A stretch of DNA of 64,000 nt from NCBI RefSeq assembly GCF_020194955.2, contig NZ_JAFCIY020000023.1:310001-374000 (forward strand), given 5' to 3'. Below the pieces are notes generated by a model. It searched no databases, was not told where the DNA came from, and saw only the letters and a program-made list of their open reading frames with translations. Shown piece after piece: positions 1 to 64,000 of the stretch. This stretch comes from Desulfuromonas sp. CSMB_57 (GTDB lineage: Bacteria > Desulfobacterota > Desulfuromonadia > Desulfuromonadales > Syntrophotaleaceae). The translations under genes and the position numbers were made by a program. The first letter of the stretch is position 1, and the number at the start of each line of letters is the position of its first letter.

Positions 1-1
1 G

Positions 2-292
2 GCGGCGACTACGGCGTTGCTGCGCAATGTCATTGAAGTGGTCCATGCCTTTCCCGACGAGGCGGTCGTCGAGGCGATGCTGTCCGACATGCTCGGCGAA
101 TTGCTGAACACCATCGGCGGGCGGTTGCTGACGGAATATCTGCCGGAGAGTCAGTCCTATCGGTTGGGATTGCCTGAAGTCGGTTGGGACCTGCCGGATT
201 GCTCCGAGGGGCAAAGCCGCGCCTGGAACTTGCAGATCGAGGACCAGGGCCTGGTTCTGACCTTGGTGGGTGACGGTTTTTTCGCCGGCTAG
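2..292 (+). CDS. CheX-like chemotaxis phosphatase, C-terminal part (5' truncated by window edge)
   Basis: The frame is open from the first bases, so only the C-terminal ~96 residues are seen. The segment DMLGELLNTIGGRLL carries the E-x-x-N signature (ELLN) of the CheC/CheX/FliY phosphatases, which dephosphorylate CheY-P, followed by a short beta-rich tail. It lies 53 bp upstream of cheY in the same direction, and a second cheX-like gene follows, so it probably belongs to the same chemosensory set. The N-terminal half is missing, so an additional fused domain cannot be excluded. The family call rests on the ExxN helix and context only. Confidence 0.6.
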   Translation, partial: AATTALLRNVIEVVHAFPDEAVVEAMLSDMLGELLNTIGGRLLTEYLPESQSYRLGLPEVGWDLPDCSEGQSRAWNLQIEDQGLVLTLVGDGFFAG

Positions 293-345
293 GCTTGGAT
301 ATCTTGTTGCGGACCCAGGTCCGCAGTTCCTTGGAGGTTTAACAG

Positions 346-717
346 ATGGAAAAAAAAGTTCTGATAGTCGATGATTCGAACACCATGCGGAAAATCGTCG
401 CCCGCTCCCTGCGGCAGGCTGGTTTTGAATTTGAAAAAGTTCTGGAGGCGCCCGACGGCCAGGCGGCGCTGGATCTGCTGGCCGGAGAAGCCGTGGATAT
501 CGTGCTGAGCGACATCAATATGCCGGTCATGGACGGCATCGAATTTTTGCGCCAGAAAAATGCCGATGCCCAAATCAAGGGCATCCCGGTGGTCATGATC
601 ACCACCGAAGCGGGGACCGACGTGCTGCGGGAGGCGATGGAACTCGGCGCGGTCGGAACCATCAAAAAGCCCTTCACCGCCGAGCAGGTGCAGGAAGTCC
701 TGGGGAAATTTTTATAA
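346..717 (+). CDS. cheY: CheY-type single-domain response regulator
   Basis: A 123-residue stand-alone receiver. The acidic pocket D9-D10, phosphoacceptor D56 (in SDINMP), T86 and K108 (in IKKPF) are all present, so it should accept phosphate from a CheA-type kinase and signal to a motor or other output. The start has a ribosome binding site (TTGGAGG) upstream. It is followed after 15 bp by a CheX-family phosphatase, its likely dephosphorylating partner. No kinase or receptor is seen in the window, so the cognate CheA must lie elsewhere. Confidence 0.93.
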   Translation: MEKKVLIVDDSNTMRKIVARSLRQAGFEFEKVLEAPDGQAALDLLAGEAVDIVLSDINMPVMDGIEFLRQKNADAQIKGIPVVMITTEAGTDVLREAMELGAVGTIKKPFTAEQVQEVLGKFL

Positions 718-732
718 GAAGGAGCCTTTATC

Positions 733-1188
733 ATGGACCTCATGAATTGTATTTCCGAAGCGACCCAGGAGATCTTCCAATCGATGCTGGCCTTCGAGGT
801 GCAGCCCGGCGCGCCCTTGGTCGAGCGACAGAAGATGTTTCGCGACACGGTCAGCGGCATGGTGGGCATGGCCGGTCTGTATCGCGGCATGCTGGCCATT
901 CATGTCCCCAACGCCATCGCCAAAAACATCACCAGCACCTTCCTTTGCATCGAGGTCGAGGACATTGACGATGATGTCAAGGATGCCATCGGAGAACTGG
1001 CCAATATGTTGGCCGGCAGCGTAAAATCCATGCTGACGGATAACGGTAAAGATGTTAAACTCGCCATTCCGTCGGCCGTCTGCGGCCGCGAATACGAGGT
1101 CGAGTGCCTGGCCGATGGTGACGGTGTCGTGGTGCCCTTCCAGTTGGAGGGGGGTGAATTTCTCGTGGAGTGCTTTTTGCAAAAATAG
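733..1188 (+). CDS. cheX: CheX family CheY-P phosphatase
   Basis: This 151-residue protein has the whole-length CheX fold pattern. The catalytic E-x-x-N motif is E88-L-A-N91 within DAIGELANMLAGSV. CheX homologues remove phosphate from CheY-P using the Glu and Asn of this motif. AAGGAGCC precedes the ATG. It sits 15 bp after cheY and is closed by a strong terminator, so cheY-cheX form a transcription unit, perhaps with the truncated CheX-like gene upstream. Confidence 0.85.
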   Translation: MDLMNCISEATQEIFQSMLAFEVQPGAPLVERQKMFRDTVSGMVGMAGLYRGMLAIHVPNAIAKNITSTFLCIEVEDIDDDVKDAIGELANMLAGSVKSMLTDNGKDVKLAIPSAVCGREYEVECLADGDGVVVPFQLEGGEFLVECFLQK

Positions 1189-1261
1189 CCTCCTTGACCA
1201 GAGCCGGAATCATCCCCGATTGAAAACCGGGAATTTCGGGCTGAAAAATACCGGGATGACA

Positions 1262-1290
1262 ATGGGGCCGCTCTGTGCGGCCCCATTTTT
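1262..1290 (+). terminator. Rho-independent terminator after cheX
   Basis: A perfect 10-bp stem (ATGGGGCCGC / GCGGCCCCAT) with a 5-nt loop is followed by a T run (1286-1290). It lies 73 bp after the cheX stop. The remaining ~170 bp to the next gene hold a small hairpin at 1344-1360 (CCGGTGC/GCACCGG, no T run) and nothing else recognised. Confidence 0.85.
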
Positions 1291-1468
1291 CACTGGTGCG
1301 GGACCACAAAGATTGCTTTCCGAAGGCTTTCTCCGATAGAATTCCGGTGCAGAGCACCGGCCTGGGGAAGATGGAATAATCCCAAAGTGGATCGGTATGG
1401 AATTATGGGCCGGTGTTCGGTCTATGATTATCGTTTGAAAACCATGTCACAGCATTACCGGATTGGCG

Positions 1469-2536
1469 ATGTATTCAAAGCCCATCATTGACAGACTCCT
1501 GGAAAACCTCGGCGAGCGCATCGGCACCGGTCTGAGCGAGTTGCTGGGCTGTTCCATTACGACGACACCGGTTCGGTGGCAACTGACCACCAAGCAGGAC
1601 TTTTTCCTCCACTGTCGCAAGAAGCAGGTCATGACCGACATGGCTCTCAGCGGCAGCAAGGAAGGGACCCTGTATATCTTCTGCCACCTGAAGGATGCCA
1701 TTCTTCTGGGCGGCACCCTGATCATGCTGCCGCCGGGAGAACTGGAGAAAAAGGTCGCCAAGGAGGAGTTCGCCGAAGACGAGGCCGATGCCTACAATGA
1801 AATCGGCAACATTGTCTCCGGCGAATTGAACGCTGCCTTCGAAGAGGGATTTCCGGATAAGCTGCATTTCCGCAAACTCGGGCAGCAGGTGGTGGTCCCC
1901 GGAAAGGTCGATCCGGACAGTGCCGAGCCGATTCCCGCCGCCGACTATTTTCAGCTGTCCTATGTTCTCGGGATGGATGGCCAGGATCTGCAGAGTCTCG
2001 ATCTGCTGTTCCCTCCTGCCTGTTTCGGAGTCGAGCCACGCATCGAGGTCGAGCCCGAGGTGGTTGCGGAGCCTGTTTCCGTCGAACCGCCACCGTTGGC
2101 GCAACCCCCGCGGGCGGAACCCGCGGTTCCGCCGGAGGAACCGCCAAAGGCGGTAGAGCCGCCTCGGCCGCGTGTGCTCATCGTCGGGGAAAATCAGGAA
2201 GCCATGGCCATGCTCACCGCGCAGGCGGAAACCGCCGGCTTGCAGAGCCTGCTGCTGCCGTTTCAGGGGGACTTTCAGTCGGCCAGGAAACCGGACCAAC
2301 CGTTGCAGGGCATTTTGCTGGTCATGGATGAGAGCAAGGAACAGGGGCTGGCGGCGATTATCAAGGCTCGGTCCACCTTCGGTGAGGTGCTGCCGCTGAT
2401 TGCGGTTGGCGCCAGTTGGACCAAGAGTCAAGTGCTGCAGGCGGCCCGTTACGGCGTTCGCGATATTCTTCTGCTGCCGGCAACGCACGAGGAGATTGCC
2501 GCTTTGCTGCAGCGGCATTTCCTGGCAGACAGGTAA
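1469..2536 (+). CDS. CheC-like phosphatase domain fused to a degenerate receiver domain
   Basis: 355 residues from ATG 1469 (a TTG two codons earlier is an alternative; neither has a clear ribosome binding site). Residues ~1-180 form a CheC/CheX/FliY-like domain with the ExxN motif E111-I-G-N114 in NEIGNIVSGELNAAF. Residues ~188-235 are a Pro/Glu-rich linker. Residues ~235-355 have the beta-alpha pattern of a response-regulator receiver, but the first acidic pair is G-E and the conserved Lys before Pro is replaced (DILLLPA). The receiver therefore looks non-phosphorylatable and may act as an interaction module. It follows the cheY-cheX unit but is separated from it by a terminator. Confidence 0.75.
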   Translation: MYSKPIIDRLLENLGERIGTGLSELLGCSITTTPVRWQLTTKQDFFLHCRKKQVMTDMALSGSKEGTLYIFCHLKDAILLGGTLIMLPPGELEKKVAKEEFAEDEADAYNEIGNIVSGELNAAFEEGFPDKLHFRKLGQQVVVPGKVDPDSAEPIPAADYFQLSYVLGMDGQDLQSLDLLFPPACFGVEPRIEVEPEVVAEPVSVEPPPLAQPPRAEPAVPPEEPPKAVEPPRPRVLIVGENQEAMAMLTAQAETAGLQSLLLPFQGDFQSARKPDQPLQGILLVMDESKEQGLAAIIKARSTFGEVLPLIAVGASWTKSQVLQAARYGVRDILLLPATHEEIAALLQRHFLADR

Positions 2537-2570
2537 GGGCGCCCGGCGCCCGCATTCCCACGGGCGCGGC

Positions 2571-4001
<1,431 letters not shown>

Positions 4002-4187
4002 GTTCACCTTCTCAAAAGAATCCCCCGGTACCACCGGGTTGAATTGTCACCTGGCGGCAATTGTGAAATTTTAATGCCCGGTGCCGGCACATCTTAGCAA
4101 AATCGCTGGGGGAGATAAAGGATAATTACGGAACAGGGGGATGAAAAAATGTTCCACCTTGCGGCGCAGGGTTCCAGTTTGGTGCTG

Positions 4188-4520
4188 TCAGGCGATGACA
4201 TGCAGGCGGCTGCCGGGGCGCTGAGGGCCGGCGGGGCATTCGAAGGGCATCCCGTAAACCCGCCGCACGGTCTGGCGGATGGAAGGCGATTCTTCGGTGG
4301 AAGGGGTCTGTCGGACCGCCACCAGTGGATACCGCGCCGGCGAGGGCGCTTCTTGCCGGCTTTGTTCCGAGAGTTGCACGGCCTGATTTGACAGGCTGAT
4401 GCGGTCGGAGGTACCGCAGGCATCCTTATCGAGCACCGGGCGTGCCGGGCTCCGGCCCTGTTGCAGGGCCAAGGTGGCGTCGGCCGGTATTTGGATGGTG
4501 AGACGCTGAGGGTCGATCAT
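4188..4520 (-). CDS. hypothetical protein, 110 aa
   Basis: An unrecognised small protein, 186 bp upstream of the sigma-54 activator on the same strand. Codon use has the same G/C-rich third positions as neighbours, which supports real coding. The only suggestive motif is SDRISLSNQAVQLSEQ, similar in flavour to the D-x-V-x-L-S segment of FlgM-type anti-sigma factors, but the C-terminal FlgM helices are not evident. There is no signal peptide or membrane segment. The start (ATG 4520) lacks a strong ribosome binding site. Confidence 0.5.
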   Translation of the reverse strand: MIDPQRLTIQIPADATLALQQGRSPARPVLDKDACGTSDRISLSNQAVQLSEQSRQEAPSPARYPLVAVRQTPSTEESPSIRQTVRRVYGMPFECPAGPQRPGSRLHVIA

Positions 4521-5054
4521 GGCGTCGCCAAACCTGAATGATGGGGTTTTCCGGAGGATTTTTCTTGGTCTTCCTCAAGCATATCCGAAGGAAGACAGTC
4601 AGGCAATGGAATAATTTCGACGCTTCGAAGCTGTGCGATCAGGCTGCCCGGGCCGCGCTTTTCCACAGCGGTTGTGGAGAACTGTCGGTAAAGGGCCCGT
4701 CGATGGTGCTTAACTGTTGAAAAAGGCAAGCAAGTTAGCAAATTGCACGGATAATGTGCAGAATGTGTCAGGTTCTGGTAAACTTGTTTTGTTGTGCCCA
4801 TATGCTTTGGAAAGCCTGTTTCATGGGCTTGGTTTGCTGGTTTCTTAAGCTTGCGGCAGGCGGCCTCAACACTCGGGAAGGTATGCGTCGGTCACGTTCC
4901 GGGCACGGGGTGTCGCCGACAAAAGGCTGCAAATGGCGCCCTGTTTAGCGTGTCGGGTTACACCAAAGGCTTGGCATCAACAGGTTGTCCACAGCGGGGC
5001 AGAGAGGTGGCCCCATTCGGGCCTCATGGTTCCACCGAAGCCGCATCCGACCAG
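4521..5054. other. gene-free 534-bp stretch with DnaA-box-like motifs
   Basis: No convincing ORF or RNA gene. It holds an inverted pair of DnaA-box-like nonamers at 4659-4667 (TTTTCCACA) and 4673-4681 (TGTGGAGAA), a third at 4985-4993 (TTGTCCACA), and a locally A/T-rich stretch at ~4715-4860 including a small palindrome TGCAC-ggataat-GTGCA. The last part may hold the 3' region of the minus-strand amrA-like gene. Function unknown. Confidence 0.4.
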
Positions 5055-5621
5055 CTACGGACAATCCGCCTGCTCGCCGAAAATCTGGGCGCTGAAAATA
5101 TACAGCTCGGCATCCTCCGCCTGCCAGGCGTCGGTGGGCAAGCCGGCTTTGAGGCAGGTCTGTTTCAGAAAGGTCAGCCGATCCCACCCATGTTCCGTTG
5201 CCACCTGAGGCAGCAGGACGCCCCGGTAAAACCCTTTCTCCAGATAGATTCCGTGTCGTCCGACCTCGATTTCCTCAATGGTGTCGATGCGTTGCAGGGG
5301 TGAAAGGACGGAGATTTCCAGGCGGAAGGACCCCAGTTCCAGCTCTTTCATGGGGTAAAAACGCGGATCCCTGGTCGCCGCGGCCAGGGCCATCTCCGCC
5401 ACTTCACGATAGAGGGGCAGGCTGGACTGAAAATTGCCGATGCAGCCGCGCAGTTGATGATTCTGCTTGATGGTGACAAAGCACCCCTGGCGGATGTTGA
5501 GGGCCTTTTCTTCCCGGGGCTCGATATACAATTCGCCGCTGCGCACACCCCGTTCGATGGCCTTGCGGGCAATCCCCAACAGGATATCCTTTTCCCGGTC
5601 ATTCAGGCATGGCGTATTCAT
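5055..5621 (-). CDS. amrA: AmrA-like (AMMECR1-domain) protein of the AmmeMemoRadiSam system
   Basis: 188 residues from ATG 5621, chosen because GGGAGGG lies directly upstream; 14 further N-terminal codons would be possible from 5663. The AMMECR1 core is visible: GCFVTIKQNHQLRGCIGNFQ with the family motif LRGCIG, then AATRDPRFYP and LEISVLSPLQ. In bacteria this domain often occurs with Memo-like and radical-SAM partners (AmrB, AmrS), but neither is adjacent here. The biochemical role of the family is unsettled. It is transcribed in the same direction as typA but lies beyond a hairpin terminator, so it is probably a separate unit. Confidence 0.85.
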   Translation of the reverse strand: MNTPCLNDREKDILLGIARKAIERGVRSGELYIEPREEKALNIRQGCFVTIKQNHQLRGCIGNFQSSLPLYREVAEMALAAATRDPRFYPMKELELGSFRLEISVLSPLQRIDTIEEIEVGRHGIYLEKGFYRGVLLPQVATEHGWDRLTFLKQTCLKAGLPTDAWQAEDAELYIFSAQIFGEQADCP

Positions 5622-5696
5622 GATCCCTCCCGTTTTTCCTGCATGGCAAGAATATAAACGCAACAGCGGACCGTGACAACCGCTTCGATTAAGAAG

Positions 5697-5717
5697 GCCG
5701 GCCGGGGTCCGGCCGGC
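5697..5717 (-). terminator. hairpin terminator downstream of typA
   Basis: A perfect 9-bp G/C stem (GCCGGCCGG / CCGGCCGGC) with a 3-nt loop lies 33 bp beyond the typA stop. On the minus strand it is followed by CTTCTTAATC, on the plus strand by ACGTTTT. The T runs are modest, so efficiency is uncertain. Confidence 0.6.
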
Positions 5718-5749
5718 ACGTTTTCGGGTCTGCCGAACCCCGTTTGCCT

Positions 5750-7558
5750 TTATTTTTTCTTCTCGAACTTTTTGCGATCGTTGGCGTTGAGGAGCTTTTT
5801 CCGCAGCCGGATGGACTGGGGGGTGACCTCCACCAGTTCGTCGTCGTTGATGTATTCCAGGGCCTGCTCCAGGCTCAGTTGCCGGGGGGGAGTCAGGCGG
5901 ATGGCGTCATCACTGCCCGAGGCGCGGACGTTGGTCAGCTTCTTGCCCTTGGAGGGGTTGACCACCATATCGTCCTGCTTGGCGTTTTCTCCGATAATCA
6001 TGCCTTCATAGACCTTGACTCCAGGTCCGATGAACAGGGCGCCCCGTTCCTGCAGGCTGAACAGGGCGTAGGCAGCGGTTTCGCCATCCTCCATGGCGAT
6101 CAGGACGCCGTTCTTGCGGCCCTGGATGGGACCTTTGTAGGGCGCGTAGTCCTGGAAGGTGTGGCTCATGATGCCGGTGCCACGGGTGTCGGTGAGGAAT
6201 TCCGTCCGGAAACCGATGAGACCGCGGGCCGGAATCAGAAACTCCAGGCGATTGATGCCCTCCATGGGATGCATGGCCAGCATCTCCGCCCTGCGCCCGC
6301 CGAGATTCTCGATGACCGTGCCCTGAAACTCCTCGGGAACATCGATGACCAGGTATTCCATGGGCTCGCATTGCTGGCCGTCCATGTCGCGGAAGATGAC
6401 TTCCGGTTTGGACACGGCCAACTCATAGCCTTCGCGGCGCATGTTTTCAATCAGGATGGAAAGGTGCAGCTCACCGCGGCCGGATACCTTGAAACAATCG
6501 GTATTGTCCGTATCCTCGACCCGCAGGGAGACATTCGTGCGCAGTTCCCGGTCCAGGCGTTCGCGCAGGTTGCGCGAAGTGACGAATTTGCCTTCCTGGC
6601 CGGCAAACGGCGAGGTATTGACCATGAAATTCATGGCCAGGGTCGGTTCGTCGATGGCCACATAGGGCAGGGCGACGGGAAATTCGGTGCTGGCGAAGGT
6701 CTCGCCGATGCCGACTTCGTCGAAGCCGGCGATGCAGACGATGTCGCCGGCCAGAGCTTCGGGCATCTCCACCTGCTTCAATCCCTGGTAGCCGATGAGC
6801 TTGGAAATGCGGCCCCTTTTCACGCTGCCGTCGCGCTTGATCAGGGCGACGGTCTCGCCGTTGACGACCCGGCCATGGGTGATTTTGCCGGTGGCCATGC
6901 GGCCCAGGTAGTCGTTGTAATCGATGTTGCTGACCAGCATCTGGAACGGCTGCTCCGGATCGCCCGTCGGCGGTGCCACCCGCTTTTCGATCATGTCGAA
7001 CAGGGGCTGCAGATCCTGGCTGTCATCGGCCAGGTCCCCCTTGGCGATGCCGGCCTTGGCGTTGGTATAGACGATGGGAAAGTCGAGCTGTTCCTCGTCG
7101 GCGTTGAGTTCGCAGAACAGGTCGAAGACCATGTCCACCACCTGGGTGGGGCGGCAGCCGGGGCGGTCGATCTTGTTGATGACGACAATAGGCTTGAGTC
7201 CCAGATCGAGGGATTTTTTCAGGACGAAACGGGTCTGGGGCATGGGGCCGTCAAAAGCGTCGACCAGCAGCAGCACCGAGTCGACCATTTTCAGGACGCG
7301 TTCCACCTCGCCGCCGAAATCGGCGTGCCCGGGAGTATCGATGATGTTGATCTTGAGGTCGCCGTGATGCACGGAGAGATTTTTGGAAAGGATGGTGATG
7401 CCCCGTTCCCGTTCCAGGTCGTTGCTGTCCATGACCCGTTCGGCCACGGCCTGGTTTTCCCGGAAGACCCCGGATTGTTTGAGCATGGCATCCACCAGGG
7501 TGGTCTTGCCGTGGTCGACGTGAGCGATGATGGCGATGTTGCGAATGTTGTGCGGCAT
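5750..7558 (-). CDS. typA: ribosome-associated GTPase TypA/BipA
   Basis: 602 residues, the usual family length. The N-terminal GTPase domain carries G1 [11 protein letters not shown]2 region ERGITI, G3 [12 protein letters not shown] and G4 NKID. EF-G-like domains III and V follow, then the BipA-specific C-terminal domain with GLIGFR and a lysine-rich tail. TypA binds the ribosome at the GTPase centre and supports 50S assembly and translation under stress or cold. It stands alone, with a promoter candidate upstream and a hairpin downstream. Confidence 0.97.
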
Positions 7559-7616
7559 AGTGTGATGTTTTCCTGTCTCAGTGTGATGCGGAGGATTAAT
7601 TCCAAAACCTTCGCAC

Positions 7617-7644
7617 TTTATATTAAATTCGCGCCCAGGACCAA
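7617..7644 (-). promoter_or_regulatory. candidate sigma-70 promoter of typA
   Basis: On the minus strand TTGGTC (7644-7639), 16 nt, TATAAA (7622-7617), about 60 bp upstream of the typA ATG. The match was made by eye only. Confidence 0.4.
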
Positions 7645-7771
7645 AGAAAAAATGCAGACCCTTGAAAAAGCCATGGCTTGCATGCCGGTCCGGGAGGATT
7701 TATGATTGACAATCGGAACCTTTCCCGGGGCCGTGTGGCTACATCGGCCCGCAACCTTCAAGGAGGAAGCC

Positions 7772-9079
7772 ATGGCACGGTTATCCTTAGGACTGCTGAT
7801 AGCCTCGGTCGGCATGCTGGTGGCGAGCGGGTGTGCGGTGAACCCGGTTACCGGGCGGCAGGAGTTGGCGCTGTTCTCCGTTTCCGCCAGCCAGGAAATC
7901 TCCCTCGGCCAGCAGGCGTTTCCCAAGGCAGTACAGCAGATGGGCGGTGAATTCCGGGATCCGGCCCTGCAGCAGTACGTCGATCGGGTCGGCCAGCGAC
8001 TGGGGCAGGTGTCCCAGCGGCCGGAGTTGCCCTATCAGTTCAAAGTGGTCAACGATTCCACCCCCAACGCCTTCGCCTTGCCGGGGGGCAGCATTGCCAT
8101 CACCCGCGGGCTGTTGGTCAACATGGAAAACGAGGCCCAGCTCGCATCGGTACTGGGCCATGAAATAGGTCATGTGACGGCGCGGGATTCGGTGCAGGCC
8201 ATGCAGCGCGGCACTCTCATGGGTATCGGTCTGGCGGTCTTGGGCGCGACCACCGGCCAGGCTGCCTATGGCGCCCTGGCCCAACAGGCCGGCGCCCTGG
8301 CGGCCGGGTTGCTGGAAAATTCCTACAGCCGCGAACAGGAACGCCAGGCGGATCGACTGGGTATCGATTACATGGTGCAGGCCGGATACGACCCGCAGGG
8401 CGGAGTGCAACTCCAGGAATTCTTTTACCGGAAACTGGAAGGCGGCGCCGAGCCCATGTGGCTGGCCGGATTGTTCCGCACCCATCCCTTTTCCAAGGAA
8501 CGCATGGACAACGTGCAGGCCTATATCCAGCAGAGCTATGCCCATACCCGCAACAATCCGCGCTACGTCATGAACACGGATGCCTTTCGCTCGGCAACGA
8601 CGCGTCTGCGCCAGACCAAGCCGGCCTATGACCTTTACGATAAGGCCCGGGAACTGGAACGCAGCGGTCAGCTCAGCCAGGCCATTGCCACCTACCAGCA
8701 GGCGGCAACGGCCTTGCCCGACGAACCCCTGATCCTGACCGGACTCGGAATGGCTTATCTGCGGGCCGACAATGTTGCCTCCGCCCGCCCCCATCTGCAA
8801 CGGGCCGTGCAACTGGACGGCGGCTATTTTCAATCCCGTTTCGGCCTCGGTTTCATTCATCTGAAGGAGAATCGGGTAGCGGACGCCGTGCGGGAGTTGG
8901 AAGCCAGCATGGAACTGATGCCGACCACCCAGGCCGGATATATTTTGGGCGGGGCTTACGAGAAGCAGGGTAATCGCACCAAGGCTCTGGAGTTGTACAA
9001 GGCGGTGGCCGAGGCCGATCCGCGCGGTCAATACGGTCAGGCGGCGGCCAAGCGCATCGGCGAGTTGGAGCGCAGATGA
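7772..9079 (+). CDS. M48-family metalloprotease lipoprotein with C-terminal TPRs (BepA-like)
   Basis: 435 residues from ATG 7772, preceded by AAGGAGGAAGCC. A signal sequence ends in a lipobox-like ASGC (C21). The M48 zinc site is H130-E-I-G-H134, with the third ligand in NSYSREQERQADRLG. The C-terminal third holds tetratricopeptide-like repeats (QAIATYQQAATALPDEP, ARPHLQRAVQLDGGYF). The arrangement matches BepA/YfgC-type periplasmic proteases that degrade or help fold outer-membrane proteins such as LptD. The downstream gene overlaps its stop codon, so the two are translationally coupled. Confidence 0.9.
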   Translation: MARLSLGLLIASVGMLVASGCAVNPVTGRQELALFSVSASQEISLGQQAFPKAVQQMGGEFRDPALQQYVDRVGQRLGQVSQRPELPYQFKVVNDSTPNAFALPGGSIAITRGLLVNMENEAQLASVLGHEIGHVTARDSVQAMQRGTLMGIGLAVLGATTGQAAYGALAQQAGALAAGLLENSYSREQERQADRLGIDYMVQAGYDPQGGVQLQEFFYRKLEGGAEPMWLAGLFRTHPFSKERMDNVQAYIQQSYAHTRNNPRYVMNTDAFRSATTRLRQTKPAYDLYDKARELERSGQLSQAIATYQQAATALPDEPLILTGLGMAYLRADNVASARPHLQRAVQLDGGYFQSRFGLGFIHLKENRVADAVRELEASMELMPTTQAGYILGGAYEKQGNRTKALELYKAVAEADPRGQYGQAAAKRIGELERR

Positions 9080-9600
9080 TGACCAAAACCAGTCCCGCGG
9101 CGACGGCGGAGCCGGTGCTCTGGCAGGGTTGCCCGGCGCCGCGGGCCTTTACTTTCCGCCACTGGCGTTGGTCCGTGGCGAGCCTGCCGGCGTTTGCCGG
9201 GCTGCTCTTCCTGGCGCCAAGGGCGACCGCTGAATTTCCCTCGACGATGTTTTTCTGCTGGCTGCCGGCGCTGCTGGCAGCGGGCTACGGCAGTCTGGGT
9301 CAGTTGCTTCAGGCCCGGCTGGAATGGTCCGGGGTGCGGTATGTGCTGTTCGGCAGCCGCCTGCAGGTGAGCCGTGGCTGGCCCTTGCGGCGCCGGGAGG
9401 AGTTGTTGCTCCAGGACCTGGCCGGTTGGAGGGTGCTGCCGGTTGCCGGTCAGGTGGTTACATTGCGGCTGCATGGTCGTGCCGCGAGCCGTTCCCTGCA
9501 GTTGCTGTGTCTGGAGGGCCCCCAGGGATTGCTGCGGCACTTGCAGGACAATCTGCCTGCGGCCCGGGACAAAAACATTGACACTGCGCCCGGCCCTTGA
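9076..9600 (+). CDS. small membrane protein with PH-like (YdbT-type) domain
   Basis: 174 residues; the ATG overlaps the stop of the M48 protease (ATGA), implying coupling. Two membrane segments (~30-48 and ~58-76: SLPAFAGLLFLAP and MFFCWLPALLAAGYG) precede a region resembling a bacterial PH domain (WSGVRYVLFGSRLQVSRGWPL, then ELLLQDLAGWRVLP). Function unknown. The pairing with a BepA-like protease hints at an envelope role, but this is only context. The domain assignment was made by eye. Confidence 0.6.
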   Translation: MMTKTSPAATAEPVLWQGCPAPRAFTFRHWRWSVASLPAFAGLLFLAPRATAEFPSTMFFCWLPALLAAGYGSLGQLLQARLEWSGVRYVLFGSRLQVSRGWPLRRREELLLQDLAGWRVLPVAGQVVTLRLHGRAASRSLQLLCLEGPQGLLRHLQDNLPAARDKNIDTAPGP

Positions 9601-9656
9601 TTACCATCAATCCTTCACCCCTCTTGTCCCTTTTCCTAACAAAGACTCTGTTCGAA

Positions 9657-11039
9657 ATGAAAAAATATTACCTGGAAACGTTCGGTTGCCAGATGAATGT
9701 GGTTGATTCCGAGCAGATCGAGGATCAACTGCGGCAACTGGGCTACCGGTCGGTGTCGGAACCGGCCGCTGCCGACTTGATTCTGCTCAATACCTGTTCC
9801 ATCCGAGCCCGGGCGGAACGCAAGGTTTACGGACATCTGGGCCGTTTCAAGCCCCTTAAGGAGCGCAATCCCGAGCTGATCCTGGCCGTCGGTGGTTGCG
9901 TCGCCCAGCAGGAAGGGGCCCGGATGCTGCAGAAGGTGCCCTATCTCGATATGGTTTTCGGCACCCACAATGTTCACCGGCTGGCGGAAATGGTCCGGCA
10001 GGTGGAAAGTCGTCGTGCGCGGCCCGTAGCGGTGGAATTTCTCGACCCCGAAACCCGACGCCGGCTATTTCCGCGGCGCGTTGCCACGGACAGCATCACC
10101 CGTTTCGTCACGGTCATTCAGGGTTGCGACAATTTCTGCAGCTACTGCATCGTGCCCTACGTGCGCGGCCGCGAGGTCAGCCGCCCCCACGGCGAAATTC
10201 TGGCCGAGGTGGTGCAGTTGGTCGAACAGGGGGTGCGCGAAGTCACCTTCATCGGTCAGAACGTCAATTCCTACGGTCGAAAGGAAGCGGGGGAGATCTC
10301 TTTCGCCGAACTGCTGCGCCGGGTCGAAGACATCGCCGGGCTGGAGCGGGTGCGTTTCGTCACCTCCCATCCCAAGGATTTGTCCGATGAACTCATCGAT
10401 TGCTTCGGTGATCTGGCCAAGCTCTGCAACCATATCCACCTGCCGGTGCAGGCCGGCTCCGATCGCATCCTGACCGCCATGCGGCGCGGCTATGGACGGG
10501 ACCAGTACCTCGAACGGGTGGCCCGCCTGCGCCGGGCCTGTCCGGATATCCGCATTACCTCGGATATCATCGTCGGCTTTCCCGGGGAAACGGCCGAGGA
10601 TTTCGCACAGACCATGGATCTGCTGGAACAGGCCCGGTTCGCCGAAATCTATTCCTTTCTCTATTCGGCCCGGCCCGAGACGGCCGCCGCCCGCCTTAAG
10701 GATGCAACGCCGAAAGCGGACCACCAGGCCCGTTTCGAGCGCCTGGTCGCCCGTCAGGAAGAGATCAGTCGCGACTATCGGGAGGCGGACCTGGGGCGTG
10801 TGGTCCCGGTTCTGGTCGAAGGCGCCAGTCGCCAGGGTGCCGGCCAACTGTTCGGCCGCACCGGTTGGAACCGCATCGTCAACTTCGACGGTGACCCGGC
10901 CCTCATCGGCCGGATGGTTGCGGTGCGACTCACCGCCGCCCAGCGCAACTCTCACATCGGCGAAGTGGTGCCATGCAGTACCGCATGTGAGCACCGCCTT
11001 CAACCTTCAGCCTTCAGCCTTCAGTCTGGTTCCTTATGA
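9657..11039 (+). CDS. miaB: tRNA-2-methylthio-N6-dimethylallyladenosine synthase MiaB
   Basis: 460 residues from ATG 9657, chosen because MKKYYLETFGCQMN is the canonical MiaB start; the ribosome binding site is weak. The UPF0004 domain has the first cluster cysteines (GCQMN, NTCSIR, GGCVAQ). The radical-SAM motif CxxxCxxC is GCDNFCSYCIVP. A C-terminal TRAM domain follows (VLVEGASRQGAGQLFGR). MiaB adds the methylthio group to i6A37 of tRNAs reading UNN codons. The last ~17 residues are encoded by a heptanucleotide repeat and its flanks and are not conserved protein. The stop overlaps the next ATG (ATGA). Confidence 0.96.
   Translation: MKKYYLETFGCQMNVVDSEQIEDQLRQLGYRSVSEPAAADLILLNTCSIRARAERKVYGHLGRFKPLKERNPELILAVGGCVAQQEGARMLQKVPYLDMVFGTHNVHRLAEMVRQVESRRARPVAVEFLDPETRRRLFPRRVATDSITRFVTVIQGCDNFCSYCIVPYVRGREVSRPHGEILAEVVQLVEQGVREVTFIGQNVNSYGRKEAGEISFAELLRRVEDIAGLERVRFVTSHPKDLSDELIDCFGDLAKLCNHIHLPVQAGSDRILTAMRRGYGRDQYLERVARLRRACPDIRITSDIIVGFPGETAEDFAQTMDLLEQARFAEIYSFLYSARPETAAARLKDATPKADHQARFERLVARQEEISRDYREADLGRVVPVLVEGASRQGAGQLFGRTGWNRIVNFDGDPALIGRMVAVRLTAAQRNSHIGEVVPCSTACEHRLQPSAFSLQSGSL
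10997..11024. repeat. (CCTTCAG)n heptanucleotide array inside the 3' end of miaB
   Basis: One imperfect (CCTTCAA) and three perfect CCTTCAG units in direct tandem. They are translated as part of miaB (LQPSAFS). Same family as arrays at 11725, 24214 and 27696. Confidence 0.95.
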
Positions 11040-11719
11040 TCGATCTGCATACCCATTCCATTTTCAGCGACGGCGAACTGATCCCGGCCGAACTGACGCG
11101 GCGCGCCGCAGTGGCCGGCTACCGGGCCATGGCCATCACCGATCACGGCGATTTTTCCAACATGGATCTGATTATCCCGCGCCTGGTTCGGGTTGCCGCC
11201 GAGTTGGGTGCGGCCTGGGGCCTGACCGTGGTGCCGGGCATCGAACTGACCCATGTGCCGCCGGCCATGATTGCCGCTGCGGCCGCCGAAGCCCGCCGTC
11301 TCGGTGCCCAACTGGTGGTCTGCCACGGCGAAACCATCGTCGAACCGGTGGCGCCGGGCACCAACCGCGCCGCTCTGGAAGCGGATATCGACATTCTCGC
11401 CCATCCTGGTCTGATTGAACCGGACGAGGTGGTCCTGGCGGCCCGGCGCGGCATCTGCCTGGAAATTACCACCCGCGGCGGCCACTCCCTGTGCAACGGC
11501 CATGTCGCCAAGCTGGCGCTGCAGCATGGCGCCTCGCTGGTGGTCAATACGGACAGCCATGCGCCCGGCGATCTGACGCCCCTGGACCGGGCCCGCCGCA
11601 TCGCCCTGGGCGCCGGCCTCAGCCCCGCCCAGTTCGAACAGGCCCGCCGCAACGCCGAGCAGCTGGTGCGCCGGATAACCGGCCAGGAATGGCCGGCAAA
11701 CCCGCCAAGCCGAGAGTAG
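11036..11719 (+). CDS. PHP-domain phosphoesterase (histidinol-phosphatase-like)
   Basis: 227 residues with PHP metal-binding motifs in order: MIDLHTHSIFSDGE (HxH), ITDHGDFSNM (DHxD-like), PGIEL, VCHGE, ILAHPG and NTDSHAPGD. Family members hydrolyse phosphoesters such as histidinol phosphate. This short stand-alone form could equally be a PHP phosphatase of unknown substrate. The ATG overlaps the miaB stop, and an M42 peptidase gene follows after a repeat array. Confidence 0.85.
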   Translation: MIDLHTHSIFSDGELIPAELTRRAAVAGYRAMAITDHGDFSNMDLIIPRLVRVAAELGAAWGLTVVPGIELTHVPPAMIAAAAAEARRLGAQLVVCHGETIVEPVAPGTNRAALEADIDILAHPGLIEPDEVVLAARRGICLEITTRGGHSLCNGHVAKLALQHGASLVVNTDSHAPGDLTPLDRARRIALGAGLSPAQFEQARRNAEQLVRRITGQEWPANPPSRE

Positions 11720-11724
11720 GGCTA

Positions 11725-11745
11725 CCTTCAGCCTTCAGTCTTCAG
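11725..11745. repeat. heptanucleotide array between the PHP gene and the M42 peptidase gene
   Basis: CCTTCAG, CCTTCAG, TCTTCAG in tandem, beginning 6 bp after the PHP stop codon. Confidence 0.93.
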
Positions 11746-11773
11746 CCTAAAACACCACAAGGACATCAACCAT

Positions 11774-12844
11774 ATGGAAGAACGCAGCATCGCTTTTTTG
11801 CAGGCACTGGTGGAAACCCCGAGCCCGTCCGGTTTTGAACAGCCGGTCCAGCGCCTCATCCGGCACGAGTTGGCCGAGGTGGCGGATGAACTGCACACCG
11901 ATGTCATGGGCAATGTCATCGCCTGCCTGAAATCCGGGGCCGCCGATGCCCTGCGGGTCATGCTGGCCGGCCATTGCGACGAGATCGGCTTCATGGTCCG
12001 CTATATCGACGATGCCGGATTCATCTACTTTGCTCCCATCGGCGGTATCGATGCCCACCTGGTGCCCGGTCAACGGATTCAGATCCATGCTGCCGGGGGC
12101 ATCGTACCGGGGGTGGTCGGCAAGAAACCCATCCATCTCATGGAACCCAAGGACCGCGAAACCGTGGTCAAATTGACCAGCCAGTTCATCGACATCGGCT
12201 GCGCCGACGGCGCGGCGGCCCGGGAGTTGGTTGCCGTCGGCGATCCCATCACCTTCGCCGCCGGATTCCAGCGTCTGCAGGGCGAGTTGGTCTCCTCCCG
12301 CGGTTTCGACGACAAGATGGGCGCCTTCATCGTCGCCGAAGTGCTCAAAGAGGTGCGGCGCCGGGGCGCGCCGCCGGTTGAGTTGTACGGAGTGTCGACG
12401 GTCCAGGAAGAGGTTGGTCTGCGCGGTGCCACCACCAGTACCTACGGCGTCAATCCGGACGTTGGTATCGCCATCGATGTCGGTTTCGCCAGCGACTGTC
12501 CGGGGGTGGAAAAGAAGGAGCTGGGAGAATTCAAGGTCGGCGGCGGGCCCATCGTATCCCGCGGCGCCAACATCAATCCGGCGCTGTTCGACCTGCTGGT
12601 GGCCACGGCCCGGGACGAGAACATCGCCATTCAGATCATGGGGTCGCCGCGCGGCACCGGCACCGACGCCAACGCCATGCAACTGTCCCGTGCCGGGGTT
12701 GCCACGGCACTGCTGCAGGTTCCCCTGCGCTACATGCATTCGCCGGTGGAGGTGCTGTCCCTGGCCGATATCGAGGCCACCATCCGTCTGCTGGTGGCGG
12801 TGGTGCAACGCCTGAGTCGTGATTTCAGCTTCATCCCCAATTAG
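11774..12844 (+). CDS. M42-family aminopeptidase (glutamyl aminopeptidase/FrvX type)
   Basis: 356 residues. Metal-binding motifs of the M42 (tetrahedral aminopeptidase) family are visible: AGHCDEIGFMV, DDKMGAF, VQEEVGLRG (catalytic Glu pair) and AIDVGFASDCPG. The C-terminal SPRGTGTDANAMQ and MHSPVEVLSL complete the site. These enzymes trim N-terminal residues from peptides in the cytoplasm. AAGGA lies upstream of the ATG. The TAG stop coincides with the left end of a MITE-like inverted repeat element, so the original 3' end may have been altered by its insertion. Confidence 0.92.
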   Translation: MEERSIAFLQALVETPSPSGFEQPVQRLIRHELAEVADELHTDVMGNVIACLKSGAADALRVMLAGHCDEIGFMVRYIDDAGFIYFAPIGGIDAHLVPGQRIQIHAAGGIVPGVVGKKPIHLMEPKDRETVVKLTSQFIDIGCADGAAARELVAVGDPITFAAGFQRLQGELVSSRGFDDKMGAFIVAEVLKEVRRRGAPPVELYGVSTVQEEVGLRGATTSTYGVNPDVGIAIDVGFASDCPGVEKKELGEFKVGGGPIVSRGANINPALFDLLVATARDENIAIQIMGSPRGTGTDANAMQLSRAGVATALLQVPLRYMHSPVEVLSLADIEATIRLLVAVVQRLSRDFSFIPN

Positions 12845-13002
12845 TGTCCCGTGCGGTTAGTTGTGTCAAGAAATTCTGAGAAATTTTGGTTGCCGGCAAG
12901 GCGCGCCGCCGCAGGCCTAGCCAGAGTTAAGCCGAGAAGGCGGAACGCAGCCGGCGACCAAAAGGGCCGGAATTTGAAGACAGGACTAACCGCACGGGAC
13001 GC
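12844..13002. mobile_element. MITE-like hairpin element flanked by TA
   Basis: Outer terminal inverted repeats: 16 bp perfect (12846-12861 GTCCCGTGCGGTTAGT and 12985-13000 its reverse complement), extending to 20 bp with one mismatch at 12842-12861 and 12985-13004. An inner 14-bp arm pair lies at 12884-12897 and 12950-12963 (one G-U-type mismatch). TA at 12842-12843 and 13003-13004 flanks the element, as expected for IS630/mariner-type insertion. No ORF is present, so a transposase would have to act in trans. Confidence 0.7.
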
Positions 13003-13120
13003 TAGGAACAAATCAGTTCGCCGACGGGGCATGAGGCTCGGCTCCACGACTGCTGAACGGTTCCTCCAGGGTCGGTGCACCGCGTGTACCCGACTTTGGT
13101 TTTGGTGCGCCCGATAAGTC

Positions 13121-13150
13121 TTGACAGCGACCAGGCGGTTCAGTCAGAAT
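13121..13150 (+). promoter_or_regulatory. sigma-70 promoter of guaB
   Basis: TTGACA (13121-13126), 18 nt, CAGAAT (13145-13150), 40 bp upstream of the guaB ATG. It lies outside the MITE-like element. The 100 bp between element and promoter contain no gene. Confidence 0.6.
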
Positions 13151-13160
13151 GCGCGATTAA

Positions 13161-14666
<1,506 letters not shown>

Positions 14667-14736
14667 ACTGCGCGCAGTCACTGCTCACCAACGGGTCGCG
14701 GGGCGCACCGGCCCCGAACCGTTTTTTGGAGATTCC

Positions 14737-16299
14737 ATGTCCCAGGATATTCACGGCGAAAAGATACTGATCCTCGATTTCGGTTCCCAGTATACCCAGC
14801 TCATCGCCCGGCGGGTGCGCGAAGCCCATGTCTATTGCGAACTGCATCCCTTCGATATGGAGCTGGAGGCGATCCGGGCCTTCGCACCGCGCGGCATCAT
14901 CCTTTCCGGCGGGCCCAAGTCGGTCTATGACGAGGGCGCTCCCGCGGTGGCCGAGGCCCTGTTCGAACTCGGTGTGCCGGTGCTCGGCATCTGCTACGGC
15001 ATGCAGTTGCTGGCCCGCCATTTCGGCGGCGAGGTGGTGCCCGCCGGCAAGCGCGAATACGGCCACGCCGAGTTGCACGCCGTGGGTCGGCCGGGACCGC
15101 TGTTCGAAGAGTTTTTCATCGAGGGCAAGAGCCCGGTGTGGATGAGTCACGGCGACCATGTTTCCCAAGTCCCGGCCGGATTCGAGGTGGTGGCGCGCAC
15201 CGAAAACGCCCCGGTCTGCGCCATCCAGGATGTCGCCCGCCGCCTCTACGGAGTGCAGTTCCATCCCGAAGTGAACCATACTCCCCACGGCGAACAGCTG
15301 CTCGATAGCTTTGTGCGCCAGATTTGCGGCTGCAGCGGTCAGTGGACGCCGGGCCATATCATCGAGGACGCCATTGCCCGCATCCGCCGGCAGGTCGGCT
15401 CCGAGCGGGTCATCCTTGGTCTGTCCGGGGGCGTCGATTCCTCGGTGGCGGCGGCTTTGATTCAACGCGCCATCGGCGACCAGCTGACCTGCGTGTTCGT
15501 CGACAACGGCTTGTTGCGGCTTGGCGAAGGCGATCAGGTGATGCGCACCTTTGCCGCCAACATGGGCGTCAACGTAATCCGGGTCAATGCCGAGGAGCGG
15601 TTTCTCGGTGCCCTGGCCGGAGAGACGGATCCGGAGCGCAAGCGCAAGATCATCGGCAACCTGTTCGTCCAGATCTTTGAGGAGGAATCGGCCCGCATCG
15701 AGGATGCCCGCTGGCTGGCCCAGGGCACCATCTATCCCGACGTCATCGAATCCGCCGGCGCCAAGACCGGCAAGGCGCACAACATCAAGAGTCACCACAA
15801 CGTCGGCGGATTGCCGGAGCATATGAAGCTGAAGCTGCTGGAGCCCCTGCGCGAACTGTTCAAGGACGAGGTGCGGGCCATCGGCGAGGAACTGGGCCTG
15901 CCGCACCAGATGGTATACCGTCATCCCTTCCCGGGACCCGGCCTCGGCGTGCGCATTCTCGGCGAAGTCAAACTGGAATACGCCGATATTCTGCGCCGCG
16001 CCGACGCCATCTACATCGAGGAACTCTATCGTACCGGCCATTACGATAAGATCAGCCAGGCCTTCGCCGTGTTCCTGCCGGTGCGCAGCGTCGGTGTCAT
16101 GGGTGATGGCCGCACCTATGAGTACGTCATTGCTCTGCGCGCGGTGGAAACCAAGGACTTCATGACCGCCGGCTGGTACCCGCTGCCCTACGCCGACATG
16201 GCCTATATCAGCAACCGGATCATCAACGAGGTCAAGGGCGTCAACCGGGTGGTCTACGACATTTCCAGCAAGCCGCCGGCGACCATCGAGTGGGAGTGA
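14737..16299 (+). CDS. guaA: GMP synthase (glutamine-hydrolysing)
   Basis: 520 residues from ATG 14737. The class-I glutamine amidotransferase domain has [10 protein letters not shown] with the nucleophilic Cys and FHPEVNHT. The ATP-pyrophosphatase P-loop is [13 protein letters not shown]. The dimerisation domain ends with the conserved PPATIEWE. It aminates XMP to GMP. Second gene of the guaBA operon. Confidence 0.98.
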
Positions 16300-16303
16300 G
16301 GCG

Positions 16304-17329
16304 GTGGCGAACCGCCCGTCGCGCCCTGCGGGTCGTCCGTCCCGCCGCTATAGCCAGGCGGGGCGGCTGCATGACCTGATCCGGCTGCTGGAGGCCCGCA
16401 ACGGTGCCACCGTCGAAGAACTGGCCGAAGAGTGCGGCGTCACCCGTCGTACCGTCTATCGCGATCTGCAGGCTATCGAAGCGGCCGGCTACCCCTTGAT
16501 GCGGGAGCCGGCCGGCGACGAACGCGGCCGGGTTGTGTATCGATTTCTGACCGGCTTCTCCCGCATCCCCCCCATCACCTTTTCCCTGCCCGAACTGATG
16601 ACCCTCTACCTGTGCCGAGGTCAGCTCGGCTTTCTGCAGGGTACCCCCTTTCTTGACGACCTCGATGCCGTTCTCGGCCGCATCCGTGCCGGCCTGCCGC
16701 CGCGCAGCGTCGCCCACCTGGAGCGTCTGGCCGAAGCCGTGACGCCGCGCTTCCAGGGGGTGCGTGATTACCGGGGGCAACGTGAGATTCTCGAGCAATT
16801 GCGCCAGGCCCTGCTGTACCAGTACCGCTGCACGGTTCGTTATGCGCCGGCCCGCCGGCCGGCGGCCGACTATCTCTGCGATCCCTACAGCCTGCTGTTC
16901 TACAAGGATGCCCTTTATCTGCTGGTATTCGCCCACAATCGCGGCGGCCTGCGCCGGCTGCTGGTGGACCGCATCGAAGCCGTGACCGTCAGCGGCGAAC
17001 GGTTCGACATGCCGGAGGACTTCAGCGCCGCTGCCGTTCATCAGGCGGCTTTCGGCCTGGTTGACGAGCAGCCCGAGGTGATCCGGATCCGGTTTCTGGC
17101 CGAAGTCGCTCATCTGGTTCGCGAGCGACTCTGGCATCCCAGTCAGCAACTCGACGACCAGGCCGACGGTTCCCTGATCCTGACCATGCAGGCCGGCGGC
17201 GAAAAGGAAGTCCTGGCCTGGCTTTATTCCTGGCTGCCGCACCTGCAGGTGCTGGCGCCCGAGGGGTTGCGCCGGTCCTTTGCCGACGGTCTGCAACAGG
17301 CCCTGCAAAAGGACCTTTCCGGTTTGTGA
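16304..17329 (+). CDS. HTH-WYL domain transcriptional regulator
   Basis: 341 residues from GTG 16304, 4 bp after guaA. An N-terminal DeoR-like helix-turn-helix (ATVEELAEECGVTRRTVYRDLQ) is followed by a WYL ligand-sensing domain (~170-240; YSLLFYKDALYLLVFAHN) and the WCX C-terminal extension. WYL proteins are often nucleic-acid- or nucleotide-responsive regulators. Targets are unknown; an inverted repeat at the 3' end of this gene is a possible operator for the downstream gene. It may be read through from guaBA. Confidence 0.85.
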   Translation: MANRPSRPAGRPSRRYSQAGRLHDLIRLLEARNGATVEELAEECGVTRRTVYRDLQAIEAAGYPLMREPAGDERGRVVYRFLTGFSRIPPITFSLPELMTLYLCRGQLGFLQGTPFLDDLDAVLGRIRAGLPPRSVAHLERLAEAVTPRFQGVRDYRGQREILEQLRQALLYQYRCTVRYAPARRPAADYLCDPYSLLFYKDALYLLVFAHNRGGLRRLLVDRIEAVTVSGERFDMPEDFSAAAVHQAAFGLVDEQPEVIRIRFLAEVAHLVRERLWHPSQQLDDQADGSLILTMQAGGEKEVLAWLYSWLPHLQVLAPEGLRRSFADGLQQALQKDLSGL

Positions 17330-17342
17330 CATATTCTGTCAC
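17326..17342. promoter_or_regulatory. inverted repeat, possible operator
   Basis: GTGACA-tattc-TGTCAC, a perfect 6-bp palindrome spanning the WYL gene stop codon and lying 56 bp upstream of the next ATG. A further GACA follows at ~17359. No terminator T run follows, so a protein-binding site is more likely than a terminator. Confidence 0.4.
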
Positions 17343-17397
17343 GGTCGTCCTGTATCCTGACACTGCGGATCCCTTCCACAGTCAAAGGAGGCGACTT

Positions 17398-17709
17398 ATG
17401 CTGGTCATGACCCTGGGCGAACAAAGCGGCGAAACCATCTATTTCGATATCCATCACCTGGAATGGCGTCAGGAGCGGGACAAGCCGCATTGGGCGGTTT
17501 CCGGCCTGCTCGGCGACGGCTGGTACGAGGGCGAGGTGCTGGTCGAGGTCGGCGAAAAATCGGAAGTCACCTTTGCCGATGAATGGCTCGGCCGACCGCA
17601 AATCGGCGAATTGTTTCAGCGCCTGGGGCGTGAACGGTTGCGCGAAGCCCTGGTGACGGCGGTGCGCCATGTTTCCTCCCATGGTGAGCTGTCGGCCTGG
17701 GCGGCCTGA
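17398..17709 (+). CDS. hypothetical protein, 103 aa
   Basis: ATG 17398 is preceded by AAAGGAGGCGACTT, an excellent ribosome binding site. The longer frame from 17326 is less likely. The protein is soluble with no signal peptide, rich in Glu and Trp (HHLEWRQERDKPHWAVSG, YEGEVLVEVGEKSEVTFADEW), with predicted beta strands then a C-terminal helix. No family recognised. It sits between the WYL regulator and the Maf gene. Confidence 0.75.
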   Translation: MLVMTLGEQSGETIYFDIHHLEWRQERDKPHWAVSGLLGDGWYEGEVLVEVGEKSEVTFADEWLGRPQIGELFQRLGRERLREALVTAVRHVSSHGELSAWAA

Positions 17710-17814
17710 CGAGCGCCGGTCAACCACCCAACAACTCCCGGAACGGGTTCCAGGGCATTGCTTTTGCCCCTGAATTCCAGTAAAAAGAGACAAATTCCTT
17801 CCAGGAGAGCGGCC

Positions 17815-18399
17815 ATGAAAATGGTGGTACTGGCTTCGACCAGCCCATACCGGATGCAGTTGCTGCGGCAGTTGGGCTTTCCCTTTCACGTGGCCGCGCC
17901 CCAGTTCGAGGAGCATATCGATCAGGCCATCGCGCCGGAGTTGCTGGTCAAACACCTGGCCGGCCACAAGGCCCGCAGCCTGGCGGAGAGTTACCCGGAT
18001 GCCCTGATCATCGGTGCCGACCAGGTGTTCGTCAACAGCCAGGGGCACATCCTCGGCAAACCGGGCAATTTCGAAACGGCGGTGCGGCAGCTGCGCTCCA
18101 TGGCCGGCAAGACCCATACCTTTTTTACCGGCCTGTCCGTCTATGACAGCATCAGCGGCGAAGCCCTGACCGATTTCGTCACCTATCGCGTGACCCTGCG
18201 GCCTTTGAGCGAGGAGCAGATTCGAAACTACCTGCGGCGGGAAAATCCCGTCGATTGTGCCGGTTCCTTCAAGATCGAAGGGTTGGGCATCGCCCTCATG
18301 AGTCGCCTGGAAGGCGAGGATTATACCTCCCTGATAGGATTGCCGCTCATCAAGCTCACCGACTTTCTCGCCTATTTCGGAGTTCACGTCCTTCAATAG
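17815..18399 (+). CDS. Maf-family nucleoside-triphosphate pyrophosphatase (YceF-like)
   Basis: 194 residues from ATG 17815 with AGGAGAG upstream. Motifs: ASTSPYRMQLLRQLG near the start, then LIIGADQVF and GKPGNFETAVRQLR, and SFKIEGLG. Maf proteins hydrolyse non-canonical nucleotides. The wording of the N-terminal motif resembles the YceF subgroup, which acts on 7-methyl-GTP, but subgroup assignment is tentative. Confidence 0.88.
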   Translation: MKMVVLASTSPYRMQLLRQLGFPFHVAAPQFEEHIDQAIAPELLVKHLAGHKARSLAESYPDALIIGADQVFVNSQGHILGKPGNFETAVRQLRSMAGKTHTFFTGLSVYDSISGEALTDFVTYRVTLRPLSEEQIRNYLRRENPVDCAGSFKIEGLGIALMSRLEGEDYTSLIGLPLIKLTDFLAYFGVHVLQ

Positions 18400-18460
18400 G
18401 CGGTGTATCTCCACCCGCTTCCCGCCCGATAATCGGGGATGCTTGGCGGCCGGGGCATGC

Positions 18461-18490
18461 TTGACGCTTTTGCTCCGAAAATGCTACAGT
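18461..18490 (+). promoter_or_regulatory. candidate sigma-70 promoter of dnaE
   Basis: TTGACG (18461-18466), 18 nt, TACAGT (18485-18490), about 115 bp upstream of the dnaE start. Confidence 0.5.
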
Positions 18491-18604
18491 GACGCACTTA
18501 TTTCCGGCTGACCGGTACGCACTTTTTCCGAACGTTGCGATATCGGTCTTTTTGTTTTCCGCCGCAGCCATGAAGGCTTGCCGGCAACTTTGATCTGGTA
18601 GGGC

Positions 18605-21600
18605 ATGGCACTCAACGACTTCGTTCATCTGCATCTGCATACCCAATACAGCCTTCTGGACGGTGCCATCAAGATCGGCGATCTGGTCAAACATGCGGCC
18701 GCTTGCGGCATGCCGGCCTTGGCCATTACCGATCACGGCAACATGTTCGGGGCGGTGGAATTCTACAGCAAGGCCAAGGATGCCGGCATCAAGCCCCTGA
18801 TCGGCTGCGAAGTCTATGTTGCGCCCGGTTCCCGGTTCGAAAAAACCAACGCCCGCGGGTCGTCGGAAGCCGCTTATCATCTGGTTCTGCTGTGCCAGGA
18901 TCTGGAAGGCTATCGCAATCTCTGTCGCCTGGTGTCGGCCGGCTACCGGGAAGGTTTCTATTACAAACCACGCGTCGACTGGGACCTGCTGCGGCAGCAC
19001 CATGCCGGACTCATCGCCCTCACCGCCTGTCTGGGCGGGGAAATTCCGACCCTGTTGAAGCTGCAGCGTCCGGATGAGGCGCGGACCCGGTTGCTGGAGA
19101 TGGCGCGGGTTTTCGACCGGCAGCGGCTGTTTCTGGAGTTGCAGGAAAACCATCTGCCGGAACAGAAACTGGTCAACGACGGCTTGCTGACCCTGGCCCG
19201 CGAAACCGGGCTGCCCCTGGTGGCGACCAACGACTGCCATTATCTGACCCGGGAGGACGCCGCCGCCCACGAGGTCCTGCTCTGCGTGCAGACCGGCAAG
19301 ACCATGGACGATCCCGATCGGTTCCGGTTTGCCAACCAGGAATTCTACGTCAAGACCCCGGCCGAGATGCAGTCCCTGTTCGCTCAGGTGCCGGAGGCCC
19401 TGGCCAATACCCTGGCCATAGCCGACCGCTGCAACCTGGAGTTGGATTTCAAGACCTATCATTTCCCCCAGTATGAAAAACCGGCCGAGAAAACCCTCGC
19501 CGAGGTCCTGGAGGAACAGGCGCACCAGGGCCTTGAGGAGCGGCTGAAGGAAATCCGGCGCATCCGTCCCGATTTTTCCGCCGCGCAGGAAACGGCCTAC
19601 CGGGAGCGGTTGGCCACGGAACTGCAGACCATCAACAGCATGGGGTTCCCGGGTTATTTTCTCATCGTTGCCGATTTCATCAACTGGGCCAAGGATCACG
19701 GCATCCCCGTCGGCCCCGGGCGCGGCAGCGCCGCCGGCTCCCTGGTGGCCTACGCCATCCGCATCACCGACATCGATCCCATCCCCTACAACCTGCTGTT
19801 TGAACGTTTTCTCAATCCGGAGCGGGTTTCCATGCCGGATATCGATGTCGACTTCTGCATCTACGGGCGGGAGGAGGTCATCGAGTACGTACGGCGCAAA
19901 TACGGTGCCGACAACGTCGCCCAGATCATCACCTTCGGTACCATGATGGCCAAAGGCGTGGTGCGGGATGTCGGTCGGGCCCTGAGCATGCCCTATGGCG
20001 ACGTGGACAAGATCGCCAAGTTGGTGCCGGCGGTGCTCAATATCAAGCTGCGGGAAGCCCTGGAGCAGGAGCCGCGGTTGCGCGAACTGGCCGACAAGGA
20101 GAGCCAGATCAAGCAGTTGCTGGATATCTCCCTGGCCCTGGAGGGGCTTACCCGGCATGCTTCGACTCACGCCGCCGGCGTGGTGGTGACGCCGCGGCCC
20201 CTGACCGAATACCTGCCGCTCTATACCGATCCCAAGTCCGGCGGCCAGGTCACCCAGTTCCCCATGAAGTACGTGGAGAAGATCGGCCTGGTCAAATTCG
20301 ATTTTCTCGGCCTCAAGACCCTGACGGTCATCGCCAATGCGGTGCGCCTGGTCCGCCAGGGCAAAAACTCCGACTTCGATCTGAAACTGGTGCGGGACGA
20401 TGATCCGGAAACCTACCAGCTGCTGTCGGCGGGGGAAACGACCGGCGTCTTCCAGCTCGAATCGTCGGGCATGAAGGAATTGCTGGTCAAACTCAAGCCC
20501 AACTGTTTCGAGGACATCATCGCCGTCTGCGCCCTCTACCGGCCCGGCCCCCTGGGTTCGGGCATGGTCGACGACTTCATCCTGCGCAAACACGGCAAGA
20601 AGGAAATCGTCTACGATTTTCCGCAACTGGAGCCGATCCTGAAGGATACCTACGGGGTCATCGTCTACCAGGAACAAGTCATGCAGATCGCCCAGGTGCT
20701 GGCCAGCTATACCCTGGGCGGCGCCGATCTGCTGCGGCGCGCCATGGGCAAGAAAAAGGCCGAGGAAATGGCCAAACAGAAGGAGAGCTTCCTTGCCGGG
20801 GCCCGCGACAATCAGCTCGACGCCAAAAAGGCCGAAGGCGTCTTCGACCTGATGGCCAAGTTCGCCGAGTACGGGTTCAACAAATCCCACTCCGCCGCCT
20901 ACGCTCTGGTGGCCTATCACACCGCCTATCTCAAGGCCCATTTCCCGGTGGAGTTCATGGCCGCCCTGCTCACCGAGGACATGGAAAACACCGACAAGGT
21001 GATCAAAAATATCGCCGAGGTGCGGTCCATGGGTATCGAGGTGCTGCCGCCGGACATCAATGCCAGCAGCAATTCCTTTACGGTGCATGACCGGGCCATC
21101 CGCTTCGGGCTCGGCGCCGTGAAGGGGGTCGGTAGCGCGGCCCTGGAAGCGATCCTCGAAGCCCGCCAGGAACAACCCTTCAGCAATCTGCATGATTTCT
21201 GCGAGCGGGTCGACCTGCGCAAGGTCAACAAAAAGGTGGTCGAGGCCCTCATCAAGTGCGGCGCCCTGGATTCTCTCGGCGGCCGCCGCGCCCAGTACCT
21301 GGCGGTGTTGGAGGAAGCCATGGAAATGGGTCAGAAGCTGCAGCGGGAAAAGGCCGACGGCCAGGCTTCCCTGTTCGGCACCGAGGAGATTGTCTCGCCG
21401 CGCGGCACCAGTTACGGGCAGTTGCCCGAACTGGAGGAATGGCCCGACAAGATCCGCCTGGCCATGGAAAAGGAAGCCCTCGGCTTCTATATCACCGGCC
21501 ATCCCCTGGATCGTTGCCTGGATGCCATCCGCCGCTTTGCCAGCTGCAGCACGGCGGAACTGGCGGAACGGAGCGACAAGGAAGAGGTCAAGGTGTGCGG

Positions 21601-22078
21601 CATGGTCAGCGGCATCAAGGAGTTGATGACCAAAAAAGGCGAGCGGATGGCCTTTGTCACCCTCGAAGACCTCAGCGGTTTCGTCGAAATGGTGGTGTTT
21701 CCCGAAGTCTACCGCAGCGCCGCGGAACTGTTGCACAGCGACCAGCCCCTGTTGGTTTCCGGGACTCTGGATGTGGCCGAAGAGAACCGGAAGCTCATGC
21801 CCAGGGAGATCGTCGCGCTGCAGGAAGTCAGTCATCGCGAAACCCGCCGGATTCATTTCCGGCTTACGGCCCCGGGTCTGGAAGCCGATCAATTACGGGC
21901 CTTGCGGGAAATTTTTCAACGCCACCGCGGCAATTGCGCGGTGCAGTTGCATCTGGTCATTCCCGGGCGCAGCGAAACCGTTTTGCGCTTGGCGGAAAGC
22001 ACGAAGATCGCCCCCAGCGATGAAATGTTGGAAGACACCGAACGCTTGTTCGGCTACAATGTCGTCACTTTCGATTAG
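18605..22078 (+). CDS. dnaE: DNA polymerase III subunit alpha
   Basis: 1157 residues, DnaE1 size. The N-terminal PHP domain opens with [14 protein letters not shown]. The C-family polymerase catalytic aspartates are in [28 protein letters not shown] and the finger region [13 protein letters not shown] follow, then tandem HhH and the C-terminal OB domain ([19 protein letters not shown]). It is the replicative polymerase. accA follows 68 bp later in the same direction, a pairing common in proteobacteria. Confidence 0.98.
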
Positions 22079-22146
22079 GCTTTCGGGGCTTCCCCCCAGC
22101 TGTGCCGGGCCTATCCGGAGCCCGGGCGGCGGATCAGGAGATACGC

Positions 22147-23100
22147 ATGCATCATTACCTGGAGTTTGAAAAACCCCTGGTTGAACTGGAACAGAAAATT
22201 TTTGAACTGCGGGGCTTTTCCACCGACCAGGTGGATTTTACAGCGGAAATTCTGCGCTTGGAGAAAAAGGCCGAGAAGTTGCGGCAGGAAATTTTCTCCA
22301 ATCTGACCCGCTGGCAGGTGGCTCAGTTGGCGCGTCATGTCAACCGCCCCTTTACCCTCGATTTCATCGCGCAGATTTTTACCGACTGGTTCGAGGTGCA
22401 CGGCGACCGCCTGTATCGGGACGATCCGGCGTTGGTCTGCGGTTTTGCCCGCTTCGAGGGCCGGCCCTGCGCCGTCATCGGCCACCAGAAGGGCCGCGAC
22501 ACCAAGGAAAAGGTCTACCGCAACTTCGGCATGCCCAACCCCGAGGGCTATCGCAAGGCCCTGCGCGTCATGCAGATGGCCGAGCAGTTCGGTTTGCCGA
22601 TTTTCACCTTTGTCGACACGCCCGGCGCCTTTCCCGGCATCGGCGCCGAAGAACGCGGCCAAGCCGAAGCCATCGCCCGCAATCTCCGGGAAATGGCCGC
22701 CCTCAAGGTGCCCATCATCGCTACGGTGACAGGCGAGGGCGGCTCCGGCGGAGCCCTGGGCATTGCCGTCGGCAACCGGGTGCTGATGATGCAGTATGCG
22801 GTCTATTCGGTCATTTCTCCGGAAGGCTGCGCCGCCATTCTCTGGAAGGACGGCAGCCAGGGACCAGTGGCGGCCGAGGCTCTGAAGCTGACGGCGGAGG
22901 ATATCCGTCAGCTGGGCTGCGTCATCGACGAGGTCATTCCCGAGCCCATGGGCGGCGCCCATACGGATCACAAGGCTGCTGCCGAGCAGGTCCGTCTCTG
23001 CCTGCGCAAACATCTGGCCGATTTGCAGGCGCTTTCGCCGGACGAATTGCTGGAGCAGCGCTACCAAAAACTGCGTGCCATGACCATCGTTCAGGAATAA
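22147..23100 (+). CDS. accA: acetyl-CoA carboxylase carboxyltransferase subunit alpha
   Basis: 317 residues from ATG 22147, with AGGAGAT upstream. The family pattern is clear: [70 protein letters not shown] and [12 protein letters not shown]. It partners AccD to transfer the carboxyl group from biotin to acetyl-CoA, the first step in fatty acid synthesis. Confidence 0.98.
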
Positions 23101-23182
23101 CGCCCGGCAGCCTGCGTGCCGGACCATTGCCGTCATCCCCTGCCAGCGCCATGCTCAGACGCGAACACGACGGAGGACGACC

Positions 23183-23944
23183 ATGACCTTTTCCGCTTTG
23201 CGCCCGCTCCTGCCAGTGTTGGTTCTGTCCTTGCTGTTGCCGGCCTGTAGCGGCGGCTATCGCAGCCGGGTGCTGGACAGCCCGGCAACCGCCGGACTCA
23301 AGGGACATCAGAAACCCTATGTCATCAACGGCCAACTTTATCGGCCGCTTCTGGATGCCGAAGGTTTTGTCGAACAGGGACTCGCGAGCTGGTACGGCGC
23401 CGATTTTCACGGCCGCCCGACCAGCAATGGCGAATCCTACGACATGTATGCCATGACCGCGGCCCACAAGACCCTGCCCATGGGAACCTGGGTCAGGGTG
23501 GTCAATGTCGACAATGGCCGGGAAGCGGTGGTGCGCATCAACGACCGCGGGCCCTTCGTGGCCGGCCGGGTCATCGATCTGTCCTATACGGCGGCCCGGG
23601 AACTGAGCGTGGTCGGCCCGGGCACCGTTCCGGTGCGCATCGAAGCCCTTGGCTTTCGCGAACTGGATGCCGCCGGGCGGGTCGTCTACCGACCGGCACG
23701 CTATGCGGCCGGCCCCTTTGCCGTGCAGATCGGTTCCTTCGCCGTCGCCGACAATGCCCAGCGCCTGGCCCAAGATATGCGCCTGCGCCATGGGTGGGCG
23801 GACATTGCCACCGGTTATGTCCGGGGCACCCTGTTTCATCGCGTCCGGGTAGGAAAATACCCCTCTCTGGATGAGGCGCGCAGTGCCATGGGCCAATTCG
23901 CCCGGTCGGGTTATGCCAACTGCTATATCGTGGCGGTGGATTGA
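23183..23944 (+). CDS. rlpA: RlpA-like septal lytic transglycosylase lipoprotein with SPOR domain
   Basis: 253 residues. The signal sequence ends in a lipobox LLPAC (C22). The double-psi beta-barrel domain (~residues 68-155) shows GLASWYGADFHGRPTSNGE, with MTAAHKTLPMGTWV and RINDRGPFV, which includes the catalytic-type Asp. A SPOR domain follows (~173-253; FAVQIGSFAVADNAQRL) that would bind denuded peptidoglycan at the septum. In RlpA enzymes this removes glycan strands lacking stem peptides. Confidence 0.92.
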   Translation: MTFSALRPLLPVLVLSLLLPACSGGYRSRVLDSPATAGLKGHQKPYVINGQLYRPLLDAEGFVEQGLASWYGADFHGRPTSNGESYDMYAMTAAHKTLPMGTWVRVVNVDNGREAVVRINDRGPFVAGRVIDLSYTAARELSVVGPGTVPVRIEALGFRELDAAGRVVYRPARYAAGPFAVQIGSFAVADNAQRLAQDMRLRHGWADIATGYVRGTLFHRVRVGKYPSLDEARSAMGQFARSGYANCYIVAVD

Positions 23945-24022
23945 TACAATTGTCGGCAGACAAACCCTTGCTTGCGGTCAGCAACAGGCAGGGGCTGCGT
24001 ATTTTCCAACGGGAGGGTATTG

Positions 24023-24226
24023 ATGAACCGAAAGCAGTTTGTCGTGAAAATGGCGCCGAATACGCCCTTGACTGTCCATTCGTCCTGCAAAACCTGCGGC
24101 GGCGAGTCGGAAGGGGTCGGCTACCTGGCCGGCAGCGATGCCGATGGCAACGGTTTCGTCCTCTGGATCGACGAGGAGGATGTCTATCAGGCAATAAGAA
24201 AGGTGTTGGGGCAGGCTGAAGGCTGA
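24023..24226 (+). CDS. hypothetical protein, 67 aa, stop codon inside a repeat array
   Basis: ATG 24023 has GGGAGGG 6 nt upstream. The small protein has one CxxC (SSCKTCGGE) and an acidic C-terminal half (WIDEEDVYQAIRKVLG). No family recognised. The last codons (GCT GAA GGC TGA) are repeat-derived, so the natural C-terminus probably ended near VLGQ. A terminator follows at 24247. Confidence 0.7.
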   Translation: MNRKQFVVKMAPNTPLTVHSSCKTCGGESEGVGYLAGSDADGNGFVLWIDEEDVYQAIRKVLGQAEG

Positions 24227-24241
24227 AGGCTGAAGGCTGAA
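24214..24241. repeat. four GGCTGAA heptanucleotide units
   Basis: Four perfect tandem copies of GGCTGAA, the reverse complement register of CCTTCAG. They overlap the last codons and stop of the 67-aa gene. Confidence 0.95.
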
Positions 24242-24246
24242 GGCAA

Positions 24247-24281
24247 CAGGGGGATGAGAGGGTTTCATCCCCCTGCTTTTT
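24247..24281 (+). terminator. Rho-independent terminator
   Basis: An 11-bp perfect stem (CAGGGGGATGA / TCATCCCCCTG) with a 7-nt loop and a T5 run at 24277-24281. It lies 5 bp beyond the heptamer array and separates the 67-aa gene from the convergent tgt. Confidence 0.85.
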
Positions 24282-24359
24282 GGGACGTTTCTCTTGCGGG
24301 CAGAGTCCATTCTTTGCGGGTGAAGGTTGCAATGCCGTCAGCCCGTATTTTTTTGGTAC

Positions 24360-25481
24360 TCAGTCCTGGGGGGCGTCGGCGCTGCCGTATTCCGCCAGAA
24401 ATTCCTGCTTGAATTCCCTGAAGGTCCCCTGTTCGATGGCCTGTCGGGCCTGGGCCATCATGTTCAGATAGAATTGCACATTATGAATGGCCGACAAGGT
24501 CGCCGACAGGATTTCGTTGGATTTGAACAGGTGGTGCAGATAGGCGCGACTGAAATTGCGGCAGCAGTAGCAGTCGCAGGAGGCGTCCACCGGGAAGAAA
24601 TCCCGCCGGTAGCGGCGATGGGTCAGGCGGATGCGGCCGCGCCGGGTAAACAGGGTGGCGCTGCGCGCGTAGCGGGTCGGAATCACGCAGTCGAACATGT
24701 CCATGCCGCGTTCGACGCTTTCCAGAATGTCTTCGGGCAGCCCCACGCCCATGAGATAGCGGGGTTTGTGCTCCGGCAGCAGGTGGGCGGTATAGTCCAC
24801 CACCTTTTTCAGCAATTCCAGCCCTTCCCCGACACTGACCCCGCCGATGGCATAACCGGGGAAGTCCATGGCAGCCAGGGCCATGGCGCAGTCGCGCCGC
24901 AGGTCTTCGTAGACGCTGCCCTGCACGATGCCGAACAGAGCCTGGTCGGGCCGCTGTTGCTGTTTCAGGCAGGTTTCCGCCCAGCGCAGGGTTTTGCGAA
25001 TGGAGCGGGCGGCGTAATCATGGGTTGCGGGGTAGGGGATGCACTCGTCGAAAGCCATGATGATGTCGGCACCAAGGGTATTCTGGATGGCCATGGCTTC
25101 GGCGGGGCCCAGAAAGATTTCCTCGCCGGTCAGTTCATGGCGGAAAAACACGCCGTCCTCGGTGATCTTTTTCTTCGGCAGGGAAAACACCTGGAACCCG
25201 CCGCTGTCCGTGAGGATGGGACGGTTCCAGTGCATGAAACGATGCAGGCCGCCGGCCTTCTCCACCAGACCCTCACCGGGGGAGAGGTGCAGATGGTAGG
25301 TGTTGGCCAGGATGATCTGGGCGCCCGCCTCCTCCACCTGGGCCGGAGTCAGGGCCTTGAGGGCGCCATGGGTGCCCACGGGCATGAAAATCGGCGTTTC
25401 GATGACACCGTGGGGGGTGGTAAGACGGCCGCGACGGGCCGCCGTTGCGGCATCGACGGCCAGCAGTTGGAATTCGAACAT
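24360..25481 (-). CDS. tgt: tRNA-guanine transglycosylase
   Basis: 373 residues. The catalytic Asp region is ILTDSGGFQVFSL; IMAFDECIPYP and YAIGGVSVGE follow, and the zinc site is CDCYCCRNFSRAYLHHL. The enzyme exchanges guanine 34 for preQ1 in tRNAs with GUN anticodons, toward queuosine. No other queuosine gene is in the window. Confidence 0.98.
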   Translation of the reverse strand: MFEFQLLAVDAATAARRGRLTTPHGVIETPIFMPVGTHGALKALTPAQVEEAGAQIILANTYHLHLSPGEGLVEKAGGLHRFMHWNRPILTDSGGFQVFSLPKKKITEDGVFFRHELTGEEIFLGPAEAMAIQNTLGADIIMAFDECIPYPATHDYAARSIRKTLRWAETCLKQQQRPDQALFGIVQGSVYEDLRRDCAMALAAMDFPGYAIGGVSVGEGLELLKKVVDYTAHLLPEHKPRYLMGVGLPEDILESVERGMDMFDCVIPTRYARSATLFTRRGRIRLTHRRYRRDFFPVDASCDCYCCRNFSRAYLHHLFKSNEILSATLSAIHNVQFYLNMMAQARQAIEQGTFREFKQEFLAEYGSADAPQD

Positions 25482-25607
25482 GATGCGAGGTATCCTTGCA
25501 AGGAGAACTTGGAGTGCGGAGCCGGACCGGCATGGTTTGTATGCCGGACTTTAACAGAAGCCCCCGGTGAAAGCAACCACCGGCCGACGATGTCTTGCAG
25601 CGCCGAC

Positions 25608-25635
25608 TTGCCAGCCGTAAGGCGGTTGGTATAAT
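25608..25635 (+). promoter_or_regulatory. candidate sigma-70 promoter of ftsH
   Basis: TTGCCA (25608-25613), 16 nt, TATAAT (25630-25635), 67 bp upstream of the ftsH ATG, within the 220-bp divergent region shared with tgt. Confidence 0.5.
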
Positions 25636-25701
25636 CAAATAAAATTAGATGGTTAAACCTTGGCCCCGGGATGGCGGCGCAGCCCGGGAAGGGATGGCGG
25701 C

Positions 25702-27630
<1,929 letters not shown>

Positions 27631-27651
27631 CCAGTATTGGCCCGATCAAAA

Positions 27652-27684
27652 AAACCCGGGATGCTGGCACCGCATCCCGGGTTT
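27652..27684. terminator. bidirectional terminator between ftsH and eno
   Basis: A perfect 13-bp stem (AAACCCGGGATGC / GCATCCCGGGTTT) with a 7-nt loop, preceded by an A run. It can serve both convergent genes, although for eno it lies beyond the heptamer array. Confidence 0.85.
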
Positions 27685-27695
27685 CTATACACTTG

Positions 27696-29057
<1,362 letters not shown>

Positions 29058-29166
29058 TTAGTACAGCTTCACCACGGCCTTGCGGCCGCCCTTTTTATAG
29101 CACATTGCCCCGGATTTGAAACCTTTTTTTTGGCACTCGAGGCGTATGCCGAGACTCGGAAAGAGA

Positions 29167-29196
29167 TTGATTTTTACCCGACGACAGTGGTATGAG
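29167..29196 (+). promoter_or_regulatory. candidate sigma-70 promoter of phoH operon
   Basis: TTGATT (29167-29172), 18 nt, TATGAG (29191-29196). Transcription from here would begin near 29203, downstream of the farthest in-frame start (29116), which supports the TTG start at 29230. Confidence 0.4.
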
Positions 29197-29229
29197 AGAA
29201 GACAGATCACACCATCAAAGGAACCTTTT

Positions 29230-30237
29230 TTGAAACCAAGCACAACCCAGGGGAGGTTTGCCGCTGACAACCAGGAGCTGGCGAACCTCCTTTTCGGTGA
29301 GGCCAACAGAAATCTGAAGCAGCTCGAACAGTTGCTCGGCATCCGCATCGCTTCCAAGGGGTATGAGCTGTCCTTTGAGGGTGACGCCGAGCAGGTCCGT
29401 CTGGCCGAGCGCGTGACGTCCGAGCTGTACGGACTGCTCAAGGAGGGCTATACCCTTTATCCGGCCGATCTGGATTATGCGGTGCGCGTCCTCGGTGCCG
29501 ATCGTAAGGCCCGCCTGCGCGACATCTTTCTCGACACCGTCTGCGTCTCCGCCCGCAACAAGGTCATCGCCCCCAAGAGCCTGGCCCAGAAGAGCTATAT
29601 CGATGCCATCCGCAGTTGTGACGTGGTGTTCGGCATCGGTCCGGCCGGTACCGGCAAAACCTACCTGGCCATGGCCATGGCGGTGGCCTGCCTGCTCAAA
29701 AAACAGGTGGCCCGCATCGTTCTGGTGCGGCCGGCGGTGGAAGCAGGGGAGAAGCTGGGTTTTTTGCCGGGGGATATCGCCGAAAAGGTCAATCCCTACC
29801 TGCGGCCCCTGTACGACGCCCTGTTCGACATGCTGGATTACGAACGCGGCCAGGCCCTGATTGATAAAGGGGTGGTCGAAGTGGCGCCCCTGGCATTCAT
29901 GCGCGGCCGTACCCTGAATGACGCTTTTGTCATCCTGGACGAGGCCCAGAACACCACGGTCGAACAGATGAAGATGTTCCTGACCCGTCTCGGCTTTGGC
30001 AGTCGGGCGGTGATCACCGGCGACATCACCCAGATCGATCTGCCGACCGGGCGGCCGTCGGGGCTGATGGATGCAGTCCGGATCCTTCGCGGCGTTGAGG
30101 GGATCCGGTTCAATTATTTCACCGACCGTGACGTGGTGCGGCATCCGATTGTGCAGGCCATTGTGCAGGCCTATGATCGGGCCCAGGCGTCCGGTGCGGC
30201 GGCGACAGGAAACCATGACCGGCAAGACGGAACGTAA
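29230..30237 (+). CDS. PhoH-family ATPase (YbeZ-like)
   Basis: 335 residues if translation begins at TTG 29230, which has AAAGGA 8 nt upstream; the homologous part begins at [17 protein letters not shown]. An in-frame start at 29116 would add 38 unlikely residues. The PhoH ATPase core has Walker [17 protein letters not shown], the motif [15 protein letters not shown] and Walker [11 protein letters not shown]. YbeZ is an RNA-associated ATPase that works with YbeY, which is two genes downstream. The order phoH, 7TM-HD, ybeY, dgkA, corC, lnt is a known conserved cluster. Confidence 0.9.
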
Positions 30238-32581
30238 AGGCGAAAACGGCACCCGCAAAGCTCGCCAACGGGCCATTTTCTGGAAACGGCAGCTTGCCCT
30301 CGGCGAATTCGGTCAGCGCAGTCTGCTGCTGGTGGCTCTCAGTTTGCTGCTGACCTTCGTCATTCTGCCCAAAGGGGGCTTCATGCCGGGGTATTATCGG
30401 CCCGGCGATGTGGCCTCGCGCAATGTCAAGGCGCCCCGCGATCTGCTGGTGGCCGATCAGGTCCTGACGGAAAAGAAGCGTCAGGAGGCCGCCGACGCCG
30501 TGTTGCCGCTGTACGATTTCGATCCTCGCGCCGGGCGGGATGCGGCCGAACGTTTGAATCAGGTATTACAGCAGTTGCGCCAGGGGCAGCGCTCCGATCC
30601 GGATCGCGCCGCCCTGGAAAACCTGCTTGGGGTGGGGTTGGCCGCAGAAGACGAGGAGGCCCTGCGCTATCTCGCCCATCGGCCGGAGGTGGCGGCGCGT
30701 TTCAGCCGTTTGCTGCAGCAGGCTGCTCAAGGACAGGTCGTCGGCAATCTGCAGCTTTTTCAAACCAGCGGCCAGCGCGGCATCGTTATCCGGGATCTGA
30801 CGGCGCAACAGGAACGCACCCTGGTCGACTTGGACTCCGTCATCGGCATCCATGACGCTTTGGATCTGTTGCGCCAGGAGTTGGCCGCCACGGATGGCCT
30901 GCAGGCCCGCCACCGCCAGGCGCTGCTGGAGTTGGCCCGCAAGCTGCTGCGGCCCAGCCTGAGCTTCAACATCAACGAGACGGAAAACCGCCGGCAGGCG
31001 GCGAAAGAGGCGGTCAAGCCGGTCCTCTTCCAAGTCAAAAAGGGCGAGATGATCATCCGCGAGGGCGAACGGGTGACCGAGGAACAACTTGCCAAACTCA
31101 ACGCTTTTCGCGATTTGGGAGGCGATCTCGGGGTTCTGCGGCTGGCGGCCGGATTGACTTTGGCCATGCTGCTGCTGGTCTTCACCGGCCATCGCTTTGC
31201 CGTCCGCAACATCAGCAAATACCGTACCCGGATGCGGGATCTGCTGTTTTTGGCCTCGGCCTGCTTTACCCTGTTTGTGCTGGTCAAATTGGCCATCTTC
31301 ATGTGCAATGCCCTTGAAGGGGCCTTCCCGTACATCGATTCCACCAGTTATTATTACGCCATTCCCTTTGCCGCCGGCGCCATGCTGGTCCGCATCGCCC
31401 TGAATTCCGAAGTTGCGCTGCTGTTCAGCATCGTTTTTGCCGTGGCCGTCGGGCTGCTGTTCGGCAGTAACCTGCCCATGACCATGTACGTTCTGGTCGG
31501 CAGCCTGTCGGCGGCGCACTGGGTGCGGCACTGTTGTGAACGCAATACCCTGTACCAGGCCGGCATGTGGCTGTCCCTGGCCAATGTCCTGATGGTGCTG
31601 GCCATCCAGTTCCTGGCCGGCCGGCCCTTCGACGAGCAATTGTTCTACAAGGCCGGTTTCGCCGTGGCGGGCGGCTTCATCAGTGCCCTGCTGGTAACGG
31701 GGTTGGTGCCCCTGATCGAATCCTTGTTCAAATACACCACCAATATCAAGCTGCTGGAACTGGCCAACATGAATACTCCGGTGCTCAGGGAACTGATGAT
31801 CCAGGCTCCGGGCACCTATCATCACTCCATCATCGTCGGCAATCTGGCCGAATGCGCAGCGGAGACCATCGGCGCCAACCCGCTGCTGGCCCGGGTCGCC
31901 GCCTACTACCACGATATCGGAAAAATCCGCAAGCCTTTGTATTTCGTTGAAAATATCGGCGCTCAGGAGAACCGTCACGACAAGCTCGCGCCTTCCATGA
32001 GCGCCCTGATCCTCATGTCCCATGTCAAGGAAGGGGTAGACATGGCGCGGGAGCACAAGCTTGGCCAGACCTTGGTGGATATCATCCGCCAGCATCATGG
32101 CACCGCGCTGATCAAGTTCTTTTACGACAAGGCGAAAAACCAGGCGGATCCCGGCGTGCATCAGGTCGACGAGCGCGATTATCGCTATCCGGGCCCCAAG
32201 CCCCAGACCCGTGAAGCGGCTCTGATCATGCTGGCGGATGCCATCGAGGCGGCCAGTCGCACCCTGACCGATCCGACCCCGGCGCGGATTCAGGGGATGG
32301 TGCAGAAAATCATCAACAACATCTTCATCGACGGTCAGCTCGATGAATGTGAATTGACCTTGAAGGATCTGCACAATATCGCCAAGAGCTTCAATCGCAT
32401 TCTGGCGGGAATTTTTCATCATCGCATCGATTACCCCGAGCCGGTCTACAAGGAACGGGCCGGCGACAAAAGGAAGAATGGTGACGATTCACATCGAGAA
32501 CCGGCAAAAGAGCCAAAAGATAGAGACGGCGGTTCTGGCAAAGGTGGCACAGACGATCTTAAACGCCTCGGGATGTCCTGA
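30215..32581 (+). CDS. 7TM receptor with HD hydrolase domain (PgpH-like c-di-AMP phosphodiesterase)
   Basis: 788 residues from ATG 30215, overlapping phoH by 23 bp. A signal-anchor TM (~30-50), a large extracytoplasmic 7TMR-HDED region (~55-330), about seven TM helices (~335-540), and a cytoplasmic HD domain with motifs APGTYHHSIIVGN and YYHDIGKIRKP. Listeria PgpH of this architecture degrades c-di-AMP. Whether this organism uses c-di-AMP cannot be told here. The C-terminal tail is charged and overlaps ybeY by 104 bp. Confidence 0.9.
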   Translation: MTGKTERKGENGTRKARQRAIFWKRQLALGEFGQRSLLLVALSLLLTFVILPKGGFMPGYYRPGDVASRNVKAPRDLLVADQVLTEKKRQEAADAVLPLYDFDPRAGRDAAERLNQVLQQLRQGQRSDPDRAALENLLGVGLAAEDEEALRYLAHRPEVAARFSRLLQQAAQGQVVGNLQLFQTSGQRGIVIRDLTAQQERTLVDLDSVIGIHDALDLLRQELAATDGLQARHRQALLELARKLLRPSLSFNINETENRRQAAKEAVKPVLFQVKKGEMIIREGERVTEEQLAKLNAFRDLGGDLGVLRLAAGLTLAMLLLVFTGHRFAVRNISKYRTRMRDLLFLASACFTLFVLVKLAIFMCNALEGAFPYIDSTSYYYAIPFAAGAMLVRIALNSEVALLFSIVFAVAVGLLFGSNLPMTMYVLVGSLSAAHWVRHCCERNTLYQAGMWLSLANVLMVLAIQFLAGRPFDEQLFYKAGFAVAGGFISALLVTGLVPLIESLFKYTTNIKLLELANMNTPVLRELMIQAPGTYHHSIIVGNLAECAAETIGANPLLARVAAYYHDIGKIRKPLYFVENIGAQENRHDKLAPSMSALILMSHVKEGVDMAREHKLGQTLVDIIRQHHGTALIKFFYDKAKNQADPGVHQVDERDYRYPGPKPQTREAALIMLADAIEAASRTLTDPTPARIQGMVQKIINNIFIDGQLDECELTLKDLHNIAKSFNRILAGIFHHRIDYPEPVYKERAGDKRKNGDDSHREPAKEPKDRDGGSGKGGTDDLKRLGMS

Positions 32582-32948
32582 CGGAGAACTGTCGGTGCTC
32601 ATCGTGGATGATGCCGCGATTCGGATCATCAACCGGGATTACCTGCAGCGCGACCGTGCCACCAATGTCATCTCCTTTTCCATGCAGGAAGGCGAACAGG
32701 CCGGACTCCATCCGAACCTGCTGGGGGATGTGGTCATTTCCGCGGAAACCGCCGCCAGGGATGCGGCCGAAGCCGGCCTGGGATTTGAAAGCGAGTTGTA
32801 TTTTCTGCTGTTGCACGGCATCCTGCACCTGCTCGGTTATGACCATGAGCGTGGCAGCGCGGAGCAGGCCGCGCAGATGGAAGCCCGGGAGGAGGATCTC
32901 TTCGACGTGGTGAAAGCCGAGTTCCTGGACGGTACCGCCGCATCATGA
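32478..32948 (+). CDS. ybeY: endoribonuclease/rRNA maturation factor YbeY
   Basis: 156 residues beginning VTIHIENRQ, the typical N-terminus, with GGAAGA upstream, although it overlaps the previous gene by 104 bp. The metal site is HGILHLLGYDH, and the family motif RATNVISFSM and LGDVVIS precede it. YbeY matures 16S rRNA 3' ends and aids ribosome quality control, often with the PhoH-like YbeZ, encoded two genes upstream. Confidence 0.96.
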   Translation: MVTIHIENRQKSQKIETAVLAKVAQTILNASGCPDGELSVLIVDDAAIRIINRDYLQRDRATNVISFSMQEGEQAGLHPNLLGDVVISAETAARDAAEAGLGFESELYFLLLHGILHLLGYDHERGSAEQAAQMEAREEDLFDVVKAEFLDGTAAS

Positions 32949-33649
32949 GAGCCCGCAACGGACTGGTGCACAGTTTCAACTGCGCCATCGAAGGCATCCT
33001 CTGGGCGGTGCGCACCCAACGTCACATGCGTTTTCACTGCCTGGCCGCGGTGCTGGTGGTCCTGACCGGGTTGCTGCTGCGGGTATCGGCGCTGGAATTC
33101 GTCCTGCTGGTGTTCGCCATCGTGCTGGTGTTCTTCGCTGAATTGATCAATACCGCCCTCGAGGCGGTGGTGGATCTCGCCAGCCCGGCATTTCATCCCC
33201 TGGCCCGACGCGCCAAGGACGTGGCGGCCGGAGCGGTCTTGCTGGCCAGTGTCGGTGCGGCCATCATGGGCTATTTGGCCCTTGCCGGTCGGGTTTTTCC
33301 CACCACCGTCGAGGATCTGCAGAAAATAGCCCGGCCACCCGGAGAACTGGCGGTGTTCAGCGTGCTGACAGTCGTCATTCTGACGGTGCTGCTCAAAGCC
33401 TGGGTGGGGCACGGTTCTCCCCTGCGGGGCGGCATGCCCAGCGGCCACACGGCCTTCGCCTTCGCCGTGGCCATGGCCGTGCAGCTGTCTCCGGCCGGTT
33501 CCATCGTGGCCTTGTTTACTTTTGCTTTGGCGGCTATCATTGGCCATAGCCGGATTCATTTGGGGATCCACAACCTGCAGGAGGTCATCGCCGGCGGGTT
33601 CCTCGGCGCCGGGGTCACCTGGTTGTTTTATTTCATCTTCAGCGGTTGA
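32945..33649 (+). CDS. fusion of DgkA-type lipid kinase with PAP2 phosphatase
   Basis: 234 residues; ATG overlaps the ybeY stop. Residues 1-~115 are a prokaryotic diacylglycerol/undecaprenol kinase domain with ELINTALEAVVDL and AKDVAAGAVLL; the position of the usual first metal-binding Glu (family pattern SERNFRIH) reads TQRHMRFH, with Gln. Residues ~120-234 are a PAP2 acid phosphatase with GGMPSGHTAFAFA and GHSRIHLGIHNLQE, matching the PSGH and SRxxxxxH motifs. Both parts are membrane-embedded. The fusion could recycle a lipid phosphate such as undecaprenyl phosphate. Substrate not deducible. Confidence 0.88.
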   Translation: MRARNGLVHSFNCAIEGILWAVRTQRHMRFHCLAAVLVVLTGLLLRVSALEFVLLVFAIVLVFFAELINTALEAVVDLASPAFHPLARRAKDVAAGAVLLASVGAAIMGYLALAGRVFPTTVEDLQKIARPPGELAVFSVLTVVILTVLLKAWVGHGSPLRGGMPSGHTAFAFAVAMAVQLSPAGSIVALFTFALAAIIGHSRIHLGIHNLQEVIAGGFLGAGVTWLFYFIFSG

Positions 33650-33948
33650 GCGGTCTCGCAAAAAAGTCATTCCCAAGGTGTTTTTGACCGGAATCCAGCC
33701 TGTAATGTCTTGAAATCATGGAGGCCCGACTGAAGCACCCGGGCATGACGATTCGAATTGGCTGGTCCAGCAAGGTTGAGTCGGGTTGCGTTTCACCCTT
33801 TTCACCACGAAATCGATGCCGGAGACGCGGTATTGTTAATGGTTTGGCGAACTTCGTTGCGGCGGGTTTCCGGGCCTACCTTTGTAAGGGGGCATGGAAA
33901 CACCGGTCGGTTCGCGGCGGCAGAGCCGGGTTGACAGGGAGGTAGTGT
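33650..33948. other. 299-bp spacer with a degenerate inverted repeat element
   Basis: No supported gene. GTCATTCCC (33666-33674) and GGGCATGAC (33741-33749) form imperfect inverted ends of an 84-bp segment that resembles the widespread proteobacterial GTCATTCCC..GGGAATGAC dispersed repeat, here decayed. The rest, up to the corC ribosome binding site, is unremarkable. Confidence 0.4.
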
Positions 33949-34812
33949 TTGGACGGCGACAGTAGCGGTGACAAATCCCCTTGGTGGCGTCTTGTTCTCC
34001 AGCGTTTGCTGGCGGGCCGGCGCCGGGTTCGCAGCGAGCGGGAACTGCAGGATGTCATCGACGAGTATGAAGAGGAAGGCATCATCAACGAGGAAGAGGG
34101 CGAGATGCTGCAGTCCATCTTCGAGTTTGGTGAAACCATTGTTCGGGAAATCATGGTGCCGCGAACCGACATGATTTGCTGCAGTACCGAGGCGTCGGTG
34201 CCGGAGGTGCTGGAAGCGATTATCTCCTCCGGACATTCGCGCATTCCCATCTACGAGGGCAGCGCCGATCGGATCATCGGCCTGGTATACGCCAAGGACC
34301 TTCTCAAATATTGGGGTCGGCCCGAATCCGAAGTGCAGATTGCGGATATCATGCGCGATCCCTACTTTGTTCCGGAGACCAAGAAGATCGAGGAACTGTT
34401 CAAGGAATTCCGGGACCGGCGGATGCATATGGCCATCGCCATCGACGAGTACGGCGGCACCTCCGGGTTGGTGACGATTGAAGACCTCATCGAGGAGATC
34501 GTCGGCGACATCCAGGACGAGTACGACCTTGAGGAGGACTGGCTGCAGGAAGATGCGGTGGGGATCCTGGTCGATGGTCGGCTCAACATCGACGATTTCG
34601 AAGATTATTTCGAGGTGCGGATTCCCCGGGAGCGTTTCGACACGGTCGGTGGCTGGCTCTGTCACCTGCTGGGGCGGGTACCTCTGAAGGGCGAGGAAAT
34701 CCCCGCCTGCGGTTTGCGGATGCTTATCGAGCAATGCGACGAACGCAAAATACACAAGATTCGCATCCTGCCGCCGCCGACCGAGGAACAGGAAGCGGCC
34801 GGTCCGTCATGA
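33949..34812 (+). CDS. corC: CorC/HlyC-family CBS-domain protein
   Basis: 287 residues from TTG 33949, with AGGGAGG 6 nt upstream. A CBS-domain pair (~60-180; VREIMVPRTDMICC, IYEGSADRIIGLVYAKDLLKYW) is followed by the CorC_HlyC transporter-associated domain (~200-275; EEDWLQEDAVGILVDG, FEVRIPRERFDTVGGW). CorC has been linked to Mg/Co efflux. It sits between ybeY and lnt as in E. coli. The stop overlaps lnt (ATGA). Confidence 0.92.
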   Translation: MDGDSSGDKSPWWRLVLQRLLAGRRRVRSERELQDVIDEYEEEGIINEEEGEMLQSIFEFGETIVREIMVPRTDMICCSTEASVPEVLEAIISSGHSRIPIYEGSADRIIGLVYAKDLLKYWGRPESEVQIADIMRDPYFVPETKKIEELFKEFRDRRMHMAIAIDEYGGTSGLVTIEDLIEEIVGDIQDEYDLEEDWLQEDAVGILVDGRLNIDDFEDYFEVRIPRERFDTVGGWLCHLLGRVPLKGEEIPACGLRMLIEQCDERKIHKIRILPPPTEEQEAAGPS

Positions 34813-36341
34813 AATTTCGGATTTCTGACCGAACCCTGCTCTGGAGCCTGCTGTCCGGCCTGCTCCTGGCGCTGGCCTTTCCCCGTCCCGACGTGGCGGG
34901 CCTGGCCTGGATCGCCCTGATTCCCCTGCTGCTGGTCATGGAGAAGCGTCCCTTTGCGGCCGGGTTTGCCGCCGGGCTGGGATTTTTCAGCCTGGTTCTG
35001 TATTGGCTGAACATTGTCATGACCACCTACGGCGCCCTGCATCCGGCGTTGTCCCTGGTGGCCTGGTTGCTGCTGTCGGCCTATCTGGCCCTCTATTTCG
35101 GCACCGCCACCTGGTTGGCCTGGTGGCTGCGCAAGCGGCTGGACATGCCGATCATGCTGACACTGCCGGTATTGTGGGTGGCCCTGGAATTCTTGCGGTC
35201 CTTTTTGCTGACCGGTTTTCCCTGGGCCAGCCTCGGGTATTCCCAGCACAACGTTCTGCCACTGATTCAGTCCGCCGATCTCGGCGGGCCCTATATCCTG
35301 GGTTTTCTCATCGTGTTGGTCAACGCCGTCCTGGCGGATCGGTTGCGCCGCTGGCGGGGAGGAGATCGAAACCTGCGTTCCTGGCTGCCCACCGCCGCTG
35401 CGCTGCTGTTGTGGTCGTCCAATGTCGGTTATGGGCAGTGGCGCCTGGCACAACCCCTGGATCAGCGCGATACGGAACTGGAAACCCGTCTGGTGCAGGG
35501 CAATATCGATCAATCTGTGAAATGGGATCCGGTGTTTGCCCAGGCCACGGTGGATATCTACCAGCAATTGTCCGCCACGCCGCCCGGCGGCACGCCGGCC
35601 GACCTGATCGTCTGGCCGGAAAGCGCGGTGCCCTTCTATTATCAGGATGGCGGCCCCCTGGGTCGACAGGTTCGCACCGTGGCCGGCCGGGAAAAGGTTT
35701 GGCTGCTGTTCGGCAGTCCGGCCTATGAGGAACGTCACCGGCAGATACGCCTGCTCAACAGCGCCTTTCTGCTGGATTCCGGTGAGGAAATTCTGGGCCG
35801 CAGCGACAAGGTTCACCTGGTGCCCTTTGGCGAATATGTTCCCCTGGGGCGCTATCTGCCCTTTATCGATAAACTGGTGGAGGGGGTCGGCGATTTCGTT
35901 CCCGGCGAACTGCAACCGCTGCCCATGAATGGCCACCGCGTCGGGGTGCTGGTCTGCTACGAGGCGATTTTTCCCGAACTGGCCAGGGAATATGTGCGTC
36001 GCGGCAGCGATCTGCTGGTCAATATCACCAATGACGCCTGGTTCGGCCGTTCTTCGGCGCCCTATCAGCATCTGGCCATGGCCCGGTTTCGGGCTGTCGA
36101 GAACCGGGTCTGGCTGGCCCGCGCCGCCAACACCGGCATTTCGGCCTTCATCGCTCCCTCCGGAAGGTTGACTCAGACCACTCCGTTATTCGAAACCCTC
36201 GCCATCCAGGGCCGGGTCGGGATGGGTGCCCATGCCACCGTCTACACCCGACTCGGGGACGTTTTCCCCGCCCTCTGTTTGCTGCTGAGCGCTCTGACCC
36301 TGCTTCGGGCCCGTCTCCAACGTCCGCAACCCGCCTGCTGA
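34809..36341 (+). CDS. lnt: apolipoprotein N-acyltransferase
   Basis: 510 residues from ATG 34809, overlapping the corC stop. About six to seven N-terminal TM helices, then a carbon-nitrogen hydrolase domain with catalytic Glu in VWPESAVPF, Lys in SDKVHLVPFGEYVP and Cys in GVLVCYEAIFPEL. Lnt adds the third acyl chain to lipoproteins in the inner membrane, preparing them for Lol export; lolC/E and lolD are also in this window. Confidence 0.96.
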   Translation: MKFRISDRTLLWSLLSGLLLALAFPRPDVAGLAWIALIPLLLVMEKRPFAAGFAAGLGFFSLVLYWLNIVMTTYGALHPALSLVAWLLLSAYLALYFGTATWLAWWLRKRLDMPIMLTLPVLWVALEFLRSFLLTGFPWASLGYSQHNVLPLIQSADLGGPYILGFLIVLVNAVLADRLRRWRGGDRNLRSWLPTAAALLLWSSNVGYGQWRLAQPLDQRDTELETRLVQGNIDQSVKWDPVFAQATVDIYQQLSATPPGGTPADLIVWPESAVPFYYQDGGPLGRQVRTVAGREKVWLLFGSPAYEERHRQIRLLNSAFLLDSGEEILGRSDKVHLVPFGEYVPLGRYLPFIDKLVEGVGDFVPGELQPLPMNGHRVGVLVCYEAIFPELAREYVRRGSDLLVNITNDAWFGRSSAPYQHLAMARFRAVENRVWLARAANTGISAFIAPSGRLTQTTPLFETLAIQGRVGMGAHATVYTRLGDVFPALCLLLSALTLLRARLQRPQPAC

Positions 36342-36425
36342 CCATCCGTTTTTCCGTCCCTGAACCACCAAGTCGAACCACAATAGGTCCCCGCATGACG
36401 TGGTGATGACAGGAAACGTATTGCC

Positions 36426-36442
36426 TTGGCTTGGCTATTGCA
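36426..36442 (+). promoter_or_regulatory. candidate sigma-54 promoter of the FIST gene
   Basis: TTGGC at 36426-36430 (-24) and TTGCA at 36438-36442 (-12), with exactly the GG-N10-GC spacing of sigma-54 promoters. It lies 72 bp upstream of the FIST gene start. Confidence 0.45.
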
Positions 36443-36513
36443 AATGAGGAGTGGAGCTCCCGGAATGAGGGAGCCGCCAATTGTCCTGCCACGACGAAAG
36501 GAAACAACCGGGA

Positions 36514-37641
36514 ATGAAAATCGGGATCGGTATCAGCAGCAATCCTGTGGCCTGGGAGGCGGGTCAGGAAGCTGCACGGCAGGCCCTATGCGGTTCGGGT
36601 GCCGCGGTTTTGGGCATTCTGTTGATTACGGACCAGTATGAACCTCGGGCGGTTCTGGCCAGTGTCCGATCGGCACTGGGGGGAGCCAAGATCGTCGGTG
36701 CCTGCACTGCCGGCATCTTTTCCGCCGACGAATGCCTGGAGCAGGGGGTCGGTATTTTGACTCTTGCCGGTGAAGGTTTGACAGCGACCACGGTGTTGGA
36801 AAATTATGCCGACGGTGATGCCTGGATCGCCGGGCTCCGCCTCGGTCAGCAACTTTTAGCCGCCGGGCAGCAGCAAGGCACCCTGATCTGTTTTCCGGAC
36901 GGATTGACCGGCAACATTACCCGTCTGCTGGAAGGCCTCTACAACGCTGCCGGCCCCGATTTCGTTTATGGCGGCGGCACCGGAGACAATCTGCGCTTTT
37001 TGCGAACCTGCCAGTTGACCGAACAGGGCGTCTCGGCCCATGCGGTGGCGGCGGCACTGCTCCAGGGGGTGACCATGGCCGAGGGGGTGGCCCACGGCTG
37101 GGAGGCGGCGGGGGCACCGCTGATTGTGACCAATGCCAAGGGCAAAATCGTATACGAATTGGATGGCCGTCCGGCCTTCGAGGTCTATTCCGAACGACTC
37201 GGCGGGGTGACTCCGGACCGGTTCGCCGATTTTGCCATGCGTTATCCCCTCGGGGTTTCTTACGGGTTCGGGCAGTTCGTGATCCGGGACCCGTTGCGTC
37301 TTATGCCGGACCGGTCCATGGAGTTCGTCACGGAAGTGCCGAATCGGGCCGTGGCTTATATCATGAAGCCTCGGGCCGACCGGGATTTTGTTCTGGCGAC
37401 GGAACTGACCCATCGTACTTTGGCCAATCTGGCCGCCGTGCCCCGGTTTGCCCTGGTCAATTACTGTGTGTCCCGGTCCTTGTTGTTGGGCCCGGGGTAT
37501 CGTGATGAGATTCGCGCCCTGTTGCGGCCCTTGGGTTCGGGATTTCCGGTATTGGGCAGTCTCGCCTTCGGCGAAATCGGCAGCTATTACCAGGTGCCGC
37601 AGGTGCACAATAAAAGCATCGGCCTGCTGGTCGGAGGTTAG
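36514..37641 (+). CDS. FIST-domain sensory protein
   Basis: 375 residues from ATG 36514. N-terminal FIST (~10-200; GAAVLGILLITDQY, GGAKIVGACTAGIFSADE, GGGTGDNLRFLRTCQ) and C-terminal FIST_C domain (~220-375; LDGRPAFEVYSERLGG, FPVLGSLAFGEIG). FIST proteins are thought to bind small ligands and feed signal transduction. There is no signal peptide or TM. It is 3 bp upstream of a PAS-GGDEF-HD-GYP protein, so it probably supplies that protein's input. Confidence 0.9.
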   Translation: MKIGIGISSNPVAWEAGQEAARQALCGSGAAVLGILLITDQYEPRAVLASVRSALGGAKIVGACTAGIFSADECLEQGVGILTLAGEGLTATTVLENYADGDAWIAGLRLGQQLLAAGQQQGTLICFPDGLTGNITRLLEGLYNAAGPDFVYGGGTGDNLRFLRTCQLTEQGVSAHAVAAALLQGVTMAEGVAHGWEAAGAPLIVTNAKGKIVYELDGRPAFEVYSERLGGVTPDRFADFAMRYPLGVSYGFGQFVIRDPLRLMPDRSMEFVTEVPNRAVAYIMKPRADRDFVLATELTHRTLANLAAVPRFALVNYCVSRSLLLGPGYRDEIRALLRPLGSGFPVLGSLAFGEIGSYYQVPQVHNKSIGLLVGG

Positions 37642-37644
37642 GGC

Positions 37645-39465
37645 ATGAACAGTTTTGAACTAGCCGTGCTCTATGAATTGTCCAGCATGGAACTGTTTCA
37701 CAATGTCGAGGCTCTGTTCAGCGACCTGACCAGCAAGCTGAGTCGCATTTTTGCCGGCCGGCGCATCGTCCTCGAGTTTAACGATCAGGGCGATTGCGGG
37801 CAGCTGTATCACTGGGGGTTCGGCCCCCGGCCGCCGGTCAGGGGGCTGCCCTTGCCGGCGGGGTTGCCCGTCTACCAGCGGCGCCTGGGCCAGACCCAGG
37901 AATTGGGGCGACTGTGGTTGGAAAGGCTGGTGCCCTTCGAGCCTTATGAGTTACGCCTGTTGGATATTTTTTCCAGGCATGTTGAAAAGGCCCTTTATGC
38001 CATCCGCTGGAACGAAGAACTGGCTTCGGCCAACGACCGTTTCCAGCGGGTGATTGAAAATGCCCCCATGGTGGCCATTCATGGTTTCGATGGCCAAGGC
38101 ACCATTCTCTACTGGAATCGCGCTGCCGAGGACCTTTATGGTTTTTCCCGGGAAGAGGTCCTCGGCCGTCGCATGTCCGCGCCGCCGCTGGCAGGGTGTT
38201 TTGGCAATCCCCTGCAGCAGGCGGTGGCCGGCTGCCAGGCGCACACGAGGGCGCCGAGCATCCGCGAAAGAGAGGTGTCTACCCGGGGTGGCGGGCGGCG
38301 GACGGTGCTCTCCTGCCTTCTGAGCCTGCCGAAAACGGGCGCCACCGGAGAATATATGCGCATGGAGGTGGATATTTCCGAGCGCAAGGGCATGGAAGAG
38401 CAACTGAAGTATTTCAGCCTGCACGACAACCTGACCGGTCTTTATAACCGGAACTTTTTCGAGCAGGAACTGGCCAGGCTGGATCAGCAGGCCGCCGGCG
38501 CCATCGGTATCATTATCTGCGACCTGGATGGGCTCAAGGTGGTGAACGACACCCTCGGTCATCAGTCCGGGGATGCCATGTTGATGGCCGTTGCCGGCAT
38601 CCTCAAAAGCATGGTGCGATCCCAGGATGTGGTGGCCCGCATCGGCGGCGATGAATTCGCCCTGCTGCTGAAGGGCGCCGACCAGGCCTTGATGGCGGCC
38701 ATGATTGGCAAAATCCGCCACAATATCGAGAGCTTCAACCGCCGACAGGCCTCCCTGCCAGTGAGTCTTTCCCTGGGATTTGCCGTCAGCGGCGAGGTTC
38801 ATTCCCCGGTTTTCGCCCTCTTCAAGGACGCCGATCACCACATGTACCGGGAAAAACTGCATCGCAGCCAGAGCAATCGCAGTGCCGTGGTGCAAACCTT
38901 GATGAAGGCCCTGGAGGCGCGGGACTATATTACCGAGGGGCATGGGGTTCGATTGCAATCCATGGTCGTCGCCCTGGCGGAGAATTTGGGCCTGCCCAAC
39001 CATCAGATTCGGGACCTGCAGTTGCTGGCCCAGTTTCACGATATCGGCAAAGTCGGGATCAAGGACCATATTCTCTTCAAGCCGGGCAGCCTGACCGCCG
39101 AGGAAATGGCGAGCATGCAGCAGCATTGCGATATCGGCTACCGCATCGCCCTGGCTTCACCCGACCTGGTGCCCATCGCCGACTGGATTCTCAAGCATCA
39201 CGAGTGGTGGGACGGCAGCGGCTATCCCCTCGGCCTTAAGGGGGAGGAGATCCCCTTGGCCTGTCGCATGCTGGGCATTGCCGACGCCTTCGACGCCATG
39301 ACCAGCGACCGCCCCTACCGGAGGGCCTTGTCTGTCGATGAGGCTCTGGCCGAACTGATTCGCTGTGCCGGAAGCCAGTTCGACCCCTTCCTGGTGGTCC
39401 GGTTTCGCGAAGTCCTGGCGACCATCGAGGGGCCCGGCCCAGCGGTCGCCGCCGGGGAAGGGTGA
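37645..39465 (+). CDS. PAS-GGDEF-HD-GYP bifunctional cyclic-di-GMP signalling protein
   Basis: 606 residues; GGAGGTTAGGGC precedes the ATG. N-terminal ~1-125 is an uncharacterised GAF-like region; a PAS domain follows (~130-250; NAPMVAIHGFDGQGTILYWNR). The GGDEF domain (~255-415) has an intact active site RIGGDEFALLLKG and an inhibitory RxxD site (RSQD, five residues before). The HD-GYP domain (~420-595) has FHDIGKVGIKDHIL and HHEWWDGSGYP. Both synthesis and breakdown of c-di-GMP are therefore possible. It is cytoplasmic, downstream of FIST. Confidence 0.95.
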   Translation: MNSFELAVLYELSSMELFHNVEALFSDLTSKLSRIFAGRRIVLEFNDQGDCGQLYHWGFGPRPPVRGLPLPAGLPVYQRRLGQTQELGRLWLERLVPFEPYELRLLDIFSRHVEKALYAIRWNEELASANDRFQRVIENAPMVAIHGFDGQGTILYWNRAAEDLYGFSREEVLGRRMSAPPLAGCFGNPLQQAVAGCQAHTRAPSIREREVSTRGGGRRTVLSCLLSLPKTGATGEYMRMEVDISERKGMEEQLKYFSLHDNLTGLYNRNFFEQELARLDQQAAGAIGIIICDLDGLKVVNDTLGHQSGDAMLMAVAGILKSMVRSQDVVARIGGDEFALLLKGADQALMAAMIGKIRHNIESFNRRQASLPVSLSLGFAVSGEVHSPVFALFKDADHHMYREKLHRSQSNRSAVVQTLMKALEARDYITEGHGVRLQSMVVALAENLGLPNHQIRDLQLLAQFHDIGKVGIKDHILFKPGSLTAEEMASMQQHCDIGYRIALASPDLVPIADWILKHHEWWDGSGYPLGLKGEEIPLACRMLGIADAFDAMTSDRPYRRALSVDEALAELIRCAGSQFDPFLVVRFREVLATIEGPGPAVAAGEG

Positions 39466-39485
39466 GTGGGGTGGAAGCCATAACC

Positions 39486-39528
39486 AACAAAAAAGGGGCC
39501 GCCGTCCATGGCAGGCCCCTTTTTTGTT
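39486..39528. terminator. bidirectional terminator
   Basis: A 15-bp perfect stem (AACAAAAAAGGGGCC / GGCCCCTTTTTTGTT) with a 13-nt loop between two convergent genes. T runs lie in both orientations. Confidence 0.9.
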
Positions 39529-39552
39529 CCCGGTTCAACCGCAATCAGGGGT

Positions 39553-41220
<1,668 letters not shown>

Positions 41221-41234
41221 GCCGCTCCTCCCCT

Positions 41235-41789
41235 TCAGAAAATAATGGCCAGAAACTGCGCCGGGGCTCCATCGAGGGCCGCCATGGCGTGCGGACAACC
41301 GGCGTCGAAGTAGATGGAATCCCCTTCCTCCAGCACGATTTCATGGTCATGAATAAAAATTTTCAAGCGACCGGACAGCAGATAATTGAACTCCTGGCCC
41401 GGATGGCTGTTGAGGTCGGGGGGTACGGTGGTCGAGGCGGGGTGGACGGTGACCAGAAACGGTTCGGCTTTCTTGTGGCTGAAGTTGGCGGCCAGGCTCT
41501 GATATTTATATTGCCGGCGGCGTTCCACCTCGACCCCCTTGCCCCGGCGGGTCACGGTGAACAGATGCATGCGCGGCGCCTCGCCGGTCAGCAGCAGTCC
41601 CGTGTCCACCTTGAGCTCCGCGGCGATTTTACACAGGATGCTGGCCGGGATATCTTCACTGCCGTTTTCGTACCGCTGGTAGGTCATGATCGGCAGGTTG
41701 AGGACGGTAGCCATATGCTCGACGGTCACTTCCGAAATTTCGCGCAGTTCGCGTACCCGTGAGGCTATTTCCTGGATGGTTTGCTGCAT
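41235..41789 (-). CDS. XRE-family regulator with C-terminal cupin
   Basis: 184 residues from ATG 41789 with GAAAGGGAACGCC upstream. N-terminal HTH (~6-60; [23 protein letters not shown]) and a cupin_2 domain (~105-180; [35 protein letters not shown]). Such XRE-cupin proteins commonly control adjacent catabolic or CoA-ligase genes with a small ligand bound in the cupin. Co-transcribed with the acyl-CoA synthetase. The cupin metal ligands look present (His, Glu, His). Confidence 0.9.
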
Positions 41790-41942
41790 GTTGGCGTTCC
41801 CTTTCGCGCGGGTGAAAAGGTCGTACTCCGGCAGGCTGCGAAAAATACCGTCTGCATGCCTTTCCGGGGTGGTGATTGCGGCTTTCCGGCCCTGAACCAT
41901 TCGGAGCCTGCATCATAGTCGGATCGTCTGAAAAAGGAAAGA

Positions 41943-43253
41943 TTATTTGTCTCTATCAATGAAGTCCGGACTGGCGAAGAGTTGCTCGCCAACCCCTTCA
42001 AGGCGCTGCAACAGTTCCTTCTTGCTGCCGGCGCCCAACTTGCTGTTGATGCGCCGCATATAGGTCTTTACCGACGATTCCGAAATGCCATGGGATGCGG
42101 CAATGTCCCGGTAACTCCTGCCGTCCATGGTACCGACCAGCACCAGGTATTCGCGTTCCGAGAGCAGCAGGCGCAGGTGGTCCGGGATCCGCAGACCGTC
42201 CTCGTTGTCATCGGATATCGCAGGTTGCGTGCCATTCCGGGGCGGTGCCATGGGCAGGGTGTGGCCATGCAGGCGCCGTCCCAGAAAATAGAGGGTCAGC
42301 AGGGACAGGTTCAAGGTCAGATGGCCGCACAGGGCGATGGCTTCGGCCATGTCGGCAAAATGCCGGCTGATCCATTTGCCCCCGGCAATGCCCAGGCAGA
42401 GGGTCGCCAGTCCGATGCCGAAGGATCGAATCGGGGCGGGCAGGGAGAGCAGAAACACCAACAGGAACAGATCGATGGCCCCGGCGCCGGCCTGCATGAT
42501 GAACATGCTCAGGTTGATGGTTGGACGGGAGGGGTACTGCAGCAGGGCAAAGGCGGCCATCCCCAGAATGATGCCGCAAATCAGGGCGAGATCGCGTTCG
42601 CGGCGGATGACCAGGACGGTGACCAATACCGCAGCCATGTAAAAGGACAATTCCATTCCCGGGGCGAAAGCGGCGGCTTGGTAGGCGGGAAAGATAAAGC
42701 CGTACATCAGGCCGCTGACCACATTGAATACAAGGATGAAGGGCAGATAGGGCCACAATCTGCCGGAACCCGCAGAAGCGGGGATGGAGGGCGGGCATTT
42801 GAGGAGCAGCAACAGGGGCAGGCTCGTCACAATGAAAAGCCAGGCTTGGCCGTTCGGGCGCAGGCAGAGAGGGAACAGCAGCAAATTGCCCAGAACCAGG
42901 CCGAGAGCGGCCTGCATGACCGGTTTTTGTTGCCGCCGTAATGCCAGGCCGGCCCGAATGGTGACGAAGGCTCCGGACAGGCCCAACCCGAACAATATCC
43001 ACGGGGCCCTGTTGATCTGCCAAGGCAGCAGCATGGTCAGCAGCACGGTCACCACGATTCCCGTCGGTGCCAGCCGTTCAAACCAGCGCGGCGGACAGGC
43101 CAGCCCGAGCAGCGCCAACATCCCTGCATGGGGCAGCAGGAAATAACGCGCCGCCTCGGGCATGCCGATGGCGCCCGGCAAGGGTCCGTCCATGGGCACG
43201 GCCAGCAGCCAGAGGATAAAGGAAGCGAAGGCAAGAACGGGAAGCAATTTCAT
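41943..43253 (-). CDS. 12-TM membrane protein with C-terminal LuxR-type HTH
   Basis: 436 residues. About twelve hydrophobic helices fill residues ~1-345, reminiscent of an MFS-like sensor. A linker and a LuxR/GerE-type helix-turn-helix follow (~370-425; LSEREYLVLVGTMDGRSYRDIAASHGISESSVKTYM). It should anchor in the inner membrane and bind DNA directly, sensing a ligand with its membrane domain. It lies between the XRE-cupin gene and the aldehyde dehydrogenase gene on the same strand, separated from each by 144-153 bp. Confidence 0.85.
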   Translation of the reverse strand: MKLLPVLAFASFILWLLAVPMDGPLPGAIGMPEAARYFLLPHAGMLALLGLACPPRWFERLAPTGIVVTVLLTMLLPWQINRAPWILFGLGLSGAFVTIRAGLALRRQQKPVMQAALGLVLGNLLLFPLCLRPNGQAWLFIVTSLPLLLLLKCPPSIPASAGSGRLWPYLPFILVFNVVSGLMYGFIFPAYQAAAFAPGMELSFYMAAVLVTVLVIRRERDLALICGIILGMAAFALLQYPSRPTINLSMFIMQAGAGAIDLFLLVFLLSLPAPIRSFGIGLATLCLGIAGGKWISRHFADMAEAIALCGHLTLNLSLLTLYFLGRRLHGHTLPMAPPRNGTQPAISDDNEDGLRIPDHLRLLLSEREYLVLVGTMDGRSYRDIAASHGISESSVKTYMRRINSKLGAGSKKELLQRLEGVGEQLFASPDFIDRDK

Positions 43254-43321
43254 TCAGGCGACCGGAATTAGAAAATTGAAGGTCAACCTTACTGAAAATT
43301 GACGAGAATGGCAAAGGAAGA

Positions 43322-43356
43322 ATTAGAAAGGGCCCCCCGCCATGGCGGAGGACCCT
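43322..43356 (-). terminator. terminator of the aldehyde dehydrogenase gene
   Basis: On the minus strand AGGGTCCTCCGCC pairs with GGCGGGGGGCCCT (two G-T wobbles), followed by TTTCTAATT, ending 40 bp downstream of the stop codon. Confidence 0.75.
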
Positions 43357-43397
43357 GCGACCGGAGGATCAGGTCGATTTCTTCCGGTTTGAGACGC

Positions 43398-44738
43398 TTA
43401 GCCCTGGACGACGCGGCGGGCGGCGCGCTTGATGCTGACCAGGTTGCGGAAGCTGACGTTGTCCGTGGTGATGTTGTTGCCCTGGGCGCCGCAGCCGAGG
43501 GTCAGGGACGGAATCATGACGTTGAACAGACCGCCGATGGCGCCGTGGCTGGTGGGCGAGTTGAAGGTCACGCGATTGGCGTCGACGCGGGTGGCGAATT
43601 CGACGCACAGGCTGTCGTCGGCGGAATGAATGCCGGCGGTGTGGCCCGCGCCGCCTTTTTTCAGCAGTTCGGCGCAGCGTTCGATGGCCGCTTCCTTGCC
43701 GTCGACCACCATGTAGCCGAGCACGGGAGAGAGTTTTTCACGGCTCATGGGTTCCACGTCCTGGATGCCCTTGAGGGGGCCGACCAGCAGCGCGCGGGTA
43801 CTTTCGGGCACGGCAAAGCCGGCCATTTCGGCGATTTTTGCGGCGGGTTGACCGACCACCTTGCCGGAAACGACATAGCAATCACCGAAGTAGAGTTTTT
43901 CCAGTTTGGCTTTTTCTTCGGGATTGACCAGGTAGGCACCCAGTTCCTGCAGCTTGGCAACGGCTTTTTCAGCCACCGCGGCGCTGTCGAAAATCAGGTT
44001 CTGTTCCGAGGCGCAGACCACGCCGTTGTCAAAGCATTTGGACAGCAGCACGTCGGCCATGGCCTGGTCGAGGTCGGCATCGCTCGCCACATAAACCGGG
44101 CAGCCGCCGGCGCCGACGCCGAAGGCGGGATTGCCGGAGCTGTAGGCGGCCTTGACCATAGCCCCGCCGCCGGTGGCCAGAATGACATCGACGCCGGGAT
44201 TGGTCATCAGGGCATTGGTGGCTTCGACGGACGGCTGTTCAACCCACTGGATGCAATCCTTGGGGGCGCCGGCGGCCAGGGCGGCATCCAGGCACAACTG
44301 GGCAGTGCGGGTGCAGCACTTCTGAGCCCGGGGATGGAAGCCGAAGATCACCACGTTGCGGCCCTTGAGGGCGGAGAGGACCTTGAAGCAGACCGTGGAG
44401 GTGGGGTTGGTGGTCGGGGTCACGGCGGCGACCACGCCGACCGGTTCGGCGATTTCGATGATGTCGTTTTCATCCTTGACGACGCCGACGGTCTTCACGC
44501 CTTTCATATCGTTCCAGACCACCGTCGAACCGAAGTGGTTTTTGATGGTCTTGTCGGCGACATTGCCCAGGCCGGTTTCTTCGACGGCAAATTGGGCCAG
44601 TTCTTCTTTCTGCCCTTCGATGACCTTGGCAATCGCTTCGCAGATGGCATCGGTCTGTTCCTGGTTGAGCTTTTTGAACTCGGCCAGCGAGGCCTTGGCC
44701 TTTTCGACCATCTGATCGATCGTCTGTTTTACGTCCAT
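43398..44738 (-). CDS. CoA-acylating acetaldehyde dehydrogenase (EutE/AdhE-N type)
   Basis: 446 residues with AGGAGGAACC upstream. The aldehyde dehydrogenase fold with [41 protein letters not shown] and the catalytic Cys in [11 protein letters not shown]. This pattern is that of CoA-dependent enzymes (EutE, PduP or AdhE N-terminal part), reversibly converting acetaldehyde plus CoA to acetyl-CoA and NADH. No targeting peptide for a microcompartment is visible. In an anaerobe it fits ethanol, acetoin or butanediol metabolism. Confidence 0.92.
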
Positions 44739-45172
44739 TGGTTCCTCCTAGAGATCCGGTTTGTATTGAATGTCCTGTACGGTGCGAAATTTTTCCGCCG
44801 TACACCAAAGCTGCGACCGGCCGTCAAAGGCCAGGGTCAAACGCATTAACCGATGGGCAACCTAACCAAGGGAAAAGGGAAGATCAAGCGAAAAAGGTGA
44901 AAAAATACCTTAAAAGGGATTTTTGTGCGGGGCTGTTTGTTCCCCCAAGTCATTGAAAAACAGAGCGGAAAACAGAGGTTTAAAACGGCCGGGAAAAAAT
45001 CGTGTCGGCACCGGTCATGCGGCCATGCCGGCAAAACCTCTCATTCGTGAAAGGAGTGGGGAAAAGCGGACACTGTGCGTCTGAACAGTACCCTTTTTCA
45101 CAAGCGCACCTTGCGACCCGCGCGACAAGTGGCTATAATCCCCGCCTCATAATCCCAAGCCAGGAGCCCCCT
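44739..45172. other. 434-bp divergent intergenic region
   Basis: Separates the aldehyde dehydrogenase (minus) from prfB (plus). The prfB promoter is at 45111-45139. The remainder is relatively A/T-rich and purine-rich (~44870-44990) with no supported ORF or RNA gene; regulatory sites for the dehydrogenase are likely here but none could be assigned. Confidence 0.4.
45111..45139 (+). promoter_or_regulatory. sigma-70 promoter of prfB
   Basis: TTGCGA (45111-45116), 17 nt, TATAAT (45134-45139), 33 bp upstream of the prfB ATG. Confidence 0.65.
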
Positions 45173-46268
45173 ATGTTCAATGAAGAAGTGCAAGCCCTTG
45201 ATACCCTCCAGGAAAAGCTTGATGAGCTGAGGAGGTATCTTTGACCTCGGCAGCAAACAGGAACGGATTGCCGAACTGGAGGCGGAAATGGCCCGCCCCG
45301 GCTTCTGGGAACAGGGAGACCGGGCCCAGGACCTGCTGAAGGAGCGGACCGGTTTGGAGAAGATCGTTGAAGGCTGGCAGCGGGCGGCCGCCGAACTGGA
45401 TGATCTGCGGGTCCTGGCGGAACTCGGCGAGGAGAGCGAGGACGAGGCGACCCTGGTCGAAATTCGCGAACTGCTGCCGGAGTTGGAAAAGCGCGTGGCG
45501 CAGATGGAATTCACCCGCATGTTGTCCGGGGAGCACGACGCCTGCAACGCCATTTTCAGCATCAATGCCGGGGCCGGCGGCCTCGAGGCCCAGGACTGGG
45601 CCGATATGCTGCTTCGCATGTATCTGCGTTTCTTCGAGAAAAAGGGTTTCAAGGCCGAGATTACCGATTTCCAGGAAGGGGAGGAGGGCGGCCTCAAAAA
45701 CGCCACCCTGACGGTCGATGGCGATTTCGCCTACGGTTGGCTGCGCTCGGAAATCGGCATCCATCGTCTGGTGCGCATTTCACCCTTCGACAACAATGCC
45801 CGACGCCACACCTCCTTCTGCTCGGTGTTCGTGTTTCCCCAATTACCCGATGATGTCGTGGTGGAAATCAACGAAAAGGATCTGCGGGTGGATACCTACC
45901 GCTCCAGCGGCGCCGGCGGCCAGCACGTCAACAAAACCGATTCGGCGATTCGCATTACCCACCTGCCGACGGGCATCGTGGTTTCCTGCCAGAACGAGCG
46001 TTCCCAGCATAAGAACCGGGCCACGGCCATGGGTCAGCTCAAGGCGCGGCTCTATGAACTGGAGCGCAGCAAAAAGGCGGAGGAGGCCTCGGTCATCGCC
46101 GGTGAAAAGATGGACATCGCCTGGGGCAGTCAAATCCGTTCCTACGTGCTGCATCCCTACCGCATGGTCAAGGATCACCGGACCGGTTTCGAGACCGGTA
46201 ATACGGACGCGGTGCTCGACGGTGAGCTGTCCGGGTTCATCGAGGCTTACCTGCTGAGCGGCAAATAA
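45173..46268 (+). CDS. prfB: peptide chain release factor 2, with programmed +1 frameshift
   Basis: The first 23 codons run from ATG 45173 to CTT, then an in-frame TGA (45242-45244). Reading continues in the +1 frame from GAC 45243 for 341 residues, giving 364 aa, the RF2 length. The frameshift cassette is AGGAGG-tat-CTT-TGA-C as in E. coli. The SPF discriminator (ISPFDNN) and the GGQ loop (SGAGGQHVNKT) are present. RF2 releases peptides at UGA and UAA. Autoregulation: low RF2 slows termination at the UGA and favours the shift. Confidence 0.97.
45230..45245 (+). promoter_or_regulatory. prfB +1 programmed frameshift site
   Basis: Shine-Dalgarno-like AGGAGG (45230-45235), 3-nt spacer TAT, slippery CTT, stop TGA, C. 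Same spacing as the E. coli signal. Confidence 0.97.
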
Positions 46269-46285
46269 CCGCCTCCGTGAGGCGG
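46269..46285 (+). terminator. hairpin after prfB
   Basis: Perfect 7-bp stem (CCGCCTC/GAGGCGG), 3-nt loop, immediately after the stop. No T run, so termination is uncertain. Confidence 0.35.
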
Positions 46286-46298
46286 TCCGGGTTTGCCC

Positions 46299-46327
46299 TT
46301 GACTTGCCAAAGCCCTTTGTTTACTGT
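46299..46327 (+). promoter_or_regulatory. candidate sigma-70 promoter of lysS
   Basis: TTGACT (46299-46304), 17 nt, TACTGT (46322-46327), 119 bp upstream of the lysS ATG. Confidence 0.5.
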
Positions 46328-46446
46328 GCCTTGTTTGTTCTGCAAAGGGCTGGATTGCAGCCTTGAAGGTGCGAAGGACGGGCCGGTTTTCGCGGGCGGG
46401 GGCCGGTTCGCCGCCGGCGGGAACCGGGTGGAAAAGGAAAGGAATT

Positions 46447-47931
46447 ATGGAAGATCTGAATGCGATTTTGATGCAGCGCCGGGCCAAGCTGGAAGAATTC
46501 CGGCAGCAGGGGGTGAATCCCTTTGCCAATGATTTCGAGGTCACCGCCACCACCGGGGCGGTGCGTGAGGCCCACGAGGGGGAGGATGCCGCCACCCTCG
46601 AGGTCATCAACCACCATTATTCCCTGGCCGGCCGCATTATGGCCAAGCGCGATTTCGGCAAGGCGGCGTTCATTCAATTGCAGGACCGTAGCGGCCGCCT
46701 GCAGGTGTTCGTCAGCCGCGACGAGATCGGCGAGGATACCTTTCGCCTGTTTCGCAAGTTCGATATCGGCGACGTGGTCGGCGTGGCCGGCAAACCCTTC
46801 CGTACCAAGACCGGTGAACTGTCCCTGCGCGCCGAATCCATCCGCCTGCTGACCAAATCCCTGCAGGTGCTGCCGGAAAAGTGGCATGGTCTGACGGATG
46901 TGGAAACCCGCTACCGGCAGCGCTACCTGGACCTCATGGTCAATCCGGAGGTGCGCGAGGTGTTTGCCAAGCGCAGCCGCATCATTACCCTGATTCGCAA
47001 CTTCATGGTCGAACACGATTTCCTCGAAGTCGAGACGCCCATGATGCATCCGGTGGCCGGCGGCGCCACGGCCAAGCCCTTCGTCACCCATCACAATACC
47101 CTGAAAATGGATCTGTTTCTGCGCATCGCGCCGGAACTGTATTTGAAGCGGCTGGTGGTCGGCGGTTTCGAGCGGGTGTTCGAAATCAACCGCAACTTCC
47201 GCAACGAGGGGATCTCCATCCAGCACAATCCCGAATTCACCATGATGGAGTTCTACCAGGCCTACGCCACCTACGAAACCCTGATGGATTTTACCGAACG
47301 GTTGATTTGCCATGTGGCCGAAGAGGTGGTCGGCAGCCTGAAATTCGCCTACGGCGAACGCGAAGTGGATCTGACGCCGCCCTGGAAACGGTTGACCATC
47401 AAGGAGGCCATCTGCCAATACGGTAAGGTGGCGGCGGAGGTGCTGGAAGACCCGGCCGCCACCCGCGCCTACGCCCGCGGCCTGGGATTGGAAGTGGAGG
47501 ACGGCATCGGCCACGGCAAGCTGCTGACGGAGATTTTTGATGAAGTGGCGGAACCGCAGTTATGGCATCCGACCTTCATCACCCAGTACCCCACGGAAGT
47601 ATCGCCCCTGTCGCGTAAAAACGATGCGGACCCGACGGTTGTCGACCGCTTCGAGTTGTTCATCGTCGGCCGGGAACTGGCCAATGCCTTTTCGGAGTTG
47701 AACGATCCGGTGGATCAGAAGGGGCGTTTCCTGCAGCAACTTGCCGAGAAGGAAGCGGGCGACGAGGAAGCTCACGCCATGGACGAGGATTACATCCGCG
47801 CCCTGGAATACGGATTGCCGCCGACGGCCGGCGAAGGCATCGGCATCGATCGTCTGGTCATGCTGCTGACCAACTCCGCTTCGATTCGCGACGTCATTCT
47901 GTTTCCCCAGTTGCGGCCGGAAAGTAAATAG
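46447..47931 (+). CDS. lysS: lysyl-tRNA synthetase (class II)
   Basis: 494 residues from ATG 46447 with AAAGGAATT upstream. The N-terminal OB anticodon-binding domain (~55-145) is followed by the class II core: motif 2 FRNEGISIQHNPEFTMMEFYQAYATYE and motif 3 GIGIDRLVMLLTN. It charges tRNA-Lys. The downstream lol genes run in the same direction after 57 bp. Confidence 0.97.
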   Translation: MEDLNAILMQRRAKLEEFRQQGVNPFANDFEVTATTGAVREAHEGEDAATLEVINHHYSLAGRIMAKRDFGKAAFIQLQDRSGRLQVFVSRDEIGEDTFRLFRKFDIGDVVGVAGKPFRTKTGELSLRAESIRLLTKSLQVLPEKWHGLTDVETRYRQRYLDLMVNPEVREVFAKRSRIITLIRNFMVEHDFLEVETPMMHPVAGGATAKPFVTHHNTLKMDLFLRIAPELYLKRLVVGGFERVFEINRNFRNEGISIQHNPEFTMMEFYQAYATYETLMDFTERLICHVAEEVVGSLKFAYGEREVDLTPPWKRLTIKEAICQYGKVAAEVLEDPAATRAYARGLGLEVEDGIGHGKLLTEIFDEVAEPQLWHPTFITQYPTEVSPLSRKNDADPTVVDRFELFIVGRELANAFSELNDPVDQKGRFLQQLAEKEAGDEEAHAMDEDYIRALEYGLPPTAGEGIGIDRLVMLLTNSASIRDVILFPQLRPESK

Positions 47932-47988
47932 CATCTGCGATGCAGGGAAGGCGGGGGCGCGCCCCCATGCCCTGCGCAATGGAGTCTC

Positions 47989-49242
47989 ATGGGCTACGAG
48001 TGGTTTGTCAGTCTGCGATATTTGCGGGCCAAGCGCAAGCAGACCTTCATTTCCGTCATCTCCTTCATTTCCATCGCCGGCGTCACCCTCGGGGTGGCGG
48101 CGCTGATTGTCGTGTTGGCGGTCATGACCGGTTTCCATGACGGGGTGCGTCAGCAGATTCTGGGCAACGTGCCCCACGTCCTGGTTCAGCAGCAGGGTGG
48201 CAATATCGAGAACTTCCGCGAGGTCGTGTCCCGGGTCGCGGAGGCGGTGCCGGAGGCCACGGCGGTGACGCCCTTCGTCTCCCGGGAAGCCATGCTGTTG
48301 TCCAGGCAGAATGTGGCGGCGGTCAATGTCAAGGGGGTGGAGCGGGGTAACAAGGTCCTGGCCCAGCCGACCCGGACCTGGGCCGATGTGAATCTGGAGC
48401 AGGCCCTGTTCGAGGCCGGCGAAGGTCCGCCGGGCATCGTCATCGGCCTGGATACGGCCATCAGTCTCGGCATCGAGGTGGGTGACACCCTCAATGTCAT
48501 TCCGCCCAAATTCACCGTGACGCCCTTCGGTCTCATTCCCAAGATGAAGTCCTTTCGGGTGGTGGGTATTTTCCGGCATCGGGGCGGCTTTCTGGATACC
48601 TATTTCGCCTATGTGGCCCTGGAGCAGGCGCAGAATCTCCTCGACGCGGACGGCCAGGCCAGCGGGGTCGAGGTGGAACTCGCCTCCTTCGATCAGGCCG
48701 CCGGCGTCGCCGCACGCCTGCAGCAGACCTTCCCCTATCCCTACCTGGCCCGTTCCTGGGAAGATCTGTTCGGCTCCTTTCTGTCCGCCCTGAAACTGGA
48801 AAAGCTCGGCCTGTTCATCGTTCTGGGCATCATCGTTTTGGTGGCGGCCTTCAACATCGCCATCACCCTGATTATGGTGGTCATGGAAAAGCACAAGGAC
48901 ATCGCCATTCTACGTTCCATGGGCGCCAATCCGCGCAGCATTATGCAGATTTTCATTCTGCAGGGGCTGATCATCGGTACCCTGGGCACCAGTCTCGGCA
49001 CCGCCCTCGGGGTAACCTTGGCCAAGCACGCCGACCCCATCATCAAGGGGCTGGAAAGAATATTGGGTCTGAAAATTTTCGATCAGGCCGTTTACGGCAT
49101 GCAGCAGTTTCCTTCGGTGGTCCATACCGACGACGTGCTGGCCGTGGCGCTGGTGGCCATGACCATCTGCCTGCTGGCCACGGTCTATCCTGCCTGGCGC
49201 GCCGCTCAGATGGAACCGGGCGAAGCCTTGCGTTATGAATAG
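47989..49242 (+). CDS. lolC: lipoprotein-releasing ABC transporter permease (LolC/LolE)
   Basis: 417 residues. An N-terminal TM (~22-48; SFISIAGVTLGVAALIVVLAVM), a large periplasmic MacB-like domain, and three C-terminal TM helices (~270-400). The N-terminal pattern FVSLRYLRAKRKQTFISVISF is typical for LolC/E. With the ATPase gene directly downstream it extracts triacylated lipoproteins from the inner membrane for LolA. Only one permease gene is present, so it may function as a homodimer. Confidence 0.92.
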   Translation: MGYEWFVSLRYLRAKRKQTFISVISFISIAGVTLGVAALIVVLAVMTGFHDGVRQQILGNVPHVLVQQQGGNIENFREVVSRVAEAVPEATAVTPFVSREAMLLSRQNVAAVNVKGVERGNKVLAQPTRTWADVNLEQALFEAGEGPPGIVIGLDTAISLGIEVGDTLNVIPPKFTVTPFGLIPKMKSFRVVGIFRHRGGFLDTYFAYVALEQAQNLLDADGQASGVEVELASFDQAAGVAARLQQTFPYPYLARSWEDLFGSFLSALKLEKLGLFIVLGIIVLVAAFNIAITLIMVVMEKHKDIAILRSMGANPRSIMQIFILQGLIIGTLGTSLGTALGVTLAKHADPIIKGLERILGLKIFDQAVYGMQQFPSVVHTDDVLAVALVAMTICLLATVYPAWRAAQMEPGEALRYE

Positions 49243-49251
49243 GGGGCGGCG

Positions 49252-49917
49252 TTGATCGAGGTCAGAAACCTGCACAAGAGTTTTATCAGCGGCAACCGCC
49301 GGGTGGATGTGCTGACAGCGGTGGATCTGACCGTCGAGGCCGGGGAGCGGGTGGCCGTGGTCGGGGCTTCCGGTGCCGGCAAGACGACCCTGATGCACAT
49401 TCTCGGCGGTCTGGATCGGCCCAGTTCAGGCAGTGTCCATTTCGAAGGCCAGGAGATCTTTGATCTCAAAGGCGGTCTGCTGGACGCCTTCCGCAACCGC
49501 ACCATCGGCTTCGTCTTTCAATTCCATCAACTGCTGCCGGAATTCACGGCCCTGGAGAACGTCATGCTGCCGGCTCTCATCGGCCGTTGGCCGCGGGCCC
49601 GTGCCGAGCAGGGGGCCCGCGAACTGCTGGCCGAGGTCGGCCTCGAACACCGACTGACCCACAAGCCGGGGGAGCTTTCCGGCGGCGAGCAGCAGCGGGT
49701 GGCCATCGCCCGGGCTTTGGTCATGCAACCGCGGATTCTGTTGGCCGACGAACCGACCGGCAATCTCGACAGTGCCACCTCCGACGAAATCTATCGTCTG
49801 CTGCAGACCCTGCACGAGGCGCGCGGTCTGACCTTGCTGATCGTGACCCACGATGCGACCCTGGCCGGACGCATGGACCGTGTCGTTCGTATGGCCGACG
49901 GCCGGATTGCGGGATAG
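49252..49917 (+). CDS. lolD: lipoprotein-releasing ABC transporter ATPase LolD
   Basis: 221 residues from TTG 49252. Walker [11 protein letters not shown]-loop region [19 protein letters not shown], signature [15 protein letters not shown], Walker [14 protein letters not shown]. Powers LolC/E. Start codon TTG is preceded by GGGGGCGGCG. Confidence 0.95.
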
Positions 49918-49937
49918 AAAATTAGTCCAGATATGGG

Positions 49938-49967
49938 TTTACACCTGCATTTTCTTTACTCTATAAT
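49938..49967 (+). promoter_or_regulatory. sigma-70 promoter of the bamA-lpx operon
   Basis: TTTACA (49938-49943), 18 nt, TATAAT (49962-49967), 37 bp upstream of the bamA ATG. This is the best -10 match in the window, and the operon it leads shows no later terminator. Confidence 0.7.
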
Positions 49968-50003
49968 GACGCATTTTCAAAGCCTTGGCGGAGACTCGGA
50001 ATT

Positions 50004-52250
50004 ATGCCGAAAAAACTGGTAAGCCTGCTGTGCCTGGTACTGCTGATGTTGCCCTGCACCGGATATGCGCAAACCTACAAGGTGGACAGGGTTGTCGTTG
50101 AAGGCAATCGCCGGGTGGAGCGGGCCTATATCGAAGCGATTCTGACGGCCGCTGCCGGTAGTGAATTGACCATCGAGGATATCGATCGGGACATTCAGGC
50201 CATCTTCAAGACCGGTCGCTTCGCCGACGTCAAGGCTCTGCTCCAGGAACGCGACGGACAGCAATGGCTGGTTTATCAGGTCGAAGAGCGGCCCCTGCTC
50301 CGGCAGGTCAATTTCTCCGGCAACAAGGAGCTGAAGAACGAAAAACTGGGCGAATTGGTCAAGGCCAAGGGCACCGATTTCTACCAGCCGCAATTTCTTC
50401 GCGACGGCGTCCAGGCCATCAAAAAGGCCTATGTGGAGGCCGGTTATTATGCGACGGAAGTTGCGACCAAGGTTGAGATCGACGACAAGCGGGAGGCGAC
50501 CGTCACCTTCACCATCACCGAAGGTTCGCCGGTTTACGTCACGGATATCCGGTTCGAGGGAAATACGGTTTTCAAGGATCGGGAACTGAAAAAGGCCATG
50601 CTGACCAAGAAAAAATGGTTCCTGTCCTTTTTGACCAAGCGCGGCGCCTATCGGGAGGAAATGGCGCAGGTGGACGTGGATCTGCTGACCGACAAGTATT
50701 TCAACAAGGGCTATATCCAGGCCCGCGTCAGACAGCCTCAGGTCATCGTCAAGGATGACAAGAAATCCGTCGAGTTGCTGTTTGAAATCGAGGAAGGCCC
50801 GCAGTTTTTCATCGGCGCCTTGGATGTCCAGGGTGATCTGCTGATCGGTCGCGAGGAACTGTTGGCCAAGGTTCGCATGCGTCCGGGGGATGTGTTCAGC
50901 CGTCTGGCCCTGCGCGAAAACCTGCTGGTAATGAATGACTTCTATGCCGATCAGGGTTATGCCTTCGTCAACGTCACCCCCCTGACCGAGGTGGATGAGC
51001 AACAGCGAAAGGTCGATATCACCTTCGAGATCGAACAGGGCAGCCGGGTTCGCATCGGCCGCATCGGCATTGCCGGAAACACCCGTACCCGTGACAAGAT
51101 CATCCGCCGGCATGTGCAACTCGGCGAGGGCGACCTCTACAGTGCCACGGGCATCAAGGAAAGCCGCCGCCGCATCAACAATCTGGGCTTTTTCGACGAG
51201 GTGAACCTGACCACCAGCCGCGGCGCCGAAGAGCACCTGATGGACGTTGAAATCGATGTCAAGGAACGCCCAACGGGCAGTTTCAGTGTCGGGGCGGGCT
51301 TCTCTTCGGCGGACGGTTTGCTGCTGCAGGGTTCCGTATCCCAGGAAAATTTCATGGGCAAGGCCCTGAAACTGGACCTGGCGGCCTCCCTGGGGGGCAA
51401 GAGCAGCACCTACCGGGTAGGTTTGCTGGACCCCTATTTCCTGGACCGGGATCTGGCCCTGGGGTTCGATGTGTACAAGACGGAACGGGAATGGACCGAC
51501 TTCACCCGGGAGGCCACCGGCGGCAACATCAAGCTCGGTCTGCCCATTACCGATGATCTGCGCTCCTTCTTTGTCTACCGATATGAGAAGAAGGATATCT
51601 ACGATGTCGCCGAAGACGCTTCCAACCAGATCAAGGAGGAAGCAGGGGAAAGTACCATCTCCTCCGTTACGGCGTCCCTGACTCTCAACACCACCGACTT
51701 CCGTCCCGACCCCAGCCGCGGGCACATTTCCGAATTGTCCGTGGAGTATGCCGGCCTCGGCGGGGACGCCAAATTCGTCAAATACATCTTCGACCACCGC
51801 TACTTCTATCCCCTGCCCCGCGAATTCGTGTTCAGCGTGCATGGCCGGTTCGGCTATATCCAGGATCTGGATGACCGCCGCATTCCCCTGGACGAACGCT
51901 TTTACCTGGGCGGCATCAACAGCATGCGCGGCTTCAAAACCCGCGAACTCGGTCCCCGCGACCCGGATACCGGAGATTATTACGGCGGCAACAAGACCGC
52001 CTTTGCCAACGTCGAATTGACCTTTCCCCTGATCCGGGACATGAAGCTCAAAGGGGTGGTGTTTTTCGATATCGGCAATGCCTGGGACAAGGAGCAGTCC
52101 ATGTTCTCCGATCTGCGCTACAGCGTCGGTGCCGGGGTGCGCTGGAACAGCCCCATGGGTCCGCTGCGTTTCGAATGGGGCTACAATCTCGATCCCAAAC
52201 CCTGGGAAGAAAGTTCGGTGTTCGATTTCACCGTTGGCAGGATGTTTTAA
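50004..52250 (+). CDS. bamA: outer membrane protein assembly factor BamA
   Basis: 748 residues. A Sec signal peptide (~1-22, cleavage after GYA) is followed by five POTRA domains (~25-345; VDRVVVEGNRRVERAYI, LLRQVNFSGNKELK, VYVTDIRFEGNTVFKD, FFIGALDVQGD, VRIGRIGIAGNTRTRD) and a Bac_surface_Ag beta-barrel with SMRGFKTRELGPRD (the conserved RGF loop) and a terminal aromatic residue (VGRMF). BamA folds beta-barrel proteins into the outer membrane. Confidence 0.97.
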   Translation: MPKKLVSLLCLVLLMLPCTGYAQTYKVDRVVVEGNRRVERAYIEAILTAAAGSELTIEDIDRDIQAIFKTGRFADVKALLQERDGQQWLVYQVEERPLLRQVNFSGNKELKNEKLGELVKAKGTDFYQPQFLRDGVQAIKKAYVEAGYYATEVATKVEIDDKREATVTFTITEGSPVYVTDIRFEGNTVFKDRELKKAMLTKKKWFLSFLTKRGAYREEMAQVDVDLLTDKYFNKGYIQARVRQPQVIVKDDKKSVELLFEIEEGPQFFIGALDVQGDLLIGREELLAKVRMRPGDVFSRLALRENLLVMNDFYADQGYAFVNVTPLTEVDEQQRKVDITFEIEQGSRVRIGRIGIAGNTRTRDKIIRRHVQLGEGDLYSATGIKESRRRINNLGFFDEVNLTTSRGAEEHLMDVEIDVKERPTGSFSVGAGFSSADGLLLQGSVSQENFMGKALKLDLAASLGGKSSTYRVGLLDPYFLDRDLALGFDVYKTEREWTDFTREATGGNIKLGLPITDDLRSFFVYRYEKKDIYDVAEDASNQIKEEAGESTISSVTASLTLNTTDFRPDPSRGHISELSVEYAGLGGDAKFVKYIFDHRYFYPLPREFVFSVHGRFGYIQDLDDRRIPLDERFYLGGINSMRGFKTRELGPRDPDTGDYYGGNKTAFANVELTFPLIRDMKLKGVVFFDIGNAWDKEQSMFSDLRYSVGAGVRWNSPMGPLRFEWGYNLDPKPWEESSVFDFTVGRMF

Positions 52251-52280
52251 CCACCCACTCTCACTTGACAGGAGTCTGAC

Positions 52281-52805
52281 ATGAAAAAAATGCTTGGAAT
52301 TATGCTGACGATGCTGGTATTGGCAACCGCTCCCGCGATGGCGGCGGACGTCAAGATCGGCGTGATTGATTTGCAGCAAGCGCTGAACTCGACCCAGGAA
52401 GGCAAGGCCGCCAAGGATCGCATCAAGCGCAAGGTCGATAATTTCCAGAAAACCATGGAAAGTCGCCAGGCGGAACTGAAGAAGCTCAACGACGACTTCG
52501 AAAAGCAGAAAATGGTATTGTCCGCCGACGCGCGTGCCGCCAAGGAGCGGGAATACCAGCAAAAGGTGCGCGCCTTCCAGCTGTTTGCCAAGGATGCCCA
52601 GGAAGAACTGCAGCAGGAGGATGCCAAGGCCACCCGGCATATCCTCGAAGGGCTCAGCAAGATCGTCAAGGAAATCGGCGACAAGGGCGGCTACACGGTT
52701 ATCGTGGAGAAAAACTCCCTGCTTTATGCCAGCAACGGTATCGATCTGACCAACCAGGTCATTCAGGCCTACGACAAACTGCCCAAAAAGGCCAACGGGA
52801 AATAG
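52281..52805 (+). CDS. skp: periplasmic chaperone Skp/OmpH
   Basis: 174 residues. Signal peptide ~1-22 (ends APAMAA). The OmpH pattern [24 protein letters not shown] opens a long, charged coiled-coil (~45-125), and the C-terminal strand [16 protein letters not shown] closes the fold. Skp carries unfolded outer membrane proteins to BamA. Located directly downstream of bamA. Confidence 0.92.
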
Positions 52806-52813
52806 GGGGCGGC

Positions 52814-53845
52814 ATGGCGACCCTGACGGAACTGGCTGAACTGGTCGGCGGTCGGGTAGCGGGAAATGGCGAGGTGGAAATCCATCGGGTGGCGTCCATC
52901 GACGCCGCCCGAGGTGGCGACATCACCTTCATCGCCAATCCCAAATACCTGGCCCGGTTGCAGGACACACAGGCGGCGGCGGTGATTGCCAAGCCGGGTA
53001 CCGAAAGTCCCGGCGTGCCCCTGCTGCTTTGCGACAATCCCTATTTGGCCTTTGCCAAGATTCTCACCGCATTGCACGTACGGCGTCCGGAACCGCGCGG
53101 CATCCTGCCCGGGGCGCTGGTGGATCCCGAGGCGCACATCGGCCCGGAGGTCACCCTCCATCCCGGTTGCGTGGTCGGTCGCGGCGCCGTGGTCGGCCGC
53201 GGCAGCATTCTTTATCCGGGAGTGGTGCTGTACGAGGATGTGGTGGTCGGCACGGATTGCACCCTGCATGCCGGCGCCATCGTGCGGGAGCAGTGCCGTT
53301 TGGGGGATCGGGTGATTCTGCAACCCGGCGCCGTCATCGGTTCCGACGGGTTCGGGTTTGCTCCGGACGGTGGGGCCTATTACAAGATCCCCCAGGTCGG
53401 CATCGTGGTCATCGAGGACGATGTGGAAATCGGCGCCAATACCTGCATCGATCGGGCCGCTCTGGGCGAAACCCGCATCGGTCGCGGCAGCAAGATCGAC
53501 AACCTGGCGCAGGTGGCGCACAACGTGGTGATCGGTGAGGATACCATTGTGGTGGCGCAGGTGGGTATTTCCGGCAGCACCCGCATCGGCAACCATTGCA
53601 CCCTCGGCGGTCAGGTGGGGGTGGTCGGCCATATCAAGATCGGCGATCACACCATGGTCGGCGCCCAGAGCGGGGTGATAAATTCTCTGCCCGGCAGGCA
53701 GGTGGTATCCGGAACACCGGCCATCGCCCACAAGGACTGGCTGAAAGCTTCCGCGAGTTTCGCCCAACTGCCGGACATGCGCCGCGACATCAGCCGTCTG
53801 AAGCGGCAGTTGGCGGAGTTGGAAAATAAATTGGAGGAAAAGTAA
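52814..53845 (+). CDS. lpxD: UDP-3-O-acylglucosamine N-acyltransferase
   Basis: 343 residues. N-terminal uridine-binding domain ([11 protein letters not shown]), then a left-handed beta-helix of hexapeptide repeats with [11 protein letters not shown] and the catalytic His in [11 protein letters not shown], and a C-terminal helix ([18 protein letters not shown]). It adds the second primary acyl chain to the glucosamine 2-amine in lipid A synthesis. Confidence 0.96.
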
Positions 53846-53849
53846 GGGC

Positions 53850-54293
53850 ATGAACCTCGATACGCTCGCCATCATGAAGCTGCTGCCTCACCGTTATCCC
53901 TTTTTGCTGGTGGATCGCATCGTCGATCTCGAGCCGGGCAAAAGGGCTGTCGGGATCAAGAATGTGACCATCAATGAACCCTTTTTCCAGGGCCATTATC
54001 CCGGCCATCCCATCATGCCGGGGGTGCTGATCATCGAAGCCATGGCGCAGGTGGGCGGCGTGGTGGCCTCCCTGGCGGCAGAAAACGGCAACGATCAGGT
54101 GCCCTACTTCACCGGCATTGACAAAGCCCGGTTTCGCCGTCCGGTCATGCCCGGCGATGTTTTGCGACTGGAACTGGAAATGGTCAACTGTCGGCGCGGG
54201 TTGCATTGCTTCGAAGGCAAAGCCTTTGTGGATGGCGTGCTGGTAGCGGAAGCCGAACTCAAGGCGGTTTTTGCGCCTGCCGGCAAAGACTGA
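53850..54293 (+). CDS. fabZ: (3R)-hydroxyacyl-ACP dehydratase
   Basis: 147 residues. The hot-dog fold with [14 protein letters not shown], the catalytic His in [21 protein letters not shown] and C-terminal [10 protein letters not shown]. It dehydrates hydroxyacyl-ACP and competes with LpxA/LpxD for this precursor. It lies 4 bp after lpxD and 7 bp before lpxA. Confidence 0.96.
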
Positions 54294-54300
54294 GGTACTC

Positions 54301-55071
54301 ATGATACACCCTACCGCCATAGTACATGAGGACGCGCAGATTGCAGCAGGAGTGGAAATCGGCCCGTTTGCCGTCATCGGCGCCAACGTGCGCATCGGGC
54401 GCGGTACCTGGATCGGGCCGCACTCCGTCATCGAGGGCTGGACGGAAATCGGCGAGGACAATCGCATTTTTCAATTCGCCTCGGTGGGTGCCGATCCCCA
54501 GGATCTCAAGTTTCACGGGGAAAAATCCTGGCTGCGTATCGGCCATCGCAATCGCATCCGTGAATTCGTCACCCTGCACCGGGGCACCGAGGGGGGCGGC
54601 GGCGAAACCGTTATCGGCGACGACAACCTGTTCATGGCTTATTGCCACGTCGGCCATGACTGCATGGTCGGCAACCGGGTGGTCATGGCCAATTGCGCTA
54701 CCTTGGGCGGCCATGTTCGGGTGGACGATCATGCCATTCTGGGGGGGCTGTCCGCCGTGCACCAGTTCACCCGCATCGGCTGTCACGTTATGATCAGCGG
54801 CGGCTCCATGGTGGCCCAGGACATTCCGCCCTACACCATCGCCCAGGGTGATCGGGCCAAAACCGTCGGCATCAATCAGATTGGTCTCAAACGTCGCCAG
54901 TTCAGTGACGAGTTGGTGCGGGACATCAAGCAGGCCTATCGGCTGCTGTTTCGATCGGGACTGCGACAGGAACTGGCCTTGGATCGCATCGCCGCGGAAT
55001 TGCCCGATTCGCCTGAAATTAAGGTGTTTACCGACTTTGTCCGGGCCAGCGAACGGGGCGTGGCCCGCTAG
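54301..55071 (+). CDS. lpxA: acyl-ACP:UDP-N-acetylglucosamine O-acyltransferase
   Basis: 256 residues from ATG 54301 with GAGGTACTC just upstream. Hexapeptide repeats, MIHPTAIVHEDAQIA start, and the catalytic His segment AYCHVGHDCMVGNR. It starts lipid A synthesis by acylating UDP-GlcNAc at the 3 position. Given gnnA and gnnB directly downstream, it may prefer the 3-amine analogue, as described for Acidithiobacillus and Leptospira LpxA. Confidence 0.96.
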   Translation: MIHPTAIVHEDAQIAAGVEIGPFAVIGANVRIGRGTWIGPHSVIEGWTEIGEDNRIFQFASVGADPQDLKFHGEKSWLRIGHRNRIREFVTLHRGTEGGGGETVIGDDNLFMAYCHVGHDCMVGNRVVMANCATLGGHVRVDDHAILGGLSAVHQFTRIGCHVMISGGSMVAQDIPPYTIAQGDRAKTVGINQIGLKRRQFSDELVRDIKQAYRLLFRSGLRQELALDRIAAELPDSPEIKVFTDFVRASERGVAR

Positions 55072-55081
55072 GAGGGAGAGC

Positions 55082-56032
55082 ATGTCTGGATTGCGGGCGG
55101 CCGTGGTCGGGGTCGGCTATCTGGGTCGTTTTCATGCCCAGAAATTCGCGGCCCTGGAGGGTGTGGAACTGGTCGGTGTTTTGGATGCGGATGCCCGGCG
55201 GGCGGCCGAGGTCGCCAGTGAGTTGGGTTGTCCGGTCTGCACCGAGCTGACGGCGCTGTTGGAGCAGGTCGATATGGTTTCGGTGGTGGTGCCGACCCGA
55301 TTTCATCATGAAGTCGCCCGGCGCTGTCTGGCGGCGGGCAAGCATGTGTTGGTTGAAAAGCCCATCACCGAAACGGTGGCCGAAGCCACCGAACTCATTG
55401 AACTGGCGCGGGAACAAAAGTGCATTCTGCAGGTGGGTCACCTGGAACGCTTCAATCCGGCGGTGGTCGCCCTGGAGGGTGTTCTCAAGGAGCCGCGTTT
55501 CATCGAGTCCCATCGCCTGACGCCCTTTCGCGGCCGGGGCACGGATGTCAACGTGGTCCTCGATCTGATGATTCACGATATCGACATCATTCTGCACATG
55601 GTGCAGTCGGAACTGGTGGGAATTCAGGCGGTAGGGGTGCCGATTCTGTCCAGCGAGGTGGATATCGCCAATGCCCGCCTGGAGTTCGTCAACGGCTGCG
55701 TGGCCAATGTCACCGCCAGTCGGGTCAGCCGCGAGGCCATGCGCAAGATACGGGTGTTCCAGTCCGACGCCTATTTCTCCATCGATTACCAGAAACGCCG
55801 CATCAGCGTCTGCCGCCAGGAAGGCGAAGGCATGCCGGTACCCGGGTTGCCCGGTATCACCATGCAGGAACGGCATTTCGAGGAGCGCGATGTCTTGCGT
55901 GACGAAATCGAATCCTTTGTCGATGCGGTGCGACATGGTCAGCCCCCGGTGGTGGGCGGCGAAGCCGGTCGACGGGCCCTGGAAGTGGCCTTGGAGATCA
56001 GTCGGCGTCTGGGTGGAGTGTGGCCCGGCTGA
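55082..56032 (+). CDS. gnnA: Gfo/Idh/MocA oxidoreductase, probable UDP-GlcNAc 3-dehydrogenase GnnA
   Basis: 316 residues from ATG 55082 with AGGAGGGAGAGC upstream. Rossmann motif VVGVGYLGRFHAQKF, then the family motif HVLVEKPI and VGHLERFNPAV, with a C-terminal alpha/beta domain. In Acidithiobacillus and Leptospira GnnA oxidises the 3-hydroxyl of UDP-GlcNAc with NAD, and gnnA-gnnB lie between lpxA and lpxB as here. The name depends on this position and on the aminotransferase gene that follows; the chemistry was not tested. Confidence 0.8.
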   Translation: MSGLRAAVVGVGYLGRFHAQKFAALEGVELVGVLDADARRAAEVASELGCPVCTELTALLEQVDMVSVVVPTRFHHEVARRCLAAGKHVLVEKPITETVAEATELIELAREQKCILQVGHLERFNPAVVALEGVLKEPRFIESHRLTPFRGRGTDVNVVLDLMIHDIDIILHMVQSELVGIQAVGVPILSSEVDIANARLEFVNGCVANVTASRVSREAMRKIRVFQSDAYFSIDYQKRRISVCRQEGEGMPVPGLPGITMQERHFEERDVLRDEIESFVDAVRHGQPPVVGGEAGRRALEVALEISRRLGGVWPG

Positions 56033-56123
56033 TTGCACGATGTTGAATCGGATGGCATGGGGCGAGGTCCGCGTTGCGCAGTCCTCGCTTTGCTTTTGGG
56101 ATGCAAGGAGATAAGAGATAATC

Positions 56124-57224
56124 ATGAATATTCCGATGGTCGATTTGCGTGGCCAGTACCAGTCGTTGAAGGAGGAAATCCGCCGGCAGCTGGACAGCGT
56201 TCTGGAGGGCAGCCAGTTTGTCCTCGGACCCCAGGGCGAGGCCTTGGAACAGGAAATTGCCGCCTATTGCGGAGTGCGCCATGCCATCGGCGTGGCTTCC
56301 GGCACCGACGCTTTGCACCTGGCCTTGCGCGCCGCCGGTATCGGGCCCGGCGACGAGGTGATCACCACCCCCTTTACCTTCATTGCCACGGCGGAGGCGA
56401 TTGCCTATGTCGGGGCCAAGGCGGTGTTCGTCGACATCGATCCGCAGACCTTCAATATCTGCGTTGATGCCGTGGCGGCGGCCGTCGGGCCGCGTACCCG
56501 CGCGGTTTTGCCGGTGCACCTGTTCGGGCAGCCCGCCGATCTGGCGCCCCTCAAACAGATCTGCGACCGGCACGGTCTGCGGCTGATCGAAGATTGCGCC
56601 CAATCCTTCGGTGCCGTCTACCAGGGTCGCATGACCGGTGCCTGGGGCGATGCCGGCTGTTTTTCCTTTTTTCCGAGCAAAAACCTCGGTTGCTATGGCG
56701 ACGGCGGCATGATCGTCACCAATGACGATCATCTGGCGGCGGAAATCCGCATGTTGCGCAATCATGGCAGCCGGGAGCGTTATTATCATGCGGCCATCGG
56801 CTACAACAGTCGTCTGGACGATATGCAGGCCGCCATACTGCGGGTCAAGCTCAAACATATCGACGATTACAACCGTGCCCGCCGCCGTAACGCCGCCTTG
56901 TATTCGGAACTGCTGCAGGCTGCGCCGGTGCTCACCCCGGTGGAGGACGGCAAGGGTTGTCATGTCTTCCATCAATACACCCTTCGCGCCCCCCGGCGGG
57001 CGGATCTGCAAAAGACTTTGAGTGCCGCCGGCATCGCTTCGGCCATCTACTATCCCGTACCTCTGCACCGGCAGGAGGTGTTTGCCGCGGATTGCGCCGG
57101 ACTGTCCTTGCCCGTCGCCGAACAGGCGGCGGCGGAAGTGCTGTCCCTGCCCATGTATCCGGAACTGACGGCGGAACAGATCCGCCTGGTGTGCCGGACC
57201 ATTGCCGACGCGGCGGCACGATGA
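56124..57224 (+). CDS. gnnB: DegT/DnrJ/EryC1 aminotransferase, probable GnnB
   Basis: 366 residues with AAGGAGATAAGAG upstream. Fold type I PLP aminotransferase of sugar-nucleotide type: VASGTDALHLALRAAGIGPGDEV, DCAQSFGAVYQGR and the PLP Lys in FPSKNLGCYGDGG. GnnB homologues transfer an amino group to the 3-keto sugar made by GnnA, giving UDP-GlcNAc3N. Its stop overlaps the lpxB ATG, tying it to the lipid A genes. Confidence 0.82.
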   Translation: MNIPMVDLRGQYQSLKEEIRRQLDSVLEGSQFVLGPQGEALEQEIAAYCGVRHAIGVASGTDALHLALRAAGIGPGDEVITTPFTFIATAEAIAYVGAKAVFVDIDPQTFNICVDAVAAAVGPRTRAVLPVHLFGQPADLAPLKQICDRHGLRLIEDCAQSFGAVYQGRMTGAWGDAGCFSFFPSKNLGCYGDGGMIVTNDDHLAAEIRMLRNHGSRERYYHAAIGYNSRLDDMQAAILRVKLKHIDDYNRARRRNAALYSELLQAAPVLTPVEDGKGCHVFHQYTLRAPRRADLQKTLSAAGIASAIYYPVPLHRQEVFAADCAGLSLPVAEQAAAEVLSLPMYPELTAEQIRLVCRTIADAAAR

Positions 57225-58408
57225 GCGGCAACCCGGCGCCCGCCCGGCGCGCGCTGATCGTCACCGGTGAGGCCTCCGGGGATTTGCACGGAGCCAATCT
57301 CATTCACGCCGCCCGTGAGCAGGATCCCGAGCTGGCTTTTTTCGGCGTCGGGGGACCGCGCATGGCCGAAGCGGGCTGCGAGATTCTGATTTCCGGCGAG
57401 GAATTGGCGGTCATGGGCCTGGTGGAGGTGGTGGGACATCTGCCGGTCATCTGGCGGGCCCTGCGCCGCCTGACGCGTGTTTTGAAGGGCCCGGAGCGCC
57501 CGGACGTCCTGGTTTTGATCGATTTCGCCGAATTCAATCTGCAATTGGCGGCGCGCGCCAAAAAGGCCGGCGTGCCGGTGTTGTATTACGTCAGCCCCCA
57601 GGTCTGGGCCTGGCGTCGCGGCCGGGTCAAACGCATCGCCCGGGTGGTGGATCGGCTGGCGGCCATCTTTCCCTTCGAGCCGGAGCTCTATCGCGGGCAG
57701 GATATCGAGGTGGACTATGTCGGCCATCCCCTGCTGGACGAATTCGAGGCCGGCCGGGATCGGGATGCCCTGCTGCGATCCTGGGACATGGACCCGGTCG
57801 GGCCGGTCATCGGACTGTTCCCGGGCAGTCGCCGCAACGAACTGAAATATATTTTCGACACTCTGCTGCAGAGCGCCCTGGAACTGAAACGTCAGTTCCC
57901 CAATGCCCGGTTTCTGTTGCCGGTGGCGGCCGATTCCCTGCGCGGCGAAATTGAACGACGCCTGGCGGCGACGGAACTGCCCGTCAGGTTGATGGAAGAA
58001 AACATCCATGACGTGATCCGCGCCTGTGATGCCATTATGACCGTATCCGGCACGGTCACCCTGCAGATTGCTCTCTCCGGCACGCCCATGGCCATCGTTT
58101 ACAAGCTGGCGCCATTGAGCTATGCCATCGGCCGGCGGCTGATCCGCGTGCCCCATATCGGTCTGGCCAACATCGTCGCCGGCCGGGAGGTGGTGCGGGA
58201 GTTCATCCAGGAGCAGGCCACCCCGGCGAATATCGCCGCGGAAATCGCCGCCATCCTCAGGGACGACGCGTACCAACGATCCATCCGTCAAGGCCTCGCA
58301 GAGGTGCGCGAGCAGATGGGCGAGGGCGGTTGCTCGGGTCGGGTTGCGGCCATGGTGTCGGAGTTGAGTAAAAGAAGGGTCAAGAACTGTGGAACAGTCC
58401 ATCCGTAG
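57221..58408 (+). CDS. lpxB: lipid-A-disaccharide synthase
   Basis: 395 residues from ATG 57221 (ATGA overlap). GT19 glycosyltransferase with VTGEASGDLHGANL, VLIDFAEFNLQLA, YYVSPQVWAWRRGRVKRI and FPGSRRNELKYI. Joins UDP-diacyl sugar and lipid X into the disaccharide. Its end overlaps msbA by 20 bp. Confidence 0.96.
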   Translation: MSGNPAPARRALIVTGEASGDLHGANLIHAAREQDPELAFFGVGGPRMAEAGCEILISGEELAVMGLVEVVGHLPVIWRALRRLTRVLKGPERPDVLVLIDFAEFNLQLAARAKKAGVPVLYYVSPQVWAWRRGRVKRIARVVDRLAAIFPFEPELYRGQDIEVDYVGHPLLDEFEAGRDRDALLRSWDMDPVGPVIGLFPGSRRNELKYIFDTLLQSALELKRQFPNARFLLPVAADSLRGEIERRLAATELPVRLMEENIHDVIRACDAIMTVSGTVTLQIALSGTPMAIVYKLAPLSYAIGRRLIRVPHIGLANIVAGREVVREFIQEQATPANIAAEIAAILRDDAYQRSIRQGLAEVREQMGEGGCSGRVAAMVSELSKRRVKNCGTVHP

Positions 58409-60128
58409 CCTGTATCATCGTCTGTTCCGTTACTCCCGCCCCTATGTCGGGCGGATCCTGGTGGCGGTGGCGGCATCATTGCTGGTGTCCGGTGCGGATG
58501 TCACCATGGCCAGGCTGGTCAAGCCGCTGGTGGACGAGGTGCTCAGCGGCAAGGCTCGGGACCTGGTCAACCTGGTGCCGGTGTTCATTGTCGGGATTGC
58601 CTTTGTCAAAGGGCTCGGCCGCTTCGTGCAGGAATACTTCATCAAAACCGCGGGGCAGATGGTGGTGCAGGATATTCGCAAGGATCTGTACGGCCATTCC
58701 CTGTCGCTGTCCATGGGGTATTATTCCCGCAGTTCCACCGGCAACGTGATGTCCCGGATCCTGAACGATGTGGGCACCCTCCAGAGTGCCTCGGCGGACG
58801 TTCTGGTTGACGGCACCCGGGAAAGCCTGACTCTGGTCGGGCTGACGACCTTGGCTTTTTACACCGATTGGCGGTTGGCGACCCTGGCCTTTCTGGTCCT
58901 CCCCCTGACCGTCATCCCCATGGTTTTTTTGGGCCGCAAGATCAAACAGAACATGCGCCGCGGCCAGGGAGCGCTGGGGGATTTGACGAAAGTGCTGCAG
59001 GAGGCCCTGGCCGGCATAAAGGTGATCAAGGCGTTCGGCAGCGAGAACTATGAAGCGAGCCGCTTCGTCAGGGAAAACAAGCGGTTCTATCACTTTATCC
59101 GCAAAGTGATGAAATATGATTCCGTCACTTCGCCAACCATCGAATTGTTGTCTTCCATCGGCATCGGCGCGGTAATGTGGTACGGTATTCACAGGATCAT
59201 CAGCGGAACCATGACCCAGGGAGAATTGACCTCCTTTCTGGCGGCCATGGTCATGATGTATACCCCGGTAAAACGCCTGATCAAGGTGAACAACAAGATT
59301 CAGCAGGCCATGGGTGGCGCGGAGCGGGTTTTCGAGCTGTTGGACGAGGTGCCGGATATCAACGATGCCGTTGGCGCCGTGTCCATCGGGCGGGCTCGCG
59401 GCGAAGTGCGGTTTGACCATGTCGGTTTCGCTTACCAGAACGAACCGGTGTTGCAGGACTTCAACCTGCGGATCAACCGGGGCGAGGTGGTCGCTTTGGT
59501 GGGGCCCAGCGGTGGCGGCAAATCGACGGTGGTGGGTTTGCTGACTCGGTTTTATGATCCCCAGCAAGGCCGGATTCTCATCGACGGGCAGGACATCCGC
59601 ATGATAACCATGGACAGCCTGCGGCGCAACATCGCCCTGGTCGATCAGGAGACCTACCTGTTCAATGACAGCATTCGCGACAACATCCGCTATGGATCCG
59701 CGGAGGCCTCCGATGCTGCCGTCGAAGAAGCCGCACGTCTGGCTTATGCGGATGAATTCATTCGTTTGTTGCCGGAGGGCTATGACCAGCACATCGGCGA
59801 TCGCGGAGTGCGTCTGTCAGGCGGTCAGCGGCAGCGGATTTGCATTGCCCGGGCGATTCTGCGCAATGCTCCCATTCTGTTGCTGGATGAGGCGACCAGT
59901 GCCCTGGACACGGAAAGCGAAGCGGTGGTGCAGCAGGCCCTGGCCAACCTGATGAAAAACCGCACCACCATTGTCATTGCCCATCGCCTGTCGACGGTCA
60001 TGCACGCCGACAAGATCGTGGTATTGGAAAAAGGCCGTATCTGCGAGGAAGGCACTCACCAGCAATTGCTGGCCGCGGATGGCGTTTATCGCCGACTTTA
60101 TGAAATGCAGTTTGCTTCACGTTCCTGA
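58389..60128 (+). CDS. msbA: lipid A export ABC transporter MsbA
   Basis: 579 residues from GTG 58389, with AGAAGGGTC upstream. An N-terminal six-helix transmembrane domain (~15-315) and an ABC ATPase domain (Walker A GPSGGGKST, signature LSGGQRQRICIARAIL, Walker B ILLLDEATSALD). It flips lipid A-core across the inner membrane. Overlaps lpxB. Confidence 0.94.
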   Translation: MEQSIRSLYHRLFRYSRPYVGRILVAVAASLLVSGADVTMARLVKPLVDEVLSGKARDLVNLVPVFIVGIAFVKGLGRFVQEYFIKTAGQMVVQDIRKDLYGHSLSLSMGYYSRSSTGNVMSRILNDVGTLQSASADVLVDGTRESLTLVGLTTLAFYTDWRLATLAFLVLPLTVIPMVFLGRKIKQNMRRGQGALGDLTKVLQEALAGIKVIKAFGSENYEASRFVRENKRFYHFIRKVMKYDSVTSPTIELLSSIGIGAVMWYGIHRIISGTMTQGELTSFLAAMVMMYTPVKRLIKVNNKIQQAMGGAERVFELLDEVPDINDAVGAVSIGRARGEVRFDHVGFAYQNEPVLQDFNLRINRGEVVALVGPSGGGKSTVVGLLTRFYDPQQGRILIDGQDIRMITMDSLRRNIALVDQETYLFNDSIRDNIRYGSAEASDAAVEEAARLAYADEFIRLLPEGYDQHIGDRGVRLSGGQRQRICIARAILRNAPILLLDEATSALDTESEAVVQQALANLMKNRTTIVIAHRLSTVMHADKIVVLEKGRICEEGTHQQLLAADGVYRRLYEMQFASRS

Positions 60129-60243
60129 GTGGATAGAGGTGTCGAGACCGATGAGTTTCCGAACCCCCGGCAAGGGGAGGGCGGCGATGGTCGGCACCTG
60201 AAGTCCATCAATCCTTCCAACTCAGCAGGCAAACGGGTGCTGT

Positions 60244-61533
60244 GTGTTTCTTCTTTATGATTTGATCTGGGTGGTCGCGGCCCTTTGCCTGATCCCCTGG
60301 TACGGGATAAAACGGGCCCTCGGCTTGAAAAGCCGGGAAGGTATCCGGGAGCGTCTGGGGATCTATCAGGCCGACCGGCTCAAGGTGCTGCAGGGGCGTC
60401 GGGTAATCTGGCTGCACGCCGTCTCCGTCGGTGAGACCAAGGCCGCCGTGCCTCTGTTGAGGGCGTTGCGGAATTCTTTTCCGGAGCATGCCCTGGTGCT
60501 CTCCAACACCACGGAAACGGGCCACAGTATTGCCTGCGATATCAAGGAAATCGATCTGTGCCTGTATTTTCCATTTGACATGTCCTGGGTGGTGCACAGG
60601 GTATTGCGCTGCCTGCAACCGGAATTGATTCTGATTGTTGAAACGGAGCTTTGGCCCAATCTGGCACGTCTGGCCTGCCGCGCCGGCATTCCCATGGTGC
60701 TGGTCAATGGTCGCATTTCCGATCGTTCCTTGCCTCGCTACCAAATCGCCAAACCCCTGTTGCGTCGTCTGCTGTGCCACTTCTCACACTTTTGCATGCA
60801 AAGCCGGGAGGATGCCCAACGCCTGCTGCAACTCGGGGCCCCCGGGGACCGGGTTGTGGTGACCGGCAATCTCAAGTTCGACATGCCTGCGGACGGCCTG
60901 GCGGAGATGGACATGGAAGCCCTTCGACAGGAGTTCCGGTTGCCCGCCGAGTCCCTGGTCTGGGTGGCCGGCAGCACCCACCCCGGCGAAGAAGAACTGC
61001 TCATGGAGGTGTATGCCGACCTTTGCACCCAGCGATCCGATTTGATCCTGGTGCTGGCACCGCGTCATATCGAGCGTTGCCCGGCATTGCAAACGGTTTT
61101 GCATGAGCGCGGTTTTTCAGTCCTGCTGCGCAGTAATCCGATTGATCAAGCGGATATTCTCCAGCCCGGACAAATATTGCTGGTAGACACTTTGGGGGAA
61201 CTGGTATCGCTCTACCGGGCGGCGAATCTGGTATTCGTCGGCGGCAGCCTGGTGCCCATCGGGGGACACAATGTGCTCGAAGCAGCCATGGTCGGCAAAC
61301 CGGCACTGTTCGGTCCCCATATGGAAAATTTCCGCGAAATCGCGCGTTTGCTGGCCGCCGGCGGTGGTGGCATTCAGATCGACCAACAAAGCCTGGGCGC
61401 AGTGGTTGCCGAACTTCTCAACGATCCACAACGGCGCTCGGTCATGGGCCGGGCCGGCATGGAGCTTTTGAAGTTGCATGCGGGGGCCACAGAACGGACT
61501 CTGGCCGTCATTCGTCAGGTTGTGGGACACTGA
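60244..61533 (+). CDS. waaA: 3-deoxy-D-manno-octulosonic acid transferase
   Basis: 429 residues from GTG 60244; no strong ribosome binding site is visible, and 115 bp separate it from msbA. N-terminal membrane anchor (~3-20). GT30 pattern: IWLHAVSVGETKAA, VETELWPNLAR, RISDRS, GNLKFDM, GSTHPGEEE, VGGSLVPIGGHNVLEAA and PHMENFREI. It adds Kdo to lipid IVA. The lpxK ATG follows 1 bp after its stop. Confidence 0.95.
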   Translation: MFLLYDLIWVVAALCLIPWYGIKRALGLKSREGIRERLGIYQADRLKVLQGRRVIWLHAVSVGETKAAVPLLRALRNSFPEHALVLSNTTETGHSIACDIKEIDLCLYFPFDMSWVVHRVLRCLQPELILIVETELWPNLARLACRAGIPMVLVNGRISDRSLPRYQIAKPLLRRLLCHFSHFCMQSREDAQRLLQLGAPGDRVVVTGNLKFDMPADGLAEMDMEALRQEFRLPAESLVWVAGSTHPGEEELLMEVYADLCTQRSDLILVLAPRHIERCPALQTVLHERGFSVLLRSNPIDQADILQPGQILLVDTLGELVSLYRAANLVFVGGSLVPIGGHNVLEAAMVGKPALFGPHMENFREIARLLAAGGGGIQIDQQSLGAVVAELLNDPQRRSVMGRAGMELLKLHAGATERTLAVIRQVVGH

Positions 61534-61534
61534 A

Positions 61535-62809
61535 ATGGCTCGGCTCGGCCTGTTTTACCGACGCCTGGCGACGCAGGGCGCCAGTAATTTTTTCGAAAAG
61601 ATCCTGCTGGCGGGATTATCCTGTTTCGGTGCCGCATATGGCGGCCTGATGGCGGTGCGCGCCTGGTCCTACCGCCGGGGCTGGTGTCGTGTCTTCCGGG
61701 CACCGGTTCCGGTGATTTCCATCGGCAATCTCAGCGTCGGCGGTACCGGCAAAACCCCGCTGGTGGATTATCTGGCCCGATATTATCTGCGCCAGGGGCG
61801 GCGGGTGGCCGTGGTCAGTCGCGGTTACGGCAGCCGGGGCAAGGGGGTCCGGGTGGTCAGCGCCGGCCATGGGCCGGTGCTGGACGTGAGTCTTTGCGGG
61901 GACGAACCCATGCTGCTGGCGCGTCGCAACCCGGACCTGCTGGTGTTAGTGGCCCAACGCCGGGCTCACGCCCTGCGGCACGCCGTTGAGACATTGAAGG
62001 CTGAAATCGTCCTGTTGGATGACGGCTTTCAGCATTTGGCGGTGGCCCGCGATTGCGATATCGTATTGCTCGATGCCCGCCGTCCCTTCGGCAACGGCCG
62101 GGTGCTTCCCGCGGGCCTGTTGCGGGAACGCCCGTCGGCCCTGCATCGCGGCCAGCTATTCGTTCTCACTCGGGCCGAACCGGACACGCCCTTGCTCCCC
62201 CTGCCCGGGCCGGTGCTGCGGTGCCGGCATCGACTCGCAGGGGAGGCGGTCAGTTTGTCCGGCCACCGCGTTTCCCTCGCAGAACTCAAAACCAGGCGCG
62301 GCATTGCCTTTGCCGGGATCGCCGATCCGGAGGCTTTTTTTGCCGGCCTGACGGCCGCCGGTCTGTCGTTGAGTGCGACCCTGGCCTTTTCGGACCATGC
62401 CGCCTATAACGCGACGGATCTGCAAAGACTGCGTGCCGCCGCGCCGCAGGCCGAATATTTGCTGACCACGGAAAAGGATGCCGTCAAACTGGCAGGACTG
62501 CCCCTGCCGTTGCCCTGCTACCAGGTCGGCCTGGAACTCGACTGGCTGGAACCCGGAGCCTTGGAAGATCTGCTCGACGCCTTGGTTCCGGGCAAGGAGG
62601 AGAAAATGCCACATATCGAAGAAATGCTGGATATCCTGGCCTGTCCAGGGTGCCATGGACCCCTTCACTTTGACCCGGATGGAAATGGCCTCGTGTGTCG
62701 GCCCTGCCGACTGCTCTTTTCCATCACCGACGGCATTCCGGTGCTGTTGTTGGATGAGGCCCAAAGCCTCGACCTTCCGCAGTCATCAGGTGACAGCAGT
62801 CAGAATTAG
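61535..62809 (+). CDS. lpxK: tetraacyldisaccharide 4'-kinase fused in frame to a Trm112-family domain
   Basis: 424 residues from ATG 61535. LpxK portion ~1-355: N-terminal anchor, P-loop SVGGTGKTP (~67-75), AVVSRGYGSRGKG, LLDDGFQHLAVARD, GLLRERPSAL, and YLLTTEKDAVKL. It phosphorylates lipid A at the 4' position. Residue 358 onward is a Trm112/YcaR-like zinc-ribbon-type domain with LACPGCHGPL and GLVCRPCRLLFSITDGIPVLL. There is no stop codon between them, while an ideal ribosome binding site with ATG lies at the junction, so both a fusion and a separate small product are possible. Confidence 0.9.
   Translation: MARLGLFYRRLATQGASNFFEKILLAGLSCFGAAYGGLMAVRAWSYRRGWCRVFRAPVPVISIGNLSVGGTGKTPLVDYLARYYLRQGRRVAVVSRGYGSRGKGVRVVSAGHGPVLDVSLCGDEPMLLARRNPDLLVLVAQRRAHALRHAVETLKAEIVLLDDGFQHLAVARDCDIVLLDARRPFGNGRVLPAGLLRERPSALHRGQLFVLTRAEPDTPLLPLPGPVLRCRHRLAGEAVSLSGHRVSLAELKTRRGIAFAGIADPEAFFAGLTAAGLSLSATLAFSDHAAYNATDLQRLRAAAPQAEYLLTTEKDAVKLAGLPLPLPCYQVGLELDWLEPGALEDLLDALVPGKEEKMPHIEEMLDILACPGCHGPLHFDPDGNGLVCRPCRLLFSITDGIPVLLLDEAQSLDLPQSSGDSSQN
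62606..62809 (+). CDS. Trm112/YcaR-like small protein from internal start within lpxK
   Basis: 67 residues from ATG 62606, preceded by AAGGAGGAGAAA inside the lpxK frame. The region corresponds to the whole of a stand-alone YcaR/Trm112 protein, which usually follows lpxK as a separate gene. Two CxxC pairs could bind zinc. Independent translation is inferred from the ribosome binding site, not proven. Confidence 0.55.
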   Translation: MPHIEEMLDILACPGCHGPLHFDPDGNGLVCRPCRLLFSITDGIPVLLLDEAQSLDLPQSSGDSSQN

Positions 62810-62861
62810 TCAGGAACCCTGCTCGGTACAGGCTATCCAACCATTGCAACAGGAAAGAATC

Positions 62862-63908
62862 ATGAAGGCCTTGGATTCCACGGATATCAAGCGCATTATG
62901 GTACGCTCCACCAACTGGGTGGGCGATGTCGTCATGACCACGCCCGCCCTCGGTGCGTTGCGGGCCACCTTTCCCGAGGCCGAGATCGTCGTGGTGGCCA
63001 AGCCGGTTGTGGCGCCCCTGTTCGACCCGCATCCCTATTGCGACCGGGTACTGGTGTTCGACAAAAACGGTCCACACCGGGGCGTCAAAGGCCTGTTGCG
63101 CTTCGGCGCCATGCTGCGGCGGGAGCGTTTCGATCTGGCCGTGCTGTTTCAGAAGGCCATCGAAGCCGCCATCCTGGCGACCCTGGCGAGAATTCCCCAG
63201 CGGATCGGTTATCGCACCGACGGACGCGGTTTATTGCTGACCCATTCTCTGCCCTTCACCGAGGAAATCAGTCGCCGCCATCACACCCAACACTATCTGC
63301 ACCTGTTGCAATCCTTCGGCATCCAGGGCGGTGATGGCGGCCAACGGTTGCTGGTAACCGCCAATGAAGCGGAATGGGCCAAAGGAATGCTGCCCGGCGG
63401 TCCCTGGTTGGCCGTCAACCCGGGAGCCGCCTACGGTTCCGCAAAACGATGGATTCCCGGTCGCTTTGCCGAGGTGGGCGATCGCCTTGCGGAAGAGTTC
63501 GGGCTGCATCTCGTGCTGACCGGCGGGCCCGGTGAAAAGGAGATCGGTCGCGACATCGAGCAGGCCATGCGGCAGCCGGTTCTGAACCTCATCGGCAAAA
63601 CCACCCTTCGGCAGATGACGGCGGTTCTGTCCCGATGCCGCCTGGTGGTGACCAACGATTCCGGTCCCATGCATGTCGCGGCTGCATTGGGCATTCCCAT
63701 CGTCGCTATTTTTGGACCGACGGATCACACCACCACCCATCCCTATGGCGATGCATTTCGCATCGTTCGCCATGATTGCGAATGCGCCCCCTGTCTCAAA
63801 CGGATCTGTCCGACGGATCATCGATGCATGGAGGCGGTGACCGCCGGGGAGGTCATTGACGCGGCCCGTTCATTGTTGCAGGAGACCGGCGGCCATGCTG
63901 CTGAATAA
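62862..63908 (+). CDS. waaF: LPS heptosyltransferase II
   Basis: 348 residues from ATG 62862 with AGGAAAGAATC upstream. GT9 family: IMVRSTNWVGDVVMTTPALGALRATFP, RIPQRIGYRTDGRGLLLTH, LAVNPGAAYGSAKRW, LVVTNDSGPMHVAAALGIPIVAIFGPTD. It adds the second ADP-heptose to the inner core. The heptose pair is completed by a heptosyltransferase I not seen in this window. Confidence 0.93.
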   Translation: MKALDSTDIKRIMVRSTNWVGDVVMTTPALGALRATFPEAEIVVVAKPVVAPLFDPHPYCDRVLVFDKNGPHRGVKGLLRFGAMLRRERFDLAVLFQKAIEAAILATLARIPQRIGYRTDGRGLLLTHSLPFTEEISRRHHTQHYLHLLQSFGIQGGDGGQRLLVTANEAEWAKGMLPGGPWLAVNPGAAYGSAKRWIPGRFAEVGDRLAEEFGLHLVLTGGPGEKEIGRDIEQAMRQPVLNLIGKTTLRQMTAVLSRCRLVVTNDSGPMHVAAALGIPIVAIFGPTDHTTTHPYGDAFRIVRHDCECAPCLKRICPTDHRCMEAVTAGEVIDAARSLLQETGGHAAE

Positions 63909-63968
63909 CCCTGACGGACATCCTGGCCGGACCGGTCCATGCCATCCCGACTGTGGCGGGGGCTCCGT

Positions 63969-64000
63969 GTGAAAAAAGTCTGTTTCTTCAATAGCTCCAA
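63969..64000 (+). CDS. start of a probable glycosyltransferase (truncated by window end)
   Basis: GTG 63969 opens a frame reading VKKVCFFNSS up to the window edge, with GGCGGGGGC upstream. This N-terminus resembles group 1 glycosyltransferases of LPS core clusters, and the position after waaF agrees, but only ten residues are visible. Confidence 0.45.
   Translation, partial: MKKVCFFNSS

Follow-up and report, generated by a model that had tools for sequence, protein, structure and literature searches.

What is the near-palindromic stretch that separates an M42-family aminopeptidase gene from guaB in Desulfuromonas sp. CSMB_57, how did it get there, and does it matter to the genes on either side? 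The first-pass annotation of the window (the 64,000 nucleotides analyzed here, to which positions without a contig name refer) had proposed a MITE with TA flanks of the IS630/mariner type. Dispersed copies, a full-length insertion sequence (IS) with the same ends and an empty site all uphold that reading, and we conclude that the element is very probably a MITE, a non-autonomous derivative mobilized in trans by an IS630-family DDE transposase.

Structure of the element at the window locus

The near-perfect 20-bp terminal inverted repeats described at first pass are present, with 19 of the outer 20 bases of both ends matching, TA included, and the longer arms (12842-12876 and 12970-13004) are 83% complementary over 35 nt. 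Since a TA stands on either side, as also claimed, the element proper shrinks from the 12842-13004 originally drawn to 12844-13002 (Table 1). Short (159 bp), non-coding and bounded by terminal inverted repeats, it has the build of a MITE. Folded as single-stranded DNA, the element reached -52.7 kcal/mol, whereas its shuffles averaged -25.7 (z = -8.75; 0 of 200 shuffles folded as well), and the inner hairpin arms noted earlier form part of one hairpin that takes in almost the entire element.

Table 1. Features of the element and its surroundings (positions in the window)
Feature	Position	Strand	Remarks
M42-family aminopeptidase gene	11774..12844	+	PF05343, E 3.9e-87; TAG stop shared with the element's edge
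Left TA	12842..12843	.	One of the two copies of the target TA; joined to the element's initial G, it gives the peptidase TAG stop
Miniature element proper	12844..13002	.	Non-coding, near-palindromic, 159 bp; GTG...CAC ends (CGC in this copy) lie between the TAs
Left terminal inverted repeat	12844..12861	+	GTGTCCCGTGCGGTTAGT; identical to left end of partner IS
Inner stem arm of full-length hairpin	12884..12897	+	Alignment columns 44-57
Inner stem arm, partner of 12884-12897	12950..12963	+	Alignment columns 112-125
Right terminal inverted repeat	12985..13002	-	One mismatch versus left repeat
Right TA	13003..13004	.	The other copy of the target TA
Sigma-70-like promoter site before guaB	13121..13150	+	Outside the element; 10/12 consensus matches
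guaB (IMP dehydrogenase)	13191..14666	+	Downstream neighbor; PF00478, E 1.7e-164

Copies and their distribution

A search for other copies, proposed in the first-pass annotation, rules out a single-copy element. In its own genome, an assembly of 94 contigs, it occupies 13 places (11 two-ended, 2 one-ended) whose flanks are unrelated in alignment, and the five best other copies are 93-96% identical over the full length. When as many as 3 mismatches are allowed, this genome has 18 occurrences of the 20-base end and none of the reversed control pattern; the 18 coincide with miniature copies, and the same scan revealed no long element with these ends.

Beyond this genome, matches at E ≤ 0.001 were present in 35 of 58 genomes (its own and relatives) and matches at E ≤ 1e-10 in 67 of 136 genomes of the order. 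A phylum sample yielded 6 matching genomes out of 395, all from the same order and including the source genome, and the plasmid and phage collections searched with the element gave no match. Length is highly uniform: among the 70 two-ended copies of the 73 examined, 41 measure 159 bp and another 13 measure 161 bp (54/70). In G042, longer or interrupted copies appear as adjacent halves (C2:420589-420842, C5:92181-92441, C7:99624-99888 and C9:49186-49447), possibly insertions or duplications within copies, and unpaired ends in G001, G041, G038 and others look like solo or decayed ends.

Copies in G036, which belongs to another family of the order, are 89% identical to the window element, whereas the peptidase of G016, a genome with the same family label as G036, is 52% identical to the peptidase in the window. 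High element identity across such deep splits fits recent acquisition or horizontal spread. Within G049, G004 and G050, copies are up to 100% identical, which suggests recent activity there.

Target site and empty sites

TA flanks both sides of 45 of the 70 two-ended copies, and 33 have the full C-TA...TA-G arrangement; exceptions to CTAG include TTA...TAG (5 copies) and GTA...TAC (1 copy). A 4-bp duplication of CTAG was considered and rejected, because the TTAG and GTAC copies keep the G and C inside the element ends, so that the duplicated unit is TA. These patterns support insertion at a TA within CTAG with duplication of the TA, in line with the preference of IS630 for TA in CTAG (Tenzen & Ohtsubo 1991, cited in PMC2170065).

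Empty sites in relatives, another check suggested at first pass, were sought by joining the flanks of 20 copies chosen from the 70 and searching 58 genomes with them, and eight candidates were aligned. One case is clean: a G036 copy at the stop of a gene that we take to be pilB-like corresponds in G047, of the same genus, to a single CTAG within flanks identical at 189 of 201 positions. The other seven are imperfect: the G021 candidate has CTAG at the corresponding gene junction and a gap close by; those in G047 (for another copy), G011 and G020 are contiguous and lack the TA; and those in G042 (two cases) and G016 are gapped alignments. For the window site, we found no close relative that lacks the element and preserves the exact target.

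CTAG is itself strongly avoided in the window: base composition predicts 227 sites in the 64 kb and a Markov estimate 30, yet there are 6, two of which fall within the element or on its edge. The motif is much more frequent in G002, where 100 kb contain 120 sites.

A probable partner insertion sequence of the IS630 family

An IS with matching ends, which the first-pass annotation had proposed to look for in this and related genomes, was found in relatives and not in the source genome. G025 carries a whole IS of about 1.15 kb, with ends TAGTGGCCCGTGCGGTTAGT and, reversed, TAGTGTACTGTTTGGTTAGT, that encodes a 360-aa protein matching the NCBIfam IS630 transposase profile NF033545 (E 4.8e-85) and Pfam PF13358 (DDE_3; E 3.2e-23). 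Contig ends of G039 bear this terminal repeat too, with an open frame after it. Scanning public genomes added nine loci, four of them Geobacter-labelled and one Desulfobulbaceae, to the one in G025. Seven of these ten loci hold two-ended copies, one of only 920 bp, and all seven sit at C-TA...TA-G; the remaining three are diverged or partial. Compared over the terminal 34 bp, the ends of the IS and of the MITE agree at 23-30 positions, whereas 300 shuffles per end never exceeded 21. The two ends of the partner are unequal in most cases, with GTGCGG on the left and GTTTGG on the right (L062 (G025), L109-L112, L114 and L117); some MITE copies have one end of each type and most have two left-type ends.

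In the source genome, a search with the partner protein gave 0 matches, and the IS630 profile found nothing above its curated cut-off, with 4 weaker hits, in the 94-contig assembly. Across the order, the partner was detected at E ≤ 1e-80 in only 3 of 136 genomes, one of them with an internal stop; G039 and G028 contain broken partner ends in addition. The motor is thus seldom found beside its cargo, and the copies in the source genome look stranded. Presence of the partner transposase in the host genome is not known to be a defining requirement for an IS630-mobilized MITE.

From the shared ends and target we infer that an IS630-family partner transposase moved the element. Such an enzyme would recognize roughly 18-34 bp at each end, excise the element and reinsert it at the TA of a CTAG (YTAR-like) site, with duplication of that TA; in the window, entry would have been into a TTAG overlapping the peptidase stop codon. 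The chemistry would presumably be the cut and paste described for ISY100, which inserts at TA with duplication (PMC2170065). The insertion is most likely neutral, and the copy would now be immobile unless the partner returns.

Relation to described elements

The element shares with IS630 and ISY100, as described in PMC2170065 and its references, a duplicated TA target and, for IS630, the preference for TA in CTAG, and its partner transposase matches NF033545 and PF13358; it differs in encoding nothing within its 159 bp. The partner ends and the 360-aa protein represent a group that our searches met chiefly in metagenome-derived genomes, Geobacter-labelled ones among them. Chunjie, a MITE of Geobacter uraniireducens (PMC10969869), is likewise a multi-copy, non-coding element with terminal repeats in a genus to which several partner loci are assigned, but by its description alone it measures 178-235 bp, compared with 159-161 bp for most copies here. 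The genome papers on Geobacter metallireducens, G. bemidjiensis and Pelobacter carbinolicus (PMC2700814, PMC2996986 and PMC3543383) report, in the portions available, dispersed multicopy sequences, some palindromic, and the present family may already be listed among them; compared by description, those sequences were offered as regulatory or unexplained and not as IS630 MITEs. A literature search covering search listings and the passages cited here turned up no paper that gives these ends or a name for the element family.

Our results tie an orphan palindromic repeat family found across an order to a specific IS630-family transposase and a target rule, TA in CTAG. Annotators of these genomes gain an explanation for such repeats, and the window locus offers an example of a mobile element that would have entered a stop codon and re-made it.

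Neighboring genes

The left edge of the element does supply the TAG stop of the M42 peptidase gene, as first proposed. Flanks in the window reconstruct a pre-insertion site of AAT TAG GAAC, and the element begins with G, so that TA plus this G re-creates TAG; the element thus appears to have entered a pre-existing stop codon. Among 12 relative genomes, the peptidase C terminus reads IPN in 10 and IPQ in one before TGA or TAA, and no peptidase end of this type was recognized in G007. The element was absent from all the relatives' peptidase ends read, and hence no conserved neighbor was seen. To the right, the distance to the guaB promoter-like site is 116 bp, close to the 118 bp given originally, and a search for a terminator-like site in 12700-13250 found none. 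The suggestion that the element may influence both neighbors is unsupported by these comparisons, since the relatives' peptidases end at the same residues and the promoter-like site lies well outside; neither the peptidase gene nor guaB appears visibly changed by the insertion.

Copies of the family often lie at TAG stop codons. The sides of copies fall at TAG stops of open frames in frame in 34 of 109 cases, against 16 and 16 in the other two frames, and exceed a pooled CTAG background (88 of 566 sides; p = 0.0002). Most of that background, however, comes from G002, whose many CTAG sites rarely coincide with stops. In the source genome, 7 of 16 copy sides against 38 of 146 CTAG sides is no clear excess, and in G026 37 of 156 CTAG sides are at stops. 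A special preference for stop codons was consequently dropped. Open frames across the joined flanks gave 17 frame hits in 70 copies, although GC-rich antisense frames make such hits unreliable.

The hairpin and alternative explanations

Pairing of the arms was followed in an alignment of 30 of the 70 copies. Both partners vary in 24 of the 57 predicted pairs. Paired cells make up 96.4%, compared with 91.8% for shuffles and 33-44% when the register is slid, and none of 500 shuffles was equally high on any measure; a cell, however, stands for a sequence and not for an event, and the pairing scheme came from the same alignment. Covariation of the arms is therefore strong but not clean as a sign of constraint on the hairpin, and the pairing may stem from selection, arm-to-arm copying or founder lineages. 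It is conceivable, but we think unlikely, that the entire hairpin, beyond the ends that a transposase would bind, has been kept across the order by selection or arm-matching copying even though these genomes have all but lost the autonomous partner. If so, the element would persist through its structure, for instance as an RNA or DNA hairpin at gene ends used by its hosts, or alternatively as a mobile palindrome dependent on replication forks. The compensatory changes open a way to test which process keeps MITE palindromes: selection, copying from arm to arm, or descent alone.

The same pairing, together with the frequent placement at TAG stops, is what a structured RNA or regulatory hairpin family (an attenuator, 3' UTR element or sRNA) might display if kept at gene ends and copied only incidentally. 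A strand bias of G-T over A-C sites would point to RNA; it was significant in the first 30 copies (26 versus 9) but did not hold in 39 others (27 versus 18; p = 0.23). Moreover, positions 12500-13300 had no Rfam match up to E 1, the ends are those of an IS630-family element with a duplicated TA target, no neighbor is conserved, the peptidase ends read in relatives lack the element, and the excess at stop codons is largely that of CTAG sites anyway. We consider such an RNA family very unlikely as the explanation.

Being palindromic, without a transposase in cis and, in the genome samples screened, confined to a single bacterial order, the repeats also recall REP/REPIN or IS200/605-like palindromes mobilized in single-stranded form by a tyrosine (Y1) transposase. 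True terminal inverted repeats, the TA duplication at CTAG and ends belonging to a DDE (IS630) element make this highly improbable, and IS200/605 elements are not known to duplicate their target. A palindrome arising by chance in intergenic DNA has next to no probability: it is refuted by the copy number in the source genome and across the order, by the depth of the fold and by the count of the 20-base end against its control. Mobilization of a MITE by an IS630-family transposase accordingly stays our preferred reading.

A second repeat family

Another TA-flanked palindromic repeat family, with ends TAGGAGGCTGTCGGACTATCC, was observed at about 167 bp in the source genome (G000:C57:127698-127864 and C57:189801-189967, corresponding to L224:7698 and L227:9801) and at 74-92 bp in G026 (L154:429-502 and L156:411-502). 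The element studied here abuts the end of this second family in G026 (L154 and L156) and in G000 C57.
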